Assembly: GCA_039028635.1 (NCBI GenBank)
Contig: JBCCHV010000031.1
Location: 1 to 64,000, forward strand
DNA: 64,000 bases
Source of the DNA: Acidobacteriota bacterium
GTDB taxonomy: Bacteria; Acidobacteriota; Thermoanaerobaculia; Multivoradales; JBCCEF01
Direction of reading: 5' to 3'
Below the pieces are notes generated by a model, which was not told the origin of the DNA, ran no database searches, and was given only the letters and a program-made list of their open reading frames with translations. A program made the translations under genes and the position numbers. Shown here one piece after another: positions 1-64,000 of the stretch. Position 1 is the first letter of the stretch; each line of letters starts with the position of its first letter.

Positions 1-383
1 CCTCTCGGAAGATGGGAGATGTGCTCTCTAGTCTCGGTGACGGTGTTACCCCAACCAAATGTGACCTCGCCCAAGTATCTAAACACAACGGAGATAGATG
101 AAGAGAGTACTCATTTCCAAAACTTCTCTCCCCGAGTTGGCCTGCTGTTTATTCCAGGGGCGCCCGGCCAGGGGGGCTAAAAGGCGCCAGCAACCTGCTA
201 GCTCGATCGCCGCGCCCGGTCGACAAAAGGGCGGCTGCCTGGGAATCCTGACCCCGAGCCCGACTCTCACCCTGCGAGAGGTAACAACTTCGCCGATCCG
301 GCGCCGGAAGAGGTGTCCCAAAACTCGGGACCTCGGGCGCACCGATGCGGACGACGGACTCGCCCAGGCAAGGGGGAATGACC
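1..383. other. Intergenic region without a supported gene
   Basis: No reading frame here has recognisable protein character; the overlapping frames on both strands are low-complexity Arg/Pro/Ala translations typical of high-GC noncoding DNA. The only structure I can point to is a copy of a dispersed repeat (140-181, listed separately), followed at 187-201 by a sequence resembling the inner part of the 19-bp inverted repeat found at 12951 and 13181. It may be a degraded relative of that element. Confidence 0.6.
140..181 (+). repeat. Dispersed repeat, copy 1 (matches 12991-13032)
   Basis: Forty of 42 bases match positions 12991-13032, with no gaps. Both copies run from GCCTGCTGTTT to GGGGGGCTAAA. 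The second copy lies inside the 249-bp inverted-repeat element. Here the outer inverted repeats are not intact; only a CAGCAACCTGCTAG-like remnant follows at 187-201. This copy therefore looks like a decayed relative of that element. Confidence 0.85.
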
Positions 384-926
384 ATGAACGAAAGCAAGGG
401 AAGGCTGGGAGATCTACTGCTCGGCCTGCGCCAGTTGACCGAGCAACAAATCGACCAAGCCCTCGAGAGCCAGCGCGATGCCGGCGGTCGCCTCGGAACC
501 TGCCTGCTGGAGGTGGACGCCATCGACGAAGCCGCCGTGCTGGCCGCCCTCTCACTGCAATCTCGGCGCCCTTTCGCCTCCGCCGGCGATCTGCAGCGCA
601 TCCCCACCGAGGTGATCGCGCGGATCCCCAGCGGCCTCGCCGTCCGCTGCTGCGCCATTCCCTTCGCCGACGACGGCCGCGAGCTCAGCGTCGCCATGCT
701 CGACCCCGACGATCTGGCCGTCCAGGACGACCTCTCCTTCGCCAGCGGGCGCCGCATCGTGCCCCACGCCGCCCTCGAGCTGCGCCTGCGCGAAGCCATC
801 GACCGCCATTACCACCAAGCCGCGCCGCAGCGCTACCGCCAGCTCTGGGACCATCTCCATCGCCGCCAGTTCCTGTGGGACGGCTCGCGTCCCGAGATCG
901 AGGCGCCCCAAACGGCGCCCTGGTAG
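384..926 (+). CDS. MshEN-domain protein (GspE/PilB N-terminal domain, stand-alone)
   Basis: This 180-residue protein matches the N-terminal domain of type II secretion and type IV pilus assembly ATPases. It shows the GRLGDLLL opening, a Q-x3-AL-x3-Q helix, G-x-RLGTCLLE, a central IP pair and a C-terminal helix ending near DRHY. It has no ATPase domain, so it may act as a separate c-di-GMP-sensing or adaptor module; that role is inferred from MshEN domains, not seen here. Start: the purine-rich AGGGGGA at 371-377 sits six bases before the ATG at 384, so that start is preferred over the ATG at 378. The gene is followed 130 bp later by tyrA with no obvious functional link. A pilus ATPase gene lies 40 kb downstream. 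Confidence 0.75.
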   Translation: MNESKGRLGDLLLGLRQLTEQQIDQALESQRDAGGRLGTCLLEVDAIDEAAVLAALSLQSRRPFASAGDLQRIPTEVIARIPSGLAVRCCAIPFADDGRELSVAMLDPDDLAVQDDLSFASGRRIVPHAALELRLREAIDRHYHQAAPQRYRQLWDHLHRRQFLWDGSRPEIEAPQTAPW

Positions 927-1055
927 GCCAACGCCGCCCCGCGGGGTAATCCTGCTACCCTCCTCGGGCCTTCGCCCGGGAACGCCACCGCTTTCGACCG
1001 CGTAGCCGATGGCCGGTGAGAGCTCCGGGCGCGAGAAACCGGCCAGGAGGGAGTG

Positions 1056-2126
1056 ATGGCGGAACCGGATCTGAAAGACGTTCGCCGACGCATCGAAGAG
1101 ATCGACCGGCAGCTCGTCGGCCTCGCCGCGGAGCGGGTCCAGCTAGCGCGCCGGGTCGCCGAGATCAAGCGCGCCGCCGGGCGCGCGACGATCGACTTCG
1201 GGCAGGAAAAACGCGTCCTCGAGCGGGCCGCCGACAATGCCGGCGCCAGCGGTCTGAGCAGTGCCGTCGCCCAGGATCTGGTGAGCCGGCTGATCGAGGC
1301 CTCGGTGACCGTTCAGGAGGAGGAAAACCTCCGTCACGCCGCCATCGGAGCCGGCAAGAGCGCCGTCATCGTCGGTGGCGCCGGCCGCATGGGCCGCTGG
1401 ATGGGCCGCTTCCTCGAGACCCAGGGCTACGACACCGCGGTGATCGATCCCGCCGCCTCGGCGCCCGAGAACCGGCGCGGCGAAGACACCCTGGGGACCG
1501 CCGATCTGGTGGTCTGTGCGGTGCCGCCGCGCGGTGCCGTCGACTGGTATCGACGCTGGACCGCGCAGCCACCGGCAGGGGTGGTGGTCGACATCGCGAG
1601 TATCAAGACTCCCCTCGTCGACGCCATCGAGGGACTGCGCCGCGCCGGCGGTCGAGTGGCCTCGATCCACCCCATGTTCGGCCCCTCACGGCTACTCTTG
1701 CGCGATGCCGACGTGGTGATCTGCGACACCGGCGACGAGGCCTCGACGGGCCTGGTCGAAGAGCTCTTCCGGGCCACCACCGCGCGGCGGATCCGCCTGC
1801 CCTTGGCCGAGCACGACCGCCTGATGGGCGACCTGCTGAGCCTCTCCCACGCCACCGCCATTGCCTTCGCCGTTTCGCTGCCGGAAAACGACCATCCGGT
1901 GCGCAGCACCACCTTCCAGGCGCTCGCCAAGCTCGCCGCCGAGGCGGTGCGCGAGAGCCCCGAGGTTTACTTCGAGATCCAGGCCGACAACCCGCACTCA
2001 ATCTCCTCCCTGGGCAAGCTGGCGACCGCCATCGAGCGCCTGATGGCGAGCGTCGAAGGCCGCGACGCCGACGCCTTCGCCGATCTGATGGCGGAGGGGA
2101 AACGACGCACCGCCGCCGATATCTAG
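1056..2126 (+). CDS. tyrA: Bifunctional chorismate mutase / prephenate dehydrogenase (T-protein)
   Basis: The 356-residue protein converts chorismate to prephenate and then to 4-hydroxyphenylpyruvate for tyrosine synthesis in the cytosol. Residues 1-90 form an AroQ-type chorismate mutase helix bundle (RRRIEEIDRQLVGLAAERV, then a conserved lysine in AEIKR). From about residue 100 a Rossmann fold with GGAGRMGRWMG begins the prephenate dehydrogenase domain. The IHPMFGP motif is intact. This order matches enterobacterial TyrA. Start: AGGAGG at 1045-1050 lies five bases before the ATG at 1056; the in-frame GTG at 1053 would be too close. The product, 4-hydroxyphenylpyruvate, is also the substrate of the HppD encoded at 31-32 kb. 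Confidence 0.93.
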   Translation: MAEPDLKDVRRRIEEIDRQLVGLAAERVQLARRVAEIKRAAGRATIDFGQEKRVLERAADNAGASGLSSAVAQDLVSRLIEASVTVQEEENLRHAAIGAGKSAVIVGGAGRMGRWMGRFLETQGYDTAVIDPAASAPENRRGEDTLGTADLVVCAVPPRGAVDWYRRWTAQPPAGVVVDIASIKTPLVDAIEGLRRAGGRVASIHPMFGPSRLLLRDADVVICDTGDEASTGLVEELFRATTARRIRLPLAEHDRLMGDLLSLSHATAIAFAVSLPENDHPVRSTTFQALAKLAAEAVRESPEVYFEIQADNPHSISSLGKLATAIERLMASVEGRDADAFADLMAEGKRRTAADI

Positions 2127-2182
2127 CCTCCAGGGTTGCACCCGAGGGGCCGCAGGCGTAGGCTCCGGCCTGGCTTCGACAG

Positions 2183-3792
<1,610 letters not shown>

Positions 3793-3799
3793 TAAGGCG

Positions 3800-3835
3800 G
3801 CTCCCGGCGGTGGCTCGAGGGCCCTCGCCGGGAGC
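3800..3835. terminator. Hairpin between convergent thiC and the outer-membrane protein gene
   Basis: A perfect 10-bp stem (3800-3809 GCTCCCGGCG with 3826-3835) encloses a 16-base loop in the 57-bp gap between two converging genes. There is no T-run on either side, so it is a putative bidirectional, non-canonical terminator. Confidence 0.5.
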
Positions 3836-3849
3836 GCCGGAGACCTCCT

Positions 3850-4443
3850 CTACCAGCTCCAGGTCACGCCGGCGTTGATCGCCACGCCACCGAGATCGAT
3901 GTCGAACTGATCTTCGTCGATGGTGATGTCCGGAAAGTCGTCGCGGTCGAACTCGACCGTCGCTTCGACGGTGCGGTACATGGCCTCGGCGAAGAAGCGC
4001 AGACCGCTCTGGTCGCCGAGCTCGAATCCGAAGAGGCCGTAATAGCCACCTTCGTCGTCGACGTCGCCGGTGTCGGCATCGAGCACGTAATAGCTGGCAC
4101 CGGCGCCGATATAGGGCCGAAAGCCGATCGGGCGACCGAGGTTGAAGCGCACTCCGAGCTCGACCGGCGTCACCTGGATGCCGTTGCCGGTGCGCGGGTC
4201 CTCGCCATCGAGAATGCGGTCGAAGAGATCGTCGGTTGCTTCTTCGTAGAAGGAAACCCGCGCCTCGAATTCGAGGGAACCGACCGACATCAGGCCGAGG
4301 CGAGCGCCACCGCCGATGTTCTCACCGGTGTCTTCCGTATCCCAGTAGGAGCCATAGAGGGCGACGTTTCCAGCCTGCGCCGGAGACGCCCAGAGGGCCG
4401 CGCCGAGGGCGGCCGTGAGGATCCAAATCGCTGTTTTCTTCAT
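3850..4443 (-). CDS. Outer-membrane beta-barrel protein (porin-like, small)
   Basis: The 197-residue protein begins with a clear Sec signal peptide (MKKTAIWILTAALGAALWAS, cleavage after AQA near residue 24). The mature part alternates polar and apolar residues with aromatic-rich strands (NVALYGSYW, RFNLGRPIGFRPYIGAGASY, GYYGLFGFELG) and closes with VTWSW, an aromatic C-terminus typical of BAM-inserted barrels. It resembles OmpW/OmpA-like small barrels of 8-10 strands, but I cannot name the family. It contains several acidic loop stretches (DTGDVDDEGG). It converges on thiC and has no operon partner. Start: ATG at 4443 with GGGAGAAAG just upstream. Confidence 0.75.
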   Translation of the reverse strand: MKKTAIWILTAALGAALWASPAQAGNVALYGSYWDTEDTGENIGGGARLGLMSVGSLEFEARVSFYEEATDDLFDRILDGEDPRTGNGIQVTPVELGVRFNLGRPIGFRPYIGAGASYYVLDADTGDVDDEGGYYGLFGFELGDQSGLRFFAEAMYRTVEATVEFDRDDFPDITIDEDQFDIDLGGVAINAGVTWSW

Positions 4444-4634
4444 GGTCTTTCTCCCTTGAGGAGTTCAGAGGCGCATCCTACTCGAATTGGTGTTTCACCA
4501 TCGGTGCAGCCTCTGTTCCGGACGACTCGCCGACGCCGCGACCCGGTTTCTCGCGGCCGTTTCGCGGCTCGTCATCGAGGGCTACAATGTGCCCTCCGTC
4601 GCACCATCGCCGACCCCAACGAAGCGAGACCGCC

Positions 4635-5960
4635 ATGAAGAAAGTCCTGATTCTCGGCGCCGGCCAGAGCGCTCCCCTGCTGATCCGCAACCTGCTCGCC
4701 GACGCCCTCGAGCACGACTGGCAGGTCACCGTCGCGGACCGCGACCGCGAGGCCGCCGAGCAGCGAGTGGCGGACCATCCGCGCGGTCGAGCCATCGCCT
4801 TCGACCTCGAGGCCGATGCTGCCGAGGTGACCGCGGCCGATATCACCGTCAATCTGCTCCCACCGTTCCTGCAGGCGCCGGTGGCGGAAGTCTGCCTCGC
4901 CGCCGGCAAGCCGATGGTGTCCGCCTCCTACACGGCGGCCGCGACCCACGACCTCGACGCCGAGGCACGCCGCCGGGGAGTCCTGATCCTCACCGAGATC
5001 GGTCTCGATCCGGGGATCGACCACATGTCGACGATGGAGCTCCTCGACCGGCTGCAGGCCGCCGGCACCACGGTCGAGTCCTTCGCCTCCTACGGCAGCG
5101 GCGTGCCGGCCCCGGACTCGATCTCGAATCCGCTCGGCTACGCCATCACCTGGAATCCGATCAATGTCGCCCTCGCCGCCCGCGACGGCGCCCAGTTCCT
5201 GCGCGCCGGAAGGCGGCAGATCACTCCCTGGAACCGCATCTTCGAGGACGCCTGGACGGTCGACGTGCCGGGCATCGGCGCGATGGACGCCTACCCCAAC
5301 CGCGACTCCCTGGCCTATCGCGAGATCTTCGGCCTGCACCACAGCCGCACCCTGATCCGAGGCACCCTGCGCCATGCCGGCTACTGCGCCATTTGGCGCC
5401 ATCTGGTGCGCCTCGGCCTGCCCAACGACGCTCTGCCGATCCCGGGCCTCGGGGAGATGAGCTACGGCGCCCTCACCGATCTGTTCCTGCCCGACGACGT
5501 GGCCGGTGGCAGCGTCGAAGAGCGTGCCGCATCGTTCCTCGGCTTGGCCTCCGACAGTCAGGAGCTGGCGGCCTTGAAATGGCTCGGACTGTTCGACCAG
5601 GAAGCCGCCGTTGGCGGCGGCGAGACCGCCTGCGATGCCCTCGTCGCCCTGTTGCAAGACCGACTCACCCTGCCACCGGGAGGCCGCGACATGGTCATCC
5701 TGCACCACGAGCTCGGCCTCCGTCATCGCGACGGTCGGCAGGAGCAGCTGACCTCCACCATGGTCGAGTACGGGGAACCACAAGGCATCACCGCGATGGC
5801 GAAAACGGTCGGCCTGCCGGCGGCGATCGCGACCCGCCTCATCCTCACCGGCGACCTGCGCGAGAGCGGCGTGCGGATTCCGACGGAAGCGGTCTTCTAC
5901 CGCCCCATCCTGGCTGAGCTGGAGCAAGCGGGGGTGCGCTTCACGGAGCGCACGGCGTAA
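4635..5960 (+). CDS. Saccharopine dehydrogenase family protein (probable glutamate-forming)
   Basis: The 441-residue protein has an N-terminal Rossmann fold (LILGAGQSAPLL, residues 6-17) and the saccharopine-reductase core motifs VNLLPPFLQAPVAEVCL, VSASYT, and TEIGLDPGIDHMST. It also has the GEMSYGALTDLFLP region of the C-terminal dimerisation domain. The family interconverts saccharopine and 2-aminoadipate semialdehyde plus glutamate in lysine metabolism; carboxynorspermidine-type relatives also exist. No lysine-ketoglutarate reductase partner is in the window, so the direction (catabolic or other) is unknown. Start: ATG at 4635 (MKKVLILG), placing the Rossmann glycines at the usual position; the longer frame upstream has no domain character. 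Confidence 0.85.
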   Translation: MKKVLILGAGQSAPLLIRNLLADALEHDWQVTVADRDREAAEQRVADHPRGRAIAFDLEADAAEVTAADITVNLLPPFLQAPVAEVCLAAGKPMVSASYTAAATHDLDAEARRRGVLILTEIGLDPGIDHMSTMELLDRLQAAGTTVESFASYGSGVPAPDSISNPLGYAITWNPINVALAARDGAQFLRAGRRQITPWNRIFEDAWTVDVPGIGAMDAYPNRDSLAYREIFGLHHSRTLIRGTLRHAGYCAIWRHLVRLGLPNDALPIPGLGEMSYGALTDLFLPDDVAGGSVEERAASFLGLASDSQELAALKWLGLFDQEAAVGGGETACDALVALLQDRLTLPPGGRDMVILHHELGLRHRDGRQEQLTSTMVEYGEPQGITAMAKTVGLPAAIATRLILTGDLRESGVRIPTEAVFYRPILAELEQAGVRFTERTA

Positions 5961-5969
5961 CTTCGGCCC

Positions 5970-6401
5970 TCAGGGAGCGACGCAGCGTCCGGCTTCGCAG
6001 CGCGCCGCTTCCGGCGGTGCCGGGCAGCGGCAGACGCCACCGCCACAGGCCAGCTCCCGGTGGCGCTCGACCAGCCGCCCTTTGAGCTCGGTGTCGAAGT
6101 CCGTCGCCACGGCGTACCAGCATCCGCCGAGGCCAGTGTCGCAGTTGCCGGCCTCGACGCGGCAGTCGGAGTCCTGCTGGCAGGCAGCGGAATCGTCCAT
6201 CAGGCCTTTGTAGGCGGTGATGACCGTGTCGCAGTCGGCCAAGCTCGAGACGTCGAGGGTCTCAGCAGCCGCCGACTCGGCGCTCGGAGCGGGCTCGGCG
6301 GCGGCCGTAGCCGGGGGGGTCGAAGGAACTCCTCCGCAGGCCGAGGTGATCCCGGCCACCAGCACCAACCCGGACAACAAGCCAAGAGATGGAAGTCGCA
6401 T
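5970..6401 (-). CDS. Cys-rich secreted lipoprotein, unknown function
   Basis: The 143-residue protein opens with MRLPSLGLLSGLVLVAGITS followed by ACGG, a lipoprotein-type signal with Cys at residue 22 or so; the lipobox (I-T-S-A-C) is imperfect. An Ala/Pro/Glu-rich linker (about 25-50) leads to a compact domain with about ten cysteines (DCDTV, CQQDSDCRVEAGNCD, GGCW, ACGGGVCRCP, CEAGRC), suggesting several disulfides. Similar DSDC-type cysteine clusters occur in myxobacterial and acidobacterial surface proteins. It converges on the saccharopine dehydrogenase gene with a 9-bp gap and is divergent from the esterase gene with only 36 bp between starts. Start chosen for the signal peptide; the much longer open frame upstream is antisense to the esterase and methyltransferase genes. 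Confidence 0.65.
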   Translation of the reverse strand: MRLPSLGLLSGLVLVAGITSACGGVPSTPPATAAAEPAPSAESAAAETLDVSSLADCDTVITAYKGLMDDSAACQQDSDCRVEAGNCDTGLGGCWYAVATDFDTELKGRLVERHRELACGGGVCRCPAPPEAARCEAGRCVAP

Positions 6402-6437
6402 GGCCGGCAGTCTATCGGCTCGGCTATCATCCCGCCC

Positions 6438-7091
6438 ATGAATCTGCTTCATACCGCTCATATCCCGGCCGGCGACGGACCGTTTCCAACTCTCTTCGTT
6501 CTTCACGGCTGGGGCGCCAGCGCTCACGATCTCCTCGGCCTGGCCCCCTGGCTGCACGGCGGTGAGGCCCTCGTGCTCAGTCCCCAGGGCTCGATCCCGG
6601 TTCCCCTCGGCGGTGGCGTCGAAGGCTACGGCTGGTTCCCCCTCGACCCCGGCGGACCACCCTCCGAGGAGGTGTTCGACCAAGCCCGGCGTGAGCTTCG
6701 GCAGTTCGTCGATGGCGCCTTCGAGAGCTTTCCCATCGACCGCCGGAAAGTCGCCGTCCTGGGCTTCAGCCAGGGAGGCGTGATGGCCTACGACCTGGTG
6801 TTGGGAGCGCCGCAGGAATTCTGCGGCTTGGCGGCTCTGTCCTCTTGGCTCCCCGAAAGCCTCGCCGCCAGCCATGCTGCCGCCGAAGACCATCAGGAGC
6901 TGCCCACCCTGGTTGTTCACGGCACCGAGGACTCCGTGATCGCCGTCGAGCGCGCCCGTGAATCGCGTGAAGCCCTGCGCCCCTTCGGGGTTTCGCTGAC
7001 CTACCGGGAGTTCGACATGGGGCACGAGATTCGCCCCGAGGCCCTGGCCTTGCTCGCAGACTGGCTCGGCCGTCGGGTCTTTCCCGGCTGA
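6438..7091 (+). CDS. Alpha/beta hydrolase, phospholipase/carboxylesterase family
   Basis: This 217-residue protein has the alpha/beta hydrolase layout of the carboxylesterase/lysophospholipase (YpfH/EstB-like) group. It shows LFVLHGWGASAHD (oxyanion loop), the nucleophile elbow GFSQGGVMAYDL with Ser in G-x-S-x-G, the acid at VVHGTEDSVI and the histidine at DMGHEI. It has no signal peptide, so it is cytosolic. Substrates would be short-chain carboxylesters or lysophospholipids (family knowledge). Start: ATG at 6438. Only 36 bp separate it from the divergent lipoprotein gene; TATCAT at 6425-6430 could be a -10 element that would leave almost no leader. Confidence 0.85.
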   Translation: MNLLHTAHIPAGDGPFPTLFVLHGWGASAHDLLGLAPWLHGGEALVLSPQGSIPVPLGGGVEGYGWFPLDPGGPPSEEVFDQARRELRQFVDGAFESFPIDRRKVAVLGFSQGGVMAYDLVLGAPQEFCGLAALSSWLPESLAASHAAAEDHQELPTLVVHGTEDSVIAVERARESREALRPFGVSLTYREFDMGHEIRPEALALLADWLGRRVFPG

Positions 7092-7153
7092 GGGCCGGCG
7101 TCGAGTTGCCGCAAGCTGACGATGAAAACGCCTGGCGTCCGCGATACGTAGGA

Positions 7154-7792
7154 ATGAATGTGAGCGCGTTCCGTCCCTTCTTCGCCGCCGTCCTTCTCGC
7201 CTCGATCCTGGCGGGCTGTCACAGCCTGGAGCCACGCCAGGCCGATCCGGCCGAGGTGCGCGAGTTGACGGTGGTGATGGACCTGACCGCCGGCAAGACC
7301 TTCGCCGACGTCGGAGCCGGCCGTGGCGAGTGGGCCCTGGCTCTCGCCGAGGCGGTCGCGCCCGGCGGCACCGTGTTGGCGACGGAGGTCGATCAAGAGC
7401 GCCTCGACGAGATCCGTCAGCGCTTCGCCGCGGCCGGTCTGCGTCGAGCCCGGGCGGTGCTCGGAGACGACACCTCGACGGGCCTCGATGCGGGTTGCTG
7501 CGATGCCCTCTTGCTACGCCGCGTCTACCACCACTTCGTGGCACCGCGGGCGATGAATCGAAGCCTTTTCGAGGCCTTGAAGCCCGGTGGGCTACTCGCC
7601 GTGGTCGACTACTCGACCTACGATGGCTCGCCGATCGAGGGGGTGCCGGCAGACCGCGAGTCGCACAGCGTTCGACCGGACATCGTCGAGAAGGAAGCCC
7701 TCGCCGCTGGGTTCGAAGTGGTCGCGCACCACTCCCCCTGGAATGGGCGCGACGATATGTACTGTCTGATTCTGCGTCGACCGGCTAATTGA
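7154..7792 (+). CDS. Lipoprotein-type SAM-dependent methyltransferase
   Basis: The 212-residue protein begins with MNVSAFRPFFAAVLLASILA then GC, a lipobox (S-I-L-A-G-C) for lipid anchoring. The body is a class I methyltransferase: motif I FADVGAGRGEWALALAE, an acidic strand-2 end (VLATEVD), a DALLLRRVYHHF motif IV region, and LKPGGLLAVVDYS. Similar exported methyltransferase-fold proteins are known in proteobacteria and acidobacteria, but SAM is cytosolic, so the role is puzzling. Start: the ATG at 7154 places the signal peptide at the N-terminus. The gene follows the esterase by 62 bp on the same strand and its end overlaps the convergent SirB1-like gene by 8 bp. Confidence 0.75.
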   Translation: MNVSAFRPFFAAVLLASILAGCHSLEPRQADPAEVRELTVVMDLTAGKTFADVGAGRGEWALALAEAVAPGGTVLATEVDQERLDEIRQRFAAAGLRRARAVLGDDTSTGLDAGCCDALLLRRVYHHFVAPRAMNRSLFEALKPGGLLAVVDYSTYDGSPIEGVPADRESHSVRPDIVEKEALAAGFEVVAHHSPWNGRDDMYCLILRRPAN

Positions 7793-8624
7793 CCAAGCCG
7801 GCCCGGCGCTGCGCTCGCATCGCCGCGAGCTCGATCCGGCAGCGATCGAGGGCCCCCGGCTCCGCCGTCAGGTAGGCTTGGAGATCCGCCAAGGCGCGAC
7901 TGCACTCGCCGCGTTCGAGCAGAAGCAGGCCGCGATCTCGCCGCAAGATGCCATCCTCCGGCGCCAGCAGAAGCAGGCGATCGAGCACCGCGATGACGCG
8001 CTCCTGGTCGCCGATCTCGGAGTAGATACCGCGCAGATTGTTGAGCATGCGCAACAAGATCTCGTGATTGCTGGCGGTGCGCAGGAGACCGTCGTGGAAG
8101 GGCATCCGGCCGCCGGTCATGCAGGCCAGGAGATCCTGGCAGTCGTGGCAGTTGAGAAAACGGCCACCGTCGAAGGGGTCGAGCAGGGTCTGCCCATGGC
8201 GCACCAGGAAGTGGCCCGGGAACCCCACCCCTTCGAGCTCGACACCGGCGCGCCGGCCGACTTCCATCAGCACCAGGGAAAGGGTGATCGGGATCCCCAA
8301 TCGCCGTTCGAGTACCTCGTTGAGAAAACTGTTGCGGGGATCGTAGTAATCCTCGCGGTTGCCGCGGAATCCACTCTCGACGAACAGGAAGCGATTGAGG
8401 CGCTGCAACCTCAGGAGGGGATCGTCCTCGACCTCGGCGAGAGCTCCTCGGGCAGCGTCGGCGAGCCCATCGAGGCGGCGTAGCTGGTCCTCGATATCGA
8501 GCTCCGGATACTCCTCGGCAGCGATCAGCAATGCCCCTTCGGCGAGGTCGATCTGGCCGTCCGGTCGTGCGACCAGACGGGCGAATCGCTGGCGGCTCGC
8601 TGAGCTGTCCCCGAAATTTTCCAT
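7785..8624 (-). CDS. SirB1-like transglutaminase-fold protein with TPR tail
   Basis: The 279-residue protein belongs to the SirB1/YchA family (Transglut_core2). The diagnostic block is NSFLNEVLERRLGIPITLSL, then GRRAGVELEGVGFPGHFLVR and a LLDPFDGG loop. Residues from about 195 to 265 form helix pairs like tetratricopeptide repeats (NLRGIYSEIGD, RALADLQAYL). These proteins lack the usual transglutaminase Cys and their activity is not established. Start uncertain: ATG at 8624 (MENFGD) fits the family; an in-frame ATG at 8669 would add 15 residues. It converges on the methyltransferase gene with an 8-bp overlap. Confidence 0.8.
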   Translation of the reverse strand: MENFGDSSASRQRFARLVARPDGQIDLAEGALLIAAEEYPELDIEDQLRRLDGLADAARGALAEVEDDPLLRLQRLNRFLFVESGFRGNREDYYDPRNSFLNEVLERRLGIPITLSLVLMEVGRRAGVELEGVGFPGHFLVRHGQTLLDPFDGGRFLNCHDCQDLLACMTGGRMPFHDGLLRTASNHEILLRMLNNLRGIYSEIGDQERVIAVLDRLLLLAPEDGILRRDRGLLLLERGECSRALADLQAYLTAEPGALDRCRIELAAMRAQRRAGLVN

Positions 8625-8811
8625 AGTGGTGTTCCGGCCCCGGTCGGTCCAGAGCCCGGCATTTTCCATCTCCGACGCCCTGAGAGCAAAATGCCATCGG
8701 CTGCGCTCTCGGCCCCGGGCGTCCGGTTCGTCCTCCTGTGGGAACGAATTCCGTGCCGCCACGATTCCCGAGGGCTCGAATCCCCCGGCGGCCAGAACTT
8801 CGCTCGAGCGG

Positions 8812-9198
8812 CTACTCGATCACTGCATCGGCCTCGATCTCGACCAGGAAGTCAGGCGCGATCAGGGCTTTCACTTCGACCATGGTGGTCGCCGGCGGAT
8901 GATCCCCGAAAACCTCTCGATGGGCCTCGCCGATCTCGCTCCAACGACTGATGTCGGTGACGAAGAAGCGAGTGCGGACGACCTTCGAGAGATCGGCTCC
9001 GAGCTCCCGAAAGGCCTTGTCGATCAGCTCGAGACAGCGCCGCGTTTGCCGCAAAGGATCGTCCGGGAACAGACTCTGCCCGTCATCCCCGACCGCGACC
9101 GTGCCGGTGACATAGATTTGCCCCGCCGCCTTGATGGCGCGGCAATAGCCCACCTTTTGCTCCCACGGAGCTCCCGAGAAGACGCGCTCGAAGGCCAT
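8812..9198 (-). CDS. RidA family (YjgF/UK114) enamine/imine deaminase
   Basis: The 128-residue cytosolic protein has the full RidA fold: N-terminal GAPWEQKVGYCRAIKAAGQI, TGTVA, the QTRRCLELIDKAF helix, VRTRFFVTDIS, and the C-terminal ATTMVEVKAL and VEIEADAVIE strands. The catalytic Arg of canonical RidA (IASQTR.. SR..V) sits in the VRTRFF strand in this family, so activity is plausible but this could be a RidA-subgroup member with other substrates. GAGGGAGTGA directly precedes the ATG at 9198. It is 187 bp downstream of the SirB1-like gene start, on the same strand. Confidence 0.9.
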   Translation of the reverse strand: MAFERVFSGAPWEQKVGYCRAIKAAGQIYVTGTVAVGDDGQSLFPDDPLRQTRRCLELIDKAFRELGADLSKVVRTRFFVTDISRWSEIGEAHREVFGDHPPATTMVEVKALIAPDFLVEIEADAVIE

Positions 9199-9418
9199 TC
9201 ACTCCCTCTGGGGCCTGCGCCCCGGCCGTTGACTCGGCCCATGCTATCGCCAACGCCGAGGCGCACGACATCGGTCAGGGTCAACGACCGATAAAACGAG
9301 AGATAAAAAGGAATGAGGGACGGAGAGGGAGCGCCCCTCGAAGATGCCGCTCCATCCCAGCGAGCCCCTCTCCCCGAAGCGTCTCGGGGAATCGGCGCTG
9401 CCGGGACCGATCCCCGCC

Positions 9419-9691
9419 TCAGGCGGCGGGCGCGAACAGCAGGACGCCGCCGACGAAGAGTCCGAAAAGGGTGAAGAAGCCGCCGCTGATGATGGCGAAC
9501 CAAGCCCGCCCACGGCCACCGACGGCGGGACGCTGCCGGAGATCGCGCAGGGCCATCAGCCCACAGAGCAGGGCGATCGGGGCCGGAATCAGAAAGATGG
9601 CGAAGAAGGCGAGATAGCCGGCGGCGATCGCCCAGGCCGAGCGTCCGACCGGAAGAACCGCCTTCATGATCTCGTTCGAGGCTTGACTCAT
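9419..9691 (-). CDS. Small two-helix membrane protein (DUF4190-like)
   Basis: The 90-residue protein has two hydrophobic segments: roughly residues 20-42 (AIAAGYLAFFAIFLIPAPIA) and 65-88 (WFAIISGGFFTLFGLFVGGV). A short basic loop (LRDLRQRPAVGGRGRA) joins them. The layout and the GLMALRDLRQRP loop fit DUF4190-type small inner-membrane proteins that often stand near signalling genes. Start: GGGAGGG lies a few bases before the ATG at 9691, which favours this start over the long upstream frame, whose first 45 residues are low-complexity. No operon partner is visible. Confidence 0.7.
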   Translation of the reverse strand: MSQASNEIMKAVLPVGRSAWAIAAGYLAFFAIFLIPAPIALLCGLMALRDLRQRPAVGGRGRAWFAIISGGFFTLFGLFVGGVLLFAPAA

Positions 9692-10035
9692 GGTTTTCCC
9701 TCCCATCAACACATCAGTGAATAACCGGCCCCCAGCGGGTGCCGGCAAGGAGCCGCGACCACCGCTCGCAGCCGCGAGGCGCAACCTACGCCCTTTCCAG
9801 CGCCATTTACCATCGAATTCGCTCATCTAATCCGAGGTCGCTCCGGTTCGACGGCGGCAGACCGCGGGCCGCTCAGCGGCTCAGGCCAGCCGCGGGCAAC
9901 TTCGGACGCTCGCTCTCGTATCGCATGGGCACCGGCGGCACCAACTTCGATGGCTCGCATCACGGCGCCCCCGTCCGGCGTCCGCGGGCAGGAGTAGAAT
10001 CGCAGCTGCCATCAGACCTGAGGAGATTGTCCGAC
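9692..10035. other. Intergenic region between divergent genes, no gene seen
   Basis: This 344-bp gap separates the small membrane protein gene (minus) from the S9 peptidase gene (plus), so it should hold both promoters. I see no consensus sigma-70 pair, repeat or RNA structure I can defend. The open plus-strand frame from 9739 that fuses to the peptidase has no domain character before its signal peptide. Confidence 0.5.
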
Positions 10036-12483
10036 ATGAGCTTCCGAGCCCCCTTCCTTTCCGCCCTCTGCCTGCTTCTCGGCGGCCTGCTCACGACACA
10101 GCCGGCGACGGCCCAATATCAGCAGCCGCAACAGGACCTGGTCGATCTTCTCGACGCACCTCTCACGCCGCGGCTGCGCATTCATCCCCAGGGCCGGGCG
10201 GTGGCTCTGCTCGATCGCCCGAGCCAGCCCACCATCGCCACCCTCGCCGAGCCGGAGCTGCGCCTCGCCGGCATCCGGGTGAAGACGCGCAGCAACGCGC
10301 GCAGCTGGACCCTCTACTCGCGCGGCATCACGCTGGTCGATCTCGAAGGCCGCAGCCGGCCGGTCACCAGCCTGCCGCCGGATGCCCACCTCGAGAATTT
10401 CCGCTGGTCACCGGATGGCGAGCACTTCGCCTTCACCCACACGACGGCCGACGGCCTGGAGCTGTGGACCGCCTCTCTCGCCGACGCCGAGGCCCGGCGC
10501 CTCACCGGCCCGATCCTCAATCTCGCCATGGCGCGCGGCATCTCGTGGCTGCCGGACAGCTCCGCCCTGGTCACCACCGTGCGGCCGGCGAACCAGCGTG
10601 CGGTGCCGAGCGCGCCGACCGTGCCGAGTGGACCGGTCATTCAGGAAACCACCGGCAAGGCGGCACCGGCCCGCACCTACCAAGACCTCCTCAAGAGCCG
10701 TCACGACGAGGCTCTGTTCGATCACTACTTCACCTCTCAAGTCGCCCGGATCGGTCTCGACGGCAAGGTCGAGCGATTGACCGACCCGGCAATCGTCTGG
10801 CAGGTCGATCCGTCGCCGGACGGCCGCTACCTGCTCCTCGAAACCCTCCACCGGCCCTACTCCTACCTGGTGCCGGCGTTTCGCTTCCCGCGCCGCATCG
10901 CGATCCTCGACGGCTCTGGCGAAGTCGTCCACGAGCTCGCCGACCGGCCGCTGATGGAGGGTGTGCCGACGGCCTTCGGCAGCGTCGTGACGGGCCCCCG
11001 GCAGCCGATGTGGCGAGCCGACGTCGACGCCTCCCTGGCCTGGGCCGAGGCCCTCGATGGCGGCGATGCCGGCGCCGAAGCGAAGCTGCGGGACCGCCTC
11101 TACCTGCTCGCCGCACCGTTCACCGGCGAGCCTCAGAAGCTGGCCGACCTCGAGCTGCGCTTCAGCTCCGTGCAATGGGGCCACGACGACCTCGCCCTGG
11201 TCAGCACTTGGTGGTGGAAATCGCGCCAGACCCGCGCCTGGCGGGTGCATCCGGCCTCGCCGGCCAAGGCTCCGAAGCTGGTTCACGAGGGCTCCTTCGA
11301 GGATCGCTACGGCGATCCCGGAGAGCCGGTGATGCAAGCCAACGCCCGCGGCCGCCAGCAGCTCCTCACCCTGGACGACGGCAAGTCCCTGGTGATGATC
11401 GGGGACGGCGCGTCGGAAGAGGGTGATCGTCCGTTCCTCGATCTCTGGAACCTCGACAGCGACGAGAAACAACGACTGTTCCGCTCCCAGGCACCGCACT
11501 ACGAGCGCCCCCTCGACATCCTCAGCGCCGATGGCCAGCGCTTCCTGACCCTGCGCGAGTCGGTCGAAGAGCCGCCCAACCTGTACGTGCGCGATCTGAC
11601 CAGCGATTCGCTGCAGCAGATCACCGACATGCCCCACCCCACCCCGCAGCTCCTCGGCGTGTCGAAGGAGCTGATTCGCTACCGGCGGGCGGACGGCGTC
11701 CAGCTCACCGGCACCCTCTACCTGCCGAAGGGCTACGAGGCCGAGCGCGATGGCCCCCTCCCCACCATGCTGTGGGCCTATCCCCAGGAGTTCAAGAGCG
11801 CCGACGCCGCCGGCCAGGTGACCGATTCGCCCCATCGCTTCACCCGCATCGGTTGGTGGTCGCCGATGCTCTGGCTTACCCAGGGCTACGCCGTCCTCGA
11901 CGACCCCACTCTGCCGATCATTGGCGAAGGCGACGACGAGCCCAACGACACCTACGTCGAGCAGCTGGTCAACGGCGCCGCCGCGGCGATCGACGAGCTG
12001 GTGCGACGCGGCGTCGGCGATCGCGACCGGATGGTCATCGGCGGCCACTCCTACGGCGCCTTCATGACCGCCAATCTGCTCGCCCACTCCGACCTCTTCG
12101 CCGCCGGCATCGCCCGCAGCGGCGCCTACAACCGCACCCTGACGCCCTTCGGCTTCCAGGCCGAGGAGCGCTCCGTGTGGCAGGCGCCGGAGATCTACTT
12201 CGCCATGTCGCCCTTCATGCACGCCGACAAGGTCAACGAGCCGATCCTGCTGATCCACGGTCAGGTGGACAACAACTCCGGCACCTACCCGATGCAGAGC
12301 GAGCGCTTCTACAACGCCCTCAAGGGCCTCGGCGCGACCGCCCGGCTGGTGATGCTGCCGCACGAGAGCCACGGCTACCGCGCCCGCGAGTCGATTCTCC
12401 ACATGCTGTGGGAAACGGAGCGCTGGCTCGACACCTACGTCAAGAACAAGCCCCAAGACGAGGCCCAGGCCGCCGCCAGATGA
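10036..12483 (+). CDS. Exported S9 family serine peptidase (prolyl oligopeptidase superfamily)
   Basis: The 815-residue protein has a Sec signal peptide (MSFRAPFLSALCLLLGGLLT, cleavage after ATA near residue 27). A long beta-propeller region follows with WSPDGEHFAF-type blades, then a C-terminal alpha/beta hydrolase catalytic domain. The nucleophile is Ser in GGHSYGAFMTA, the Asp lies in HGQVDNNSG and the His in LPHESHGYR. The architecture resembles the S9 glutamyl-endopeptidase/dipeptidyl-peptidase group that cleaves short peptides in the periplasm. Start: AGGAGA at 10021-10026 precedes the ATG at 10036. The next gene begins inside its stop codon (ATGA overlap), so the two are co-translated. 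Confidence 0.92.
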   Translation: MSFRAPFLSALCLLLGGLLTTQPATAQYQQPQQDLVDLLDAPLTPRLRIHPQGRAVALLDRPSQPTIATLAEPELRLAGIRVKTRSNARSWTLYSRGITLVDLEGRSRPVTSLPPDAHLENFRWSPDGEHFAFTHTTADGLELWTASLADAEARRLTGPILNLAMARGISWLPDSSALVTTVRPANQRAVPSAPTVPSGPVIQETTGKAAPARTYQDLLKSRHDEALFDHYFTSQVARIGLDGKVERLTDPAIVWQVDPSPDGRYLLLETLHRPYSYLVPAFRFPRRIAILDGSGEVVHELADRPLMEGVPTAFGSVVTGPRQPMWRADVDASLAWAEALDGGDAGAEAKLRDRLYLLAAPFTGEPQKLADLELRFSSVQWGHDDLALVSTWWWKSRQTRAWRVHPASPAKAPKLVHEGSFEDRYGDPGEPVMQANARGRQQLLTLDDGKSLVMIGDGASEEGDRPFLDLWNLDSDEKQRLFRSQAPHYERPLDILSADGQRFLTLRESVEEPPNLYVRDLTSDSLQQITDMPHPTPQLLGVSKELIRYRRADGVQLTGTLYLPKGYEAERDGPLPTMLWAYPQEFKSADAAGQVTDSPHRFTRIGWWSPMLWLTQGYAVLDDPTLPIIGEGDDEPNDTYVEQLVNGAAAAIDELVRRGVGDRDRMVIGGHSYGAFMTANLLAHSDLFAAGIARSGAYNRTLTPFGFQAEERSVWQAPEIYFAMSPFMHADKVNEPILLIHGQVDNNSGTYPMQSERFYNALKGLGATARLVMLPHESHGYRARESILHMLWETERWLDTYVKNKPQDEAQAAAR

Positions 12484-12953
12484 CGATGCGCCCGAAGCAC
12501 CCGCGGCGGCGCCTCGGCCGCAAGCGATATCTCTTCCTGATGATCCTGTTCGCCAGCATCTGGGTGATTCGGGATTCCGGCTGGCTTTCCCGCGGCGGCT
12601 CCAGCACCGCCGGCCCGGAAAGCGGTGCCGGAGCCATCGCCGAGGCCTACCAGGGGGAACGTTCGGGCCTGTGGGTCGAAGCCGGCGGTGAGGTCGTGCG
12701 CCGGCTACCGGACGACCTCCAGGGCTCCCGCCACCAGCGCATGATCGTCCAGGTGACCCCCGAGCAAACCATCCTGCTGAGCCACAACATCGACCTCGCC
12801 GACCGCCTCGACATCGCCGTCGGCGACTCCATTCGCTTCCGCGGCAGATACGAGTGGAACGACCGCGGCGGGGTCGTCCACTGGACCCACCACGACCCCG
12901 ACGGTCGCCACCAGGGCGGCTGGGTCGAGATCGACGGTCAGCGCGTTCGCTAG
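12480..12953 (+). CDS. DUF3465 family protein
   Basis: The 157-residue protein has a basic N-terminus and one membrane-spanning or uncleaved signal segment (KRYLFLMILFASIWVI, about 16-31). The C-terminal half carries the DUF3465 signature: LLSHNIDLADRLDIAVGDS, FRGRYEWNDRGGVVHWTHHD and GGWVEIDGQ. The family function is unknown; the fold is probably a small OB-like beta barrel. It starts at ATG 12480, overlapping the peptidase stop by 4 bp. Its stop codon TAG (12951-12953) is the first triplet of the 249-bp inverted-repeat element. The C-terminus therefore borders or was reset by that insertion. Confidence 0.85.
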   Translation: MTMRPKHPRRRLGRKRYLFLMILFASIWVIRDSGWLSRGGSSTAGPESGAGAIAEAYQGERSGLWVEAGGEVVRRLPDDLQGSRHQRMIVQVTPEQTILLSHNIDLADRLDIAVGDSIRFRGRYEWNDRGGVVHWTHHDPDGRHQGGWVEIDGQRVR

Positions 12954-12990
12954 CAGGCTGCTGAAAAAGCCGCGTGGCGGCTTATTCAGC

Positions 12991-13032
12991 GCCTGCTGTT
13001 TGTTTCAGGGGCGCCCGGCCAGGGGGGCTAAA
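12991..13032 (+). repeat. Dispersed repeat, copy 2 (matches 140-181)
   Basis: Forty of 42 bases match positions 140-181 (differences at two positions in the T-rich part). It lies inside the 249-bp element, overlapping the start of the acdS-flanking repeat. Confidence 0.85.
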
Positions 13033-13090
13033 CGCGCCCCCCTCAGGCCTTCGCGGCCCGGCTTCGCACATGTCGTGCGCCTTCACCCCC
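13022..13090 (-). repeat. acdS-flanking repeat, reverse-oriented copy
   Basis: Read on the minus strand, this segment follows the same order of blocks as 14261-14341 and 14450-14530: GGGGGTGA, a gap, GCACGACATGTGCG, GCCGGGCCGCG, AGGCCTGAGGGGGGC. It is shorter and more diverged than the other two copies. It lies on the opposite side of acdS and in the opposite orientation, so acdS is bracketed by inverted copies. Confidence 0.65.
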
Positions 13091-13196
13091 GTCCAGGGCG
13101 GTCCGTCCTCGGCGCCGAAGGCGCCGCCTCGCCCGCTGGGCTCGGGAACTCTTGAGTACCAAAGATGCGCCGAGTCAAGACTTTTTCAGCAGCCTG

Positions 13197-14207
13197 CTAA
13201 ACGACGCCGGCGTAGGCGGAGAGGGCCGGCTGGCCGCCGAGGTGGGCGTAGAGCACCCGCGAGCCGGGGGCGATCTCGCCACGTCGCACGAGATCCATCA
13301 GGCCGGCCATCGACTTGCCCTCGTAGACCGGATCGGTGAGCATGCCCTCGAGGCGAGCGCAGGTGTGGATGGCGGCGATGGTCGTTTCATCGGGCACCCC
13401 GTAGACACCACCGCTGTAGCCGTCGACGACCTCGATCTCGTCGGCACGCAGGGCGCGGCCGAGGCCGATCAGGTCGGCCGTCGAGCGGGCGATGCGCTCG
13501 ACCTGGGAACGGGTCTGGTCGAGGGTTGCGGAAGCATCGATCCCGATCACCCGCCGGTCCGGCCGATCTTCAAGGGCAAAGCCGGCGATCATTCCGGCAT
13601 GGGTCGATCCGGTGACGGTGCAGACCACGACGGTGTCGAAGAAGAGACCGAGCTCGGCCTCCTGCTGCGCCACCTCCCGCGCCCAGCGGGCGAAGCCGAG
13701 ACCTCCCAGCCGATGGTCCGAAGCCCCCGCTGGAATCGCATAGGGCTTTCCTCCCTCGGCCTGCACCGACTCCAGCGCCGCCTGCCAGCTATCGCGGATC
13801 CCGATGTCGAAGCCGGCGCTGTCGAAACGACTATCGCCGCCCAGAATGCGGGTGAGCTGAAGATTGCCGACCTTGTCGTACACCACGTCCGGCCAGTCGA
13901 CCCAGGCCTCCTGCACCAGCACCGCCTTCAGGCCCAGATGAGCCGCCACGCCGGCCACCTGGCGGGTGTGATTCGACTGCACTCCGCCGATCGAAACCAG
14001 CGTGTCGGCGCCCTGCGCCAACGCCTCCGCCACCAGGTACTCGAGCTTGCGCACCTTGTTGCCGCCAAAGGCGATACCCGAGTTGCAATCCTCCCGCTTC
14101 GCCCAGACCTCCACCTCGCCGCCGAGATGGGCGCTGAGGCGCGGTAGGGGGTGGATCGGCGAGGGCCCGAAGGTCAGCGGATGGCGGGGGTAGTCATCGA
14201 GGCTCAT
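13197..14207 (-). CDS. acdS: 1-aminocyclopropane-1-carboxylate (ACC) deaminase
   Basis: PLP enzyme that opens ACC, the plant ethylene precursor, to ammonia and 2-oxobutyrate. The 336-residue protein has the PLP lysine at residue 51 ([11 protein letters not shown]), the [20 protein letters not shown] block and the TGSTHAGM phosphate loop. DPVYEGKSM (Tyr295, Glu296) and YAHLGG (Leu323) correspond to Pseudomonas Tyr294, Glu295 and Leu322. Glu and Leu at these places separate true ACC deaminases from D-cysteine desulfhydrases. Start: ATG at 14207 (MSLDDYPR). The C-terminus is about three residues shorter than the Pseudomonas enzyme, and its stop codon is the end of the inverted-repeat element at 13199. 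The gene is flanked by related repeats on both sides, a hint of mobility. Confidence 0.93.
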
Positions 14208-14260
14208 GGCAACAACCTCACAGGAGAGCGGAATCGCGGAGGCGCCTGACAGCAGAGTCC

Positions 14261-14341
14261 GGGGGTGAGGCCTCGTCGGCCGCACCGCACGACATGTGCG
14301 TGCGGTCCGGGCCGCGTAGGCGAGGGGGGCTTGAAAAGCCC
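14261..14341 (+). repeat. acdS-flanking repeat, copy A
   Basis: This 81-bp unit matches 14450-14530 at 76 of 81 positions, 189 bp apart. It contains the imperfect palindrome CCGCACGACATGTGCGTGCG and ends in GGGGGGCTTGAAAAGCCC, a small hairpin. It lies upstream of acdS, downstream of the TonB receptor gene. Confidence 0.85.
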
Positions 14342-14449
14342 TACATGCCAGGTGATTCCTAATTTGAAGCAAAGAATCGGACCGAGACCGACCGAGCCCT
14401 GCGAAGGCAGGGCTCGCGAGCCAAAGGCTCGTCTCGGGGCCGCCCTGGA

Positions 14450-14533
14450 GGGGGTGAGGCCTGGCCGGCCGCGCCGCACGACATGCGCGTGCGGTCCAGG
14501 CCGCGTAGGCGAGGGGGGCTTGAAAAGCCCCCC
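14450..14533 (+). repeat. acdS-flanking repeat, copy B, ending in a 9-bp hairpin
   Basis: Second copy of the 81-bp unit (76 of 81 identical to 14261-14341). Its end forms a perfect 9-bp stem, GGGGGGCTT with AAGCCCCCC around GAA (14513-14533). The stem lies 29 bp past the stop codon of the minus-strand TonB receptor gene and could serve as its terminator, though no T-run follows. The rest of the 14208-14561 gap holds small GC-rich hairpins (14396-14432) and no gene. Confidence 0.85.
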
Positions 14534-14561
14534 TGCAACAACGACTCGCGGAGCGAGCTGG

Positions 14562-17156
14562 TTAGAAGCCCGTCTTCCAGCTGTACTTCAGCCGCGCGTA
14601 CCAGAACGCACCGTTGAAGCCGAAGGGCGAGAACTGGCTGTAGCGGTTGCCGACACCGGCGGCCGCGTTGGGGTTCTCCTCCGGCGTGGTGTCGAGGACA
14701 TTCTGGCCCCCGAGGATGAAGGTGACGTTGTCGTTGAAGGTGTAGGCGGCTTCGAGGTCGAGGAGGTACTCGCCACCGTAGACCAGGCCGTCCTCCGAAT
14801 CGAACCAGTCGTCGTAGTAGCTCACCCGGCCCAGGAAACGCAGGCCGTTGTTCAGCTCGTGGGTCGCCGACAGCACCCAGCGATTCTCCGGCAGGGCCTC
14901 CTGCAGCTCGCGAATGCGAGTCTGGTCGAGAGTGGCCGGGTTGAACGCCACCACGTCGGTCTCGGTGATGTTGAACAGAAAGCTGAACACGGTGTCGCCG
15001 TTGAGCGCCGGCGGCGCATAGGTGGCGACGACGTCGAGGCCCTGGGTCTCGGTGTCGAAGTCGTTGGTGAAGAAGCGGAAGTTCTGCAGGTTGGCGGCGC
15101 TGGTGATGCCCTCGGCGATCAGCGCGTCGACCTCCGCCTGGGTCAGGGTGAAGAGCTGGGTGACCGACAGGCGGTCTTCGAGATCGATGCGGAAGAGGTC
15201 CGCAGTGAGCGTGAAGGGACCGTTTTCGTAGACGCCACCGAAGGCGAAGTTGGTCGACTCCTCGGCCACCAGCGGCTCACCGCCGCGCAACTGGGCGACG
15301 CGGGACGACGACGGGATGGTGCCGTTGTTGACCAGCTCCATCGCCTGCAGATCGAACTCGGTCGACACGTTGAAGGCATTCGACTGACCCGGCGTCGGCG
15401 CCCGGAAGCCAGTGCTGACGCTGCCGCGGACCTGGAAGTTGTCGTTGAAGCGGTAGCGGCCGGCGATCTTGCCGTTGGTGGTGGTGCCGAAGTCTTCGAA
15501 GTCCTCGAAGCGCACCGCCAGGCCGAAGGTCCAGCGATCGTCGGCGGCATTGCGCTCGAGATCGCCGTAGACGGCGTAGTTGCTGCGGCTCCAGGTACCG
15601 GCGGCGAGGTCACCAAAGCCCGGGAAACCGTTCGAGGCGGCGCTGAAGCCCTGCTCGGCCAGCGGTCCGATCTGGAAGGACTCGAGCTGACCGATGCCGA
15701 TCTCGAACTCCTCGTCGCGCCACTCGACACCGCCCGCCAGGTTGGTCTGGTCGTTGAGGGCGTAGGACACGTCGATGTTGAAGTTGAACTCCTCCTGGGC
15801 GTAGAGACCCGGATCGAAGGAGGTCGGCGTGTCCGGTCCGAGGGAAGCGTTGACGGTGTTGTTGATGAAGAAGTCGACCTCGTTCGAGCCGTTGCTCAGG
15901 CTGACGTCCCAGGACAGACCGAAGTCGGTCTGACCGCGCAGGCCGAGAAGAATCGAGTTGTCCTCCAGGTCACCGCCGAAATTGGGGGTGAAGCCACCCG
16001 GGAAGATCTCCTGGAAGGAGAAGCAGTTGGGATCGTTGATCACCTGCTGCAGGGCCACCGGATCCGGAATGTTGTTGTTGATCCGCACGATCGGGCAGCC
16101 CGCGGAGCCGTCGAGCACGCCGTCCTGAGCATCGACCAAGTCGCCGACCAGCAGGGTGTCGCCACCGTCGCCGCTGAACACGGCGCTACGGGTGTTGGGG
16201 TTACGGAAGTAGAAGCCGCCGGTGACGGTCTTCGAGACGTAGTTGGCATGGCCGTAGAACTGCATGCCGTTGTTCATGAAGTGGCCGAAGTTGGCCCACA
16301 GCTTGAGGTCGTCCTCGGTTTCCGGCGAGCCCCAGATCTGGGCCGGATTGCGAACGTTGGAGTTGCCGGCGGCGATCAGGCCGGCGGCATCGTCGCGCTG
16401 CACGCTGCGGCTGGTGGGATCGGCGAAGCCATACTCACCACTGAGGTTGAAGAAGCCGATCTCGCCAAGGGGCAAGCCGACGTTGCCGGCGATCGACGAG
16501 GTGTCGCCGTCACCCTCGGTGTAGCCACCGGTGCGCACCTCGAGACTGCCCCCGGAGCGGTCGTCCTTGAGCATGAAGTTCATCACGCCGGCAATGGCGT
16601 CGGAGCCGTACTGCGCCGAAGCACCGTCGCGCAGCACCTCGACCTGGCGCAGGGCGATCGCCGGAATGGCGGAGATGTCCGGCCCCTGGGCGCCGTCGGC
16701 GACGCCGTTGCCGAGCCAGTAGATGACCGCCGCACGATGGCGGCGCTTGCCGTTGACCAGGACCAAGGTGTGGTCCGGAGCGAGGTTGCGAAGATTGGCC
16801 GGCCGCACCACCGTCGCCGCGTCGGAAATCGGCTGGGTATTGACGTTGTAAGACGGTGCCAGGGTACGGAGCAGGGTGCTGACGTCGGACTCGCCCTGGT
16901 TGGCGAAGTCGTCGGCCGAGATGACGTCGATCGGCACGATCGATTCGGTGGCCGTACGCCCACCGGCTCGGCTACCGGTGACGACGATCTCTTCGCCATA
17001 GACTTCCGGCTGGGCCTCTTCCTCCTGTCCTTCGGCCTCCTCGGCCTGCGCGTCCGCCGGCTCGTCCTGGGCCATCACCTGTACCGACCAGCCCATGGCG
17101 AGCACGCTCACCAAAGCCAGAATCCACCAAAATCGTCTCGCTCGAACTCCTGTCAT
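14562..17156 (-). CDS. TonB-dependent outer-membrane receptor
   Basis: The 864-residue protein has a signal peptide (MTGVRARRFWWILALVSVLA, cleavage near VMA, residue 29). A Glu/Gln-rich stretch follows, then a TonB-box-like EEIVVTGSR and the plug domain (VLVNGKRRHR, VEVLRDGASAQYGSDAIAGV). A 22-strand-type barrel ends in YARLKYSWKTGF, with terminal Phe as in BAM substrates. It imports a scarce ligand (siderophore, cobalamin, glycan or peptide) across the outer membrane using TonB-ExbB-ExbD energy; the substrate is not evident. An ExbD gene lies at 27 kb, but no TonB gene is visible. Start: ATG at 17156, with GGAGG nine bases upstream. A long antisense frame over it is a codon-bias shadow. Confidence 0.93.
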   Translation of the reverse strand: MTGVRARRFWWILALVSVLAMGWSVQVMAQDEPADAQAEEAEGQEEEAQPEVYGEEIVVTGSRAGGRTATESIVPIDVISADDFANQGESDVSTLLRTLAPSYNVNTQPISDAATVVRPANLRNLAPDHTLVLVNGKRRHRAAVIYWLGNGVADGAQGPDISAIPAIALRQVEVLRDGASAQYGSDAIAGVMNFMLKDDRSGGSLEVRTGGYTEGDGDTSSIAGNVGLPLGEIGFFNLSGEYGFADPTSRSVQRDDAAGLIAAGNSNVRNPAQIWGSPETEDDLKLWANFGHFMNNGMQFYGHANYVSKTVTGGFYFRNPNTRSAVFSGDGGDTLLVGDLVDAQDGVLDGSAGCPIVRINNNIPDPVALQQVINDPNCFSFQEIFPGGFTPNFGGDLEDNSILLGLRGQTDFGLSWDVSLSNGSNEVDFFINNTVNASLGPDTPTSFDPGLYAQEEFNFNIDVSYALNDQTNLAGGVEWRDEEFEIGIGQLESFQIGPLAEQGFSAASNGFPGFGDLAAGTWSRSNYAVYGDLERNAADDRWTFGLAVRFEDFEDFGTTTNGKIAGRYRFNDNFQVRGSVSTGFRAPTPGQSNAFNVSTEFDLQAMELVNNGTIPSSSRVAQLRGGEPLVAEESTNFAFGGVYENGPFTLTADLFRIDLEDRLSVTQLFTLTQAEVDALIAEGITSAANLQNFRFFTNDFDTETQGLDVVATYAPPALNGDTVFSFLFNITETDVVAFNPATLDQTRIRELQEALPENRWVLSATHELNNGLRFLGRVSYYDDWFDSEDGLVYGGEYLLDLEAAYTFNDNVTFILGGQNVLDTTPEENPNAAAGVGNRYSQFSPFGFNGAFWYARLKYSWKTGF

Positions 17157-17321
17157 TGTCCCGATCCTCCATCGTTAGTGCGTGATCGCTTAAATTCATC
17201 ATAGAAGATTTCGAACCCACAAATCTCGTGGGCTCGCCCCAAGAAAACTCGCCGTCATAACAATTAAGGCAAAATCGTACCACCAAAAAACCACTTCCTC
17301 CGCAGAGGTCTGCAGAATCTC

Positions 17322-17333
17322 ACTTACGTAAGT
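17322..17333. promoter_or_regulatory. Perfect 12-bp palindrome in the TonB receptor / phosphoesterase divergent region
   Basis: ACTTACGTAAGT (17322-17333) is a perfect palindrome, immediately followed by a second TACGTA. It lies 68 bp upstream of the phosphoesterase start and 166 bp upstream of the receptor start. The surrounding 244-bp gap is noticeably AT-richer than its neighbours. It is a candidate operator; no regulator is assigned. Confidence 0.4.
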
Positions 17334-17400
17334 ACGTACAGAAATCGCGCCCGCGGCGAACGGATTCCACGCCGCACCGCGCCCTGATCGGGAGAGGGAC

Positions 17401-18129
17401 ATGACCTACTGGGCCATGCTGGCGGACATTCACGGCAACCGACGGGCCCTCGAGGCCGTGATCGCCGATGCCTCGAAACATCGCATCGAACGCTGGATCA
17501 ACCTCGGAGACTGCTTCTTCGGACCGCTGGACCCGGCCGGCACCGCCGAGCTCCTCCGGCCCCTCGAGGCGGTGACCGTCCTCGGTAACCAAGACCGCGA
17601 TCTGCTCGCCGACAACCTCGATCCCAGAGCCCGGGCCGTCGTCGCCGCCCTGCAGCCGAAGGATCTCGCCTGGCTGGCGAAGCTCCCGGCCACCACTACC
17701 GTCGAGGACTGGTTCCTCTGTCACGGCACGCCACGCAGCGATCTCGAACCGCTCCTCGAGATGGTGACCGCCGCCGGTAGCGGCGACCGCCCCGATGAAC
17801 AGGTAGAGGCTCTCCTCGACGCCGTCGCGGCGCCCTACGTCGCCTGCGGCCACACCCACGTCCACAGTCACCGCCACCTCCCGTCCCGGCGCCAGGTGCT
17901 CAACCCGGGCAGCGTCGGCCTTCCCGCCTACACCGATGATTCTCCTCATCCCCACGCCATGGAGTCCGGCACCCCCCATGCCCGCTATGCGCTGCTCGAG
18001 CGGCGGCCCGGAGGCGGCTGGCGGATCGAGCCGAGAAAGGTGACCTACGACTGGGAAGGGGCGGCGCGCCAGGCCGAGCGCGGCGGTCGCCCGGACTGGG
18101 CACGCTGGCTGCGCACCGGCCTAGGCTAG
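17401..18129 (+). CDS. Calcineurin-like metallophosphoesterase (YfcE/MJ0936-like)
   Basis: The 242-residue protein shows all metal-binding blocks of the family in order: D-x-H in LADIHGN, GD in NLGDCFFG, GNQD, the CHG motif, and CGHTHVHSHR, then NPGSVGLP. It would hydrolyse phosphodiester or phosphomonoester bonds with a di-metal centre in the cytosol; the substrate is unknown. There is no signal peptide. Start: ATG at 17401 preceded by GGGAGAGGG. It is divergent from the TonB receptor gene and is followed by a small secreted protein gene 123 bp later. Confidence 0.88.
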   Translation: MTYWAMLADIHGNRRALEAVIADASKHRIERWINLGDCFFGPLDPAGTAELLRPLEAVTVLGNQDRDLLADNLDPRARAVVAALQPKDLAWLAKLPATTTVEDWFLCHGTPRSDLEPLLEMVTAAGSGDRPDEQVEALLDAVAAPYVACGHTHVHSHRHLPSRRQVLNPGSVGLPAYTDDSPHPHAMESGTPHARYALLERRPGGGWRIEPRKVTYDWEGAARQAERGGRPDWARWLRTGLG

Positions 18130-18252
18130 CCCGCGCTCTGAAGCCAGGCGCTTCGGTGAGGGAGTTGGCAAGCGGTTTTCCGCATCTTCCTGAAGACGGA
18201 CATCCGAGACATGCCCGTCGCTTCGAAAATTCAACCCAAGGAAGCTCTTGCG

Positions 18253-18528
18253 ATGAAAAAACTGCTCTTTCTAGCTCTCGTTCTGCTGGTCCTCGCCCCG
18301 TTCGCCATCGCCCGTGATTCGGTGGTCACCGTCGAAGGCGACTGCACCACCGTCACCTACTACGACATCGACGGCAGCTATGACGGTTGCGACGCCTGGG
18401 ATGGCGACAACTACCACGATGGTGAGCTCAGCGAGCGCGAGTGCCTCAACTACTGCTACCCGGCGATGGTGGTGCCCGTCGAGCCACTCAGCCCGCAGGT
18501 GCCCGATACTCGCACCGCCTCCAACTGA
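18253..18528 (+). CDS. Small secreted acidic Cys-containing protein
   Basis: The 91-residue protein starts with a strong Sec signal (MKKLLFLALVLLVLAPFAIA). The mature 70 residues are rich in Asp, Tyr and Cys (GDCTTVTYYDIDG, GCDAWDGDNYHDG, ECLNYCYP), giving four cysteines for two possible disulfides. The DIDG and DGDN stretches look like possible cation-binding loops, but no EF-hand is complete. I do not recognise the family. Start: AAGGAAG lies about ten bases before the ATG at 18253; the upstream in-frame ATG at 18211 would put 14 polar residues before the signal. Confidence 0.65.
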   Translation: MKKLLFLALVLLVLAPFAIARDSVVTVEGDCTTVTYYDIDGSYDGCDAWDGDNYHDGELSERECLNYCYPAMVVPVEPLSPQVPDTRTASN

Positions 18529-18536
18529 CTCTCACC

Positions 18537-18558
18537 GGCCCCGGGCTCTCCCGGGGCC
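18537..18558. terminator. Hairpin between convergent small secreted gene and TPR gene
   Basis: A perfect 9-bp stem, GGCCCCGGG with CCCGGGGCC around a CTCT loop, fills the 44-bp gap between two genes that end facing each other. It probably terminates both, although no T-run flanks it. Confidence 0.6.
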
Positions 18559-18572
18559 ATCTTCGCAACGAA

Positions 18573-20006
18573 TCAGCGCCCGCCGGCAGCAGCTCCCAGG
18601 CCGTCCGCCAGGGCGGTGAGGGCGATGAACTCGGGGTCGTCGTGGTAGGCCGCGAAGACGATGTCGTCGCGCGCCTCCTGCATCTCCTTGGAGCGCACCG
18701 CGTCATAGCGCTCGTACTCGTAGAAATGACGCCGCAGGAGCTCGAAGGCCTCGGCCCGCTGGCCGAGCTGGGCGTGAATCGCCGCCAGGTTGTAGGACGC
18801 CTCGAGGAATCCGCGGTTGGCACGGGCGATGCGCTCGGCCTCGTCGGGCCGGCCGAGCTCAACCAGATAGGTCGCGGCAAAGACCTGGTTGTAGAGGTCG
18901 TGGGGCTCCAGAGCCATCGCCTTCTCGACATAGCCGTAGGCCTTCTCGAGCTCGGCCTCGGAGTTCCAGTAGACCGCCAGGTTGCGGTAGGTCAGAGCCA
19001 GGGGGAAGGCGGCGACGGACTGCTCGAAGTAGGCCAGACCGCGATCGAAGTCGCCGCTGTGGATGGTCATCTTGCCGAGACCGTGGAGGGCGACGGCCCG
19101 TGACAGCGGGTCCACCGGGCCCGCCAGCAGGTGCTCGAAGAGCTCCGTCGCCTGCTGCCAGTCGCCGCTGTGATGGCGATGCAGCTCGGCGAGGAAACGC
19201 AGCGGCACGGGATCCGCCGGATCGGCCTTCCAGGCCCGGCGATAGAGGCGCTCCGCCTCGTCGATGCGCAGCGCCCGCTCGGCGATCAGACCGGCGGTCA
19301 TCAGCTCGTCGACGCGCCGCGTGGTGGCCGGCGAGAGATCCGCCTCGTCCCCCCGCCAGCCGATCTGCTCGTCGGTGGCCAATCCCATCTTCTTCAGCCC
19401 CTTGGCGGCCTTCTTGGCCGGACCGGGGAACTGACAGCGGGATTCCCAGACCTGGCGATAGAGCCCGGCGGCGCTCTCCGTCTCGCCGCCCTTGCGCTTC
19501 GCGGTGGCGCTGGCGAGCAGTCCCTTGACGGTCTCTTCACGCGCCTCGAGCTCGCCGCCGACCAGCTTCTCCACCGCCCGCAGCGCCAGCGAGCCGTTGT
19601 CGCCGCTCACCCGGCCGATCTCCTCGCCACCGCCATCGAGCAGGACCGCCGAGGGATGCTCACCGGCGACGGCCAACTTCTCTCGCAACGTGCCGTTGTC
19701 CGTCGGCACCACGCCCATGCCGACGCAGCGCGACGCCCAGACGCTCAGGTTGCGGGAGGTCTGCAGGCCCGAGGATCGGGCCTGCTCCGGCGAGGTCGGG
19801 AACCAGAACAGCACCAGATCGCCATCGAGGCGCGTGGTGCCGTCGGGCATCACGATCCAGGGCACGCGATAGACCTGCTCGGTCTGGCCGTTTCCGAGGT
19901 TGGGGGTGATGCCGCCAACACCGCCACCGCCGCCACCGCCGCAGGTGGCGAAGAGCGGTGCCGCGATCAGCAGTTGAACCAGGACGAAGACGAGCAAACG
20001 GGCCAT
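18573..20006 (-). CDS. Exported TPR-repeat protein with Gly-rich N-terminus
   Basis: The 477-residue protein has a signal peptide (MARLLVFVLVQLLIAAPLFA), then CGGGGGGGVGG. Residues about 50-150 form a region with VLFWFPTS, SRNLSVWASRCVGMGVVP and PSAVLLDGGGEEIGRV, reminiscent of a thioredoxin-like fold but without a CXXC. From about residue 175 on it is helical, with tetratricopeptide units (AERLYRRAWKADPADPVPL, YVEKAMALEPHDLYNQVFAA, ARANRGFLEASYNLAAIHAQ). It probably works as a periplasmic scaffold. GGAGGTG precedes the ATG at 20006. It stands alone, convergent with the small secreted gene and divergent from dnaE2. Confidence 0.75.
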   Translation of the reverse strand: MARLLVFVLVQLLIAAPLFATCGGGGGGGVGGITPNLGNGQTEQVYRVPWIVMPDGTTRLDGDLVLFWFPTSPEQARSSGLQTSRNLSVWASRCVGMGVVPTDNGTLREKLAVAGEHPSAVLLDGGGEEIGRVSGDNGSLALRAVEKLVGGELEAREETVKGLLASATAKRKGGETESAAGLYRQVWESRCQFPGPAKKAAKGLKKMGLATDEQIGWRGDEADLSPATTRRVDELMTAGLIAERALRIDEAERLYRRAWKADPADPVPLRFLAELHRHHSGDWQQATELFEHLLAGPVDPLSRAVALHGLGKMTIHSGDFDRGLAYFEQSVAAFPLALTYRNLAVYWNSEAELEKAYGYVEKAMALEPHDLYNQVFAATYLVELGRPDEAERIARANRGFLEASYNLAAIHAQLGQRAEAFELLRRHFYEYERYDAVRSKEMQEARDDIVFAAYHDDPEFIALTALADGLGAAAGGR

Positions 20007-20132
20007 GGAGACACCTCCGCAAGAAGACTGCGAGTTCGAGAGGAGCATTCTAGCCCGACCTGTGGACCCGCTCTCGGCGGCGACCTCTGAGCTTCCCGGC
20101 CCCCCGATAGCGACGCTCCCGACATTCGAATT

Positions 20133-20153
20133 TACGCCCCATTTACGCTAACC
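20133..20153 (+). promoter_or_regulatory. Candidate SOS (LexA) box upstream of dnaE2
   Basis: This segment just before dnaE2 contains TACGCCC, then CATTTACGC and AACC. It aligns with the segment between the -35 and -10 elements of the lexA promoter (44247-44268 on the minus strand: TACGCCC, AATTACCGCC, GTACC). Here it also reads as a direct repeat TTTACGC spaced 11 bp. dnaE2 and lexA are the two genes here expected to be SOS-controlled. The motif is inferred from only these two sites. Confidence 0.45.
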
Positions 20154-20160
20154 TCGAGCC

Positions 20161-23325
<3,165 letters not shown>

Positions 23326-23345
23326 GCGCCCGGCGCCCGGCGAGC

Positions 23346-24323
23346 TCAGTCGTTCGGCAGCAACTCGTTGGCCGCCCGCTCGACCGTTCGTCCGCTCGGT
23401 CGCACCGAGAGATCGAAGAGCTCCGGCCGGTGGTAGTGGCCGGTAACGTCGAGGGTCATGGACTGCTCGCGGATGCGGGCCAGGTCGAGCTCGGCGACGA
23501 TCACCGCCGCCTCATCGAACAGCGGCTCGGTGAGGTAGAAGCCGTCGGGGCCGATGATGGCGCTGCCGCCGCGCAGCACCCAGTCGTCGGGACCGGAGAC
23601 GCGCTCGGGATGCGGCTCGAGCTCCACTGGCAAAGCGGCAGCCTTCATCAGACCGCCGGAGGCGAGCACGAAGCAGCGGCCCTCGAAGGCGTATTGGCGG
23701 CTCGCCACCTGGTGCATCTCGTGCACCGTCGGCCAGACGGCGACGTGGATGTCCTCGCCACTCTCGTGCAGCACCTGCCGCGGCAGCGGCATCCAGTGCT
23801 CCCAACAGACCAGCGAGCTCACCCGGCCGGCCGGCGTGTCGACGGCGCGTAGGCCATCGCCGTCACCAGGCCCCCAGATCAGTCGCTCGGTGTAGGTCGG
23901 CACCAGCTTGCGGTGATGGTTGAGGAGATCGCCTTCGGGGCCGAAGGTGAGGAGCGAGTTGTAGAGGGTATGGCGTCCCGGGCCGGAGTCCACCCGCTCG
24001 CTCACCCCCACCACCATCGTCACCGCCAGCTCCCGGGCCAGCGCCGCCAAGCGGCCGCAGGCCGGCCCCGGCACGGTCACGCTCTCCTCGACGATACCGG
24101 CGAAGGCGCGCTGCGTCGGCGGATGGTTCCACAAGGCGGCATCGCGGCAGAGGTCGATCCAGGCGGGATAGCCCGGCAGCCAGGTTTCGGGAAAGACCAA
24201 CAGGCGGGCCCCTTGACCCGCCGCCTCAAGGGCGAGCTTGGAGGAGCGCTCCAGCCCCTCTTCCAGGGAGGGGGCGATTTCGGCTTGAATCAGGGCGACG
24301 GGAACGGTGTCGGAGCTCGGCAT
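23346..24323 (-). CDS. Nitrilase (carbon-nitrogen hydrolase superfamily)
   Basis: The 325-residue cytosolic enzyme has the Glu-Lys-Cys triad in family context: Glu in VFPETWLPGYPAW, Lys in HHRKLVPTYTERLIWGPGDG, and Cys in LVCWEHWMPL. The lengths between them and the ERLIWGPGDG block match true nitrilases (branch 1), which convert nitriles to carboxylic acids and ammonia, rather than amidases. Substrate preference cannot be read from the sequence. Start: ATG at 24323. It converges on dnaE2 with a 20-bp gap and has no obvious partner. With ACC deaminase nearby, it could belong to a plant-associated nitrogen-scavenging lifestyle (inference). Confidence 0.9.
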   Translation of the reverse strand: MPSSDTVPVALIQAEIAPSLEEGLERSSKLALEAAGQGARLLVFPETWLPGYPAWIDLCRDAALWNHPPTQRAFAGIVEESVTVPGPACGRLAALARELAVTMVVGVSERVDSGPGRHTLYNSLLTFGPEGDLLNHHRKLVPTYTERLIWGPGDGDGLRAVDTPAGRVSSLVCWEHWMPLPRQVLHESGEDIHVAVWPTVHEMHQVASRQYAFEGRCFVLASGGLMKAAALPVELEPHPERVSGPDDWVLRGGSAIIGPDGFYLTEPLFDEAAVIVAELDLARIREQSMTLDVTGHYHRPELFDLSVRPSGRTVERAANELLPND

Positions 24324-24360
24324 GGCGAGAGCTTACAGCGCCTGCCTCGCCTTCAACGCC

Positions 24361-24534
24361 TCAGGAACCGCTCCCGAAGCGCCAAGCAACCCACGCGACC
24401 ACCAGGACGGCGACGGTGACGCCGATTCCAAGGCCAGCATCGTCCGAGCCGACACACACCGCCGTGCCGATGCCGACACCGATGGCAACCCAGCCGCCAG
24501 CAAAAGGCCCGAGGGGTCTCGAAAAGTGACTCAT
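24361..24534 (-). CDS. Small Gly-rich membrane protein (57 aa)
   Basis: This short frame encodes two hydrophobic stretches, GPFAGGWVAIGVGIGTAV and GLGIGVTVAVLVVAWVAW, joined by CVGSDDA. The G-x-G-x-G spacing resembles glycine-zipper or DUF-type mini membrane proteins. GGGAGGGT directly precedes the ATG at 24534, which supports translation. It is divergent from the secreted propeller gene and lies just upstream of the nitrilase gene on the same strand (37-bp gap), so the two may be co-transcribed. Confidence 0.55.
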   Translation of the reverse strand: MSHFSRPLGPFAGGWVAIGVGIGTAVCVGSDDAGLGIGVTVAVLVVAWVAWRFGSGS

Positions 24535-24732
24535 ACCCTCCCTACGGCGCACGGCTCGTCCTATTCCACCGTCTGGCCTTGCATCGAGCGCCGCCTTGTC
24601 CGATGCTAGACGGGGGACTGGGAAGACATCGTCGATCTCGTCGGTCGACCGCCAGAGCGGGTCGCCGCTGACGTCAGGAACGCCGGCATCTGAAACGCCG
24701 GCATCGGGACCGACGACATCCGGGAGAAACTC

Positions 24733-26082
24733 ATGCGATTCGCCATCTCCATGCTGGCCTGCCTCATCTTCTCCACCGCGGCCTCGGCCCACTCGGTGAC
24801 CTACACCTACGACAGCGAACCGGGCGACTTCATCGGCCAGGGTCAGTCCGCCACCTGGACCGACCGGGACGGCACCTGGACCATTGGGCGCAACGGTGCC
24901 GGCGGCGTCTCCTTCGACTTCGACCAGATGCCGGGGCCCAGCACCTGGAGCCTCGACTTCGCCGCCCCAGGCGGCATCGAGCTGACCATCGGTGACTTCC
25001 CGAACGCCGAACGCTTTCCTTTTCAGGCTGCGAATCGCCCCGGGTTGGCGGTCAGCGGCGAGGGGCGGGGCTGCAACACGCTGAGCGGTGAGTTCTCGGT
25101 CAGCGAGGCGCTCTACGACTGGTTTCGGGAGCCGGTACGCTTCTCGGCGACCTTCGAGCAGCACTGCGAGGAGGCGACGCCGGCCCTCAATGGCAGCCTC
25201 GAGTTCGATCTCGAGTTCGGCGGCCGGGCGATCGCCGATGACAGCATCGTGGTGGCCTTCCAGAACCGCCTCTACGAGTACACCATCTTCGGCCAGCGGC
25301 GACAGGTGATTCCGATTCTCGGCAACCCGGCGGCTCCGCCCGCCCTCACCGAGTCGGCCCGCGACGTCGCCATCGGTCGCAATGGCCGAGTCCACGTCTA
25401 CAACGGCACCTTCGATCCGGTGCTGAGCACCGGAGAGCCCGCCACCGCCACCTGGCGCCACGACACCTTCGCCGACTGGGACACGGTCAACAACCTCACC
25501 TATGGCGGCATCGCGACCTTCGCCGACTTTGTCTATGTGACCGACATGTTCGACGGTGACAACGGCATCGTGCGCTTCGATTCGAGCTCTGGCTTCAGCG
25601 CCGAGCGCTTCGAGCCGGGCACCGACTACATCGATCTCAACCTCGGCCTCGATGGCTTTCTCTATGCCCTGCGCTCGGACCAGAGGACCCTCGACTTCTT
25701 CAATCCCTCGACGATGGGCGCCCTCGGCACCATCACCCTGAGCGAAGACGTCCGGGCGATTGCGATCAACGCCGCCGGCGAGATCTTCGCCGTGCCCTTC
25801 GGGGCGACCCTGTTCCACTTCGATCGGGACGGCAACGAGATCAAACGTCAGATCACCACCGAGCGTTTCGTCGACCTCGACCTGCGGGCCGACGGCACGT
25901 TGATCGCCGGGGGCGAAGACGCGGCGGTGTTGGTCACCGGCGAAGCCTTCGGCATCTTCACCGTCTTCAACGTCGGCAGCGGCTCGGCCGGCGCCTTCAT
26001 CGCCCTGCCTAACTTCTCCCTGCTCTTCCGCGACGGCTTCGAGTCCGGCAACACCAACGCATGGACGGCGGACGTGCAGTAG
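24733..26082 (+). CDS. Secreted beta-propeller protein with DGFESG C-terminal motif
   Basis: The 449-residue protein has a signal peptide (MRFAISMLACLIFSTAASA). The first third (about 20-180) looks like an all-beta domain with two cysteines (RGCNTLSG, EQHCEE). The rest shows repeating strands (DVAIGRNGRVHVYNG, YIDLNLGLDGFLYALRS, RAIAINAAGEIFAVPFGAT), as in NHL/SMP-30-type propellers. It ends in LLFRDGFESGNTNAWTADV. FxDGFESG-x-W endings recur on secreted proteins of Acidobacteriota and some Gammaproteobacteria as I recall them, and may be a sorting or anchoring signal. The substrate or partner is unknown. Start: ATG at 24733. Confidence 0.75.
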   Translation: MRFAISMLACLIFSTAASAHSVTYTYDSEPGDFIGQGQSATWTDRDGTWTIGRNGAGGVSFDFDQMPGPSTWSLDFAAPGGIELTIGDFPNAERFPFQAANRPGLAVSGEGRGCNTLSGEFSVSEALYDWFREPVRFSATFEQHCEEATPALNGSLEFDLEFGGRAIADDSIVVAFQNRLYEYTIFGQRRQVIPILGNPAAPPALTESARDVAIGRNGRVHVYNGTFDPVLSTGEPATATWRHDTFADWDTVNNLTYGGIATFADFVYVTDMFDGDNGIVRFDSSSGFSAERFEPGTDYIDLNLGLDGFLYALRSDQRTLDFFNPSTMGALGTITLSEDVRAIAINAAGEIFAVPFGATLFHFDRDGNEIKRQITTERFVDLDLRADGTLIAGGEDAAVLVTGEAFGIFTVFNVGSGSAGAFIALPNFSLLFRDGFESGNTNAWTADVQ

Positions 26083-26115
26083 CTTCAGCGATCGGCCAGG
26101 CTCGCATGAGGCGCG

Positions 26116-26982
26116 CTATCGAGAGAGCGGAACCGCGGCGCGTAAAGTGGTCACCGTCGCCTTGAAGAACGGAAAGTAGTCCTCAGTGCCGAAAAAGTTG
26201 CCTCCTTCGACGCGGGTCGGCAAACGGTAGCCCTCGCAGTCGCGAAAGCGCGAGGGCACCCCGCCGAAGGGCTGTAGGCGATAGACCTTGTCGCGATTGG
26301 CGTTGCTCCAGCGCTCGATGACCACCTGCCGTGGCTCGCCGGAGTCGTCCACCGTCACCTCCACCACCTGCGCCAGGCCGCCGAATCGGACCTCGGCGCG
26401 GGCGGTGGCCTCGTCGACCCCATGCCAGGTGACGTGAGGCCCCGGCAACAAGCTGGCCGGCGCCCAGAAGGCCGCTTCCGCCACCACTCTGCCAAAGGCG
26501 GCGCGACGGTGATCGGCATTGCCACCAGCACGCACCACCGGCAAGACTCCGAATAGCCAGAAGCGCGTCCAAGACTGGCTCGTCGATGCGCCGTCGGACC
26601 CCGCAATGGATCCGGAGCGCACTCGCCATACGAGGCCGTGGGGCGGCGCCAGAATCTGCCGCGCCCGCATCGGCCGATAGCCCGGTTTGTCGCGAGTCCC
26701 CAACCCGATCTCGCCCTCCATCTCGAGCTCCACGGCCGAGACCAGAGGTGTCCCCGGTTGGATGGAGTACGAGAAGTAACGCCGCGCCGCCGCCGGCAGG
26801 CCGTCGACCATCGCGGAATCGAAGCGCACTTGCTCCCCGGTCGGGACAGTCCGCGCCAGCGAATCCCACAACCGCCGATCGGCGCGGCCATCGGAAAAAC
26901 GCCAGAGGCGCAACGCCAAGACTCCCGCGACGAGGACGATGACTCCCCCGAGGATCAACATAGAGAACCGCCTCCGCAGCAA
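26116..26982 (-). CDS. DUF6544-like membrane-anchored protein
   Basis: The 288-residue protein has one N-terminal membrane segment (MLILGGVIVLVAGVLALRLW). A soluble domain follows with blocks I associate with DUF6544: LPAAARRYFSYSIQPGTPL, ARQILAPPHGLVWRVR, AEAAFWAPASLLPG and GYRLPTRVEGGNFFGTEDYFPFF. The family has no known activity; the fold is likely a lipid- or ligand-binding barrel (inference). ATG at 26982 or 26961 could start it. The exbD gene ends 37 bp upstream on the same strand, so both may share a transcript. Confidence 0.65.
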   Translation of the reverse strand: MLRRRFSMLILGGVIVLVAGVLALRLWRFSDGRADRRLWDSLARTVPTGEQVRFDSAMVDGLPAAARRYFSYSIQPGTPLVSAVELEMEGEIGLGTRDKPGYRPMRARQILAPPHGLVWRVRSGSIAGSDGASTSQSWTRFWLFGVLPVVRAGGNADHRRAAFGRVVAEAAFWAPASLLPGPHVTWHGVDEATARAEVRFGGLAQVVEVTVDDSGEPRQVVIERWSNANRDKVYRLQPFGGVPSRFRDCEGYRLPTRVEGGNFFGTEDYFPFFKATVTTLRAAVPLSR

Positions 26983-27019
26983 CCGGCCGTCCGTGGGTTC
27001 CTTGATCGAGGAAGGAAAG

Positions 27020-27463
27020 CTATCTCAAATCCCAGAAGGCATCGATCTCGCGCTGGGTCGGAATCGAGATGACCTTGATCTCGACACCCCGCTCGGCCGC
27101 TCCCCGCAGCTCGTCGTAGACGTCGACCATCGCTCCGTAGGGGGCCGCGCCATCGGGATTGATGATGACCGGCTTCATCGGATTCGCTTGCAGCTTGGGC
27201 CGCAGGTATTCCACCACCTGATCCAGGCGACGCGGAGAGCCGTCGACCAGCAGAGCTCCCGTCGGCTGAATCTCGATCAAGACGGACTCGATGGGATCGA
27301 TCACGGGGGGCTCGGGCTCGTCCTGGGGCAGGGCAAAGTCGAGTCCCCGGGTGGCCGTGAAGGTCACCGTCACCATGAAGAAGATGATCAAGAGAAAGGC
27401 GATATCGGCCATCGATGAGGTCGGGATCTCGTCCGTCACGCCAGAGCTTTTCAAGGATGCCAT
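27020..27463 (-). CDS. ExbD/TolR family biopolymer transport protein
   Basis: The 147-residue inner-membrane protein has one transmembrane helix with the conserved proton-path Asp (SMADIAFLLIIFFMVTVTF, about 17-36). The periplasmic domain shows IEIQPTGALLVDG, PVIINPDGAAPYGAMVDVYD and a terminal FWDLR, as in ExbD. With ExbB it would harness the proton gradient for TonB- or Tol-type energy transfer. No exbB/tolQ gene adjoins it: the 219-bp upstream gap (27464-27682) has no gene and the next gene is acetoacetyl-CoA synthetase. Start: ATG at 27463, preceded by GAGGGGGA. Confidence 0.9.
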   Translation of the reverse strand: MASLKSSGVTDEIPTSSMADIAFLLIIFFMVTVTFTATRGLDFALPQDEPEPPVIDPIESVLIEIQPTGALLVDGSPRRLDQVVEYLRPKLQANPMKPVIINPDGAAPYGAMVDVYDELRGAAERGVEIKVISIPTQREIDAFWDLR

Positions 27464-27682
27464 CTCGCGTCCCCCTCAGGTCTCCTCCCACGCTGGATGC
27501 GCTCAGCAGGAACGCCGCGTTCCGCGATCCGCTCCACCGTTTCTCAGGACATTGGACCCGGCATTGAGAGAGACGGTTCCCGGCTAGATGGCGCACCGGG
27601 CGAGCCAGGGGCCGAAACCACGAGCGCGACTCGCAGGCGAATGCTGAGTCGTTCGAGGGCTCGTCGGAAGGCCGGCGGCGAT

Positions 27683-29680
27683 CTATCCCGGCTGCCCGAG
27701 AGCGACCGCCAGCAGCGCATCGACCGCCTCGGGGTTGACCAGGGCGCCGCGGTTGAGGCTTTCCAGACCCGCCGTGCCGGCGAGCAGGCGCTTCAGGGGC
27801 ACCTCGACCTTCTTACCGCTGCGGGTGCGCGGGATGGCGGTGACCGGACAGATGGCGTCGGGCGCATGGCGGGGCGAAAGCTCGCGCCGCAGGGTGGCCT
27901 TGATGCGGCCGGCGAGCTCTCCGGCGTCGGTGACATCCTCGGCCAGAACGACGAACAGCCAGAGCTTGCCGGCATCCTCGTCAGCGGGACCGGCAGCGCC
28001 GCTGGTGTCGATCACCAGGCTGTCGACGACCTCCGGCAAGGCCTCGACCACGCGATAGAACTCGGCCGTCCCCATGCGCACGCCACCGCGGTTGAGGGTG
28101 GCGTCGGAGCGGCCGTAGATCACCGAGCTGCCGCCTTCATCGATGGCGATCCAGTCGCCGTGATGCCAGATCCCGGGAAAGCGCTCGAAGTAGGCGCGGC
28201 GATAGCGCTCGCCCTGCGGGTCGTCCCAGAAGCCCACCGGCATGCTGGGCAAAGGCTGGGTCAGCACCAGCTCTCCGACCTCGCCGACCAAGGTCTCCCC
28301 TGCGGGGCTGAAGGACTCGACCTTGGCCCCCAGGGAGCGGCACTGGATTTCGCCGGCACGCACCGGCAGCAGCGGACAGGGGCCGACGAAGCCGGTGCAG
28401 ACGTCTGTTCCACCGCTCAGGGAACCGAGGCAGAGATCACTCCCGAGGTGATCGTAGACCCAGGCGAAGCCGGCGGCCGAGAGCGGCGAGCCGGTGCAGC
28501 CGACGCCTCGCAGGGCGGACAGATCGAGCTCCGCCGCCGGCGAGATTCCGGCTTGGCGGCAGGCGTCGATGAAGGGCGCGCTGACCCCGAAGTAGGTCAC
28601 CCGCTCCTCCGCCGCCAAACGGTAAAGGCTCATCAGATCGGGATAGCCGGGACTGCCCTCGTAGAGGACGATGGTGGCACCCAGCATCAATCCGCCCACC
28701 AGGTAGTTCCACATCATCCAGCCGGTGGTGGAGAACCAGAAGAAGCGATCGCCGGCTTTCAGGTCGCTGTGCAGGGCGAGCTGCTTGAGGTGCTCGAGAA
28801 CGATGCCCCCGTGCCCCTGGAGGATCGCCTTCGGTGGCCCAGTGGTGCCGGACGAGTAGAGAACCCACAACGGGTGGTCGAAGTCGACGGCGACGCAATC
28901 GAGCGCCGCCGCTTCCCGGCACAGGCTGTCCCAGGAAAGTGCGCCGGGCGGACCGCCTTCCCCGACGGTGACGACGGCGGTCAGCGTTGGCAAGGCGGCG
29001 ACGATCTCGCGGAGGGTCTCGGAGCGGTCGTAGCGCTTGCCGTTGTGATGCTCGCCGGTAGCTCCGATCAACACCTTGGGCTCGATCTGCTGGAAGCGAT
29101 CGAGGACGCCGCGCACCCCGAACTCCGGCGGACAACTCGACCACACGGCGCCCAGGCTGGCGGTGGCGAGCAATGCGACCACCGCCTCGACGCCATTGGG
29201 TAGAAAGCCGACCACCCGGTCCCCGGCGCTCACGCCGAGCTCTTCGAGACCCCGGCGGGCGCGGGCAACGGCGTCGCGCAGTTGGTCGCGGGACAGCTCG
29301 CGCCGAGCGCCGTCTTCGCGGCGGGCGATCAAGGCGGGCTGGTCGCCGCGATGGCGCAGGACTTCGGCCGCGTAGTTGAGGCGCGCGCCGGGAAAGAAGT
29401 GCGCTCCCGGCATGTCGAAGGTCCAGGCCTCGGGCGCCGGCGGCTCCTCGAACGAAACCTCGAAGTACTCGGCGATCGCTCGCCAGAAGGCCTCGAGATC
29501 CGTAACGGACCACTCCCAGAGGCTCTGGTAGGACGGCCGATCGATGCCTTTCTCGGTCGCCAGCCAGTGCTGAAAGGCGGCCAGGCGGGTCGCGGATCGC
29601 TGCCCTTCCGAAGGCTGCCAGAGCAAGTCACCGGCGGCGGTCGGCCGCGACGCCTCGCCGGACTCTCGAGAATCCTGCAC
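27683..29680 (-). CDS. Acetoacetyl-CoA synthetase (acetoacetate-CoA ligase)
   Basis: The 665-residue ANL-family enzyme activates acetoacetate with ATP and CoA. The N-terminal region has the family-typical SLWEWSVTDLEAFWRAIAEY and FFPGARLNYAAEVLR. The ATP loop is LYSSGTTGPPKAI, followed by FFWFSTTGWMMWN, SGGTDVC and the C-terminal lysine region RSGKKVEVPLK. The STTGWMMWN block distinguishes acetoacetyl-CoA from acetyl-CoA synthetases. The gene starts (ATG 29680) five bases after the hmgA stop, so it is in the same operon. It fits directly: fumarylacetoacetate cleavage yields acetoacetate, which this enzyme feeds to thiolase. Confidence 0.95.
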   Translation of the reverse strand: MQDSRESGEASRPTAAGDLLWQPSEGQRSATRLAAFQHWLATEKGIDRPSYQSLWEWSVTDLEAFWRAIAEYFEVSFEEPPAPEAWTFDMPGAHFFPGARLNYAAEVLRHRGDQPALIARREDGARRELSRDQLRDAVARARRGLEELGVSAGDRVVGFLPNGVEAVVALLATASLGAVWSSCPPEFGVRGVLDRFQQIEPKVLIGATGEHHNGKRYDRSETLREIVAALPTLTAVVTVGEGGPPGALSWDSLCREAAALDCVAVDFDHPLWVLYSSGTTGPPKAILQGHGGIVLEHLKQLALHSDLKAGDRFFWFSTTGWMMWNYLVGGLMLGATIVLYEGSPGYPDLMSLYRLAAEERVTYFGVSAPFIDACRQAGISPAAELDLSALRGVGCTGSPLSAAGFAWVYDHLGSDLCLGSLSGGTDVCTGFVGPCPLLPVRAGEIQCRSLGAKVESFSPAGETLVGEVGELVLTQPLPSMPVGFWDDPQGERYRRAYFERFPGIWHHGDWIAIDEGGSSVIYGRSDATLNRGGVRMGTAEFYRVVEALPEVVDSLVIDTSGAAGPADEDAGKLWLFVVLAEDVTDAGELAGRIKATLRRELSPRHAPDAICPVTAIPRTRSGKKVEVPLKRLLAGTAGLESLNRGALVNPEAVDALLAVALGQPG

Positions 29681-29685
29681 AGGAC

Positions 29686-30852
29686 CTAGCCGTGGTCGCC
29701 GTGCACCCAGCTCTGGAAGTACTCGTCGTCTTCCACCGTCAGGATGCTCTGGGCCACCTGGAGGGGCCGAAAGGTGTCGAACATCACCGCCAGCTCGTCG
29801 GTCCCTTGGGCCCCGATGGAGGCCTCCGCGCGACCGGGATGGGGGCCGTGGGGCACGCCGTCCGGATGCAGCGTCAGGGAACCGAACTCGATGCCACTAC
29901 GGCTCATGAACTCCTGCGAAACGTAGTAGAGCACCTCGTCGGACATGACGTTCGAATGGTTGTAGGGCGCCGGCACCGCCTGGGGATCGAAATCGTAGGG
30001 CCGGGGGCAGAAGGAGCAGACCACGAAGCCATCGTTGGCGAAGGTCTGGTGCACCGGCGGCGGCTGATGGAAGCGCCCGACGAGGGGCTCGAAATCGTGA
30101 ATGCTGAGGGCCCAGGGAAAGAAGAACCCGTCCCAGCCGACGACGTCGAGGGGATGGTGGTCGAGCACGATGCGGGTGAGGGCATCGTACTGCTTGACCA
30201 CTACCGGAAACTCGCCGGTCTCGTCGTGGGTGCGAAGGTTCTGGGGGGCTCGGATATCGCGCTCCGAGAACGGCGCTCCTTCGATCATCTGGCCGTGCTC
30301 ATTGCGGTAGCGACCGGGTGTCCGGAAGTACCCGCCGGCCTCGAGGATCAGGAATATGGCGTTCTCACTGGTGAAGCGGTAGCGATGCAGGACCGAGCGC
30401 GGAATCACCAGGTAGTCGCCGGCCGCGAACGGCAGCTCGCCGAACTGAGTCTCGAGCACCCCTTCTCCCTGGGTGACATAGATCAGCTCGTCGCCCTGGG
30501 AGTTGCGATAGAAGAAGTCGTCTTCGCGGTCCGGCTGCACCAGATAGGAGGCGACATCGCCGTTGAACATCAGCGGCACCCGGTCGAGCACCGGGCTACC
30601 GCCGGTGGGCAAGCGATGGAGCCGGAAGTGCCGGTGCCGCAAACGCCGCTCGGGGTCGGCCTCGAGGGCGACGTCGCGCAGATGCTCCGAGGAAAGTGCC
30701 GTCGTCGGCGGCCGCAGGTGGTAGAGCAGCGACGAAATGCCGACGAATCCCTTGTTGCCGACCAATTGCTCCGGCAAGAGCTGACCGCTCTCGGAACGGA
30801 AAATGCTGTGCCGCTTGCGCGGGATCTTGCCTTGGCGAACGTAGTACGGCAT
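29686..30852 (-). CDS. hmgA: Homogentisate 1,2-dioxygenase
   Basis: The 388-residue Fe(II) cupin enzyme opens homogentisate to maleylacetoacetate using O2. Signature blocks: MPYYVRQGKIPRKRH at the N-terminus, GDELIYVTQGEGVLET, AGDYLVIPRSVLHRY, and DVVGWDGFFFPW. Metal ligands lie in NHSNVMSDEVLYYV and the HPDGVPHGPHPG loop. It is shorter than the roughly 430-445-residue human-type enzyme, like other bacterial forms. Start: AGGAG precedes the ATG at 30852. It lies between hppD (121 bp upstream) and acetoacetyl-CoA synthetase (5 bp downstream), all on the minus strand. Confidence 0.95.
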   Translation of the reverse strand: MPYYVRQGKIPRKRHSIFRSESGQLLPEQLVGNKGFVGISSLLYHLRPPTTALSSEHLRDVALEADPERRLRHRHFRLHRLPTGGSPVLDRVPLMFNGDVASYLVQPDREDDFFYRNSQGDELIYVTQGEGVLETQFGELPFAAGDYLVIPRSVLHRYRFTSENAIFLILEAGGYFRTPGRYRNEHGQMIEGAPFSERDIRAPQNLRTHDETGEFPVVVKQYDALTRIVLDHHPLDVVGWDGFFFPWALSIHDFEPLVGRFHQPPPVHQTFANDGFVVCSFCPRPYDFDPQAVPAPYNHSNVMSDEVLYYVSQEFMSRSGIEFGSLTLHPDGVPHGPHPGRAEASIGAQGTDELAVMFDTFRPLQVAQSILTVEDDEYFQSWVHGDHG

Positions 30853-30972
30853 GGCGTGCTCCTGAGGGATCTTCCAAAAGGCGCCGGGATGACGGGCTCG
30901 CAAACCGAACCACGTGGGCGACGCCGACCGACACGCTCGACCGGCGCCGCCCCGAAAGCCTAACAGCCGTTC

Positions 30973-32106
30973 TTACAGGTTGCCGCGGCGAGCCTGCTCG
31001 AGCTCGATGGCCTCGAAGAGGGCCTTGAAGTTGCCCTTGCCGAACCCCCGGCTGCCCTTGCGCTGGATGATCTCGAAGAACAGCGTCGGCCGATCGACCA
31101 CCGGCTTGGTGAAGATCTGCAGCAAATAGCCGTCCTCGTCACGGTCGACCAGGATGCCGAGCTGGCGAATCGCCTCGACGGCTTCGTCGATGTCGCCGAC
31201 GCGCGAAGGCAGCTCGTCGTAGTAGGTGTCCGGCACGGTGAGGAACTCGATGCCGTTGGCGCGCATCTTCTCCACCGTCGTCAGGATGTCGCCGGTGAGC
31301 ATGGCGATGTGCTGCACGCCGGGACCGTTGTAGTAGTCCAGGTACTCGTCGATCTGGCTCTTCTTGCGGCCTTCGGCGGGCTCGTTGATGGGGAACTTGA
31401 TCACCTGGCGATCGTCCGACATCACGATGCTCATCAGCGCCGAGTACTCGGTGGAGATGTCCTCGTCGTCGAAGGTGATGTAGCGCTCGAAGCCGAGGAC
31501 GTTGCTATACCAGTCGGCCCATTCGTTCATCTTGCCGAGCTCGACGTTGCCCACCATGTGGTCCATCAGCACCAGGCCGACGCTCTCCCCGGCGACCGGC
31601 TTGGACACGAAGCCGGGCATGAAGGGGCCGTCGTAGCCCTTGTTCGAGATCAGCGAGTGCACCGTGTCGCCGTAGGTGTGGATGACGGCGCGACGCAGGG
31701 TGCCGTGCTCGTCCGTCAGGTCGTGGGGCTCCGCCGCCGCCTTGGCGCCGCGGGCAAGGGCTTCGGCGAAGGCCTGATCGGCGTCTTCGACCTCGAAGGC
31801 GATGTCCTTGACCCCGTCGCCGTGCTTGACCAAGTGCTCGTTGATCGGGTGCTCCGCCGACATCGGCGTGGTCAGGATCAGGCGGGCCTTCTTCTGCTCG
31901 AGAACGTAGGAGGTGACCTCCCGCGAGCCGGTTTCGAGGCCGCGATAGGCGGACTGCGAGAAGCCGAAGGCGTCGCGGTAGTAGAAGGACGACTGCTTGG
32001 CGTTGCCGACCCACATTTCGACGTGGTGCAAACGCTTCAGCCCGAGAGGATTCCTCAGGGCCTTCTTCTCTTGAGCGGACGTGCGGGGCTCAGCAACAAC
32101 GGTCAT
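30973..32106 (-). CDS. hppD: 4-Hydroxyphenylpyruvate dioxygenase
   Basis: The 377-residue non-heme iron enzyme converts 4-hydroxyphenylpyruvate to homogentisate. It has two vicinal-oxygen-chelate halves: N-terminal ([30 protein letters not shown]) and C-terminal catalytic ([41 protein letters not shown]). The iron ligands are His in DHMVGN, His in VQHIAM and Glu in FFEIIQ. Start: GGAGG lies eight bases before the ATG at 32106 (MTVVAEP). The upstream 228 bp is shared with the divergent marR gene and contains a palindrome at 32272, so MarR control is likely. Confidence 0.96.
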
Positions 32107-32271
32107 CGGCATATCCTCCATCGTTCGGCCGAACCGTTCGTCGGGTCCGGCTGGTCTGGCCTGGTCGACTCGCTCGGCGCCCAATTCTTCGGAGTCGCGG
32201 TTTGCGCTGCTGACGAGCCGTGATGTCGGGGGCGGGAATGAGCTTTCGTCCCCGCGTCGGAGATGATATAT

Positions 32272-32283
32272 ACCATGAATGGT
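32272..32283. promoter_or_regulatory. Candidate MarR operator in the hppD-marR divergent region
   Basis: ACCATGAATGGT (ACCAT, GA, ATGGT) is an inverted repeat in an AT-rich patch (32261-32300) that contrasts with the GC-rich flanks. It lies 52 bp upstream of the marR start. Palindromes of this size are typical MarR-family sites, and the location allows control of both the hppD operon and marR itself. Confidence 0.5.
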
Positions 32284-32334
32284 TATGAAGGTAAACTATT
32301 TTCGAACCCAGACCGACTCCGGTACACTCGGTCC

Positions 32335-32784
32335 ATGGAGCACGCCCCTCAGCCGGCGGCCGATCTCGGACTGCTGCGCGATCTCGTCGGTTTCAACCTC
32401 CGCCTCACCTACAACCGGGCGGCGCTCCTGTTCAGCAAGGCATTCGCAGACCTCGACCTGGCTCCGATCCAGTTCGCGGCCCTCGAGTTCATCGCCAACA
32501 ATCCCGAGTGCAGCCAGAAGGACATCGCTTGCCATATCGGAACCGCTCCGTCGGCCCTGGTCTCGCCCCTCGAGCGCCTCGAGAAGCGCGGCTGGATTCA
32601 GCGCCTCCGGGGAGCCGCCGATCGGCGACGAGCCCGCGTCTCCCTTTCCGCCACCGGCAAGCGCCAGGTGGTCGAGATCGAGCGCCGCATCCGAGAGGTC
32701 GATCGCGAGCTGGTCTCTGGCCTGCCGGCGGAAAAGCAGCGCCAACTCCTCGCCCTGCTGCAGGACCTCGCCGACACCCTCTGA
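32335..32784 (+). CDS. MarR-family transcriptional regulator of the homogentisate genes
   Basis: The 149-residue regulator has the MarR winged-helix layout: an N-terminal dimerisation helix (LLRDLVGFNLRLTYNRAALL), a helix-turn-helix (CSQKDIACHIGTAPSALVSP), a wing with the DRRRARVSLS motif and a C-terminal helix (EKQRQLLALLQDLADTL). Lying divergent to hppD and just upstream of fahA, it probably senses a pathway intermediate such as homogentisate or 4-hydroxyphenylpyruvate and represses both arms (inference from position). Start: ATG at 32335, though in-frame starts exist at 32263 and 32278 within the operator region. Confidence 0.88.
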   Translation: MEHAPQPAADLGLLRDLVGFNLRLTYNRAALLFSKAFADLDLAPIQFAALEFIANNPECSQKDIACHIGTAPSALVSPLERLEKRGWIQRLRGAADRRRARVSLSATGKRQVVEIERRIREVDRELVSGLPAEKQRQLLALLQDLADTL

Positions 32785-32831
32785 TCCATCGCTCCGCCCG
32801 CGTCGGGCGGACTAGAAGCAGGAGCCATGTC

Positions 32832-33701
32832 GTGAACTCGACCTACAGCCAAGGTCTCCTCGACGGCCTGATCGACTACGCCGGCCTGTTTCCGCCGGCT
32901 TCCCTCGACCTCGCCACGGTGGTCGCCAACTACGCCTCCTATCGCCAAGGCCCCCGGCGCCCCCTGCTCGGTCGTCTGGTGGTGCCGGCGGCCCGAGTTT
33001 CGGAGCTGATCTCGTACCTGCCGGCGGGCATCACGTCTCCCTGGGAGCTCAGCGTCCTGGTGGGGCGCGACGTCGCCGCCGGCGTCGCCACTCTGCGCCG
33101 CGCCCTCGCCGGTCGCTCGGACCTGGTGGTCACCGCCCTCGAAGCCATCGCCGAAGAGCCGACAGATTTCGCGGTGAAGGTCGACGAGGGCTGGGAGGTG
33201 TTCTACGAGATCGATCACCGGCAGGATCCGCGAGAGCTGATCGCGGCCGCCGCAGGCCACCGACGAGCCGTCAAGATTCGCACCGGCGGCGTGGTCCCCG
33301 ACGCCATCCCGCAGCGCTCCGAGGTCGCCCGATTCCTCACCGCTTGCCGCGACCAGCAGGTGGCCTTCAAGGCCACCGCCGGACTCCATCACCCATTCCC
33401 CGGCAGCTATGCCTTGACCTATGAAGAGGGCAGCGACCGGGCCGTGATGCACGGCTTCGTCAACGTGTTCTTCGCCGCCGCTCTGCTCTGGCATCGTCGC
33501 ATCGACGAAGCTGGAGTAGCGGACCTCCTGGCCCAGTCCGGCTCCCCGACCTGGAGCGAGGCGGCCGGCCGCCTCGACTGGCAGAGCTGGAGCCTCGGCG
33601 AAGCCGAGCTCGCCGAAGCGCGCCAGCACTTCGCTCGCTCCTTCGGCTCCTGTTCCTTCACCGAACCCATCGAATCCCTCGAAAGGAGTGGCTTGCTGTG
33701 A
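32832..33701 (+). CDS. Conserved-looking unknown protein translationally coupled to fahA
   Basis: The 289-residue protein is not a family I can name. It opens with QGLLDGLIDYAGLFPPASLD and has LGRLVVPAARVSEL. An alternating beta/alpha pattern follows, with VKIRTGGVVPDAIP, VAFKATAGLHHPFPG, AVMHGFVNVFFAAALLW and a C-terminal SFGSCSFTEPIESL. The KIRTGG and FKATAGLHHP strand ends resemble the lysine-bearing strands of TIM-barrel aldolases, but this is only a resemblance. Start: GTG at 32832, eight bases after CAGGAG. Its TGA overlaps the fahA GTG (GTGA). It stands where maleylacetoacetate isomerase (maiA) would be expected and shows no GST fold, so a pathway role is likely but undefined. Confidence 0.7.
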   Translation: MNSTYSQGLLDGLIDYAGLFPPASLDLATVVANYASYRQGPRRPLLGRLVVPAARVSELISYLPAGITSPWELSVLVGRDVAAGVATLRRALAGRSDLVVTALEAIAEEPTDFAVKVDEGWEVFYEIDHRQDPRELIAAAAGHRRAVKIRTGGVVPDAIPQRSEVARFLTACRDQQVAFKATAGLHHPFPGSYALTYEEGSDRAVMHGFVNVFFAAALLWHRRIDEAGVADLLAQSGSPTWSEAAGRLDWQSWSLGEAELAEARQHFARSFGSCSFTEPIESLERSGLL

Positions 33702-34999
33702 GCTACACCGTCGACCATACCCACGATCCCGACCGTCGAAGCTGGATCGAGTCGGCCCACGGGGCCGGAGACTTCCCGCTCCAAAACCTCCCGCTGGGTG
33801 TCTTCTCGACCAGCAACCAAGAGAAACGCCTCGGCGTCGCCATCGGTGACGAGATCCTCGATCTCACCGCCGTCGCCGCCACCGGCCTGCTGAAGGCAGA
33901 GCTCGCCATGGCCTGCCGCGGCACCGACCTCAACGGCCTGATGGCCTTGCCGGCAAAGTCGCGCCGAGCCCTGCGGCACCGCCTCTTCGAGCTGTTGGTG
34001 GACGACGCCGACGAGTCCTTTCGAGGCGCCGTCGGCCCCCTCCTGTTGCCTTCCCGGGACGCCGAGCTCCACCTGCCGGCCGAAGTCGGCGACTACACCG
34101 ACTTCTACGCTTCGGTGTTCCACGCCACCAACGTCGGCAAGCTCTTTCGGCCCGACAATCCGCTGCTGCCCAACTACAAGCACATCCCGATCGGCTACCA
34201 CGGCCGTTCGTCGTCGCTGGTGGCGAGCGGCCAGGCGATCCATCGCCCCCACGGCCAGAGCAAGGCGCCGGACGCCACCGAGCCCAGCTTCGGCCCCAGC
34301 CGCCTCCTCGACTACGAGCTCGAGGTCGGCATCTTCGTCGGCCCCGGCAACGACCTCGGCACCATCATCGACCTCGCCGATGCCCACCAGCACTTCTTCG
34401 GCCTCTGCCTGCTCAACGACTGGTCGGCACGCGACATCCAAGGCTGGGAGTACCAACCCCTCGGTCCCTTCCTCGGCAAGAGCTTCGCCTCCAGCCTGTC
34501 GCCTTGGGTGGTGACGGCGGAAGCCCTGGCGCCCTATCGCGGCCCGGTCTTCGAGCGCCCTGGGGGCGATCCTCGCCCGTTGCCCTATCTGTTCTCCGAT
34601 CGCGAGCAAGCGCATGGCGGCATCGATCTCACCGTCGAAGCCTGGCTGCAGACCGCCCAGATGGCGGCCGAAGGCCACGAGCCGGTGCGCCTGAGCGCCG
34701 CGAGCTTCCGAGATCTTTACTGGACGACGGGGCAGATGATCACCCACCACGCCAGCAACGGCTGCAACCTCCGGCCCGGTGACCTGCTGGGCAGCGGCAC
34801 CGTCTCCGGGGCCTCTGCCGAGAGCCGCGGCTGCCTGCTCGAGATCACGCAGCGCGGCAAGCACCCGGTCGAGCTGCCCAGCGGCGAGGAGCGCCGATTC
34901 CTCCAGGACGGCGACGAAGTCATCCTGCGCGGCTTCTGTGAGGCGCCGGATCGCGTGCGGATCGGCTTCGGCGAGTGCCGCGGCAAGATCGTCGGATAG
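33698..34999 (+). CDS. fahA: Fumarylacetoacetase
   Basis: The 433-residue hydrolase splits fumarylacetoacetate to fumarate and acetoacetate, the last step of tyrosine degradation. An SH3-like N-terminal domain (about 1-120) precedes the catalytic domain. That domain has DYTDFYASVFHATNVG (metal Asp and the catalytic His), IPIGYHGRSSS, LDYELEVGIFVG (two metal Glu), LLNDWSARDIQ and the GSGTVSG loop. All are standard for eukaryote-type FAH. Start: GTG at 33698, overlapping the previous stop by 4 bp, with AAAGGAG nine bases upstream. The acetoacetate produced is the substrate of the synthetase at 27683-29680. Confidence 0.96.
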   Translation: MSYTVDHTHDPDRRSWIESAHGAGDFPLQNLPLGVFSTSNQEKRLGVAIGDEILDLTAVAATGLLKAELAMACRGTDLNGLMALPAKSRRALRHRLFELLVDDADESFRGAVGPLLLPSRDAELHLPAEVGDYTDFYASVFHATNVGKLFRPDNPLLPNYKHIPIGYHGRSSSLVASGQAIHRPHGQSKAPDATEPSFGPSRLLDYELEVGIFVGPGNDLGTIIDLADAHQHFFGLCLLNDWSARDIQGWEYQPLGPFLGKSFASSLSPWVVTAEALAPYRGPVFERPGGDPRPLPYLFSDREQAHGGIDLTVEAWLQTAQMAAEGHEPVRLSAASFRDLYWTTGQMITHHASNGCNLRPGDLLGSGTVSGASAESRGCLLEITQRGKHPVELPSGEERRFLQDGDEVILRGFCEAPDRVRIGFGECRGKIVG

Positions 35000-35004
35000 C
35001 TCGA

Positions 35005-35037
35005 CGCTGAGAAAGTCCCAGAGCGGCTTTCTCAGCG
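35005..35037 (+). terminator. Hairpin after fahA
   Basis: An 11-bp perfect stem (35005-35015 CGCTGAGAAAG with 35027-35037) begins six bases after the fahA stop. No T-run follows. Its GCTGAGAAAG arms resemble the inner hairpin of the 12951-13199 element (GCTGAAAAAG), so it may be a repeat-derived terminator. Confidence 0.55.
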
Positions 35038-35147
35038 ACTCCCCCACCTTCCCCGGGCGCCTTCGGACTCCCATCAGGGCTGCCCGAGCGCCCCCCTGCG
35101 CGAACGGCCAGATCTCGGCCCCGTTCGACGGGATCCTGTTCAAAAAA

Positions 35148-35161
35148 ACAGCGATCGCTGT
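35148..35161. promoter_or_regulatory. Perfect 14-bp palindrome upstream of the sigma-54 activator
   Basis: ACAGCGATCGCTGT is a perfect inverted repeat between an A7 run and an AT-rich patch, about 100 bp upstream of the preferred GTG start. It is a plausible autoregulatory or enhancer-type binding site for the downstream regulator. Confidence 0.45.
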
Positions 35162-35262
35162 AACAAACACAATTGCGAATCCGCCTATCTCATTTCAAGA
35201 GAGCGCTGGATCTTCCCTGGGCCGATCACCGGCCTGCCGAGATACGCCGAAAGGGCTTCGTC

Positions 35263-36267
35263 GTGAGTCACGACAATGTTCGATCTCGCCTGCGCAAAGC
35301 GCTGGGGTTGGGCGAGCTCGTCGGTCAGAGCCGCAGCTTTCTCGACGAGGTCGAGAAGTTACCGGCGGTCGCCGCCTGCGATGCTGGAGTGCTGATTCGC
35401 GGCGAGACGGGAACCGGCAAGGAGCTCTTCGCCCGCGCCGTCCACCTGCTGAGCCCGCGAGCGAGCGGCCCCTTCGTGCCGATCAACTGCGGGGCCATTC
35501 CGATGGAGCTGGTGGAGAACGAGCTCTTCGGCCACGCCCGCGCCGCCTTCACCGGCGCCGACCGCGCCACCCACGGCCTGATCTCGGAGGCCGAAGGCGG
35601 CACTCTGTTTCTGGACGAGATCGACTCCCTCCCGCTCGCCGCCCAGGTCAAGCTGCTGCGTTTTCTCGAGCAGAAAGAGTACCGCCGACTGGGCTCGGCA
35701 CGTTTACGACGGGCCGATCTGCGCGTGGTCGCCGCCAGCAACTGCGACCTCCAGGACCGTTTGGCGAAGGGCACCTTTCGCAGCGACCTCTACTACCGCC
35801 TCAATGTCGTGCAGCTCGACCTACCACCGCTACGCGATCGCTGCGGTGACATCTTGCTCCTGGCGGAGCACTTCCTGGAGCGCTATCGCAGTTCCAGCGG
35901 CGCGGCGATTCACGAATTCGCACCGGAGGCGGCCCAGAAGCTGCTCACCTATCGCTGGCCCGGCAACGTCCGCGAGCTCGAAAACGTCGTCCAGCGCGCC
36001 GTCATCCTCAACGCCGGCTCCGCCGCCTCGATTCGCAGTCGCGACCTGGTGCTCGAAGCGGCCGCGGCCAGCCAGGTTTCCTTTCAGGCCGCCAAGAGCC
36101 GGGTCGTCGCCGAGTTCGAGCGCCAGTACCTGGAAAGCATGCTCTCGAGCTGCGGAGGCAACGTCAGCCATGCCGCCCGCACCGCGCGCAAAGACCGCCG
36201 CTCCTTCTTTGAGCTGATCCGGAAGCACAACATCGATCCCAACCGCTTCCGGCGTTCGGTCTCCTGA
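35263..36267 (+). CDS. Sigma-54-dependent activator without a receiver domain
   Basis: The 334-residue regulator consists almost only of an AAA+ domain and a DNA-binding tail. Walker A is RGETGTGKELF, Walker B GGTLFLDEID, and arginine fingers lie in FRSDLYYRLNVVQLDLPPLR. The sigma-54 contact loop reads AAFTGA rather than GAFTGA. The C-terminal Fis-type helix-turn-helix is VSHAARTARKDRRSFFELIR. Only about 30 residues precede the AAA+ domain, so it has no phosphorylation receiver and may be constitutively active or controlled by a partner (PspF-like). Start: GTG at 35263 is preferred; a TTG at 35173 would add 30 basic residues. No sigma-54 target promoter was recognised nearby. Confidence 0.85.
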   Translation: MSHDNVRSRLRKALGLGELVGQSRSFLDEVEKLPAVAACDAGVLIRGETGTGKELFARAVHLLSPRASGPFVPINCGAIPMELVENELFGHARAAFTGADRATHGLISEAEGGTLFLDEIDSLPLAAQVKLLRFLEQKEYRRLGSARLRRADLRVVAASNCDLQDRLAKGTFRSDLYYRLNVVQLDLPPLRDRCGDILLLAEHFLERYRSSSGAAIHEFAPEAAQKLLTYRWPGNVRELENVVQRAVILNAGSAASIRSRDLVLEAAAASQVSFQAAKSRVVAEFERQYLESMLSSCGGNVSHAARTARKDRRSFFELIRKHNIDPNRFRRSVS

Positions 36268-36301
36268 CCCATCCGTTCTCGCGGGGAGCCAGGCCACCAA
36301 G

Positions 36302-36460
36302 CCCGAGATCGAAAAGGCGCGGGAAACGGCGAGGCGGCCAGGCTGCGCTCGGATCGCCGAACGCCCCCTCCCTTCTAGAGAGGGGACAAGCTTGCCAAAC
36401 CCCGAGATGGGAATTGCGCGGGAAACGGCGAGACGGGGTGGCTGCGCTTGGGTCGCCGAA
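36302..36460. repeat. Tandem-spaced 60-bp direct repeat pair (36302-36361, 36401-36460)
   Basis: Two 60-bp segments 99 bp apart match at about 50 of 60 positions, with the shared core CGCGGGAAACGGCGAG. They lie in the 787-bp gene-free gap between the sigma-54 activator and the AlkD-like gene. The reading frames over them are low-complexity and differ between copies, so I consider the repeat noncoding. Confidence 0.7.
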
Positions 36461-36648
36461 CTCGCCCCACCGGAATCGTGGACGCGTGGCTAACGCGCCG
36501 ACCAAGACCCCTTCCGCGCACGACCTCTTCCTGCTCGAACACAGCGACCCAATGCTCGTCCACCCCGCCTCGCCTCACCGACCATCGGGGCCGCATCGAA
36601 GACGTCAAGACCACCATCAACCCGACCCCGGCCGCTCTCGAAAAAGTC

Positions 36649-37019
36649 GGTCCCAGGCAGCCTCGGGCCAGCGAGCACTCGAGGGCGACTGTCTGAGCAG
36701 AAGAGACTGCGAAACGGAGAACCAACTCACCCAAGAATCCAGCCCGCGAAAGCGGAAACCTACCGGCGAGTTTCGCCCTCGAAGCGCAGCGGACCGAGGA
36801 TGCCCACACGGAACCCCGAACCAACCACAACCAGCAACCCCCGGTCGGCGATACCTCAAAGGTCCCAGGCAGCCTCGGGCCAGCGAGCACTCGAGGGCGA
36901 CTGTCTGAGCAGAAGAGACTGCGAAACGGAGAACCAACTCACCCAAGAATCCAGCCCGCGAAAGCGGAGACCGCCCTGCGAGTTTCGCCCTCGAAGCGCA
37001 GCGGACCGAGGATGCCCAC
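36649..37019. repeat. 159-bp direct repeat pair (36649-36807 and 36861-37019)
   Basis: The two copies match at 155 of 159 positions with no gaps, separated by 53 bp. Each runs from GGTCCCAGGCAGCCTCGG to GGACCGAGGATGCCCAC, and all four mismatches fall in one 9-base stretch (36757-36765). Frames on both strands stay open but encode nothing I recognise. High identity suggests recent duplication or gene conversion. The rest of the 36268-37054 gap contains only the 60-bp pair described separately. Confidence 0.9.
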
Positions 37020-37054
37020 CACCACCAAAGGCCCGCAGGGCAAGAAACTCAGTC

Positions 37055-37735
37055 CTACTTGAGCTTCTTCTGCAGCCGCTCGTGGGTCAGGAGCGCCAAC
37101 ACATCGGGCACCTTGCAGGTGGTCTCGCCATAGTCGACATCGACCGCCCCGATGCGCCGGGCGGCCTCGACGGCGGCCTCGTTGACCGCCTTGCTGCGAC
37201 TACCGATGCCCCACAGGGCGACATTCATGGCGTCCTTCGTCCAGTTCGGCGCCTGGTGAACCTCACGCTCGATCTGCTCGATATAGGAAAAGAGCTCCTC
37301 GTCGCTCACTCCCTTGCCGGACTTGCCGAGCTCTCCGAGAAGAACCCAGCCGGAGCGGCGCGTGAACTCGCCGTCGCTGGCGATCCAGGGGGCCACCTTC
37401 TCGCCCGCGAACTTGGTCTTGGCCACCAGCACCGAGCACACCTTGTCCGACAGATCCCAGAACCCCGCCTCGCCAACCCAACGGTCCGCCTGCTCCGCAT
37501 CCATCGCCTTGGCCACCTCGACAAAGGTCGCGAGCAACCGCGCGTCGTGGTTGCCCGTCTCCCACAGAGCCAAGGCCAGCTCGTGGTCCTTCCCCAAGGT
37601 CTTGGCGTACTTCTTGACCGCTCCCAAAGCAACGCCGAAGTAGTTGCTGGTGTCCATGCCCATCTTCGACCAGCTCGACAAAGTCCGCTCGTCGGCCATT
37701 CCTTCGAGCTCGGTGAGAATCTCTTTCGTATTCAA
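37055..37735 (-). CDS. DNA alkylation repair protein (AlkD-like HEAT-repeat glycosylase)
   Basis: The 226-residue protein has the AlkD family pattern: LNTKEILTELEGMADERT, NYFGVALGAVKKYAKTLG, HELALALWETGNHDARLLAT, then HEAT-type helices with VGEAGFWDLSDKV and DAMNVALWGIGSRSKA. Members excise bulky or cationic alkylated bases such as 3-methyladenine. Start: a TTG at 37735 has GGGAGG eight bases upstream and gives the usual family N-terminus; an ATG at 37777 would add 14 residues and has no clear ribosome site. ogt, another alkylation-damage gene, lies 5 kb away. Confidence 0.85.
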   Translation of the reverse strand: MNTKEILTELEGMADERTLSSWSKMGMDTSNYFGVALGAVKKYAKTLGKDHELALALWETGNHDARLLATFVEVAKAMDAEQADRWVGEAGFWDLSDKVCSVLVAKTKFAGEKVAPWIASDGEFTRRSGWVLLGELGKSGKGVSDEELFSYIEQIEREVHQAPNWTKDAMNVALWGIGSRSKAVNEAAVEAARRIGAVDVDYGETTCKVPDVLALLTHERLQKKLK

Positions 37736-37905
37736 GGCCTCGGCCTCCCTGGTTGATGGCGCGAATTTCCGCGGCATCCTAGCGATCCCAAGCAGTGGTG
37801 GGCTTCTCCCAAACCAGCATCCCTTCGATCGCGCAGTTCAAGAAGCGAGCGAAGACCGGTAGATTTTGGGTGAAAAGCCAGTCCAAAGACGGGCGGCGCT
37901 GTCCG

Positions 37906-39732
37906 CTACTCGGTCTGGGCCGCCACCTGGACGGATTCCTCCGAACTTCCGCTCGAGTCGTAATAGGCCAGAATGCCATCCACGATCGCCTCCGCCACCT
38001 GCTGGCGAAAGGCCTGAGTCTGCAGCAGCTTGCGGTCCTTGCCGTTGGCGAGATTACAGACCTCCAGCAGGATCTTTCCAGGGACCGAGTTGTAACGCAG
38101 CATCGCCGGTACGAAGGCGCTGCGTTTGCGGATGATCTTCTCGCGAATCGGCTTCGAGGGATGGACCTCGAGATCGCGGCGACGGAACTGGCCGAGGATC
38201 GACTCGGCGAGCTGGCGCGACAAGCCTTCGCTGCGCACCCGCTGGCGGTAGCTGTACAGCACCCGTGGCTTCTCGCGCACCTCGCGCCGAGAGCGGTAGA
38301 TCTCGCCTCGCTTTCCGAACTCGCCACCGATCATGTCGGCCGCCGGGATGTAGACCGTCGCGCCGCGCAGCGAGGGGTGGAGCGAATCGGCGTGAATGGA
38401 GACGAAGATCGCCTTGTCCGGATCACCGCTCGCCTTCACCACCTTGCGATGCAGGCTGTTCGAAAGGTACCAGCGCAGGTGGGCGCTGACCTTCGAATCG
38501 GCGATCACGTAGGGCGGGTCGGTCATCACCGCGTGGGAGCGGGAGATCGGCAGGACATCGCGCTTCGGAATCTCGTAACGATCGCCGTCCCGAACCGTCA
38601 TCTCGACCTTGGCGGCCGTCTTGTCGCCGAGCAGGCGCCGAACCCGCAGCGCGATGTCATAGACATAGACGCTCTCCCAGACGCCGTGGAGCGAGGCCCC
38701 GGGGTCGCCGCCGCCATGGCCGGGATCGAGAATCACCGTGATGCCTTCGAGATCGCGCGACCGAATGCGATTGCTGAAGCGGGCGCTGGCGCGCAGCCCT
38801 TGCTCGTACTCCCGGCGCCGAGGATGGTCGCGGGGCAAAAACTCCGGCAGAAGGAGGTCGGTCGGAATCTTGACCGCGTAGTCGACCGGAATGTCGGTGA
38901 CGTCGGCAATGCCGCTGCGTTGAGCGATGTCGCGCGCCAGGGCGTTGACGTCGACCGCCAGCACACGACCGGTGAAGCGCACCACGACGCTCGAATAGAG
39001 CGCCTCACCGGGCTTGAGACGGTAGACCGCGAACTCGCCTTCGCCATCACGCCCGTAGGAAAGATCGAACTCCTCGGCCGAGTGCAGCGGTGCCGCCGGA
39101 ATCACCGTGTCGAAGGGCGCCCGCAGCAAGGCGGCGGGAATCACCACCTCTTGGCCGGCGGCCAGCTCGCCTTCGGAGAAGCCGTTGTGGCGGCGAATCT
39201 CGCGGAAGTGGCTGCCCTCGCCGGTGAACCACTCGGCAAGCTGCCACAAGCTCTCGCGCCGCAAGTCGCCAAAACCTCGGACCTTGTGGACCCAGCCGGC
39301 GGGCTCGACCCGATCGTCCGGAAAGAGAGCCACGATCACCTTTTCTTGGTGCTCCGGCAATAGCAAGTCGAAGGGCACTCGGTAGCGCAGCCCGGCCTTG
39401 AGAACACCGAGATCGCCGTTGGCGGCGGCGATCGCCTTCGCTGATTCGCTGGTGCCACAAAGGCGGCGGGAGAAAGCCAGCAACCCCTCGCCCTTCTCCG
39501 GATAAGCTTCGAGAAAGAGATCCTGACCGATCACCGAGGCGACCAGGCCCGGCGAGATCTCGACCCGATCGACCGCCAGAGCTGGACCGGTGCCCAGCAG
39601 TAGGAGCACCAAGCCGATCAGAATCCAAGAGGGGGCGTCGGGATAATCTTGCCGGCGACGACGCGATCGGGTTCTGGCGCCATGCTGCCGAGACCAAGGG
39701 TCGCGGACGGCATTTTTTCTGGAATTATCCAT
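37906..39732 (-). CDS. N-acetylmuramoyl-L-alanine amidase with N-terminal LysM-like region
   Basis: The 608-residue protein has a basic N-terminus and a membrane/signal segment (SWILIGLVLLLLGTGPALA, about 36-54). Next come LysM-like modules (about 90-220: LLAFSRRLCGTSESAKAIAA, ESLWQLAEWFTGEGSHFREI, LAAGQEVVIP). The C-terminal Amidase_3 domain has the zinc motifs ILDPGHGGGDPGAS, the second His in VSIHADSLHP and the catalytic Glu in LLEVCNLANGKD. It would cleave the amide between MurNAc and the stem peptide in the periplasm during division or remodelling. Start: ATG at 39732, near a 15-bp palindrome shared with the divergent cca gene. Confidence 0.88.
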   Translation of the reverse strand: MDNSRKNAVRDPWSRQHGARTRSRRRRQDYPDAPSWILIGLVLLLLGTGPALAVDRVEISPGLVASVIGQDLFLEAYPEKGEGLLAFSRRLCGTSESAKAIAAANGDLGVLKAGLRYRVPFDLLLPEHQEKVIVALFPDDRVEPAGWVHKVRGFGDLRRESLWQLAEWFTGEGSHFREIRRHNGFSEGELAAGQEVVIPAALLRAPFDTVIPAAPLHSAEEFDLSYGRDGEGEFAVYRLKPGEALYSSVVVRFTGRVLAVDVNALARDIAQRSGIADVTDIPVDYAVKIPTDLLLPEFLPRDHPRRREYEQGLRASARFSNRIRSRDLEGITVILDPGHGGGDPGASLHGVWESVYVYDIALRVRRLLGDKTAAKVEMTVRDGDRYEIPKRDVLPISRSHAVMTDPPYVIADSKVSAHLRWYLSNSLHRKVVKASGDPDKAIFVSIHADSLHPSLRGATVYIPAADMIGGEFGKRGEIYRSRREVREKPRVLYSYRQRVRSEGLSRQLAESILGQFRRRDLEVHPSKPIREKIIRKRSAFVPAMLRYNSVPGKILLEVCNLANGKDRKLLQTQAFRQQVAEAIVDGILAYYDSSGSSEESVQVAAQTE

Positions 39733-39755
39733 GTTTAGGACAGGCTTTCTCAGGC

Positions 39756-39770
39756 GGAAGTTTAACTTCC
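39756..39770. promoter_or_regulatory. Palindrome between the divergent amidase and cca genes
   Basis: GGAAGTTTAACTTCC is a perfect inverted repeat (seven-base arms, one central T) in the 39-bp space between the amidase start and the short leader frame at 39772. It could be an operator or an mRNA hairpin in the cca leader, where it would contain the purine-rich GGAAG. Confidence 0.4.
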
Positions 39771-39771
39771 A

Positions 39772-39798
39772 ATGAGAACCCAAGGCAAACCCCCGTGA
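39772..39798 (+). CDS. Possible 8-residue leader peptide overlapping the cca start
   Basis: A 24-bp tandem duplication of the gene start creates ATG AGA ACC CAA GGC AAA CCC CCG TGA, encoding MRTQGKPP. Its TGA overlaps the GTG start of the cca-family gene, whose own N-terminus is MRTQGKPA. Coupled reinitiation is possible, but translation of this frame is unproven. Confidence 0.3.
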   Translation: MRTQGKPP

Positions 39799-41066
39799 GA
39801 ACCCAGGGCAAACCAGCATTCCCGCTCCCCCTCGACCGGCCTCCCCTCGCCGCCCTGGTAGCGGCGGCCAAGGAGTACGACGTCTACCTGGTGGGCGGAT
39901 ATCCCCGCGATTTTCTGCTCGACCGTCCGAGCCACGACTTCGATGTCGTGGTCTCCGGCGGCGGACGCGAGATCGCGCAAGCGGTCGCCGCCAGCACCTC
40001 GGCGCGCCTGGTGCCCCTCGGTCATCACGAGCAGGCAACCTACCGCCTGGTGGGGGCGGACTTCGTGCTCGACATCCTCGACCGCGGCGGTCTCTCCTTC
40101 GAAGAAGACCTGCGGCGTCGGGACCTGACCATCAACGCCATCGCCGTCGACTTGCCCTCCGGACGCTGGCTCGACCCCACCGGCGGTCGACAGGACCTGG
40201 AAGAGCGCATCCTGCGAGCCCCACGCCCGGGAGTCTTCACAGAAGATCCCCTGCGAGTCTTGAGACTCGCCCGATTCGTCGCCCAGCTACCGGGCTTCGA
40301 GGCAGAAGCCCGAACCCTCGAGCAAGCCCGCAGCGCCGTATCCCAACTGTCCGCCGTCGCCAAAGAGCGGATTCGCGTCGAGCTCGACCTGCTCTTCGAC
40401 AGTCCCGCAGCCGCCGCGGGGCTGGCCTGCCTGGTCGAGCTCGAGATCTATCCTCGGCTCTGGTTCGGACCACTGGCAGACCGCGACCAGGGCAGGATCT
40501 CGGCGCAGCGACTCCGCCGCCTCGACGCCCTGGCGGCAGGGGTCGCCCACCTGGCGATCGACCGCGCAGCGGTTCGCTGGGCCCTGAGCTGGTCCTCGGG
40601 AGATGGCGCGGGAAACTCTCTCCCGGCCCTCGACCGCTTCGTCGAGAACGGACTGATGAGCCGGCGCCGAGCCGCCGCCGTCCGACTCCTCCTGACCGCC
40701 GACAAGCAGCCGGCCAATGAGCGAAGCCGACGGCGATTCCTGCATCGTTTCGCGGACCTCTGGCCCTCGGCAATGCTGCAGATTGCGGTTCTGCAGGCGG
40801 ATCTCGCAGGAAGGCCGAAGGTCAGTTGGCGGGAAGCGTTCGAGGCCCTCGAAACCCTCGAGGCCGAGCACGGCGACGAGATCAAGCGGCCGTCGCCACT
40901 GCTGAGCGGCCGCGACCTGCAGAAGCTCCTCGGAGCCACGCCCGGCCCGCGCATCGGCCGAGCCCAGCAGGCCCTGCGCGTCGCCCAGGTCGACGGCGAT
41001 CTGACGAACCGCGAGCAGGCGATTCGCTGGCTGGAAGGCTGGCGGAAAGAGGAAGAAGACCCTTAG
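39795..41066 (+). CDS. CCA tRNA nucleotidyltransferase / poly(A) polymerase family protein
   Basis: The 423-residue class II nucleotidyltransferase has VYLVGGYPRDFLLDRPSHDF (helical turn and metal Asp pair in DFDVVV). It also has the EEDLRRRDLTINAIAVDLP and DPLRVLRLARFVAQ neck motifs. It would add or repair the CCA end of tRNAs, or polyadenylate RNA; motifs alone do not separate the two. The C-terminal 200 residues are helical and poorly conserved. Start: GTG at 39795, next to the duplicated start segment; the ATG at 39772 is out of frame with the main body. Its stop overlaps the convergent pilT-like gene by 4 bp. Confidence 0.85.
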   Translation: MRTQGKPAFPLPLDRPPLAALVAAAKEYDVYLVGGYPRDFLLDRPSHDFDVVVSGGGREIAQAVAASTSARLVPLGHHEQATYRLVGADFVLDILDRGGLSFEEDLRRRDLTINAIAVDLPSGRWLDPTGGRQDLEERILRAPRPGVFTEDPLRVLRLARFVAQLPGFEAEARTLEQARSAVSQLSAVAKERIRVELDLLFDSPAAAAGLACLVELEIYPRLWFGPLADRDQGRISAQRLRRLDALAAGVAHLAIDRAAVRWALSWSSGDGAGNSLPALDRFVENGLMSRRRAAAVRLLLTADKQPANERSRRRFLHRFADLWPSAMLQIAVLQADLAGRPKVSWREAFEALETLEAEHGDEIKRPSPLLSGRDLQKLLGATPGPRIGRAQQALRVAQVDGDLTNREQAIRWLEGWRKEEEDP

Positions 41067-42532
41067 CGGAACAAGCCCTTCTTATCGTCCGCCATCAGCT
41101 TCTGATTGAGCTCCTTGATGCGCTTGTTGAGCTTGTCGATCTTCTCCTGCGCTTCCTGCCGCAGGCGGTTGTAATCGTTGCGCATGCGCTCCGCTTCCTC
41201 GTTCATCTCGTCGACCTTGTCCGAGAGCTCCTGAATCCGCTCATCGCGGTCCGAGACGATTGCCTGGCTCTCTGCGATCGCCTGGTCTTTGTCCGCAATC
41301 CGAATCTTGACCTTCTCTTCCTGCTCTTCGTAGAGACGGCGGAACTCCTGCAGCTCGAGGATTTGCGAGAAATCGGCAGTCGATGGGCTCATGTCCGCTC
41401 CTAGGTCTTCGATCTTGGGGAACATCTTGCGCAGCTTGAGGGAAAGATCCTCCGGATCCGGAGACTGACGCATCGCTTCGGCATAGGGAATCGTGCCGTG
41501 CACCAACAGGGCGAGGAGCGACTGATTGGTCGACTGCATGCGGTAGTAGCCGACCGAGTCTTCGATCTCTTCGAGGATGCTCGTGGTCTCGCCCTTTTCG
41601 ATCATCTTGCTGATCTTGGGCGAGGCCTTCATGATCTCCATCGCGGCCACCAGGCCGCGCCCGTCGCTGCGTTCCACCAGCTTCATCGATGCCACGCCCT
41701 TGAGCACTTGGCCGAGTTGGGCGCGCACCTGGGACTGCTGCTCCGGCGGGAAGGCATCGAGAATCCGGTCGACAGTCTGGGAGGCACTGTTGGTGTGCAG
41801 GGTCGAGAACACCAGGTGGCCGGTCTCGGCCGCCGTGATCACCGTGCTGATGGTCTCCGGATCCCGCATCTCACCGACCATGATGACGTCCGGATCTTGG
41901 CGCAGGGCGTTGCGCAGGGCCTCCCGAAAGCTCACCGTGTCGGTGCCGAGCTCGCGTTGCGAAAGGGTCGCCACACCATCGGTGAACAGAAACTCCATCG
42001 GATCTTCGATGGTGATGACGTGCACCGGTCGGCGATGGGTGATGTGCTTGACCAGCGCTGCCAGGGTCGTCGATTTGCCGCTTCCGGTGGGTCCGGTGAC
42101 CAGCACCAGCCCCATCGGCATGTCGCAGAAGTCGAGCAGTGTTTCCGGTAGGTCGAGCTCGTCGACGGTCCGAATGTCGTACGGAATCCGCCGAAAGGAG
42201 GCCGCCAAGGTGCCACGCTGCATGTAGAGATTGCCGCGGAAGCGCGCCAGACCGCTGACTCCGTAGCCGAAATCCACCGCCATGCGCTCTTCGAGGCGGG
42301 CCTTCTGTTGCGGGTTGAGCACCGGCAACACCATGCGACCGATATCCCGCGGGCCGAGCGGTGCCGCGTCGATCGGCATCAGCTTGCCATTGACCCGCAG
42401 CAGCGGCGGACGGGTGGGCTTCAGATGGAGATCCGAAGCGCCCTTCTTGGTGGTATAGCGCAGCAGCCGGTCGAGAACCTTGACCGGCCCCTCCTTTTCC
42501 TGCTCTTGTTGCTCGATCTGATCCGCGGTCAT
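41063..42532 (-). CDS. PilT-family ATPase with a C-terminal coiled-coil extension
   Basis: The 489-residue protein has a PilT/PilU core: KKGASDLHLKPTRPPLLRVN, Walker A TGPTGSGKSTT, the Asp box TIEDPMEF, Walker B region VIMVGEMRDPETI, and the His box FSTLHTNSASQTVDR. Unlike standard PilT (about 345 residues), it continues after residue 385 with about 100 charged heptad-like residues (EFRRLYEEQEEKVKIRIADK, ELSDKVDEMNEEAERMRNDY, EKIDKLNKRIKELNQKL). These form a long coiled coil. Role: pilus retraction motor, with the tail likely for partner binding (inference). Start: GGGGAGAG lies close before the ATG at 42532; the ATG at 42580 is possible. Confidence 0.88.
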   Translation of the reverse strand: MTADQIEQQEQEKEGPVKVLDRLLRYTTKKGASDLHLKPTRPPLLRVNGKLMPIDAAPLGPRDIGRMVLPVLNPQQKARLEERMAVDFGYGVSGLARFRGNLYMQRGTLAASFRRIPYDIRTVDELDLPETLLDFCDMPMGLVLVTGPTGSGKSTTLAALVKHITHRRPVHVITIEDPMEFLFTDGVATLSQRELGTDTVSFREALRNALRQDPDVIMVGEMRDPETISTVITAAETGHLVFSTLHTNSASQTVDRILDAFPPEQQSQVRAQLGQVLKGVASMKLVERSDGRGLVAAMEIMKASPKISKMIEKGETTSILEEIEDSVGYYRMQSTNQSLLALLVHGTIPYAEAMRQSPDPEDLSLKLRKMFPKIEDLGADMSPSTADFSQILELQEFRRLYEEQEEKVKIRIADKDQAIAESQAIVSDRDERIQELSDKVDEMNEEAERMRNDYNRLRQEAQEKIDKLNKRIKELNQKLMADDKKGLFR

Positions 42533-42678
42533 CCCATCTCTCCCCGACCGCTGATTGTATCCTTCTCTTTCGATGCTCATGCAAGTGCCCCCGACGCCCT
42601 TCGTTCAGCGGCCATCGCCGCCGAAAACCAGCCCAGCCCAGCGCTCCACATTGGCCGAGAGGAGCCCCCGGAGGATCG

Positions 42679-43209
42679 GTGAGTAAGGACCACCCCGGGC
42701 GCATCTCGGTGCATCTCGCCGCTCCCACCGGTCGGGTCCTGCTGATCGCCGAGGGAGACGTCCTGATTCAGCTCTCGCAGCACGATTCGGCCGCCCAGGC
42801 GCGCGCCGAAGGCGAACGCCGGCGCGCTGAGCATCAGCCCGAGAATCCCCTGCTCGCCGAGGCCAAGGGCCAGCTCGATGAGTACTTCGCCGGCGAGCGC
42901 CGCCGTTTCGACCTGCCGCTCGCGCCCCGCGGCACCGACTTCCAACTTCAGGTGTGGGACCAGCTCCTCGAAATCCCCTATGGCGAAACCCGCACCTACG
43001 GCGACCTCGCCGCCGCCCACGGCGGCCCCGGCGCCGCCCGCGCCGTCGGCCAGGCCAACCACAACAACCCCATCGGCATCATCATCCCCTGCCACCGAGT
43101 CATCGGCAGCGGCGGCAAGCTCGTCGGCTACGCCAGCGGCCTAGAGCGCAAAAAACAACTCCTGGAGCTAGAAGGCGCCGAGGTCACGAGGCAGTTGGAG
43201 CTCTTCTAA
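42679..43209 (+). CDS. ogt: Methylated-DNA-protein-cysteine methyltransferase
   Basis: The 176-residue suicide repair protein moves the alkyl group from O6-alkylguanine to its own Cys138 in IIPCHRVIGSGG. Other family blocks: FQLQVWDQLLEIPYGETRTY, ARAVGQANHNNPI and a C-terminal YASGLERKKQLLELEG. The N-terminal domain is short, as in Ogt. Start: GTG at 42679, with GGAGGATC directly before it. It lies divergent from the pilT-like gene. Downstream, a repeat array separates it from the convergent lexA gene. Confidence 0.93.
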   Translation: MSKDHPGRISVHLAAPTGRVLLIAEGDVLIQLSQHDSAAQARAEGERRRAEHQPENPLLAEAKGQLDEYFAGERRRFDLPLAPRGTDFQLQVWDQLLEIPYGETRTYGDLAAAHGGPGAARAVGQANHNNPIGIIIPCHRVIGSGGKLVGYASGLERKKQLLELEGAEVTRQLELF

Positions 43210-43210
43210 A

Positions 43211-43612
43211 AGCGCGGAGGTGCCCCCAGATGCAAGGACCGCGGGGGGCGAGCACCGCTCCCAAAACGACCGAGACTCGCGGCGGGGATGAGAGCGTGGA
43301 GGTGCCCTCAGATGCAAGGACTGCGGGGGGCGAGCACCGCAGGCATACCGAGACTCGCAGCGGGGATGAGAGGGTGGAGGTGCCCTCAGATGCAAGGACT
43401 GCGCTGGCTGAGCACCGCAGGCGTACGGGTAGTACGTCGAGGAGCGCAAGCCCCCCTCAGCAACCACCCCACTCTGCAGCGGAACTGGAGCGTGGAGGTG
43501 CCTCCAGATGCAAGGACTGCGGGGGGCGAGCACCGCAGGCGTACAGGTAGTACGCCGAGGAGCGCAGAACCCCCGCAAGACGCCGCAGCTGGGGGTGCAT
43601 CCGCGCTCCAGT
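43211..43612. repeat. Array of four hairpin-type repeats between ogt and lexA
   Basis: Four units begin at 43211, 43293, 43371 and 43489, each with the order GGAGGTGCC, CAGATGCAAGGAC, GCG..G..GAGCACCGC. The spacing is irregular (82, 78, 118 and 124 bp). Units 3 and 4 add GCGTAC..GTAC and GAGGAGCGC. Unit 4 is complete: ends ACTGGAGCG and CGCTCCAGT (43484-43492, 43604-43612) are near-inverted, and a central stem (43538-43544 with 43550-43556) gives a long imperfect hairpin. The last base of the array overlaps the lexA stop codon. The units resemble REP/MITE-type palindromes; no cas gene or regular spacing supports CRISPR. Confidence 0.85.
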
Positions 43613-44238
43613 CATTCGAAGCGGCGCATTAGTCCTACGGCCACCCCCTGAATCCGCAGCTCACGGGCCGACACGTAAATCGGCTCCATGTTCTTGTTGG
43701 CGGGCTGCAATCGCACCTGATCGCCTTCCGGATGGAAGCGCTTGAGGGTCGCGTCGCTGCCCACCAGGGCCACCACCATCTCGCCGGGACGGGCAACCTC
43801 TTGGCGCTGAACCACCACCAGATCGCCCTCGTGGATCCCCTCGTCGATCATCGAATCGCCGACCACCTCGAGCACGTAGTGATCGCTGCGGCGTGCTCCG
43901 ATGAGATGCCCCGGGACGCCGATCCGCTCGTCCCCGGGAAGGGCTTCGATGGGCTGGCCGGCGGCGATGCGACCGAAGAAAGGCAGGTCGTCGCCGCTGC
44001 CTTCCTCGGTCTGCCGATCGACCACCTCGATACCCCGCTTCTGGTTCCACTCACGCCGCAGGAAACCCTTTTCCTGCAGGAGCTTGAGGTGCTTGTAGAC
44101 GGTGCCGTAGGAGGAGTACCCGAAATGCTCACAGATCTCCCGGTGGGTCGGCGAGACCCCCCGGTCGCGCTGGAACTCGAGGATGAAATCGAGGATTTCC
44201 TTCTGCCGCTCGGTGAGGTAGTTCGGTCGTTCTGCCAT
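43612..44238 (-). CDS. lexA: LexA repressor
   Basis: The 208-residue SOS repressor has an N-terminal winged helix (LTERQKEILDFILEFQRDRG, SPTHREICEHFGYSSYGTVY). The self-cleavage Ala-Gly is in RIAAGQPIEA. The serine is in VVGDSMIDEGI and the lysine in GSDATLKRF of the latent protease. RecA-stimulated cleavage would derepress DNA-damage genes, probably including dnaE2 here. The ATG at 44238 lies just after a -10 element, so the mRNA leader is very short. A conserved motif between its -35 and -10 elements (44247-44268) is the likely autoregulatory box. Confidence 0.96.
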   Translation of the reverse strand: MAERPNYLTERQKEILDFILEFQRDRGVSPTHREICEHFGYSSYGTVYKHLKLLQEKGFLRREWNQKRGIEVVDRQTEEGSGDDLPFFGRIAAGQPIEALPGDERIGVPGHLIGARRSDHYVLEVVGDSMIDEGIHEGDLVVVQRQEVARPGEMVVALVGSDATLKRFHPEGDQVRLQPANKNMEPIYVSARELRIQGVAVGLMRRFE

Positions 44239-44244
44239 GGCAAA

Positions 44245-44274
44245 ATGGTACGGCGGTAATTGGGCGTATGTCAA
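44245..44274 (-). promoter_or_regulatory. lexA promoter with embedded candidate SOS box
   Basis: On the minus strand, TTGACA (44269-44274) and TACCAT (44245-44250) are separated by 18 bp, six bases before the lexA ATG. The spacer holds TACGCCC and ATTACCGCC, matching the segment at 20133-20153 before dnaE2. A repressor bound there would cover the promoter. Confidence 0.65.
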
Positions 44275-44295
44275 GGCCCCACAGGGATTCTCAGC

Positions 44296-44325
44296 TTGAC
44301 ACTCCACAAACCACGGAACTACACT
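44296..44325 (+). promoter_or_regulatory. Sigma-70-type promoter for the M16 peptidase pair
   Basis: TTGACA (44296-44301) and TACACT (44320-44325) are spaced by 18 bp and lie 55 bp upstream of the first M16 gene. The promoter is divergent from that of lexA, 22 bp away. Confidence 0.6.
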
Positions 44326-44379
44326 GCCGCAACTTCAGCACCTGTTGGCGTCGGATCTTTTACCTCACCGAATCGGGCG

Positions 44380-45660
44380 ATGCGCTCCAAGGCACCCTTC
44401 GACCTCACCTTCGAGCGCCACACCCTCTCGAACGGTCTGAGGGTCATCCTCCACCGCGACGAGGCGCTGCCGCTGGTTACCCTAAACCTCTGGTATCACG
44501 TGGGTTCGAAGAACGAACGTCCGGGGAGGACGGGCTTCGCCCATCTCTTCGAGCACGTCCTCTTCCAGGGTAGTGAGCACGTCGAAGCGCAGGAGCACTT
44601 CCGCTATATCCAACAGGTCGGCGGAGTGACCAACGGCTCGACCTGGTTCGACCGCACCAACTATTTCGAGACCTTGCCGGCGCACCACCTCGACCTCGGA
44701 CTGTGGCTGGAGTCGGACCGCATGGGGTTCCTCCTCCCGGGCGTCACCCAGGAGAAGCTCGACACCCAGCGCGAGGTGGTGATGAACGAGCGGCGCCAGC
44801 GCATCGACAATCAGCCTTACGGGCTGGCCTTCGAGCGTCTGCACGAGAACCTCTATCCGGCGGAGCATCCTTACCACTGGCCGGTGATCGGCTATATGGA
44901 CGACATCGCCGCCGCCAGCCTCGACGACGTGACCGATTTCTTCCGCCGCTTCTACACCCCCAACAATGCCGTCCTGACCCTGGCGGGCGACTTCGATCCG
45001 GAGCACGCCCTCACCCGCATCGAGCACTACTTCGGGGCGATTCCGCGCGGCCCCGAGGTCGCCAGGATGGAAGTCGACCTGCCACCACTACCGGGAGAGC
45101 AACGGGTGGTGTTGGAAGACGACGTGCGCTTGCCTCGGGTCTACCTGGGCTACCGCGGACCGCGCTTCGGCGATCCCACGTGGACTGCCGGAGACCTGCT
45201 CTCGACGGTCCTGTCGACGGGCAAATCGAGCCTGCTCCACCATCGCCTGGTCTATCGCGACCAGATCGCCCAGGACATCGGGTCGGCGCTTTTTCCCACC
45301 GAGCTCTGCGCCACCTTCTACCTCGCCGCCACCGCCCGGCCGGCGACGGATCCGGACGCCCTGGTGGCGGCGATCACCGACGAGATCGAGGCCTGCGCTC
45401 GTCACGGCGTCTCCGAAGAGCACCTCGAGCGCGCTCGCAACACCCACTTGCACAGCACCTTCGCCGAGCTCCAGAAGCTCGACGGCCGAGCCGATCTGCT
45501 CTCGCAGTTCACCACCCTGTTCGACGATCCCGGCAGAGCGACGCGCCAGATCGAAGAGTACCGTCGCTTGACCACCCACGACCTGCAGGCCTTCGCGCGC
45601 CGCTTCCTGGACTCGGACCAGCGCGTGGTGGTTCAGGTCGTACCGAAAAGGGCCGCATGA
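44380..45660 (+). CDS. M16 zinc peptidase, catalytic member of a pair
   Basis: The 426-residue protein carries the inverted zinc motif H-x-x-E-H in GFAHLFEHVLFQGSEH and the downstream Glu in the EVVMNERRQRIDNQP helix. The rest follows the two-domain M16B pattern (YMDDIAAASLDDVTDFFRRFYTPNNAV, LPRVYLGYRGP). It has no clear signal peptide despite relatives that are periplasmic. It probably forms a clamshell heterodimer with the next gene product and degrades oligopeptides. Start: ATG at 44380; no strong ribosome site is seen. Its stop overlaps the next start (ATGA). Confidence 0.92.
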   Translation: MRSKAPFDLTFERHTLSNGLRVILHRDEALPLVTLNLWYHVGSKNERPGRTGFAHLFEHVLFQGSEHVEAQEHFRYIQQVGGVTNGSTWFDRTNYFETLPAHHLDLGLWLESDRMGFLLPGVTQEKLDTQREVVMNERRQRIDNQPYGLAFERLHENLYPAEHPYHWPVIGYMDDIAAASLDDVTDFFRRFYTPNNAVLTLAGDFDPEHALTRIEHYFGAIPRGPEVARMEVDLPPLPGEQRVVLEDDVRLPRVYLGYRGPRFGDPTWTAGDLLSTVLSTGKSSLLHHRLVYRDQIAQDIGSALFPTELCATFYLAATARPATDPDALVAAITDEIEACARHGVSEEHLERARNTHLHSTFAELQKLDGRADLLSQFTTLFDDPGRATRQIEEYRRLTTHDLQAFARRFLDSDQRVVVQVVPKRAA

Positions 45661-47015
45661 CGTCACCCTTGGTCGATCGCTCGAGGCCGCCGGCGGCTGC
45701 CGCCGTCAAGCCGTTCCGCTTCCCGACCTTCGAGCGCCGGCGTTTGAGCTCGGGACTGACCGTCTTGGCGACCCGCCATCGCGGCAGCGCCCTCTATCGC
45801 CTGGAGCTCGACTTCCCCGCCGGCGCGGCCCTCAACGCACCGCGAGACGCCGGCCTCGCCACCTTCACGGCATTGCTTCTCGACGACGGCACCAGCTCAC
45901 GCAGCGCGCACCAAATCGCCACCACCGCGGAGCGTCTCGGTGCTCGCCTGGCGACCGGCGCCACCTGGGATGTCGGCTCCCTGTCGGTGGAGTTGCTCGC
46001 CCACCACCGCCAGCAAGGTTTGGCGCTCCTCGCCGAGCTGGCGACCGAGTCCGCCTTCCCGCAGGAAGAGATCGCTCGCTTGCGGGCCGATCGCGCCGCG
46101 GAGCTCATCCGCCTGACCTCGGATCCGGCCTTTCTCGCCCGCGATCGCTTCCGTCGAGTCGTCTACGGCGACCTTCCCTACGGCCGCTCTCCGATCGGAA
46201 CCGGCGGCAGCCTGGAACGCTTCGATCGCCAGCGGGTGGAGAGCTTCTTCCAGCGTCGATACAAGCTCTCCGGAGCTCTCGCGGTGGTGGTCGGCGACGA
46301 CGAGCCGGAAGCCCTGATCGAAGAGGTGGCGACCCTCTTCGATCGCCCGGGGGACCAGCCCTCGGGCTCGTCGACGGAGATCGTGCCGACTCCCCTGGGG
46401 CACACCCAGGTGCACCTGGTCGACCGGCCCGGTGCCGCCCAGACCCAGCTCTTGATGGGACACGCCGGCATCGCCCGCAGCGATGATCGCTTCGTGGCCA
46501 CAGCGGTTCTCACCTCGCTCCTCGGGGGCAAATTCACCAGCCGCATCAATCTCAATCTGCGGGAGCGACACGGCTACACCTACGGCGCCGCCTGCAGCCT
46601 CGCCGGCCGACGGGGACCGGGTCCCTGGACGGTCAGCACGGCGGTGGCCAACCCGGTCGCCGGCGCCGCCGCCACCCAGGTGCTCTACGAGCTGCAGCGC
46701 ATCCGCGACGAAGTGGTCGAGGTCGACGAGCTCGAAGACACGCAGAACTACCTGATCGGGGTCTTTCCCTACACCCTCCAGACGGTCGGCAACCTGGCCT
46801 TCCGCCTCGAGAACCTCGGCATCTACGATCTTCCCGACGACTACTACGACACCTACCCGGATCGCATTCGGGCGATCGATCGCGAGACCCTCCAGGCCAC
46901 CGCCCGCGAGGTTCTGCAGCCGGATCGCCTGGCGATCGTCGCCGTCGGCCCGGCGGCCGAGCTCGAGCCGCAGTTCGCCCCCCTCGGCCCGGTCACCGTC
47001 CACTCCCTCGAATAA
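45657..47015 (+). CDS. M16 peptidase-like protein, non-catalytic partner
   Basis: The 452-residue protein is homologous to the preceding M16 gene, but the zinc site is lost: the position of H-x-x-E-H reads GLATFTALLLDDGTSSRSAH. It keeps the Arg/Tyr-type substrate-binding block in the second half (GGKFTSRINLNLRERHGYTY). This catalytic/non-catalytic pairing is known for M16B heterodimers such as Sphingomonas and mitochondrial processing peptidase. Start: ATG at 45657, 4-bp overlap with the previous gene, indicating coupled, equimolar synthesis. It converges on the kinase gene with a 4-bp gap. Confidence 0.92.
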   Translation: MTSPLVDRSRPPAAAAVKPFRFPTFERRRLSSGLTVLATRHRGSALYRLELDFPAGAALNAPRDAGLATFTALLLDDGTSSRSAHQIATTAERLGARLATGATWDVGSLSVELLAHHRQQGLALLAELATESAFPQEEIARLRADRAAELIRLTSDPAFLARDRFRRVVYGDLPYGRSPIGTGGSLERFDRQRVESFFQRRYKLSGALAVVVGDDEPEALIEEVATLFDRPGDQPSGSSTEIVPTPLGHTQVHLVDRPGAAQTQLLMGHAGIARSDDRFVATAVLTSLLGGKFTSRINLNLRERHGYTYGAACSLAGRRGPGPWTVSTAVANPVAGAAATQVLYELQRIRDEVVEVDELEDTQNYLIGVFPYTLQTVGNLAFRLENLGIYDLPDDYYDTYPDRIRAIDRETLQATAREVLQPDRLAIVAVGPAAELEPQFAPLGPVTVHSLE

Positions 47016-47019
47016 GGCC

Positions 47020-48951
47020 TCAATCGATTTGTAGGCCGAGGCTGCCGTCCGCCGCCAGGCGGATGCGGAACCGAACGCTGCCCCCGGCAGGCAGTGTGGT
47101 GCGTGCTTCGCGCACCAGAGCCGGCGCCTCGGGACGGCTGACCTCCACCCGCAAGCGCTGCTGGCCGGCCGGCACCCGCACCGGCGGCGCGGTGATCTTG
47201 CCGCTCTGGGGAATCTTCTTCTTGCGGAACAGGCCGCCCTTCTCATAGAAGGCGAAGGCACGGCGATAGACCTCCTCGCCGTTGGCCGTGATCACCAACG
47301 TTCCCTCCGGGAGATCGGTGGTGAACTCGATCGCCATCGTCGCCGGCGCCACCGCCTGGGGAGCCGTCGCCGGCCGGCGATTGGTCGGCGAGCGCATCGT
47401 CGAGGGCCGGCGACGCGGCGTCACCGGTTGACGACCGGGGCTGGTCACCGCCGTCGAGGCAGCGGTTTCGCGCTCCAGGGCGTCGGTGGCGGCGGCGAGG
47501 ATCTCGGCCGCCTCGGCATGGTCCGGATCGAGCTCCAAGACCGCCGTCGCCGAGGCCCGAGCCTCGAGGTAGCGCTTGTCCTCGAGGGCCTGGCGAGCCG
47601 CCTCGAGCTGGGTCGCCAGGAGCTCGCCCTCGTCGACGGAGCGCCGAGCATCGTTGGCGAGGGCCCGCACCCGCGCCGGGTCCGGCGCCAGGCGCTCGGC
47701 CCGTCGAAAGGCCTGCGAGGCGGCCCCCGCGCGGCCGGCCGCGAGATGGCGGCGCCCCTCCTTCATCAAGGTCAGGTACTGGGCCCGCATGCGATGCTGA
47801 GAATCCTCCGGAGGAACCTCGGGAATCTGACCGCGCGCCCAGAGAACCAGCGCACCGAAGACCAGCAACGCCGCGCCGGCAGCGACGGCACCGACTTTGA
47901 CACGACGTCCGCGGTCCCCTCCGGAAACCGGCAAGAGCTGCCGCAGGCGCTCGCCCCAGAGGGTGGTCGCGGCGGTTTTCGAAGGCGGCGCCGAGGCCGC
48001 TGCAGGGCGGCTTTCGGGCAGCGACGGAGTCACCGTCGGGGCGACCGGCGCGGCGGCCGGGGTGGCGGGCACCGGTTTCGAGGGCGCTGCCGGCGACGGC
48101 GCCGTGCCGAGGTGCTCGTCGATCACCCGGCGCAGCTCGACCGCCAGCTCGCCGGCGGCGTCGTAACGTCGCGCCGGGCTCTTCTCGAGGGCCTTGCCGA
48201 GAACCTGCGTCAAGCCACTCGGCAGGCCCGCGACATGCTCTTCGAGGGGCGTGAACTCGTCGTACACGATGCGGTGCGTGACGGTGGTCAGATTTTCTCC
48301 CTGGAAGGGCTTCTTGCGAGTCAGCAGCTCGTAGACGATGACCCCGAGGGAAAAAATGTCGGCGCGATGATCGACCTCCTGCCCCTGAACCTGCTCCGGA
48401 GCCATGTAGTTCGGGGTGCCGAGCATCTGGCCGTCCTGGGTCAGGTTCGAGGTGTTGATGCGCGCAATCCCGAAATCGGCGATCTTGGTCTGCTTGTCCG
48501 GAGTGATCAGGACATTGGCCGGCTTGACGTCGCGATGCACCACCCCTTTCGAATGGGCATAGTCGAGGGCATCGGCGATCTGGCCGACGATGTCGCCGAT
48601 GAACGGCAGATCGACCGGATCACCGCGCCGCAGAATGTCCTTGAGATTGGTGCCCTCGACATACTCCATGGCGATGAAGGCACCACCTCCGCCGCCGGCT
48701 TCGGCGACGTCGTGGATGGTGACGATGCCCGGATGCTGCGACAGGATGCCGGCGCTCTGGGCCTCGCGGATGAAGCGTGAGCGTAGCTGCCGCAGCTCCT
48801 CCGAATCGGCAGCGTAGCTGAGCTGAAAAGTCTTCAGGGCCACCAGGCGACCGATCAGCGGATCCTTCGCCAGGTAAACCACACCCATGGCACCGCGACC
48901 GAGCTCCCGCAGGACCTCGTACCGGCCGAGACGATTCGATGAAGACGACAT
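47020..48951 (-). CDS. PknB-type transmembrane serine/threonine kinase
   Basis: The 643-residue protein has a complete Hanks-type kinase domain: P-loop GRGAMGVVYLA, Lys in VALKTF, VVHRDVKPANVL, DFG in IADFGIAR, TPNYMAPEQ, and the DIFSLGVIVYELL helix. A Pro/Ala-rich linker (about 280-335) is followed by one membrane helix (VGAVAAGAALLVFGALVLWA, about 350-370). The extracytoplasmic part has TPR-like helices (HLAAGRAGAASQAFRRAERL, YLEARASATAVLELDPDHAE) and a small beta domain at the C-terminus (EFTTDLPEGTLVITANGEEV). Ligand and targets are unknown. Start: ATG at 48951; the open frame beyond it is antisense to the EF-G-like gene. Confidence 0.93.
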   Translation of the reverse strand: MSSSSNRLGRYEVLRELGRGAMGVVYLAKDPLIGRLVALKTFQLSYAADSEELRQLRSRFIREAQSAGILSQHPGIVTIHDVAEAGGGGGAFIAMEYVEGTNLKDILRRGDPVDLPFIGDIVGQIADALDYAHSKGVVHRDVKPANVLITPDKQTKIADFGIARINTSNLTQDGQMLGTPNYMAPEQVQGQEVDHRADIFSLGVIVYELLTRKKPFQGENLTTVTHRIVYDEFTPLEEHVAGLPSGLTQVLGKALEKSPARRYDAAGELAVELRRVIDEHLGTAPSPAAPSKPVPATPAAAPVAPTVTPSLPESRPAAASAPPSKTAATTLWGERLRQLLPVSGGDRGRRVKVGAVAAGAALLVFGALVLWARGQIPEVPPEDSQHRMRAQYLTLMKEGRRHLAAGRAGAASQAFRRAERLAPDPARVRALANDARRSVDEGELLATQLEAARQALEDKRYLEARASATAVLELDPDHAEAAEILAAATDALERETAASTAVTSPGRQPVTPRRRPSTMRSPTNRRPATAPQAVAPATMAIEFTTDLPEGTLVITANGEEVYRRAFAFYEKGGLFRKKKIPQSGKITAPPVRVPAGQQRLRVEVSRPEAPALVREARTTLPAGGSVRFRIRLAADGSLGLQID

Positions 48952-49164
48952 ATTCAGCGTTCGGGAGGGAACATCCGATTGTAGGGGGCGAAGGTCCCTC
49001 GCGTCAAACCCGAAAGCCCCGCTCAACAACACGTAAATCCATGCAGAGTCAGTGCTTAGATGCACCCCACCGGGACCGTCAAAAAGGCCCTCCAGGGTGG
49101 TATATGCTTGGCCTCTTACTTTCGCTGAAGAGAGGCCGTCTGGGGAACCACGAGGAGGCGCGGA

Positions 49165-51246
49165 ATGCAGGTCGACAGCTCGGAGAAGATTCGAAATCTC
49201 GCTGTAGCAGGCCATAACGACACCGGCAAAACCACCCTGATCAGCGCTCTGCTCTATGCCGGTGGCGCCGTCAACCGCATGAGCAAGGTCGAAGACGGAA
49301 ACACCGTCACCGACTTCGATTCCGAAGAGATCGAACGCGGCATCTCCATCTCCCTCGCCCCCTGCTTCGTCCCCTGGCAAAAACACAAGATCAACCTCAT
49401 CGACTGCCCCGGCTACGGCATCTTTTTCCCCGAGACCCGATCCGCCATTGCGGCCACCGATGCGGTCTTGCTCTGCATCAACGCCGTCGGCGGCGTCGAG
49501 GTGACCACCGAGAAGGTGTGGGCCAAGGCCGCCGATCACGAGCGGCCGGTGCTGATCAATCTCACCAAGATGGACCGCGAGCGAGCCAACTTCGAAGAGG
49601 TCGTGGAAGACCTGCGAAAAAGCTTCGGCCGCAGCGTCGCTCCGATCCAAATCCCGATCGGAAAAGAGCACGATTTCGCCGGCGTCGTCGACCTGCTGAC
49701 CGGCAAGGCTCACTACTTCGATCGCGACGGCAACGGCAAGGGACGAGTCGAAGATCCGCCGGAAGAGCTCGCCGACGCCATCGAAGAATGGCGCAACCAG
49801 CTGATCGAGGCCATTGCCGAAACCGACGAGTTCCTGATGGAGGAATTCTTCGAGAAGGGCACCCTCACCGAGGAGGAGCTGGTCAAAGGTCTGCGCTCGG
49901 CGGTGAAAAACCGTTCGATCTTTCCATTGACGATGACCTCCGGCGCCCATGGCATCGGTCCGTCGGCGCTGCTCGACACGGTCGTCGATCTCGCCCCATC
50001 GCCGCTGAGCCGGACCTTCGAAGCCAAGGACGTTGGCGGCGAAACGATCGAGATCAGCGGCGGTGACGAGACCGTTTCGGTGTTGGTCTTCAAGACCCTC
50101 TCGGACCCCTTCAGCGGCCGGATCTCGATTCTGCGAGTGGCCAGCGGAACCTTGCATTCGGACTCTCCCTACTGGAATCCGCGCCTCGAGAGTCTGGAGA
50201 AGGTCGGCCATCTACTTAGCCTCCAGGGCAAGCAGGGCACCCAGGTTCCCCATCTGGTGGCGGGCGACATCGGCGGCGTCGCCAAGCTCAAGAATTCGGT
50301 CACCGGCGACACCCTTTGCGCCAAGGAAAAGCCCCTGACCCTGCCCTGGATCCGCCTGCCGATTCCCGCCATGTCCTTCGCCATCGAGCCCAAGGCCAAG
50401 GGTGACGAGGAGAAGATCGGAGAAGCCCTCAACCGCCTCAAAGAGGAGGACATCAGCCTGCAGGCGGGGCGGGACTCGGAGACCAACGAGTTCCTGCTCT
50501 CGGGGTCCGGCGGCCGCCATGCGGAGATCACCGTCGCCAAGCTGAAGAGCCGTTTCAACGTCGAGGTGATCCTCCATCCGCCCAAGATTCCCTATCGCGA
50601 GACCATCAAGGTGCCGGCCGATGGCCACGGCCGCCACAAGAAGCAGAGCGGTGGGCGCGGTCAGTTCGCCGACTGCAAGATCCGCATCGAACCGATGGAG
50701 CGCGGCGACGACTTCGATTTCATCGACGAGATCTTCGGTGGGGCGATCCCTCAGAACTATCGCCCGGCGGTCGAAAAGGGTATTCAGGAAGCGCGCCACA
50801 AGGGATTTCTCGCCGGCTTCCCGATGGTCGACTTCCGGGTTCGCCTGAAGGACGGCCAGTACCACGATGTCGATTCGTCCGAAATGGCCTTCAAGGTGGC
50901 CGGCTCGCTGGCTTACAAGGACGCCATGAGCAAGGCCAAGGCGACCATCCTCGAGCCCATGATGTCGGTCGAGATCACCACCAGCGAAGAGTTCACCGGC
51001 GACGTCATCGGCGACCTCTCGCAGCGCCGTGGCCGCCCCCAGGGGATGGACGTCAAGAACGAGAAGCAGGTGATCCAGGCGGTGGCGCCGATGTCCGAGA
51101 TGCTCGACTACGCCCGCGCCCTGCGGGCCATCACGCAAGGCCGATCGAGCTTCACCATGGACTTCTCGCACTATGAAGAGCTGCCCCATCAAGAGCAGGA
51201 GAAGCTGATCGCCGAGCGCCGTCGCGAAGAGGAAGCGGAAGGCTGA
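49165..51246 (+). CDS. EF-G-like translational GTPase (FusA2-type)
   Basis: The 693-residue protein has EF-G domain order. G1 is VAGHNDTGKTTL, switch I is ERGISISLAP, and G3 is DCPGY with Tyr in place of the catalytic His of DTPGH. G4 is NLTKMD, and domains II-V follow with GRGQFADCKIRIEP and FMDFSHYEELP-type ends. The altered G1 and G3 place it in the EF-G-like paralog group found beside a canonical EF-G, not the main elongation factor. Its function is unsettled (ribosome rescue, recycling or stress). It lacks the usual str-operon neighbours. Start: GAGGAGG seven bases before the ATG at 49165. A terminator-like hairpin follows. Confidence 0.9.
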   Translation: MQVDSSEKIRNLAVAGHNDTGKTTLISALLYAGGAVNRMSKVEDGNTVTDFDSEEIERGISISLAPCFVPWQKHKINLIDCPGYGIFFPETRSAIAATDAVLLCINAVGGVEVTTEKVWAKAADHERPVLINLTKMDRERANFEEVVEDLRKSFGRSVAPIQIPIGKEHDFAGVVDLLTGKAHYFDRDGNGKGRVEDPPEELADAIEEWRNQLIEAIAETDEFLMEEFFEKGTLTEEELVKGLRSAVKNRSIFPLTMTSGAHGIGPSALLDTVVDLAPSPLSRTFEAKDVGGETIEISGGDETVSVLVFKTLSDPFSGRISILRVASGTLHSDSPYWNPRLESLEKVGHLLSLQGKQGTQVPHLVAGDIGGVAKLKNSVTGDTLCAKEKPLTLPWIRLPIPAMSFAIEPKAKGDEEKIGEALNRLKEEDISLQAGRDSETNEFLLSGSGGRHAEITVAKLKSRFNVEVILHPPKIPYRETIKVPADGHGRHKKQSGGRGQFADCKIRIEPMERGDDFDFIDEIFGGAIPQNYRPAVEKGIQEARHKGFLAGFPMVDFRVRLKDGQYHDVDSSEMAFKVAGSLAYKDAMSKAKATILEPMMSVEITTSEEFTGDVIGDLSQRRGRPQGMDVKNEKQVIQAVAPMSEMLDYARALRAITQGRSSFTMDFSHYEELPHQEQEKLIAERRREEEAEG

Positions 51247-51277
51247 CTCCGAGCCGAATGGCTGGCTCGCCGATTTC

Positions 51278-51310
51278 GATCCCGCGCTGCGCGAGTGGCG
51301 CGGGATCTTT
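51278..51310 (+). terminator. Terminator-like hairpin after the EF-G-like gene
   Basis: A perfect 10-bp stem, GATCCCGCGC (51278-51287) with 51298-51307, encloses a 10-base loop and is followed by TTT then GCGTT. It begins 31 bp after the stop codon and ends 25 bp before the M50 protease start. Confidence 0.65.
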
Positions 51311-51334
51311 GCGTTGCCGTCCGATGGAGATCCG

Positions 51335-52054
51335 ATGATGGACCCGGCCCTGCAAGAACAGATCATGCTCGGGGTCGCCTGGTACGCGGTCTTCCTGCTC
51401 TCCCTGACGCTGCACGAAGCCGCCCACGCCTTCGCCGCCTTGCGCCTCGGAGACCCGACCGCCTATCACGGTGGTCAGGTCACCCTCAATCCGGTGCCCC
51501 ACATACGGCGATCGCCCTTCGGCACGGTGATCGTGCCCCTGCTGGTCTTCGCCACCAGCGGCTGGATGATCGGCTGGGCCAGCGCGCCTTACGACCCGGT
51601 TTGGGCACGGCGCTACCCGCGGCGCGAAGCGATCATGGCTCTCGCCGGCCCGCTGGCCAATCTGCTGCTGGTCTTGCTCGCCGGCACCGCCATCGTGCTG
51701 GGTTTGGCGATGGGCTGGTTCGTGGCACCGCAGTCGGTGACCTTCGGCATGCTCACCGAAGCCGCCTCCCCCGGCCTGGCATCGGGAGCGGCGATGGTGC
51801 TGTCGATCCTGTTCGGCCTCAACCTTCTGCTCTTCGTTTTCAATCTGATCCCGCTGCCACCCCTCGACGGCAGCTCGGTGATCACGCTGTTGATGCCGGA
51901 GGAAACGGCCATGCGCTACCGCGACTTCCTCGCCGGTCAGCCGGGCCTCGCCCTGGTCGGACTGCTCATCGCCTGGCGCCTGTTCAACCCGGTCTTCGAT
52001 CGCGTCTTCCTCATCGCCCTCAAGCTGCTCTACCCCGGCGTCGACTACCAGTAG
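51335..52054 (+). CDS. M50 family intramembrane zinc metalloprotease (site-2 protease type)
   Basis: The 239-residue multi-pass membrane protein has the zinc motif LTLHEAAHAFAA in the first helix and the second motif NLIPLPPLDGSS in a later helix, as in the compact S2P/Rv2625-like subgroup without PDZ or CBS domains. Five or six hydrophobic segments are visible (for example IVPLLVFATSGWMIGWA and LANLLLVLLAGTAIVLGLAM). It would cleave membrane-embedded helices; the substrate is unknown. Start: ATG at 51335, with GGAG six bases upstream. It lies downstream of the EF-G-like gene, separated by the hairpin. Confidence 0.88.
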   Translation: MMDPALQEQIMLGVAWYAVFLLSLTLHEAAHAFAALRLGDPTAYHGGQVTLNPVPHIRRSPFGTVIVPLLVFATSGWMIGWASAPYDPVWARRYPRREAIMALAGPLANLLLVLLAGTAIVLGLAMGWFVAPQSVTFGMLTEAASPGLASGAAMVLSILFGLNLLLFVFNLIPLPPLDGSSVITLLMPEETAMRYRDFLAGQPGLALVGLLIAWRLFNPVFDRVFLIALKLLYPGVDYQ

Positions 52055-52092
52055 ACCGGCGCCCGCCTCTGATTCGAGCCGCAGCGACCACG

Positions 52093-52117
52093 AAAAAGGG
52101 CCGCCCGCAGGCGGCCC
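52093..52117 (-). terminator. Rho-independent terminator of secreted paralog 1
   Basis: Read on the minus strand, GGGCCGCC (52110-52117) and GGCGGCCC (52098-52105) form an 8-bp stem with a 4-base loop, followed by TTTTT (52093-52097). It is almost identical to the terminator at 53052-53076. Confidence 0.85.
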
Positions 52118-52192
52118 TCAGAAGCCGAACCTTGCTCGAGCTTCAGCGGCGGTCCGGCACTCTGGTCGGCATTACGAGCTCAGAAAAGAACC

Positions 52193-52798
52193 TCAGCCCG
52201 GCGGCAAGACGACGACCAGCCGAGTCTCCGCAACCCGTACGAAGTGGTTGTGGTCCGGGGTCGGATTGCCGAGGGCGTCGGACGAGCTGGTCGCCCAAAC
52301 GCCGTCCTTGCGCAGTGCCTGGACGAAGTCCCACGGCGAGACCTCCGGATCGAGGGTGACATCGAGGACGAAATGGTTCGATGCACCGGCGTCTATCGAG
52401 GCCGTCACGCGCGTCAGATAGCCATGCCAGTTGGTGTCGTCGGCGGCCAATCCAAGGTCCTCGGCGAGATCGGCGATCTCACGACCGGGGGTCTTGGCGG
52501 ACCGGAAGTCCACCCAGCTCAGGGGCTCACCGGAGGCGGTGTCGTAGTTGATCACGCGGGTGACCGCCAGCAGTCCCTCCACCGGTGGCAAGGCCACGAT
52601 GCAGGAGTCGTTGGGGTCGACTTCGGTGGTTTCATAGCCCTTGAAGACGATCTTCGCCTTGTTCGGCCCATCGAACTCCACCGTCGTGGTGCCTGTGAAC
52701 CCATTTGGGTCGATCACAGGTCCCATACAGCCGAAGACGGCAGGAGCAGCGAAGAGAGCGATGGCGGAAGCAATCGCGATGCGGGTGAATAAACTCAT
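52193..52798 (-). CDS. Secreted protein of a tandem paralogous family, copy 1
   Basis: The 201-residue protein has a Sec signal (MSLFTRIAIASAIALFAAPA, cleavage before CMGP). The mature part is shared with the two neighbouring paralogs: KGYETTEVDPNDSCIVALPP, NYDTASGEPLSWVDFRS, TNWHGYLTRVTASIDAG, NHFVLDVTLDPEVSPWDF and TSSSDALGNPTPDHNHF. It looks like one all-beta domain with a helix near PGREIADLAEDLGL. The residue after cleavage is Cys, but the A-F-x-C context is a poor lipobox. No known family is recognised. Start: AAGGAGAG precedes the ATG at 52798. A sigma-70 promoter and a strong terminator bracket it. Confidence 0.75.
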   Translation of the reverse strand: MSLFTRIAIASAIALFAAPAVFGCMGPVIDPNGFTGTTTVEFDGPNKAKIVFKGYETTEVDPNDSCIVALPPVEGLLAVTRVINYDTASGEPLSWVDFRSAKTPGREIADLAEDLGLAADDTNWHGYLTRVTASIDAGASNHFVLDVTLDPEVSPWDFVQALRKDGVWATSSSDALGNPTPDHNHFVRVAETRLVVVLPPG

Positions 52799-52843
52799 CA
52801 GTCTCTCCTTTTGAATCGAGTGGGGAGATTCCCACCTATCAAA

Positions 52844-52871
52844 AGGATATACATAATTTTTAAAACGTCAA
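52844..52871 (-). promoter_or_regulatory. Promoter of secreted paralog 1
   Basis: Minus strand TTGACG (52866-52871), 16-bp AT-rich spacer, TATCCT (52844-52849). The same spacing and an AT-rich spacer are found before paralogs 2 and 3. The rest of the 52799-53149 gap contains the paralog 2 terminator and no gene. Confidence 0.65.
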
Positions 52872-53051
52872 TAGTAACTGTTTAAACGAATTCGCATTTC
52901 CGGCGATCCGGCAGGCCGCCCACGCTCGACGAGCACTGCACGAGGGGCAGCAAACGACGGCCTCCGCCAGAAGCCTGAATGATCAGAAAGGGCTCCCCAA
53001 TCGGGCTCCGTCGGTGACCGTTTCAATCCCGGCGACGCGGCGTGGGAAACG

Positions 53052-53076
53052 AAAAAGGGCCGCCCGCGGGCGGCCC
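53052..53076 (-). terminator. Rho-independent terminator of secreted paralog 2
   Basis: Minus-strand stem GGGCCGCC (53069-53076) with GGCGGCCC (53057-53064), loop CGCG, followed by TTTTT (53052-53056). Near-identical to the terminator of paralog 1, as expected from a whole-unit duplication. Confidence 0.85.
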
Positions 53077-53149
53077 TCGGCGACCTGACTCTGCTGGAAT
53101 CTCAGCAGAAGTCCGGCACTTGGGTCGACTTCATGAAGTCGCCACAGCC

Positions 53150-53761
53150 TCAGTTCGGCGGGAAGGTCACCACCAGCTCCGTATCCGCAACCCGCAGGAA
53201 GTGGTTGTGGTCCGGGGTCGGATTGCCGAGCGCGTCGGACGAGCTCGTGGCCCAGACTCCATCCTCGCGCAGCGACTGGACAAACTCCCAAGGCGTGACA
53301 TCCGGATCGAGAGTGACATCGAGGACGAAGTGGTTCGGTGAACCGGCTTCGACGGAGGCGGTCACGCGGGTCAGGAAGCCGTGCCAGTTGGTGTCGTCGG
53401 CGGCCAGGCCGAGATCCTCGGCGATGTCGGCGATCTCGCGACCGGGTGTCTTGGAGGACCGGAAGTCGACCCAGCTCAGGGGCTCACCGGTGGCGGTGTC
53501 ATAGTTGATCACGCGATTGACCGCCAACAGGCCGTCCACCGGCGGCAAGGCCACGATGCAGGAGTCGTTGGGTTCGACTTCCGTGGTCTCGTAGCCCTTG
53601 AAGGAGATCTGCGCCTTGCCCGGCTCGACGAAGTTGACGGTGGTCGTCGGAGTTCCACCCTCGGTGGGAATGATGATGATGATGATCATGCAGGCGAAGG
53701 CGGAGGGGGCAGCGAAGAGGGCGATGGCGCAGGCGATGGCGGTGCGGATGAGTGACTTCAT
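53150..53761 (-). CDS. Secreted protein of a tandem paralogous family, copy 2 (poly-Ile)
   Basis: The 203-residue protein is the closest relative of copy 1: same signal peptide type (MKSLIRTAIACAIALFAAPS), and near-identical YETTEVEPNDSCIVALPPVD, TNWHGFLTRVTAS and TSSSDALGNPTPDHNHF blocks. It differs right after the predicted cleavage: the mature N-terminus is CMIIIIIIPTEGG, six isoleucines encoded by an ATC/ATT triplet run. Such a hydrophobic run at a mature N-terminus is odd and could extend the membrane segment. Start: AAGGAGAG before the ATG at 53761; the in-frame extension to 53908 runs through its promoter. Confidence 0.75.
   Translation of the reverse strand: MKSLIRTAIACAIALFAAPSAFACMIIIIIIPTEGGTPTTTVNFVEPGKAQISFKGYETTEVEPNDSCIVALPPVDGLLAVNRVINYDTATGEPLSWVDFRSSKTPGREIADIAEDLGLAADDTNWHGFLTRVTASVEAGSPNHFVLDVTLDPDVTPWEFVQSLREDGVWATSSSDALGNPTPDHNHFLRVADTELVVTFPPN
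53668..53690. repeat. GAT trinucleotide run inside secreted paralog 2
   Basis: Consecutive GAT triplets (read as ATC/ATT Ile codons on the minus strand) encode the hexa-isoleucine stretch. The other two paralogs lack it. Slipped-strand changes in copy number would alter the number of isoleucines in frame. Confidence 0.75.
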
Positions 53762-53807
53762 CAATCTCTCCTTTTCAAAAGCAGCGGGCTCATTCCCACT
53801 CGCCGAA

Positions 53808-53835
53808 ATAATATCCAGATTTTTCGAAATGTCAA
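53808..53835 (-). promoter_or_regulatory. Promoter of secreted paralog 2
   Basis: Minus strand TTGACA (53830-53835), 16-bp spacer, TATTAT (53808-53813), close to consensus. The transcribed leader shares GGCGAGTGGGAATGAGCCC with paralog 3. Confidence 0.75.
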
Positions 53836-54042
53836 TAATGCATAAATAAAGATAGCCCTCCCGGTGGCCCGGATTCCGCGACCAAGGAAGCAGGGCCTCA
53901 CGGGGCATAGGAGAGCGTGCACGAGGGCTCTTGCCCGTCGCCTCGCGGCACCTGCAGCTGGCCGGGAGGAGTGCACATCCCTTCGAGGGTCATCGGCCTC
54001 GTGCCGTCCATCCTCGAGTCAGTCCTGGCAAGTTTTGGGGGT

Positions 54043-54079
54043 GGAGCCGGAGGTGCCCCTCGACGGACACTCCGGCTCC
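54043..54079 (-). terminator. Possible terminator of secreted paralog 3
   Basis: A perfect 10-bp stem (54043-54052 GGAGCCGGAG with 54070-54079) begins 13 bp after the stop codon of paralog 3. No T-run follows, unlike the terminators of paralogs 1 and 2. Confidence 0.4.
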
Positions 54080-54092
54080 GAAGAGAGGATGG

Positions 54093-54710
54093 CTACGGCT
54101 GGACCGGCGGGAAGATCACGACCAGCTCCAGACTGGAGACGTGCACGAAATGGTTGTGGTCCGACGTAGGGTTGCCAATGGCATCGGACGAGCTGGTAGC
54201 GAAAATACCGTCCGAGCGCAGAGCCTGGACGAAATCCCACGGTGACACTCGAGGATCGAGCGTCACCTCGAGGATGAAGTGATTCGGCGTACCGGCCTCG
54301 ATGGAGGCGGTGACTCGGGTGAGGAAGCCGTGCCAGGACGTGTCATCCGGTACCAAGCCCTGATCCTCGGCGAGACGAGCCAGCTCGCGGCCCGGAATCT
54401 TCGCAGCTCCGAAGTCGACCCAATCGAAGGGCTGGCCGGTGGTGCTGTCGTAGTTGACGACGGTCTCGACTGCCAGCACCCCGTCCACCGGCGGCAACGC
54501 CACGATGCAGCTGTTGTTCGGTTCGACGTCGGTCGTTTCGTAGCCGGTGATCGAGATCATCGCCTTGCCCGATTCCGGGAACATGATAGTTGCGGTCGGA
54601 ATGGTCTCATTGATACAGAACGGCCAGCAGGACTGCATGCAGGCGAAGGCGGGGGTGGTCACGACGACCCCCAGAAGGGCGATGGCGGCGATAAGGGAGA
54701 GGCGCTTCAT
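54093..54710 (-). CDS. Secreted protein of a tandem paralogous family, copy 3
   Basis: The 205-residue protein is the most divergent of the three. It has a signal peptide (MKRLSLIAAIALLGVVVTTP, cleavage before CMQS) and extra cysteines after it (CMQSCWPFC). The shared core is present: GYETTDVEPNNSCIVALPPV, SWHGFLTRVTASIEAG, NHFILEVTLDPRVSPWDF and TSSSDAIGNPTSDHNHF. Conserved Asp/His/Asn clusters (DHNHF) could bind metal or ligand, but this is a guess. Start: AAAGGAG precedes the ATG at 54710. Its own promoter lies at 54760-54787. Confidence 0.75.
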   Translation of the reverse strand: MKRLSLIAAIALLGVVVTTPAFACMQSCWPFCINETIPTATIMFPESGKAMISITGYETTDVEPNNSCIVALPPVDGVLAVETVVNYDSTTGQPFDWVDFGAAKIPGRELARLAEDQGLVPDDTSWHGFLTRVTASIEAGTPNHFILEVTLDPRVSPWDFVQALRSDGIFATSSSDAIGNPTSDHNHFVHVSSLELVVIFPPVQP

Positions 54711-54759
54711 GAGAGCTCCTTTCGGAGAGCTGAGGGGGCTCATTCCCCACTCGCCGATC

Positions 54760-54787
54760 ACTATATACAATTATTTCGAATAATCAA
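54760..54787 (-). promoter_or_regulatory. Promoter of secreted paralog 3
   Basis: Minus strand TTGATT (54782-54787), 16-bp spacer, TATAGT (54760-54765), followed by the GGCGAGTGGG leader shared with paralog 2. Confidence 0.65.
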
Positions 54788-54852
54788 TAGTAATTAGTTG
54801 CGCAGAAAATCACTGGGCCGAGGAGTCCGTGTTGCGCTGGGGTGGGGGGCGA

Positions 54853-56253
54853 TCAGCGCAGATAGCCGAGGGCGCGCAATTCTTCGAGCGCTTCCGCCGA
54901 GGGCTTCGCTCGCGGATTGGAGAGCTCGCCACGGGCCTGCTCCCAGCGCAGCAGGTAGCGCCGGAGACGCGGCTCCTCGGGATGGCTCTCGGCGGCCTCA
55001 TCGGCCGCCAGGTTGTGTTCCTCGAGCGGGTCCGAAGCGAGGTCGTAAAGCTCCCAGCGGTCGGCGATGAGATCGTGGATCACCTTGTAGGAGCCGTCCA
55101 CGACGGCGGTCTTGAAGGCCGTCTTCCGCCCCGCCCGCCCGGCGGCCGCCGTCAGATCGTCGAAGGCCACCTCGGCACGAACCGGTTGGCTGGTCGGCTC
55201 CTCTAGGCCGCGAATCCAGCCGGCGAGGGACCTGCCGGCGAAGCCCTCGGGACGCGCCACTCCCACCAGGTCGAGAATCGTCGGGGCGACATCGATCAGA
55301 GAAACCGGCTCGTCGAAGGACTGGGCGCCGCCGCCCGGCAGGCGCATCAGCAGCGGAACGTGAATCAGCTCCTCGTAGAGGGTGCGGGTGTGACCGAGCC
55401 AGCCGCGACGTAGGATCTCCTCGCCGTGGTCGGCGGTGACCACCAGCAGCGAGCGATCGACCAGGGCGCGTTCGACGAGGCCGTCGACGAGGGCACCGAC
55501 GGCGGCGTCGGTCGCCGCCACCTCTTCCCGGTAGAGTCCTTCGAGGTAGGCGACGTCGGCGGTGGACAAGTCGGCACCGGCATTCCGCAGATCCCAGATC
55601 GGCATGTCCGGCACCAGCGCACCGCCATAGCCGGAGGTGCGATCGAACTCCGGCCGATGCTGGTAGACGTAGTGGGGATCGAAGTAGTGAGCCAGCAGGA
55701 AGAAGGGGGCCCCGTCGGGCTGCTCATCGAGCCAGGCGAGGGCCGCCGCGGTCACCGCCTCGGAGGTGATGGTGCGATGACCACCGGCCAAGGAGTCGTC
55801 GTGATGGGAGAAGCCCTGGCCGAAACCCAGATCCGCAGACAAGAGGCGGTGACTGACGATCGCGCCGCTGCGATAGCCGACCTGCGTCAGCACCTCAGCG
55901 AGGGTGAGTCGGTCCTCCGCCAGAACATCGAATAGCCGCAGCACGCCGTGCTCCGACGGTAGCCGTGAGGTCAGCAGCGAAGCCACCGACGGCTGGGTCC
56001 AAGGGGCCGGAGAGTAAGCCCGCCGGAAAAGCACTGCTTCGTCGGCGAGGCGATCGAGCCGCGGCGTTGGCGAAGGGAAGGAGCCGGCGAAGGCACCGAC
56101 GTTCTCGGCGCCGAGGGTGTCAATGATCACCAAGACGACGGACGTGCGCTCGGCCTCCGGCCGAGGAGCACACTGCCAGAAGGCCAAGACGGCCAACAGC
56201 AGAAACAAAAACGGCGGGCTCGAAAGCCCGCCGCGGTAAAACTCCTTCGCCAA
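54853..56253 (-). CDS. Sulfatase / alkaline phosphatase superfamily hydrolase, membrane-targeted
   Basis: The roughly 466-residue protein has an N-terminal hydrophobic signal (PPFLFLLLAVLAFWQC) and the sulfatase-superfamily core. The first metal Asp is in VVLVIIDTLG, the nucleophile region is SPAPWTQPSVASLLTSRLPS, and the last metal pair is in VVTADHGEE with LGHTRTLYEE and IHVPLLMRLPG. The nucleophile position is Thr (TQPSV), not the Cys or Ser of C/S-x-P-x-R, so formylglycine is not expected; it may be a phosphoesterase or transferase. Start uncertain: TTG at 56253 just inside the rplQ stop region is the first candidate, and no ATG precedes the core. An rplQ terminator overlaps its first codons. 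Confidence 0.8.
   Translation of the reverse strand: MAKEFYRGGLSSPPFLFLLLAVLAFWQCAPRPEAERTSVVLVIIDTLGAENVGAFAGSFPSPTPRLDRLADEAVLFRRAYSPAPWTQPSVASLLTSRLPSEHGVLRLFDVLAEDRLTLAEVLTQVGYRSGAIVSHRLLSADLGFGQGFSHHDDSLAGGHRTITSEAVTAAALAWLDEQPDGAPFFLLAHYFDPHYVYQHRPEFDRTSGYGGALVPDMPIWDLRNAGADLSTADVAYLEGLYREEVAATDAAVGALVDGLVERALVDRSLLVVTADHGEEILRRGWLGHTRTLYEELIHVPLLMRLPGGGAQSFDEPVSLIDVAPTILDLVGVARPEGFAGRSLAGWIRGLEEPTSQPVRAEVAFDDLTAAAGRAGRKTAFKTAVVDGSYKVIHDLIADRWELYDLASDPLEEHNLAADEAAESHPEEPRLRRYLLRWEQARGELSNPRAKPSAEALEELRALGYLR
56207..56232 (-). terminator. Rho-independent terminator of the ribosomal operon, overlapping the sulfatase-like 5' end
   Basis: Minus strand GGCGGGCT, loop TTCG, AGCCCGCC (56213-56232), followed by GTTTTTG (56206-56212). 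It is 26 bp past the rplQ stop and is the natural end of the alpha operon. The same bases encode GGLSSPPFLF of the downstream hydrolase if that starts at 56253. Confidence 0.85.
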
Positions 56254-56257
56254 CGTC

Positions 56258-56641
56258 CTAGCTGTCGGCTTCGCCCCGAGTCTCGTCGTAGTCGACGAAC
56301 TCGAGCACCGCCATCTCGGCACCATCGCCCTGGCGAGGCCCGAGCTTGATGATGCGGGTGTAGCCACCGGGACGATCCTCGAATCGCGGCGAGATGACGT
56401 CGAAGACCTTCTTCACCACCGTCCGATCGTCGATCCAGGTGCGCACCCAGCGCCGCGCCTGCACCGAGTCGGTACGGCCGCGGGTGACCACCCGCTCGGC
56501 CAAGCGACGCAGCTCTTTGGCCTTCGGCAGCGTGGTGATGATGCGCTCGTGCTCCATCAGAGCGTGGAGCTGGTTCCGGAACATGGCGCGACGGTGCGCG
56601 CTCGTCCGCCCCAGCTTACGATTCTTCATTCCGTGACGCAT
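56258..56641 (-). CDS. rplQ: 50S ribosomal protein L17
   Basis: The 127-residue protein has the L17 signature MRHGMKNRKLGRTSAHRRAM, NQLHALMEHERIITTLPKAK, LRRLAERVVTRGR and a C-terminal GGYTRIIKLGPRQGDGAEMA. It binds 23S rRNA near the exit tunnel. It follows rpoA by 9 bp and closes the alpha operon; a rho-independent terminator lies just downstream. Confidence 0.97.
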   Translation of the reverse strand: MRHGMKNRKLGRTSAHRRAMFRNQLHALMEHERIITTLPKAKELRRLAERVVTRGRTDSVQARRWVRTWIDDRTVVKKVFDVISPRFEDRPGGYTRIIKLGPRQGDGAEMAVLEFVDYDETRGEADS

Positions 56642-56650
56642 GGGGCTCTC

Positions 56651-57637
56651 CTAGGATCCGACTCCGACGGACGGTGCCTCCGGAACATCCATCCCGAAGG
56701 ACAGGCCCAGACCGCCGAGCACTTCCTGCACCTCTTCGAGCGACTTCTTGCCGAAGTTCTTAGTCTCGAGCATCTCCTTCTCGCTCTTGCGGACCAGATC
56801 GCGCAGGGTGTGGATGTTGGCGTTCTTCAGGGAGTTGGCGGAACGCACCGAGAGCTCGAGCTCGTCAATGGCCTGGGCCAACAGCGCATCCATGCCGGCG
56901 AGCTCCTCGTTGGGAGCCTCCTCACCGGTATCCCGGATGCTCTCTTCGGCGTCGATGAAGATGCCGAGATGATCCTTGAGCAGCATCGCGGCTCGCGCCA
57001 CCGCTTCCTCCGGCGTGACCGTGCCATCGGTGGTGACCTCGAGAATCAGACGCTCGTAGTCGGTGGTCTGGCCGAGACGGGCCGCTTCCACCTTGTAGTT
57101 GACGCGCCGCACCGGGCTGTGGGCGGAATCGAGCGGAATCCAACCGATGCCCATCGACTCGTCGAAGTTGCGATCGGCACTGACGTAGCCCCTTCCGGCC
57201 TTGACCTGGAGCTGCAGCTTGAGGGTGCCTTCCTCGTTGAGGGTGGCGATGTGGACATCCTTGTCCATCACCTCGACCTGCGGATCCTCGTCCAGGCTGG
57301 TGGCCGTGACGTCGCCACTCTTGGTGACGCCCAGGGTGAGAATCTTGGACTCGTCGGCGTGCAGACGAATCGGCACCTGCTTGACGTTGAGGATGATGTC
57401 GGTGACGTCCTCGACGACTCCCGGAATCGAAGAGAACTCGTGCAGCACCCCTTCGATGTGCAGGGCCGTCACCGACGCACCTTCGATCGAGGACAGCAGG
57501 CAGCGACGCATCGCGTTACCGATCGTCGTCCCGAAGCCGCGCTCGAAGGGCTGAGCGATGAACTTACCGTAGGTCGGCGTCAGGGTGTCACGCTCGACCG
57601 TAATGCGCTTGGGGCGCTGAAATCCTTTCCAAAGCAT
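56651..57637 (-). CDS. rpoA: RNA polymerase alpha subunit
   Basis: The 328-residue subunit has an N-terminal dimerisation domain (PFERGFGTTIGNAMRRCLLS, SIEGASVTALHIEGVLHEFS) and the alpha-CTD after a linker (LELSVRSANSLKNANIHTLR, KNFGKKSLEEVQEVLGGLGL) that contacts UP elements and activators. Start: AAGGAGC precedes the ATG at 57637 (MLWKGFQRP). The usual upstream gene rpsD is missing; 134 bp with a hairpin separates it from rpsK. Confidence 0.97.
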   Translation of the reverse strand: MLWKGFQRPKRITVERDTLTPTYGKFIAQPFERGFGTTIGNAMRRCLLSSIEGASVTALHIEGVLHEFSSIPGVVEDVTDIILNVKQVPIRLHADESKILTLGVTKSGDVTATSLDEDPQVEVMDKDVHIATLNEEGTLKLQLQVKAGRGYVSADRNFDESMGIGWIPLDSAHSPVRRVNYKVEAARLGQTTDYERLILEVTTDGTVTPEEAVARAAMLLKDHLGIFIDAEESIRDTGEEAPNEELAGMDALLAQAIDELELSVRSANSLKNANIHTLRDLVRKSEKEMLETKNFGKKSLEEVQEVLGGLGLSFGMDVPEAPSVGVGS

Positions 57638-57722
57638 CCAATGCTCCTTGTCGCTGGTTCCGCCGCTGGCGGCTGTACAGCTTGACGATCCGCTGCTCAT
57701 GACACGGCAGCGTGATGTCCGC

Positions 57723-57747
57723 GGGGCGTCCTGGAGACCGACGCCCC
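57723..57747 (-). other. Hairpin between rpsK and rpoA, where rpsD is normally found
   Basis: An 8-bp stem (57723-57730 GGGGCGTC with 57740-57747) lies in the rpsK-rpoA gap. On the minus strand the T-run precedes rather than follows it, so it is not a normal terminator of this operon. It could slow polymerase, mark an mRNA processing site, or bind a ribosomal protein. Confidence 0.4.
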
Positions 57748-57771
57748 GAAAAAATCAATCGGCGCCGTGGG

Positions 57772-58170
57772 TCAGACGCGACGACGCTTCGGCGGCCGGC
57801 AGCCGTTGTGCGGCACCGGAGTCACGTCCTTGATCGACTTGACGTCGAGGCCGGCGGACTGCAGGGCACGCACCGCGCCCTCGCGACCACCGCCGGGCCC
57901 CTTGACCAGCACATCGACCGAGCGAACGCCCTGATCCTTGGCCTGATGACCGGCGTTCTGGGCCGCCATCTGGGCCGCGAAGGGAGTACCCTTTCGGGAG
58001 CCCTTGAAGCCCATCTTGCCGGCCGACGACCAGGTGAGCACGTTGCCCTCCGGATCGCTGATCGACACGATGGTGTTGTTGAACGTCGCCTGGATGTGCG
58101 CCACGCCGTGGGGGACGTTGCGCTTTTCCTTGCGCTTTCCGGTCTTCTTCTTACCGCCTGCTTTGGCCAT
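57772..58170 (-). CDS. rpsK: 30S ribosomal protein S11
   Basis: The 132-residue protein has the S11 blocks [58 protein letters not shown] and [18 protein letters not shown], with the lysine-rich start [18 protein letters not shown]. It forms part of the platform of the 30S subunit. It follows rpsM by 16 bp. Confidence 0.98.
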
Positions 58171-58186
58171 AATCTCTTCCTATCGC

Positions 58187-58567
58187 TTACTTCTTGACCT
58201 TCTTCTTGCCGGCGACGGCACCGCGCCGCGGCCCCTTGCGGGTGCGAGCGTTGGTGCTGGTCCGCTGACCGTTCACGGGCAAGCCCTTGCGGTGCCGGAC
58301 GCCGCGGTAGCACCCGATCTCCATCAGGCGCTTGATGTGCTGACTGACGTTCTTCCGCAGATCGCCCTCGACGCGCCCTTCTTCCGTGATGATGTCGCGA
58401 ATCTTGCGCGCCTCATCCTCGGTCAGGTCGCGCACCTTGGTGACGGACTCGACACCGGCGCGGTCGAGAATCTTGAGGGAGCGAGTACGGCCGATTCCAT
58501 AAATGTAGGTCAGGCCGACCCAAACCTGCTTGTTCTGGGGTAGATCCACCCCTGCAATACGTGCCAT
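58187..58567 (-). CDS. rpsM: 30S ribosomal protein S13
   Basis: The 126-residue protein begins [20 protein letters not shown] and has [35 protein letters not shown] and a basic tail GKKKVKK. It contacts the P-site tRNA and the 50S subunit. It lies between rpmJ (9 bp upstream) and rpsK. Confidence 0.98.
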
Positions 58568-58576
58568 GGCTCTTTC

Positions 58577-58690
58577 CTACCCCTGACGCTGTTTGTGTTT
58601 CGGGTTCTCGCAGATCACCCGCACCACACCCTTGCGACGGACGACCTTACACTTCGAACACATGGGTTTCACCGACGAGCGTACCTTCAT
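58577..58690 (-). CDS. rpmJ: 50S ribosomal protein L36
   Basis: A 37-residue protein: [20 protein letters not shown] then [17 protein letters not shown]. The zinc ligands C-x2-C (11, 14), C27 and H32 are all present, so this is the zinc-containing (C+) form. Start ATG at 58690 with GGAGAGG upstream; stop TAG at 58577-58579. It sits in the conserved infA-rpmJ-rpsM order. Confidence 0.97.
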
Positions 58691-58711
58691 GGGTGCACCT
58701 CTCCAGTCCGT

Positions 58712-58933
58712 CTACTTCAAGCGGTAGACGATACGGCCGCGATTCAGATCGTAGGGCGACAGCTCCACCAACACCCGATCGCCGGGCAGGATTCGGATGA
58801 AATGCTTCCGCATCTTGCCGGAGATATGGGCCAGAACCTGATGACCGTTCGGGAGCTCGACCTTGAACATGGTGTTCGGAAGGGGCTCGACGACGGTCGC
58901 CTCGACCTCGATCGCATCTTCTTTCTTGGACAA
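58712..58933 (-). CDS. infA: Translation initiation factor IF-1
   Basis: The 73-residue OB-fold protein [20 protein letters not shown] continues with [20 protein letters not shown] and [20 protein letters not shown] and ends VYRLK. It occupies the ribosomal A site during initiation. It lies 75 bp after adk with no map (methionine aminopeptidase) gene between them. Confidence 0.97.
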
Positions 58934-59008
58934 ACTTATTACCTTCTGCGTCCGTTGCTTGTGTCTCTCAGCCGGCCAGTCCGACTGAAAGGTGCCAGGC
59001 CCTTGGGC

Positions 59009-59560
59009 TCAGTGCCCGAGGACCTCCAGAATGCTCTCAAACACCACCTCGACGGGACGATTGCCATCGAGGGTGTGGAGCTTGGAGCGGTCTTTGTAAT
59101 AGCCGACCAGCGGGGCCGTCAACTCGTCATACACCCGTAGCCGTTCCTTCATCACTTCGGCGCTGTCGTCCTGCCGTCCACGCCCCAGGGCGCGCTCGAT
59201 CAGGACCGTCTCCGGAACCTCGATCGACACGACGGCGTCGAGATCCGACTGCGAACTCACGAGTATACCCTCAAGTGTCGCCGCCTGGGGCAATGTTCGA
59301 GGATAACCGTCGAGCAAAAATCCTTGGCGGGCATCGGACCGACTCAATCGATCCTCGACCACCGCCGCCATCGTGTCGTCATCCACCAACCGACCGGAAT
59401 CCATGATGCTCTCGACCCGCAGGCCGAGCTCGCTCTTCTCGGCCACCGCTCCGCGCAACATCTCCCCCGTGGAGATCGCCGGGATGGCCAGTCGCTCCGC
59501 CAGCAGCGAAGCCTGGGTCCCCTTGCCCGAGTTGGGCGGACCGAGAAGCACGAGACGCAC
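59009..59560 (-). CDS. adk: Adenylate kinase, short-LID type
   Basis: The 183-residue enzyme interconverts ATP and AMP with two ADP. P-loop is GPPNSGKGTQ (Asn replaces the usual Gly), followed by AISTGEMLR, LLDGYPRTLPQA and a short LID region (RALGRGRQDDSAEVMKERLR) without zinc cysteines. Length and LID fit the short bacterial class. Start: GTG at 59560, with GAGGATAA upstream, 5 bp after the secY stop. The order secY-adk-(map)-infA is preserved except that map is absent. Confidence 0.95.
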   Translation of the reverse strand: MRLVLLGPPNSGKGTQASLLAERLAIPAISTGEMLRGAVAEKSELGLRVESIMDSGRLVDDDTMAAVVEDRLSRSDARQGFLLDGYPRTLPQAATLEGILVSSQSDLDAVVSIEVPETVLIERALGRGRQDDSAEVMKERLRVYDELTAPLVGYYKDRSKLHTLDGNRPVEVVFESILEVLGH

Positions 59561-59565
59561 GTCGA

Positions 59566-60951
59566 TTATCCTCGGCGACCCTTGATTCGGCCCTTCTTCA
59601 TGAAGCCCTCGTAGTTGCGCATCACGAGCTGGCTTTCGATCTGCTGCACCGTGTCCATCGCCACGCTGACGATGATCAGCAGCGAGGTGCCTCCGAAGTA
59701 GAACTGGATCCCCAGTCCGTCGGTGAACCAGGCCGGCATCATCGTGTCGAGGTTGGCCCCGACGAACGGCAGGCCGGCGACCTTGAAGCCGTTGAGCAGG
59801 AAGTCCGGCAGCACCGAAACCAGCGCCAGATAGCTCGAGCCCACCAGGGTGATGCGGGTCAAGATCTTGTCGATGTACTCGGCGGTGCGCTTGCCGGGCC
59901 GAATCCCGGGGATGAAACCCCCGTACTTGCGCATGTTGTCGGCCAGGTCCGCCGGGTTGAAGATGATCGAGACGTAGAAGTAGGAGAAGAAGATGATCGC
60001 CGCGACGTAGAGCAGGTAGTAGAGAGGCTGCCCCCAGGCGATCGCCGACGCCGACTTCTGGACCCATTCCTGGTTCTGCCACATCTGGGCGAAGGTCTGC
60101 GGCACCATCACCACCGAGCTGGCGAAAATCACCGGGATCACGCCACCGGTGTTGACGCGCAGCGGCAGGTAAGTGCTCTGACCACCGTAGACGCGACGGC
60201 CCACCACCCGCTTGGCGTACTGCACCGGGATTCTTCGTTGCGCCTTCTCCATGTAGACACAGAAGGCGACCACCCCGACCATCACCACCACCAAGAGAAG
60301 AATGCCGATGGCGTTGAGGTTGCCGGTCTGCACCGACTGCACCGTCTGGATGATCGCCGGGATCAGGCCGACCACGATGCCGGCGAAGATGATCAACGAA
60401 ATTCCGTTGCCGATGCCGCGTTCAGAGATTTGCTCACCCAGCCACATGACCACGGAACAGCCGGTGGTCAGGGTGATGATGGTCATCAACCGGAAGCCCC
60501 AACCGGGTTCTGGAACCAGGCGGGCACCGGCCGGCAAGGTGACGCTCTCGAGGAAGAATGCGATACCGGTCGACTGGATGATCGAGATCAGCACGGTGCC
60601 GTAGCGGGTGTACTGGGTGATCTTCCGGCGGCCGAGCTCGCCTTCTTTGGAGAGCTTCTCCAGGTAGGGCCAAACCACGGTCAGGAGCTGCAGGATGATG
60701 GACGCCGTAATGTACGGCATGATCCCCAGCGAGAAGACCGCCATCTGGCTCAGGCTGCCCCCGGTGAAGGTGTTGACGAAGCCGAAGATGGTGCCCTGAT
60801 TCTGCTCCATGAACTGCAGCAGGGCCTCCGAGTCGACACCCGGGGTGGGGATGTAGCAGCCGATGCGATAGACCGCCAGCAGCCCGAACATGAAGAGGAT
60901 CCGGTTGCGCAGATCCTCGATGTTGAAAATATTGCGGAAGCTCTCGATCAC
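59566..60951 (-). CDS. secY: Protein translocase subunit SecY
   Basis: The 461-residue inner-membrane protein has ten hydrophobic segments. Family blocks are [20 protein letters not shown], a plug region ([19 protein letters not shown]), [35 protein letters not shown] and [20 protein letters not shown]. With SecE and SecG it forms the Sec channel for the many exported proteins seen here. Start: GTG at 60951, in GTGA overlap with the rplO stop and preceded by GAGGAG; an upstream GTG at 60969 is less likely. Confidence 0.97.
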
Positions 60952-61388
60952 GAGCCCGACTCCTCGCACGATCCTCCGGCCGCTTCGATCTTCTCGCGGG
61001 CGGTTTTGCTGAATTTGTGAGCGGTCACCTTGAGGGCCTTCGACACTTCACCCTGACCGAGGATCTTCACCGGCCGGCCCTTGCGCACCAATCCCGCCGC
61101 CAGCAGCGACTCGGGAGTGACGTCGCCCTCGAAACCCTCCAGGGACGAGAGATTCACCACCGAGAACTCGATGCGGAAGATGTTGGTGAAGCCACGCTTC
61201 GGCACCCGCCGAACCAGCGGCATCTGACCACCCTCGAAGCCCAGGCGGCGGCTGAAACCGGTACGGGAGCGCTGACCTTTGTGACCGCGGCCAGCGGTCT
61301 TGCCGACACCGGATCCGGGTCCCCGGCCAACGCGCTTCTTGTTCTTCTTGCTCCCTTTGGCGGGAGACAGCTCGTGCAGGTTCATCAT
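60948..61388 (-). CDS. rplO: 50S ribosomal protein L15
   Basis: The 146-residue protein has the L15 signature [60 protein letters not shown] and C-terminal [20 protein letters not shown]. Start ATG at 61388 overlaps the rpmD stop (ATGA); a second ATG follows at once. Confidence 0.97.
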
Positions 61389-61579
61389 GCTTCCTCGACG
61401 ACTTCGACCAAGTAAGAGATCTTCTTCACGGCGCCACGGACGGCCGGGGTGTCGACCCGCTCGACCTCGTGGTGGGGATGCCGCAGACCGAGGGTTCGGA
61501 GGACCTCGCGATGGGTCTTGCGGGCTCCGATACCGCTACGGACCTGGCGGATTCTGATGCGCTTCGGTTCACTCGCCAT
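61385..61579 (-). CDS. rpmD: 50S ribosomal protein L30
   Basis: The 64-residue protein has the L30 pattern [40 protein letters not shown] and [15 protein letters not shown]30 is missing in some bacterial lineages, so its presence here is a small taxonomic clue. It lies between rpsE and rplO. Confidence 0.96.
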
Positions 61580-61598
61580 CTCTCACACTCCCGGTGGC

Positions 61599-62126
61599 TC
61601 AGGCCACGCTCGCGTTCTTGTCGCCCTTGGCCGCTTCTTCCCGCGGCGGCAAACCGCGCAAGCGGCGAACCTGCTTCTCGGTGCGCAGCTCGAGGAGCCC
61701 GGCAAAGGTCGCCTTGATCACATTGTGAGGGTTCGTGGTGCCCAGGGACTTGGTGAGAATGTCCTGGATTCCGGCCGTCTCGAGGACGGCTCGCACCGGA
61801 CCACCGGCGATCACTCCGGTACCCTCGGAGGCAGGCTTGAGCAACACCCGCCCGGCCCCGAAGATTCCGGTGACCTCGTGCGGAATGGTGTTGCCCTTCA
61901 TCGGTACACGAATCATGTTGCGCTTGGCAACGTCGATGCCCTTGCGGATCGCCGACGGAACTTCTTTGGCCTTGCCCGAACCGTAGCCGACGCGGCCGTT
62001 GCCGTCACCGATCACCACCAAGGCGGAGAAGGAAAAGTTCTTACCACCCTTCACCACCTTGGTGACGCGGTTGATGTGTACCACCTGCTCGAAAAACTCG
62101 CTGTCGCGCTCAAAGTCCCTGGCCAC
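61599..62126 (-). CDS. rpsE: 30S ribosomal protein S5
   Basis: The 175-residue protein has [60 protein letters not shown] and the [11 protein letters not shown]-type block ([20 protein letters not shown]). It is involved in decoding accuracy and mRNA unwinding. It follows rplR by 27 bp. Confidence 0.97.
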
Positions 62127-62153
62127 AATACTCTCCTCGAGATCCTCAGTTCC

Positions 62154-62540
62154 TTAGAACTTGAGACCCTTTTCGCGCGCCGCGTCGGCGACCGCCTGGA
62201 TCTTGCCGTGATAGATGAAGCCGCCGCGATCGAAGACCACCGATTCGACGCCCTGGGCCTTGGCCCGCTCGGCGATCGTGGCACCGACGGCGGCGGCCGC
62301 CGCCCGGTTGCAGGAGCCGGTGTCGATCAGGCCCTGGACTTCCTTGTCCAGGGTGCTCGCCGACGCCAGAGTACGCCCGGCGGCGTCGTCGATGACCTGG
62401 GCATAGAAGTGCTTCAGGCTTTTGAAGACGGCCAACCGCGGACGCTCGGAGGTGCCCTTGACGCGGTTGCGCAGACGGCCGTGGGACCGCTGACGGCGGT
62501 GGCGCTTGAGCTTCAATCGCTTCGCCTGGTAGTCGCTCAT
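62154..62540 (-). CDS. rplR: 50S ribosomal protein L18
   Basis: The 128-residue protein has a basic N-terminus ([20 protein letters not shown]), [20 protein letters not shown] and a C-terminal [28 protein letters not shown]. It binds 5S rRNA together with L5 and L25. Confidence 0.97.
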
Positions 62541-62564
62541 CGAACTCTCCTCGCAGCCGTCGCC

Positions 62565-63101
62565 TTAGGCGCCGGCCTTGCCAACCTTGCGACGAATCAC
62601 CTCGTCGGAATACTTGATGCCCTTGCCCTTGTAGGGGTCCGGGCGGCGCAGGCTACGGATCTCGGCGGCCACCTGGCCGACCTGCTGGCGATCCGCACCA
62701 CTCACCTTCATGCGATAGTTCTTGTCGATCTCGATCGCGATGCCATCGGGAATCGCGAAGATCACCGGGTGCGAGTAGCCGAGAGCGAAATGAATCTCCT
62801 TGCCCTTGACCTCGGCCCGATAACCGACACCGATGATCTCCAGCTCCTTCGAGAAGCCCTCGGTGACGCCGATGACGGCGTTCGAGATCAGCGACCGCAA
62901 GAGACCGTGCTTCGAGCGATCGGGACCCGTGTCGCCAGGGCGGCCGACGGTGATCTGACCGTCTTCCATCTCCACCGGGAAGCCATCGAACAAGGACTGC
63001 ATCACCTTGCCCTTGGGGCCCTCGGCGGTGAACACACCGTCGGCGATGTCGATCTTGGCCCCCTTCGGAATCGGGACCGGCATCCTTCCGATACGCGACA
63101 T
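62565..63101 (-). CDS. rplF: 50S ribosomal protein L6
   Basis: The 178-residue protein begins MSRIGRMPVPIPKGAKIDIA and has the GVGYRAEVKGKEIHFALGYS block and C-terminal LRRPDPYKGKGIKYSDEVIR RKVGK segment. It sits near the factor-binding centre of the 50S subunit. It lies between rpsH (10 bp upstream) and rplR. Confidence 0.97.
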   Translation of the reverse strand: MSRIGRMPVPIPKGAKIDIADGVFTAEGPKGKVMQSLFDGFPVEMEDGQITVGRPGDTGPDRSKHGLLRSLISNAVIGVTEGFSKELEIIGVGYRAEVKGKEIHFALGYSHPVIFAIPDGIAIEIDKNYRMKVSGADRQQVGQVAAEIRSLRRPDPYKGKGIKYSDEVIRRKVGKAGA

Positions 63102-63111
63102 CTTCTACCTC

Positions 63112-63510
63112 CTACCAGATCTCGCAGAGGATCTCGCCACCGACCCGACGGGAGCGCGCGTCGGCATCGGAGAGCAAGCCCTGGGAAGTCGACACGATCG
63201 CCACGCCGAGACCGTTGCGAATCTCCGGCACGTCGTCGGCACCGCGGTAAACCCGCCGCCCGGGCTTGCTGACCCGGGCCATGTGGCTGATCGCCGACGT
63301 CCCTTCGTCGTTGTAGCGCAGGTAGACCCGAATGGTGCCCACCGGCTGCCCCTCGATGAAGCGATAGTTCTGGATGTAACCCTCCTGCTTGAGGACTCGG
63401 CAGACCTCGAGCTTGAGCTTCGACGACGGCAGGTCGAGCCGGTCGTGCTTGCTCAGGATGGCATTGCGAATTCGGGTCAAGAGATCCGAAATCGGATCGG
63501 TCATCGTCAT
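63112..63510 (-). CDS. rpsH: 30S ribosomal protein S8
   Basis: The 132-residue protein has MTMTDPISDLLTRIRNAILS, YIQNYRFIEGQPVGTIRVYL, SKPGRRVYRGADDVPEIRNG and the GLLSDADARSRRVGGEILC end. S8 represses the spc operon in E. coli by binding its mRNA; whether that applies here is not tested. Confidence 0.97.
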   Translation of the reverse strand: MTMTDPISDLLTRIRNAILSKHDRLDLPSSKLKLEVCRVLKQEGYIQNYRFIEGQPVGTIRVYLRYNDEGTSAISHMARVSKPGRRVYRGADDVPEIRNGLGVAIVSTSQGLLSDADARSRRVGGEILCEIW

Positions 63511-63526
63511 GATCTACTCCCCTCGC

Positions 63527-63712
63527 CTACCAGCTCGCCTTGATGACCCCCGGCAGATAGCCGTGGAGCGCCAAGTCCCGCAGGTGAATTCGGCAGAGGC
63601 CGAACTTCCGATAGTAGCCACGGGGACGGCCGCAGATCCTGCAGCGGTTGCGATGCCGCACCGAGAACTTCGGGGTCTTCTTCGTCTTTGCGATCTTCGC
63701 AGCGGTAGCCAC
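63527..63712 (-). CDS. rpsN: 30S ribosomal protein S14 type Z (zinc form, fourth ligand His)
   Basis: The 61-residue protein [20 protein letters not shown] continues with [20 protein letters not shown], then [21 protein letters not shown]. The short zinc-binding form normally has C-x2-C and C-x2-C; here the last Cys is His (CRIH), giving a CCCH site that can still hold zinc. It lies between rplE and rpsH in normal spc order. Confidence 0.95.
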
Positions 63713-63743
63713 TGACTTTTCTCCTTACAGTCGCCGGCGCGCC

Positions 63744-64000
63744 CTAGGCACGAGGCCGCACGAACGGCATACCGAGCTCCCGCAGCAGGAACAGGGCTCG
63801 TTCGTCGTTACCGGCCGTCGTGACGACCGTGATGTTCAGACCCTTGGACTTGTCCACCTTGTTGTAATCGATCTCCGGGAAGATCAGGTGGTCACGGACG
63901 CCCAGGGTGTAGTTGCCACGCCCGTCGAAGCTACGCGTCGGGATACCCCGGAAGTCGCGCACTCGGGGCAAAGCCACCGAGATCAAGCGATCGAGAAAAT
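63744..64000 (-). CDS. rplE: 50S ribosomal protein L5, 3' part (cut by window end)
   Basis: The C-terminal 85 residues are present, beginning inside [20 protein letters not shown] and continuing [40 protein letters not shown] to MPFVRPRA. The start lies beyond the window edge. L5 binds 5S rRNA and contacts the P-site tRNA. The rest of the spc/S10 operons is expected just past the end. Confidence 0.95.

Follow-up and report, generated by a model that had tools for sequence, protein, structure and literature searches.

The closest described counterparts of the proteins considered here are beta-sandwich domains of several kinds. Type II cohesins (PF00963; SdbA, PDB 2bm3/2b59/5m0y), which dock dockerins, are nine-stranded jelly rolls whose strands 6 and 7 are separated by a helix. 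MSCRAMM-type adhesin domains, including CNA (1amx/2f68) and ACE19 (2okm), are exported beta-sandwiches. TTHA1873 of Thermus thermophilus (PDB 7wrk/7wwn) is hypothetical by its own title, and no papers on it were found in the literature. Some exported proteins are also substrates of exosortases and end in an IPTL-CTERM tail (PF18203). Against this background we analyzed three tandem genes in a window of 64,000 nucleotides from an Acidobacteriota bacterium. The trio is a real, functional-looking set from an unnamed and rare exported family. Our best explanation, held with about equal belief and doubt, is that the three are exported, disulfide-tied beta-sandwich proteins with a binding or structural role, which is a function that we infer, and that they have been kept as a tandem array. 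The genes and the repeats that link them are as follows.

52193..52798, minus strand: paralog 1 (P1), 201 aa; signal peptide ending in VFG before Cys; mature protein of ~178 aa, pI 4.4
53150..53761, minus strand: paralog 2 (P2), 203 aa; signal peptide ending in AFA before Cys; mature protein of 180 aa, pI 4.2
53669..53686, minus strand: (ATC)n microsatellite, ATG(ATC)5ATT, coding for IIIIII in P2
54093..54710, minus strand: paralog 3 (P3), 205 aa; signal peptide ending in AFA before Cys; extra CX3C pair (C5 and C9 of the mature protein)
Repeat D1: 300 nt, three copies, spacing 957/949
Repeat D2: 92 nt, spacing 963
Repeat D3: 88 nt, terminator region, spacing 959
Repeat D6: 31 nt, promoter, three copies, spacing 964/952

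These are three tandem paralogs, as an earlier note on this DNA had described; their reading frames are intact and all on the minus strand, and every core motif that the note quoted (GYETTEV, SCIVALPPV, WHGxLTRVTAS, TSSSDA-x-GNP, DHNHF) is present. The start of P2 was taken as the ATG at 53761; the start of a longer 252-aa frame is mechanical. The three proteins can be aligned end to end, with 78% identity between P1 and P2 and 59% between P1 and P3. The units are spaced ~0.95-0.96 kb apart, and the DNA repeats stay in register across promoter and gene in P1-P3 and extend into the terminator region for P1 and P2. The transcription signals lie around the genes in the following order.

52097..52118, minus strand: P1 intrinsic terminator, a stem followed by a T-run (found from sequence and fold, not called by the scan)
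52819..52836, minus strand: P1 5' leader stem-loop, GGTGGG-AATCTC-CCCACT
52844..52871, minus strand: P1 promoter, TTGACG-16-TATCCT
53055..53078, minus strand: P2 intrinsic terminator, called by the scan
53783..53800, minus strand: P2 5' leader stem-loop, AGTGGG-AATGAG-CCCGCT
53808..53835, minus strand: P2 promoter, TTGACA-16-TATTAT
54732..54752, minus strand: P3 5' leader stem-loop, GAG(T)GGGG-AATGAG-CCCCCTC
54760..54787, minus strand: P3 promoter, TTGATT-16-TATAGT

A promoter scan recovered the promoter with a 16-bp spacer that had been claimed for each gene, and promoter-like sites are enriched in the 5.5-kb region (5 seen against 0.7 expected from shuffling); the P1 and P3 promoters agree with the consensus at just 9 of 12 positions. 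A Shine-Dalgarno site accompanies the promoter and open frame in each case, and the signals support separate transcription units as predicted from the DNA. The terminators of P1 and P2 are indeed near-identical (a 22-nt stem with 95% identity, followed by a T-run), while the 3' end of P3 has a strong, GC-rich hairpin that no T-run follows. Consequently, the proposal that promoter, gene, and terminator were duplicated as one unit is borne out for P1 and P2 only, P3 lacking the common terminator. That the genes might be silent remnants is countered by the intact frames, the Shine-Dalgarno sites, the promoters, and low dN/dS. No high-expression codon bias was seen, codon adaptation being 0.67-0.77, like that of ordinary genes in the window.

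Right after the -10 box, a GGGAAT...CCC stem-loop is found in all four leaders of the genus (P1-P3 and the sister-species gene). That the sister species has it too points to some constraint, and it may simply have been inherited along with the duplicated promoter. Given its place near the predicted transcript start, the G-rich hairpin could act as an mRNA stabilizer or a regulator site. Against shuffled leaders the hairpins show no clear gain in stability (z -0.6 to -1.9), a covariation test would need more than the four sequences, and Rfam gave no match for the leaders, with a single chance-level match inside the P2 gene. A genome-wide regulon was considered and rejected: among the best 30 of 38 sites, no other leader-like site has an AT-rich upstream region, and AT-rich promoters elsewhere in the genome lack the hairpin.

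The trio proteins are predicted to be exported, small, and acidic. By inspection, all members of the family have a signal peptide with a small-X-small site before the Cys, which agrees with the signal peptidase I rule (a hydrophobic stretch, then small residues at -3 and -1); the site reads AXA or VXG in four of four genus members and AXA in most of the homologues. Lipoproteins were rejected, as the sequences VFGC, AFAC, and AFAC of P1-P3, with Phe at -2, fail the lipobox [LVI][ASTVI][GAS]C. All 12 aligned homologues share two Cys, one immediately following the signal peptide and the other about 45 residues further along (C24 and C68 of P2). Because mature P2 has no further Cys, a disulfide between C1 and C45 would be the simplest arrangement. 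The extra CX3C pair is common to P3 and the sister-species gene. No family in Pfam, NCBIfam, or PHROGs matched the trio (Pfam had nothing at E<=1 for P1-P3), in keeping with the earlier description of an exported family of no known function.

Profile searches covered 72 genomes of the order, 149 of the class, and 396 of the phylum. Homologues were found in seven sampled genomes (7/149 for the class), patchily distributed, with one to three copies per genome; in the searches made, the family is confined to that one Acidobacteria-type order, and because only a few candidates per genome are scored in the deeper samples, distant relatives may have escaped detection. A pattern scan of ~85,000 species genomes returned four loci, which are those of four of the seven family genomes. 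A phage origin was rejected since viral contigs hold no relatives, and a plasmid origin since there was one chance-level match; a match of one homologue to Flagellin_IN falls below the cut-off of that family. In the titles and abstracts of the literature, no Thermoanaerobaculia work bearing on the family was found.

The relatives differ in how the domain is deployed. In two other species (G016 and G023), a tandem pair lies ~40-50 bp apart in an operon-like arrangement and lacks separate promoters like those of the window. In the tree of this pair, a groups with a and b with b, and the pair predates the species split. Tandem duplication has occurred in the family at least twice, independently. 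In G005 and G040, the domain forms the front (N-terminal) part of longer exported proteins of ~400-800 aa. A third G040 member (L039, G040:C85:22862-23428) fronts a ~500-aa frame on the same contig as a 396-aa member, and the longer members have a second Cys-containing domain in common (SNGDGWLE...). The homologue in G007 has a sorting-like C-terminal tail, VPALGSGGLAVLGLMFLMAVWIGIRR, and its genome carries exosortase genes, which recalls the IPTL-CTERM substrates. However, the tail scores 14.3 bits against PF18203, below the curated cut-off of 20.8, and no such tail is present in P1-P3.

AlphaFold2, run with nine sequences, predicted an all-beta sandwich with two helices both for P2 (mean pLDDT 75, pTM 0.70) and for a remote family member (mean pLDDT 73, pTM 0.71). 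In the P2 model there are nine strands, and a helix falls between the sixth and the seventh; the remote-member model adds a strand and is ordered differently there. The Foldseek neighbours are beta-domains of adhesins, cohesins, carbohydrate-binding modules (CBM), and aminopeptidases. For neither model was there a match at E<=0.001, and TM-scores were at most 0.45 among the matches listed. CNA, ACE19, and a C. fimi cellulose-binding domain are neighbours of both models at low TM-scores. The MSCRAMM-type domains are among the better neighbours of both; however, their TM-scores are 0.21-0.41 with E >0.001, and the window proteins have no cell-wall anchor. TTHA1873 matches the P2 model with a Foldseek probability of 0.98-1.00 and a TM-score of 0.40-0.42 by target length, but with 13-14% identity and E-values of 0.0016-0.0034, and it is not among the matches listed for the second model. 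The models and their neighbours fix the predicted fold class, not the family.

The helix between strands 6 and 7 of the P2 model brings to mind a free-standing module resembling a cohesin, one that would dock with a partner in the way that type II cohesins do with dockerins. Profile searches gave weak, near-top matches to NagJ (E 0.09) and to type II cohesins (E 0.13-0.9), and six of the seven family genomes, this one among them, encode dockerin domains. This similarity is not significant against permutation controls, on which cohesin membership was dropped: the HHalign score against type II cohesins, 17.1, falls inside a column-permuted null (n=100; mean 10.4, sd 2.2, max 19.5), and the score against 28 PF00963 domains from the order itself is 13.6, with a null maximum of 22.8. 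Pfam Cohesin matched neither P1-P3 at E<=1 nor the homologues at E<=5, TM-scores to cohesins are ~0.3, and the second member's model departs from the cohesin order at the helix. Unlike type II cohesins, the window proteins are stand-alone and have an N-terminal Cys tie. A weak match of P1 (E 0.33) to a cohesin-bearing 842-aa frame in its own genome is in an inconsistent register and was taken as chance. The trio proteins could possibly work like cohesins, and we judge the docking module to be decidedly improbable. Slimmer still is the chance that order-restricted, exported, disulfide-tied, cohesin-like docking domains, occurring both as tandem stand-alone proteins and at the front of large exported proteins, make up an undescribed envelope assembly system. 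A reading of DHNHF as the site of a metal-binding or enzymatic protein seems improbable as well. One His is nearly invariant across the 12 aligned homologues, and the HxH of DHNHF with nearby conserved Asp/His residues is invariant in the genus's four proteins; however, outside the genus the motif is reduced to a single [GDA]-H, and no enzyme family was matched. With a single His conserved across the family and HxH seen in this genus only, DHNHF is at best a weak candidate for a metal site.

Two further alternatives turn on how the genes have evolved. The earlier note had taken them for a surface or effector family under diversifying selection, pointing to the mature N-termini. These have diverged, with the first 30 mature residues strongly different among copies. 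We calculated dN/dS by the Nei-Gojobori method for all pairs, including the sister-species gene. In the mature N-terminus (residues 24-55) the ratio is 0.25-0.85, reaching 0.85 in P2/P3, but no mature region exceeds 1 and the core stays at 0.19-0.24 in every pair. The sole value above 1 (2.3, in the P2/P3 signal peptide) comes from just 2.5 synonymous differences. The six isoleucines of P2 come from a simple (ATC)n repeat. When the two species of the genus are compared, identity is 59-64% for the family, 56% for the sulfatase, 58% for a kinase, 70% for the M50 protein, and 86% for rpoA; since its divergence is about equal to that of the neighbouring sulfatase and kinase, the family is not unusually fast. 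A host or effector context is also absent. Selection on the family is purifying, with a looser or relaxed N-terminus, and the diversifying reading has little chance of being right. It is also unlikely, if less strikingly so, that these are ordinary lineage-specific exported proteins without strong individual function, kept for dosage. The rarity of the family, its low copy number, and its patchiness within the order would fit, but purifying selection has acted on all copies over a long time (dS ~0.5 for P1/P2 and 0.76-1.3 for the remaining pairs). In the tree, P1 groups with P2, and the placement of P3 and the sister-species gene is left unresolved.

We return to exported, disulfide-tied beta-sandwich proteins. 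The intact frames, the AXA-type site before an invariant Cys, and the promoter and ribosome site of each gene can be read from the DNA. In the mechanism we propose, the signal peptide would be removed between AXA and Cys, and the new N-terminal Cys would pair with the second invariant Cys in the oxidizing periplasm or outside the cell, tying a flexible N-terminus to the beta-sandwich domain. This domain would have a binding and not an enzymatic role, serving in the envelope or outside the cell as a structural or ligand-binding module; its ligand would be a guess. Having tandem copies would increase the dose and leave the N-terminal region free to vary on a conserved fold. The core dN/dS of ~0.2, the invariant Cys residues, the inspected signal peptides, the two all-beta models with their adhesin and carbohydrate-binding neighbours (at low TM-scores), the homologues at the front of exported proteins, the sorting-like tail of the G007 homologue in a genome with exosortase genes, and the independent tandem pair in two species all speak for this explanation. 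Since no Foldseek match reached the E-value threshold and TM-scores are low, it is the predicted fold class by itself that suggests a binding domain. We count against the explanation the moderate confidence of the models, the lack of conserved functional neighbours of the family, none being found outside the genus, the sub-cut-off tail in G007, the predicted nature of export and disulfide, and leader hairpins not clearly above shuffles. The trio is nothing extraordinary, and the general picture of biology is unchanged. The family now has clear boundaries (two invariant Cys, one His, a beta-sandwich, and a signal peptide), which suits it well to structural and secretome studies in bacteria that have received little attention.

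The trio is flanked by one gene for an M50-like protease and one for a sulfatase-like protein, identified as such by inspecting translations, and adjoins a block of ribosomal protein genes and rpoA. In G001, the one other sampled species of the genus, a single family copy occupies exactly the same slot. The sulfatase-like gene (54853-56367 of the window) is kept in this sister species; its active-site region reads APWTQPSVASLLT, in which the usual Cys/Ser-x-Pro-x-Arg was not seen by eye. Elsewhere, a Pfam cohesin domain over the cut-off lies in an 842-aa frame (L098, G000:C12:24522-24794), and 39 of 59 relatives encode comparable domains, for the most part within frames 800-1000 aa long; dockerin domains are present as well. 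A hairpin resembling that of the trio leaders, GAGGGAATGATCCCTC, lies at G000:C4:38811-38824 (L132), immediately upstream of a gene whose product is a thioredoxin-like exported protein (MARSILLSLVLLVVALPLAAADG...WCGSCKK), but without an AT-rich promoter. On contig C53 of the same genome as the trio, two near-identical AT-rich promoters (TTGACATTATAATAARTACTTAT) lie ~4.9 kb apart (L119 and L120, ~C53:1000-1700 and 5900-6600). The first is followed by a gene for another exported protein (MLKKCCWTLTLAALLIAVPAFAANDFIAAG...), and the two look like another duplicated gene pair with its own promoters.
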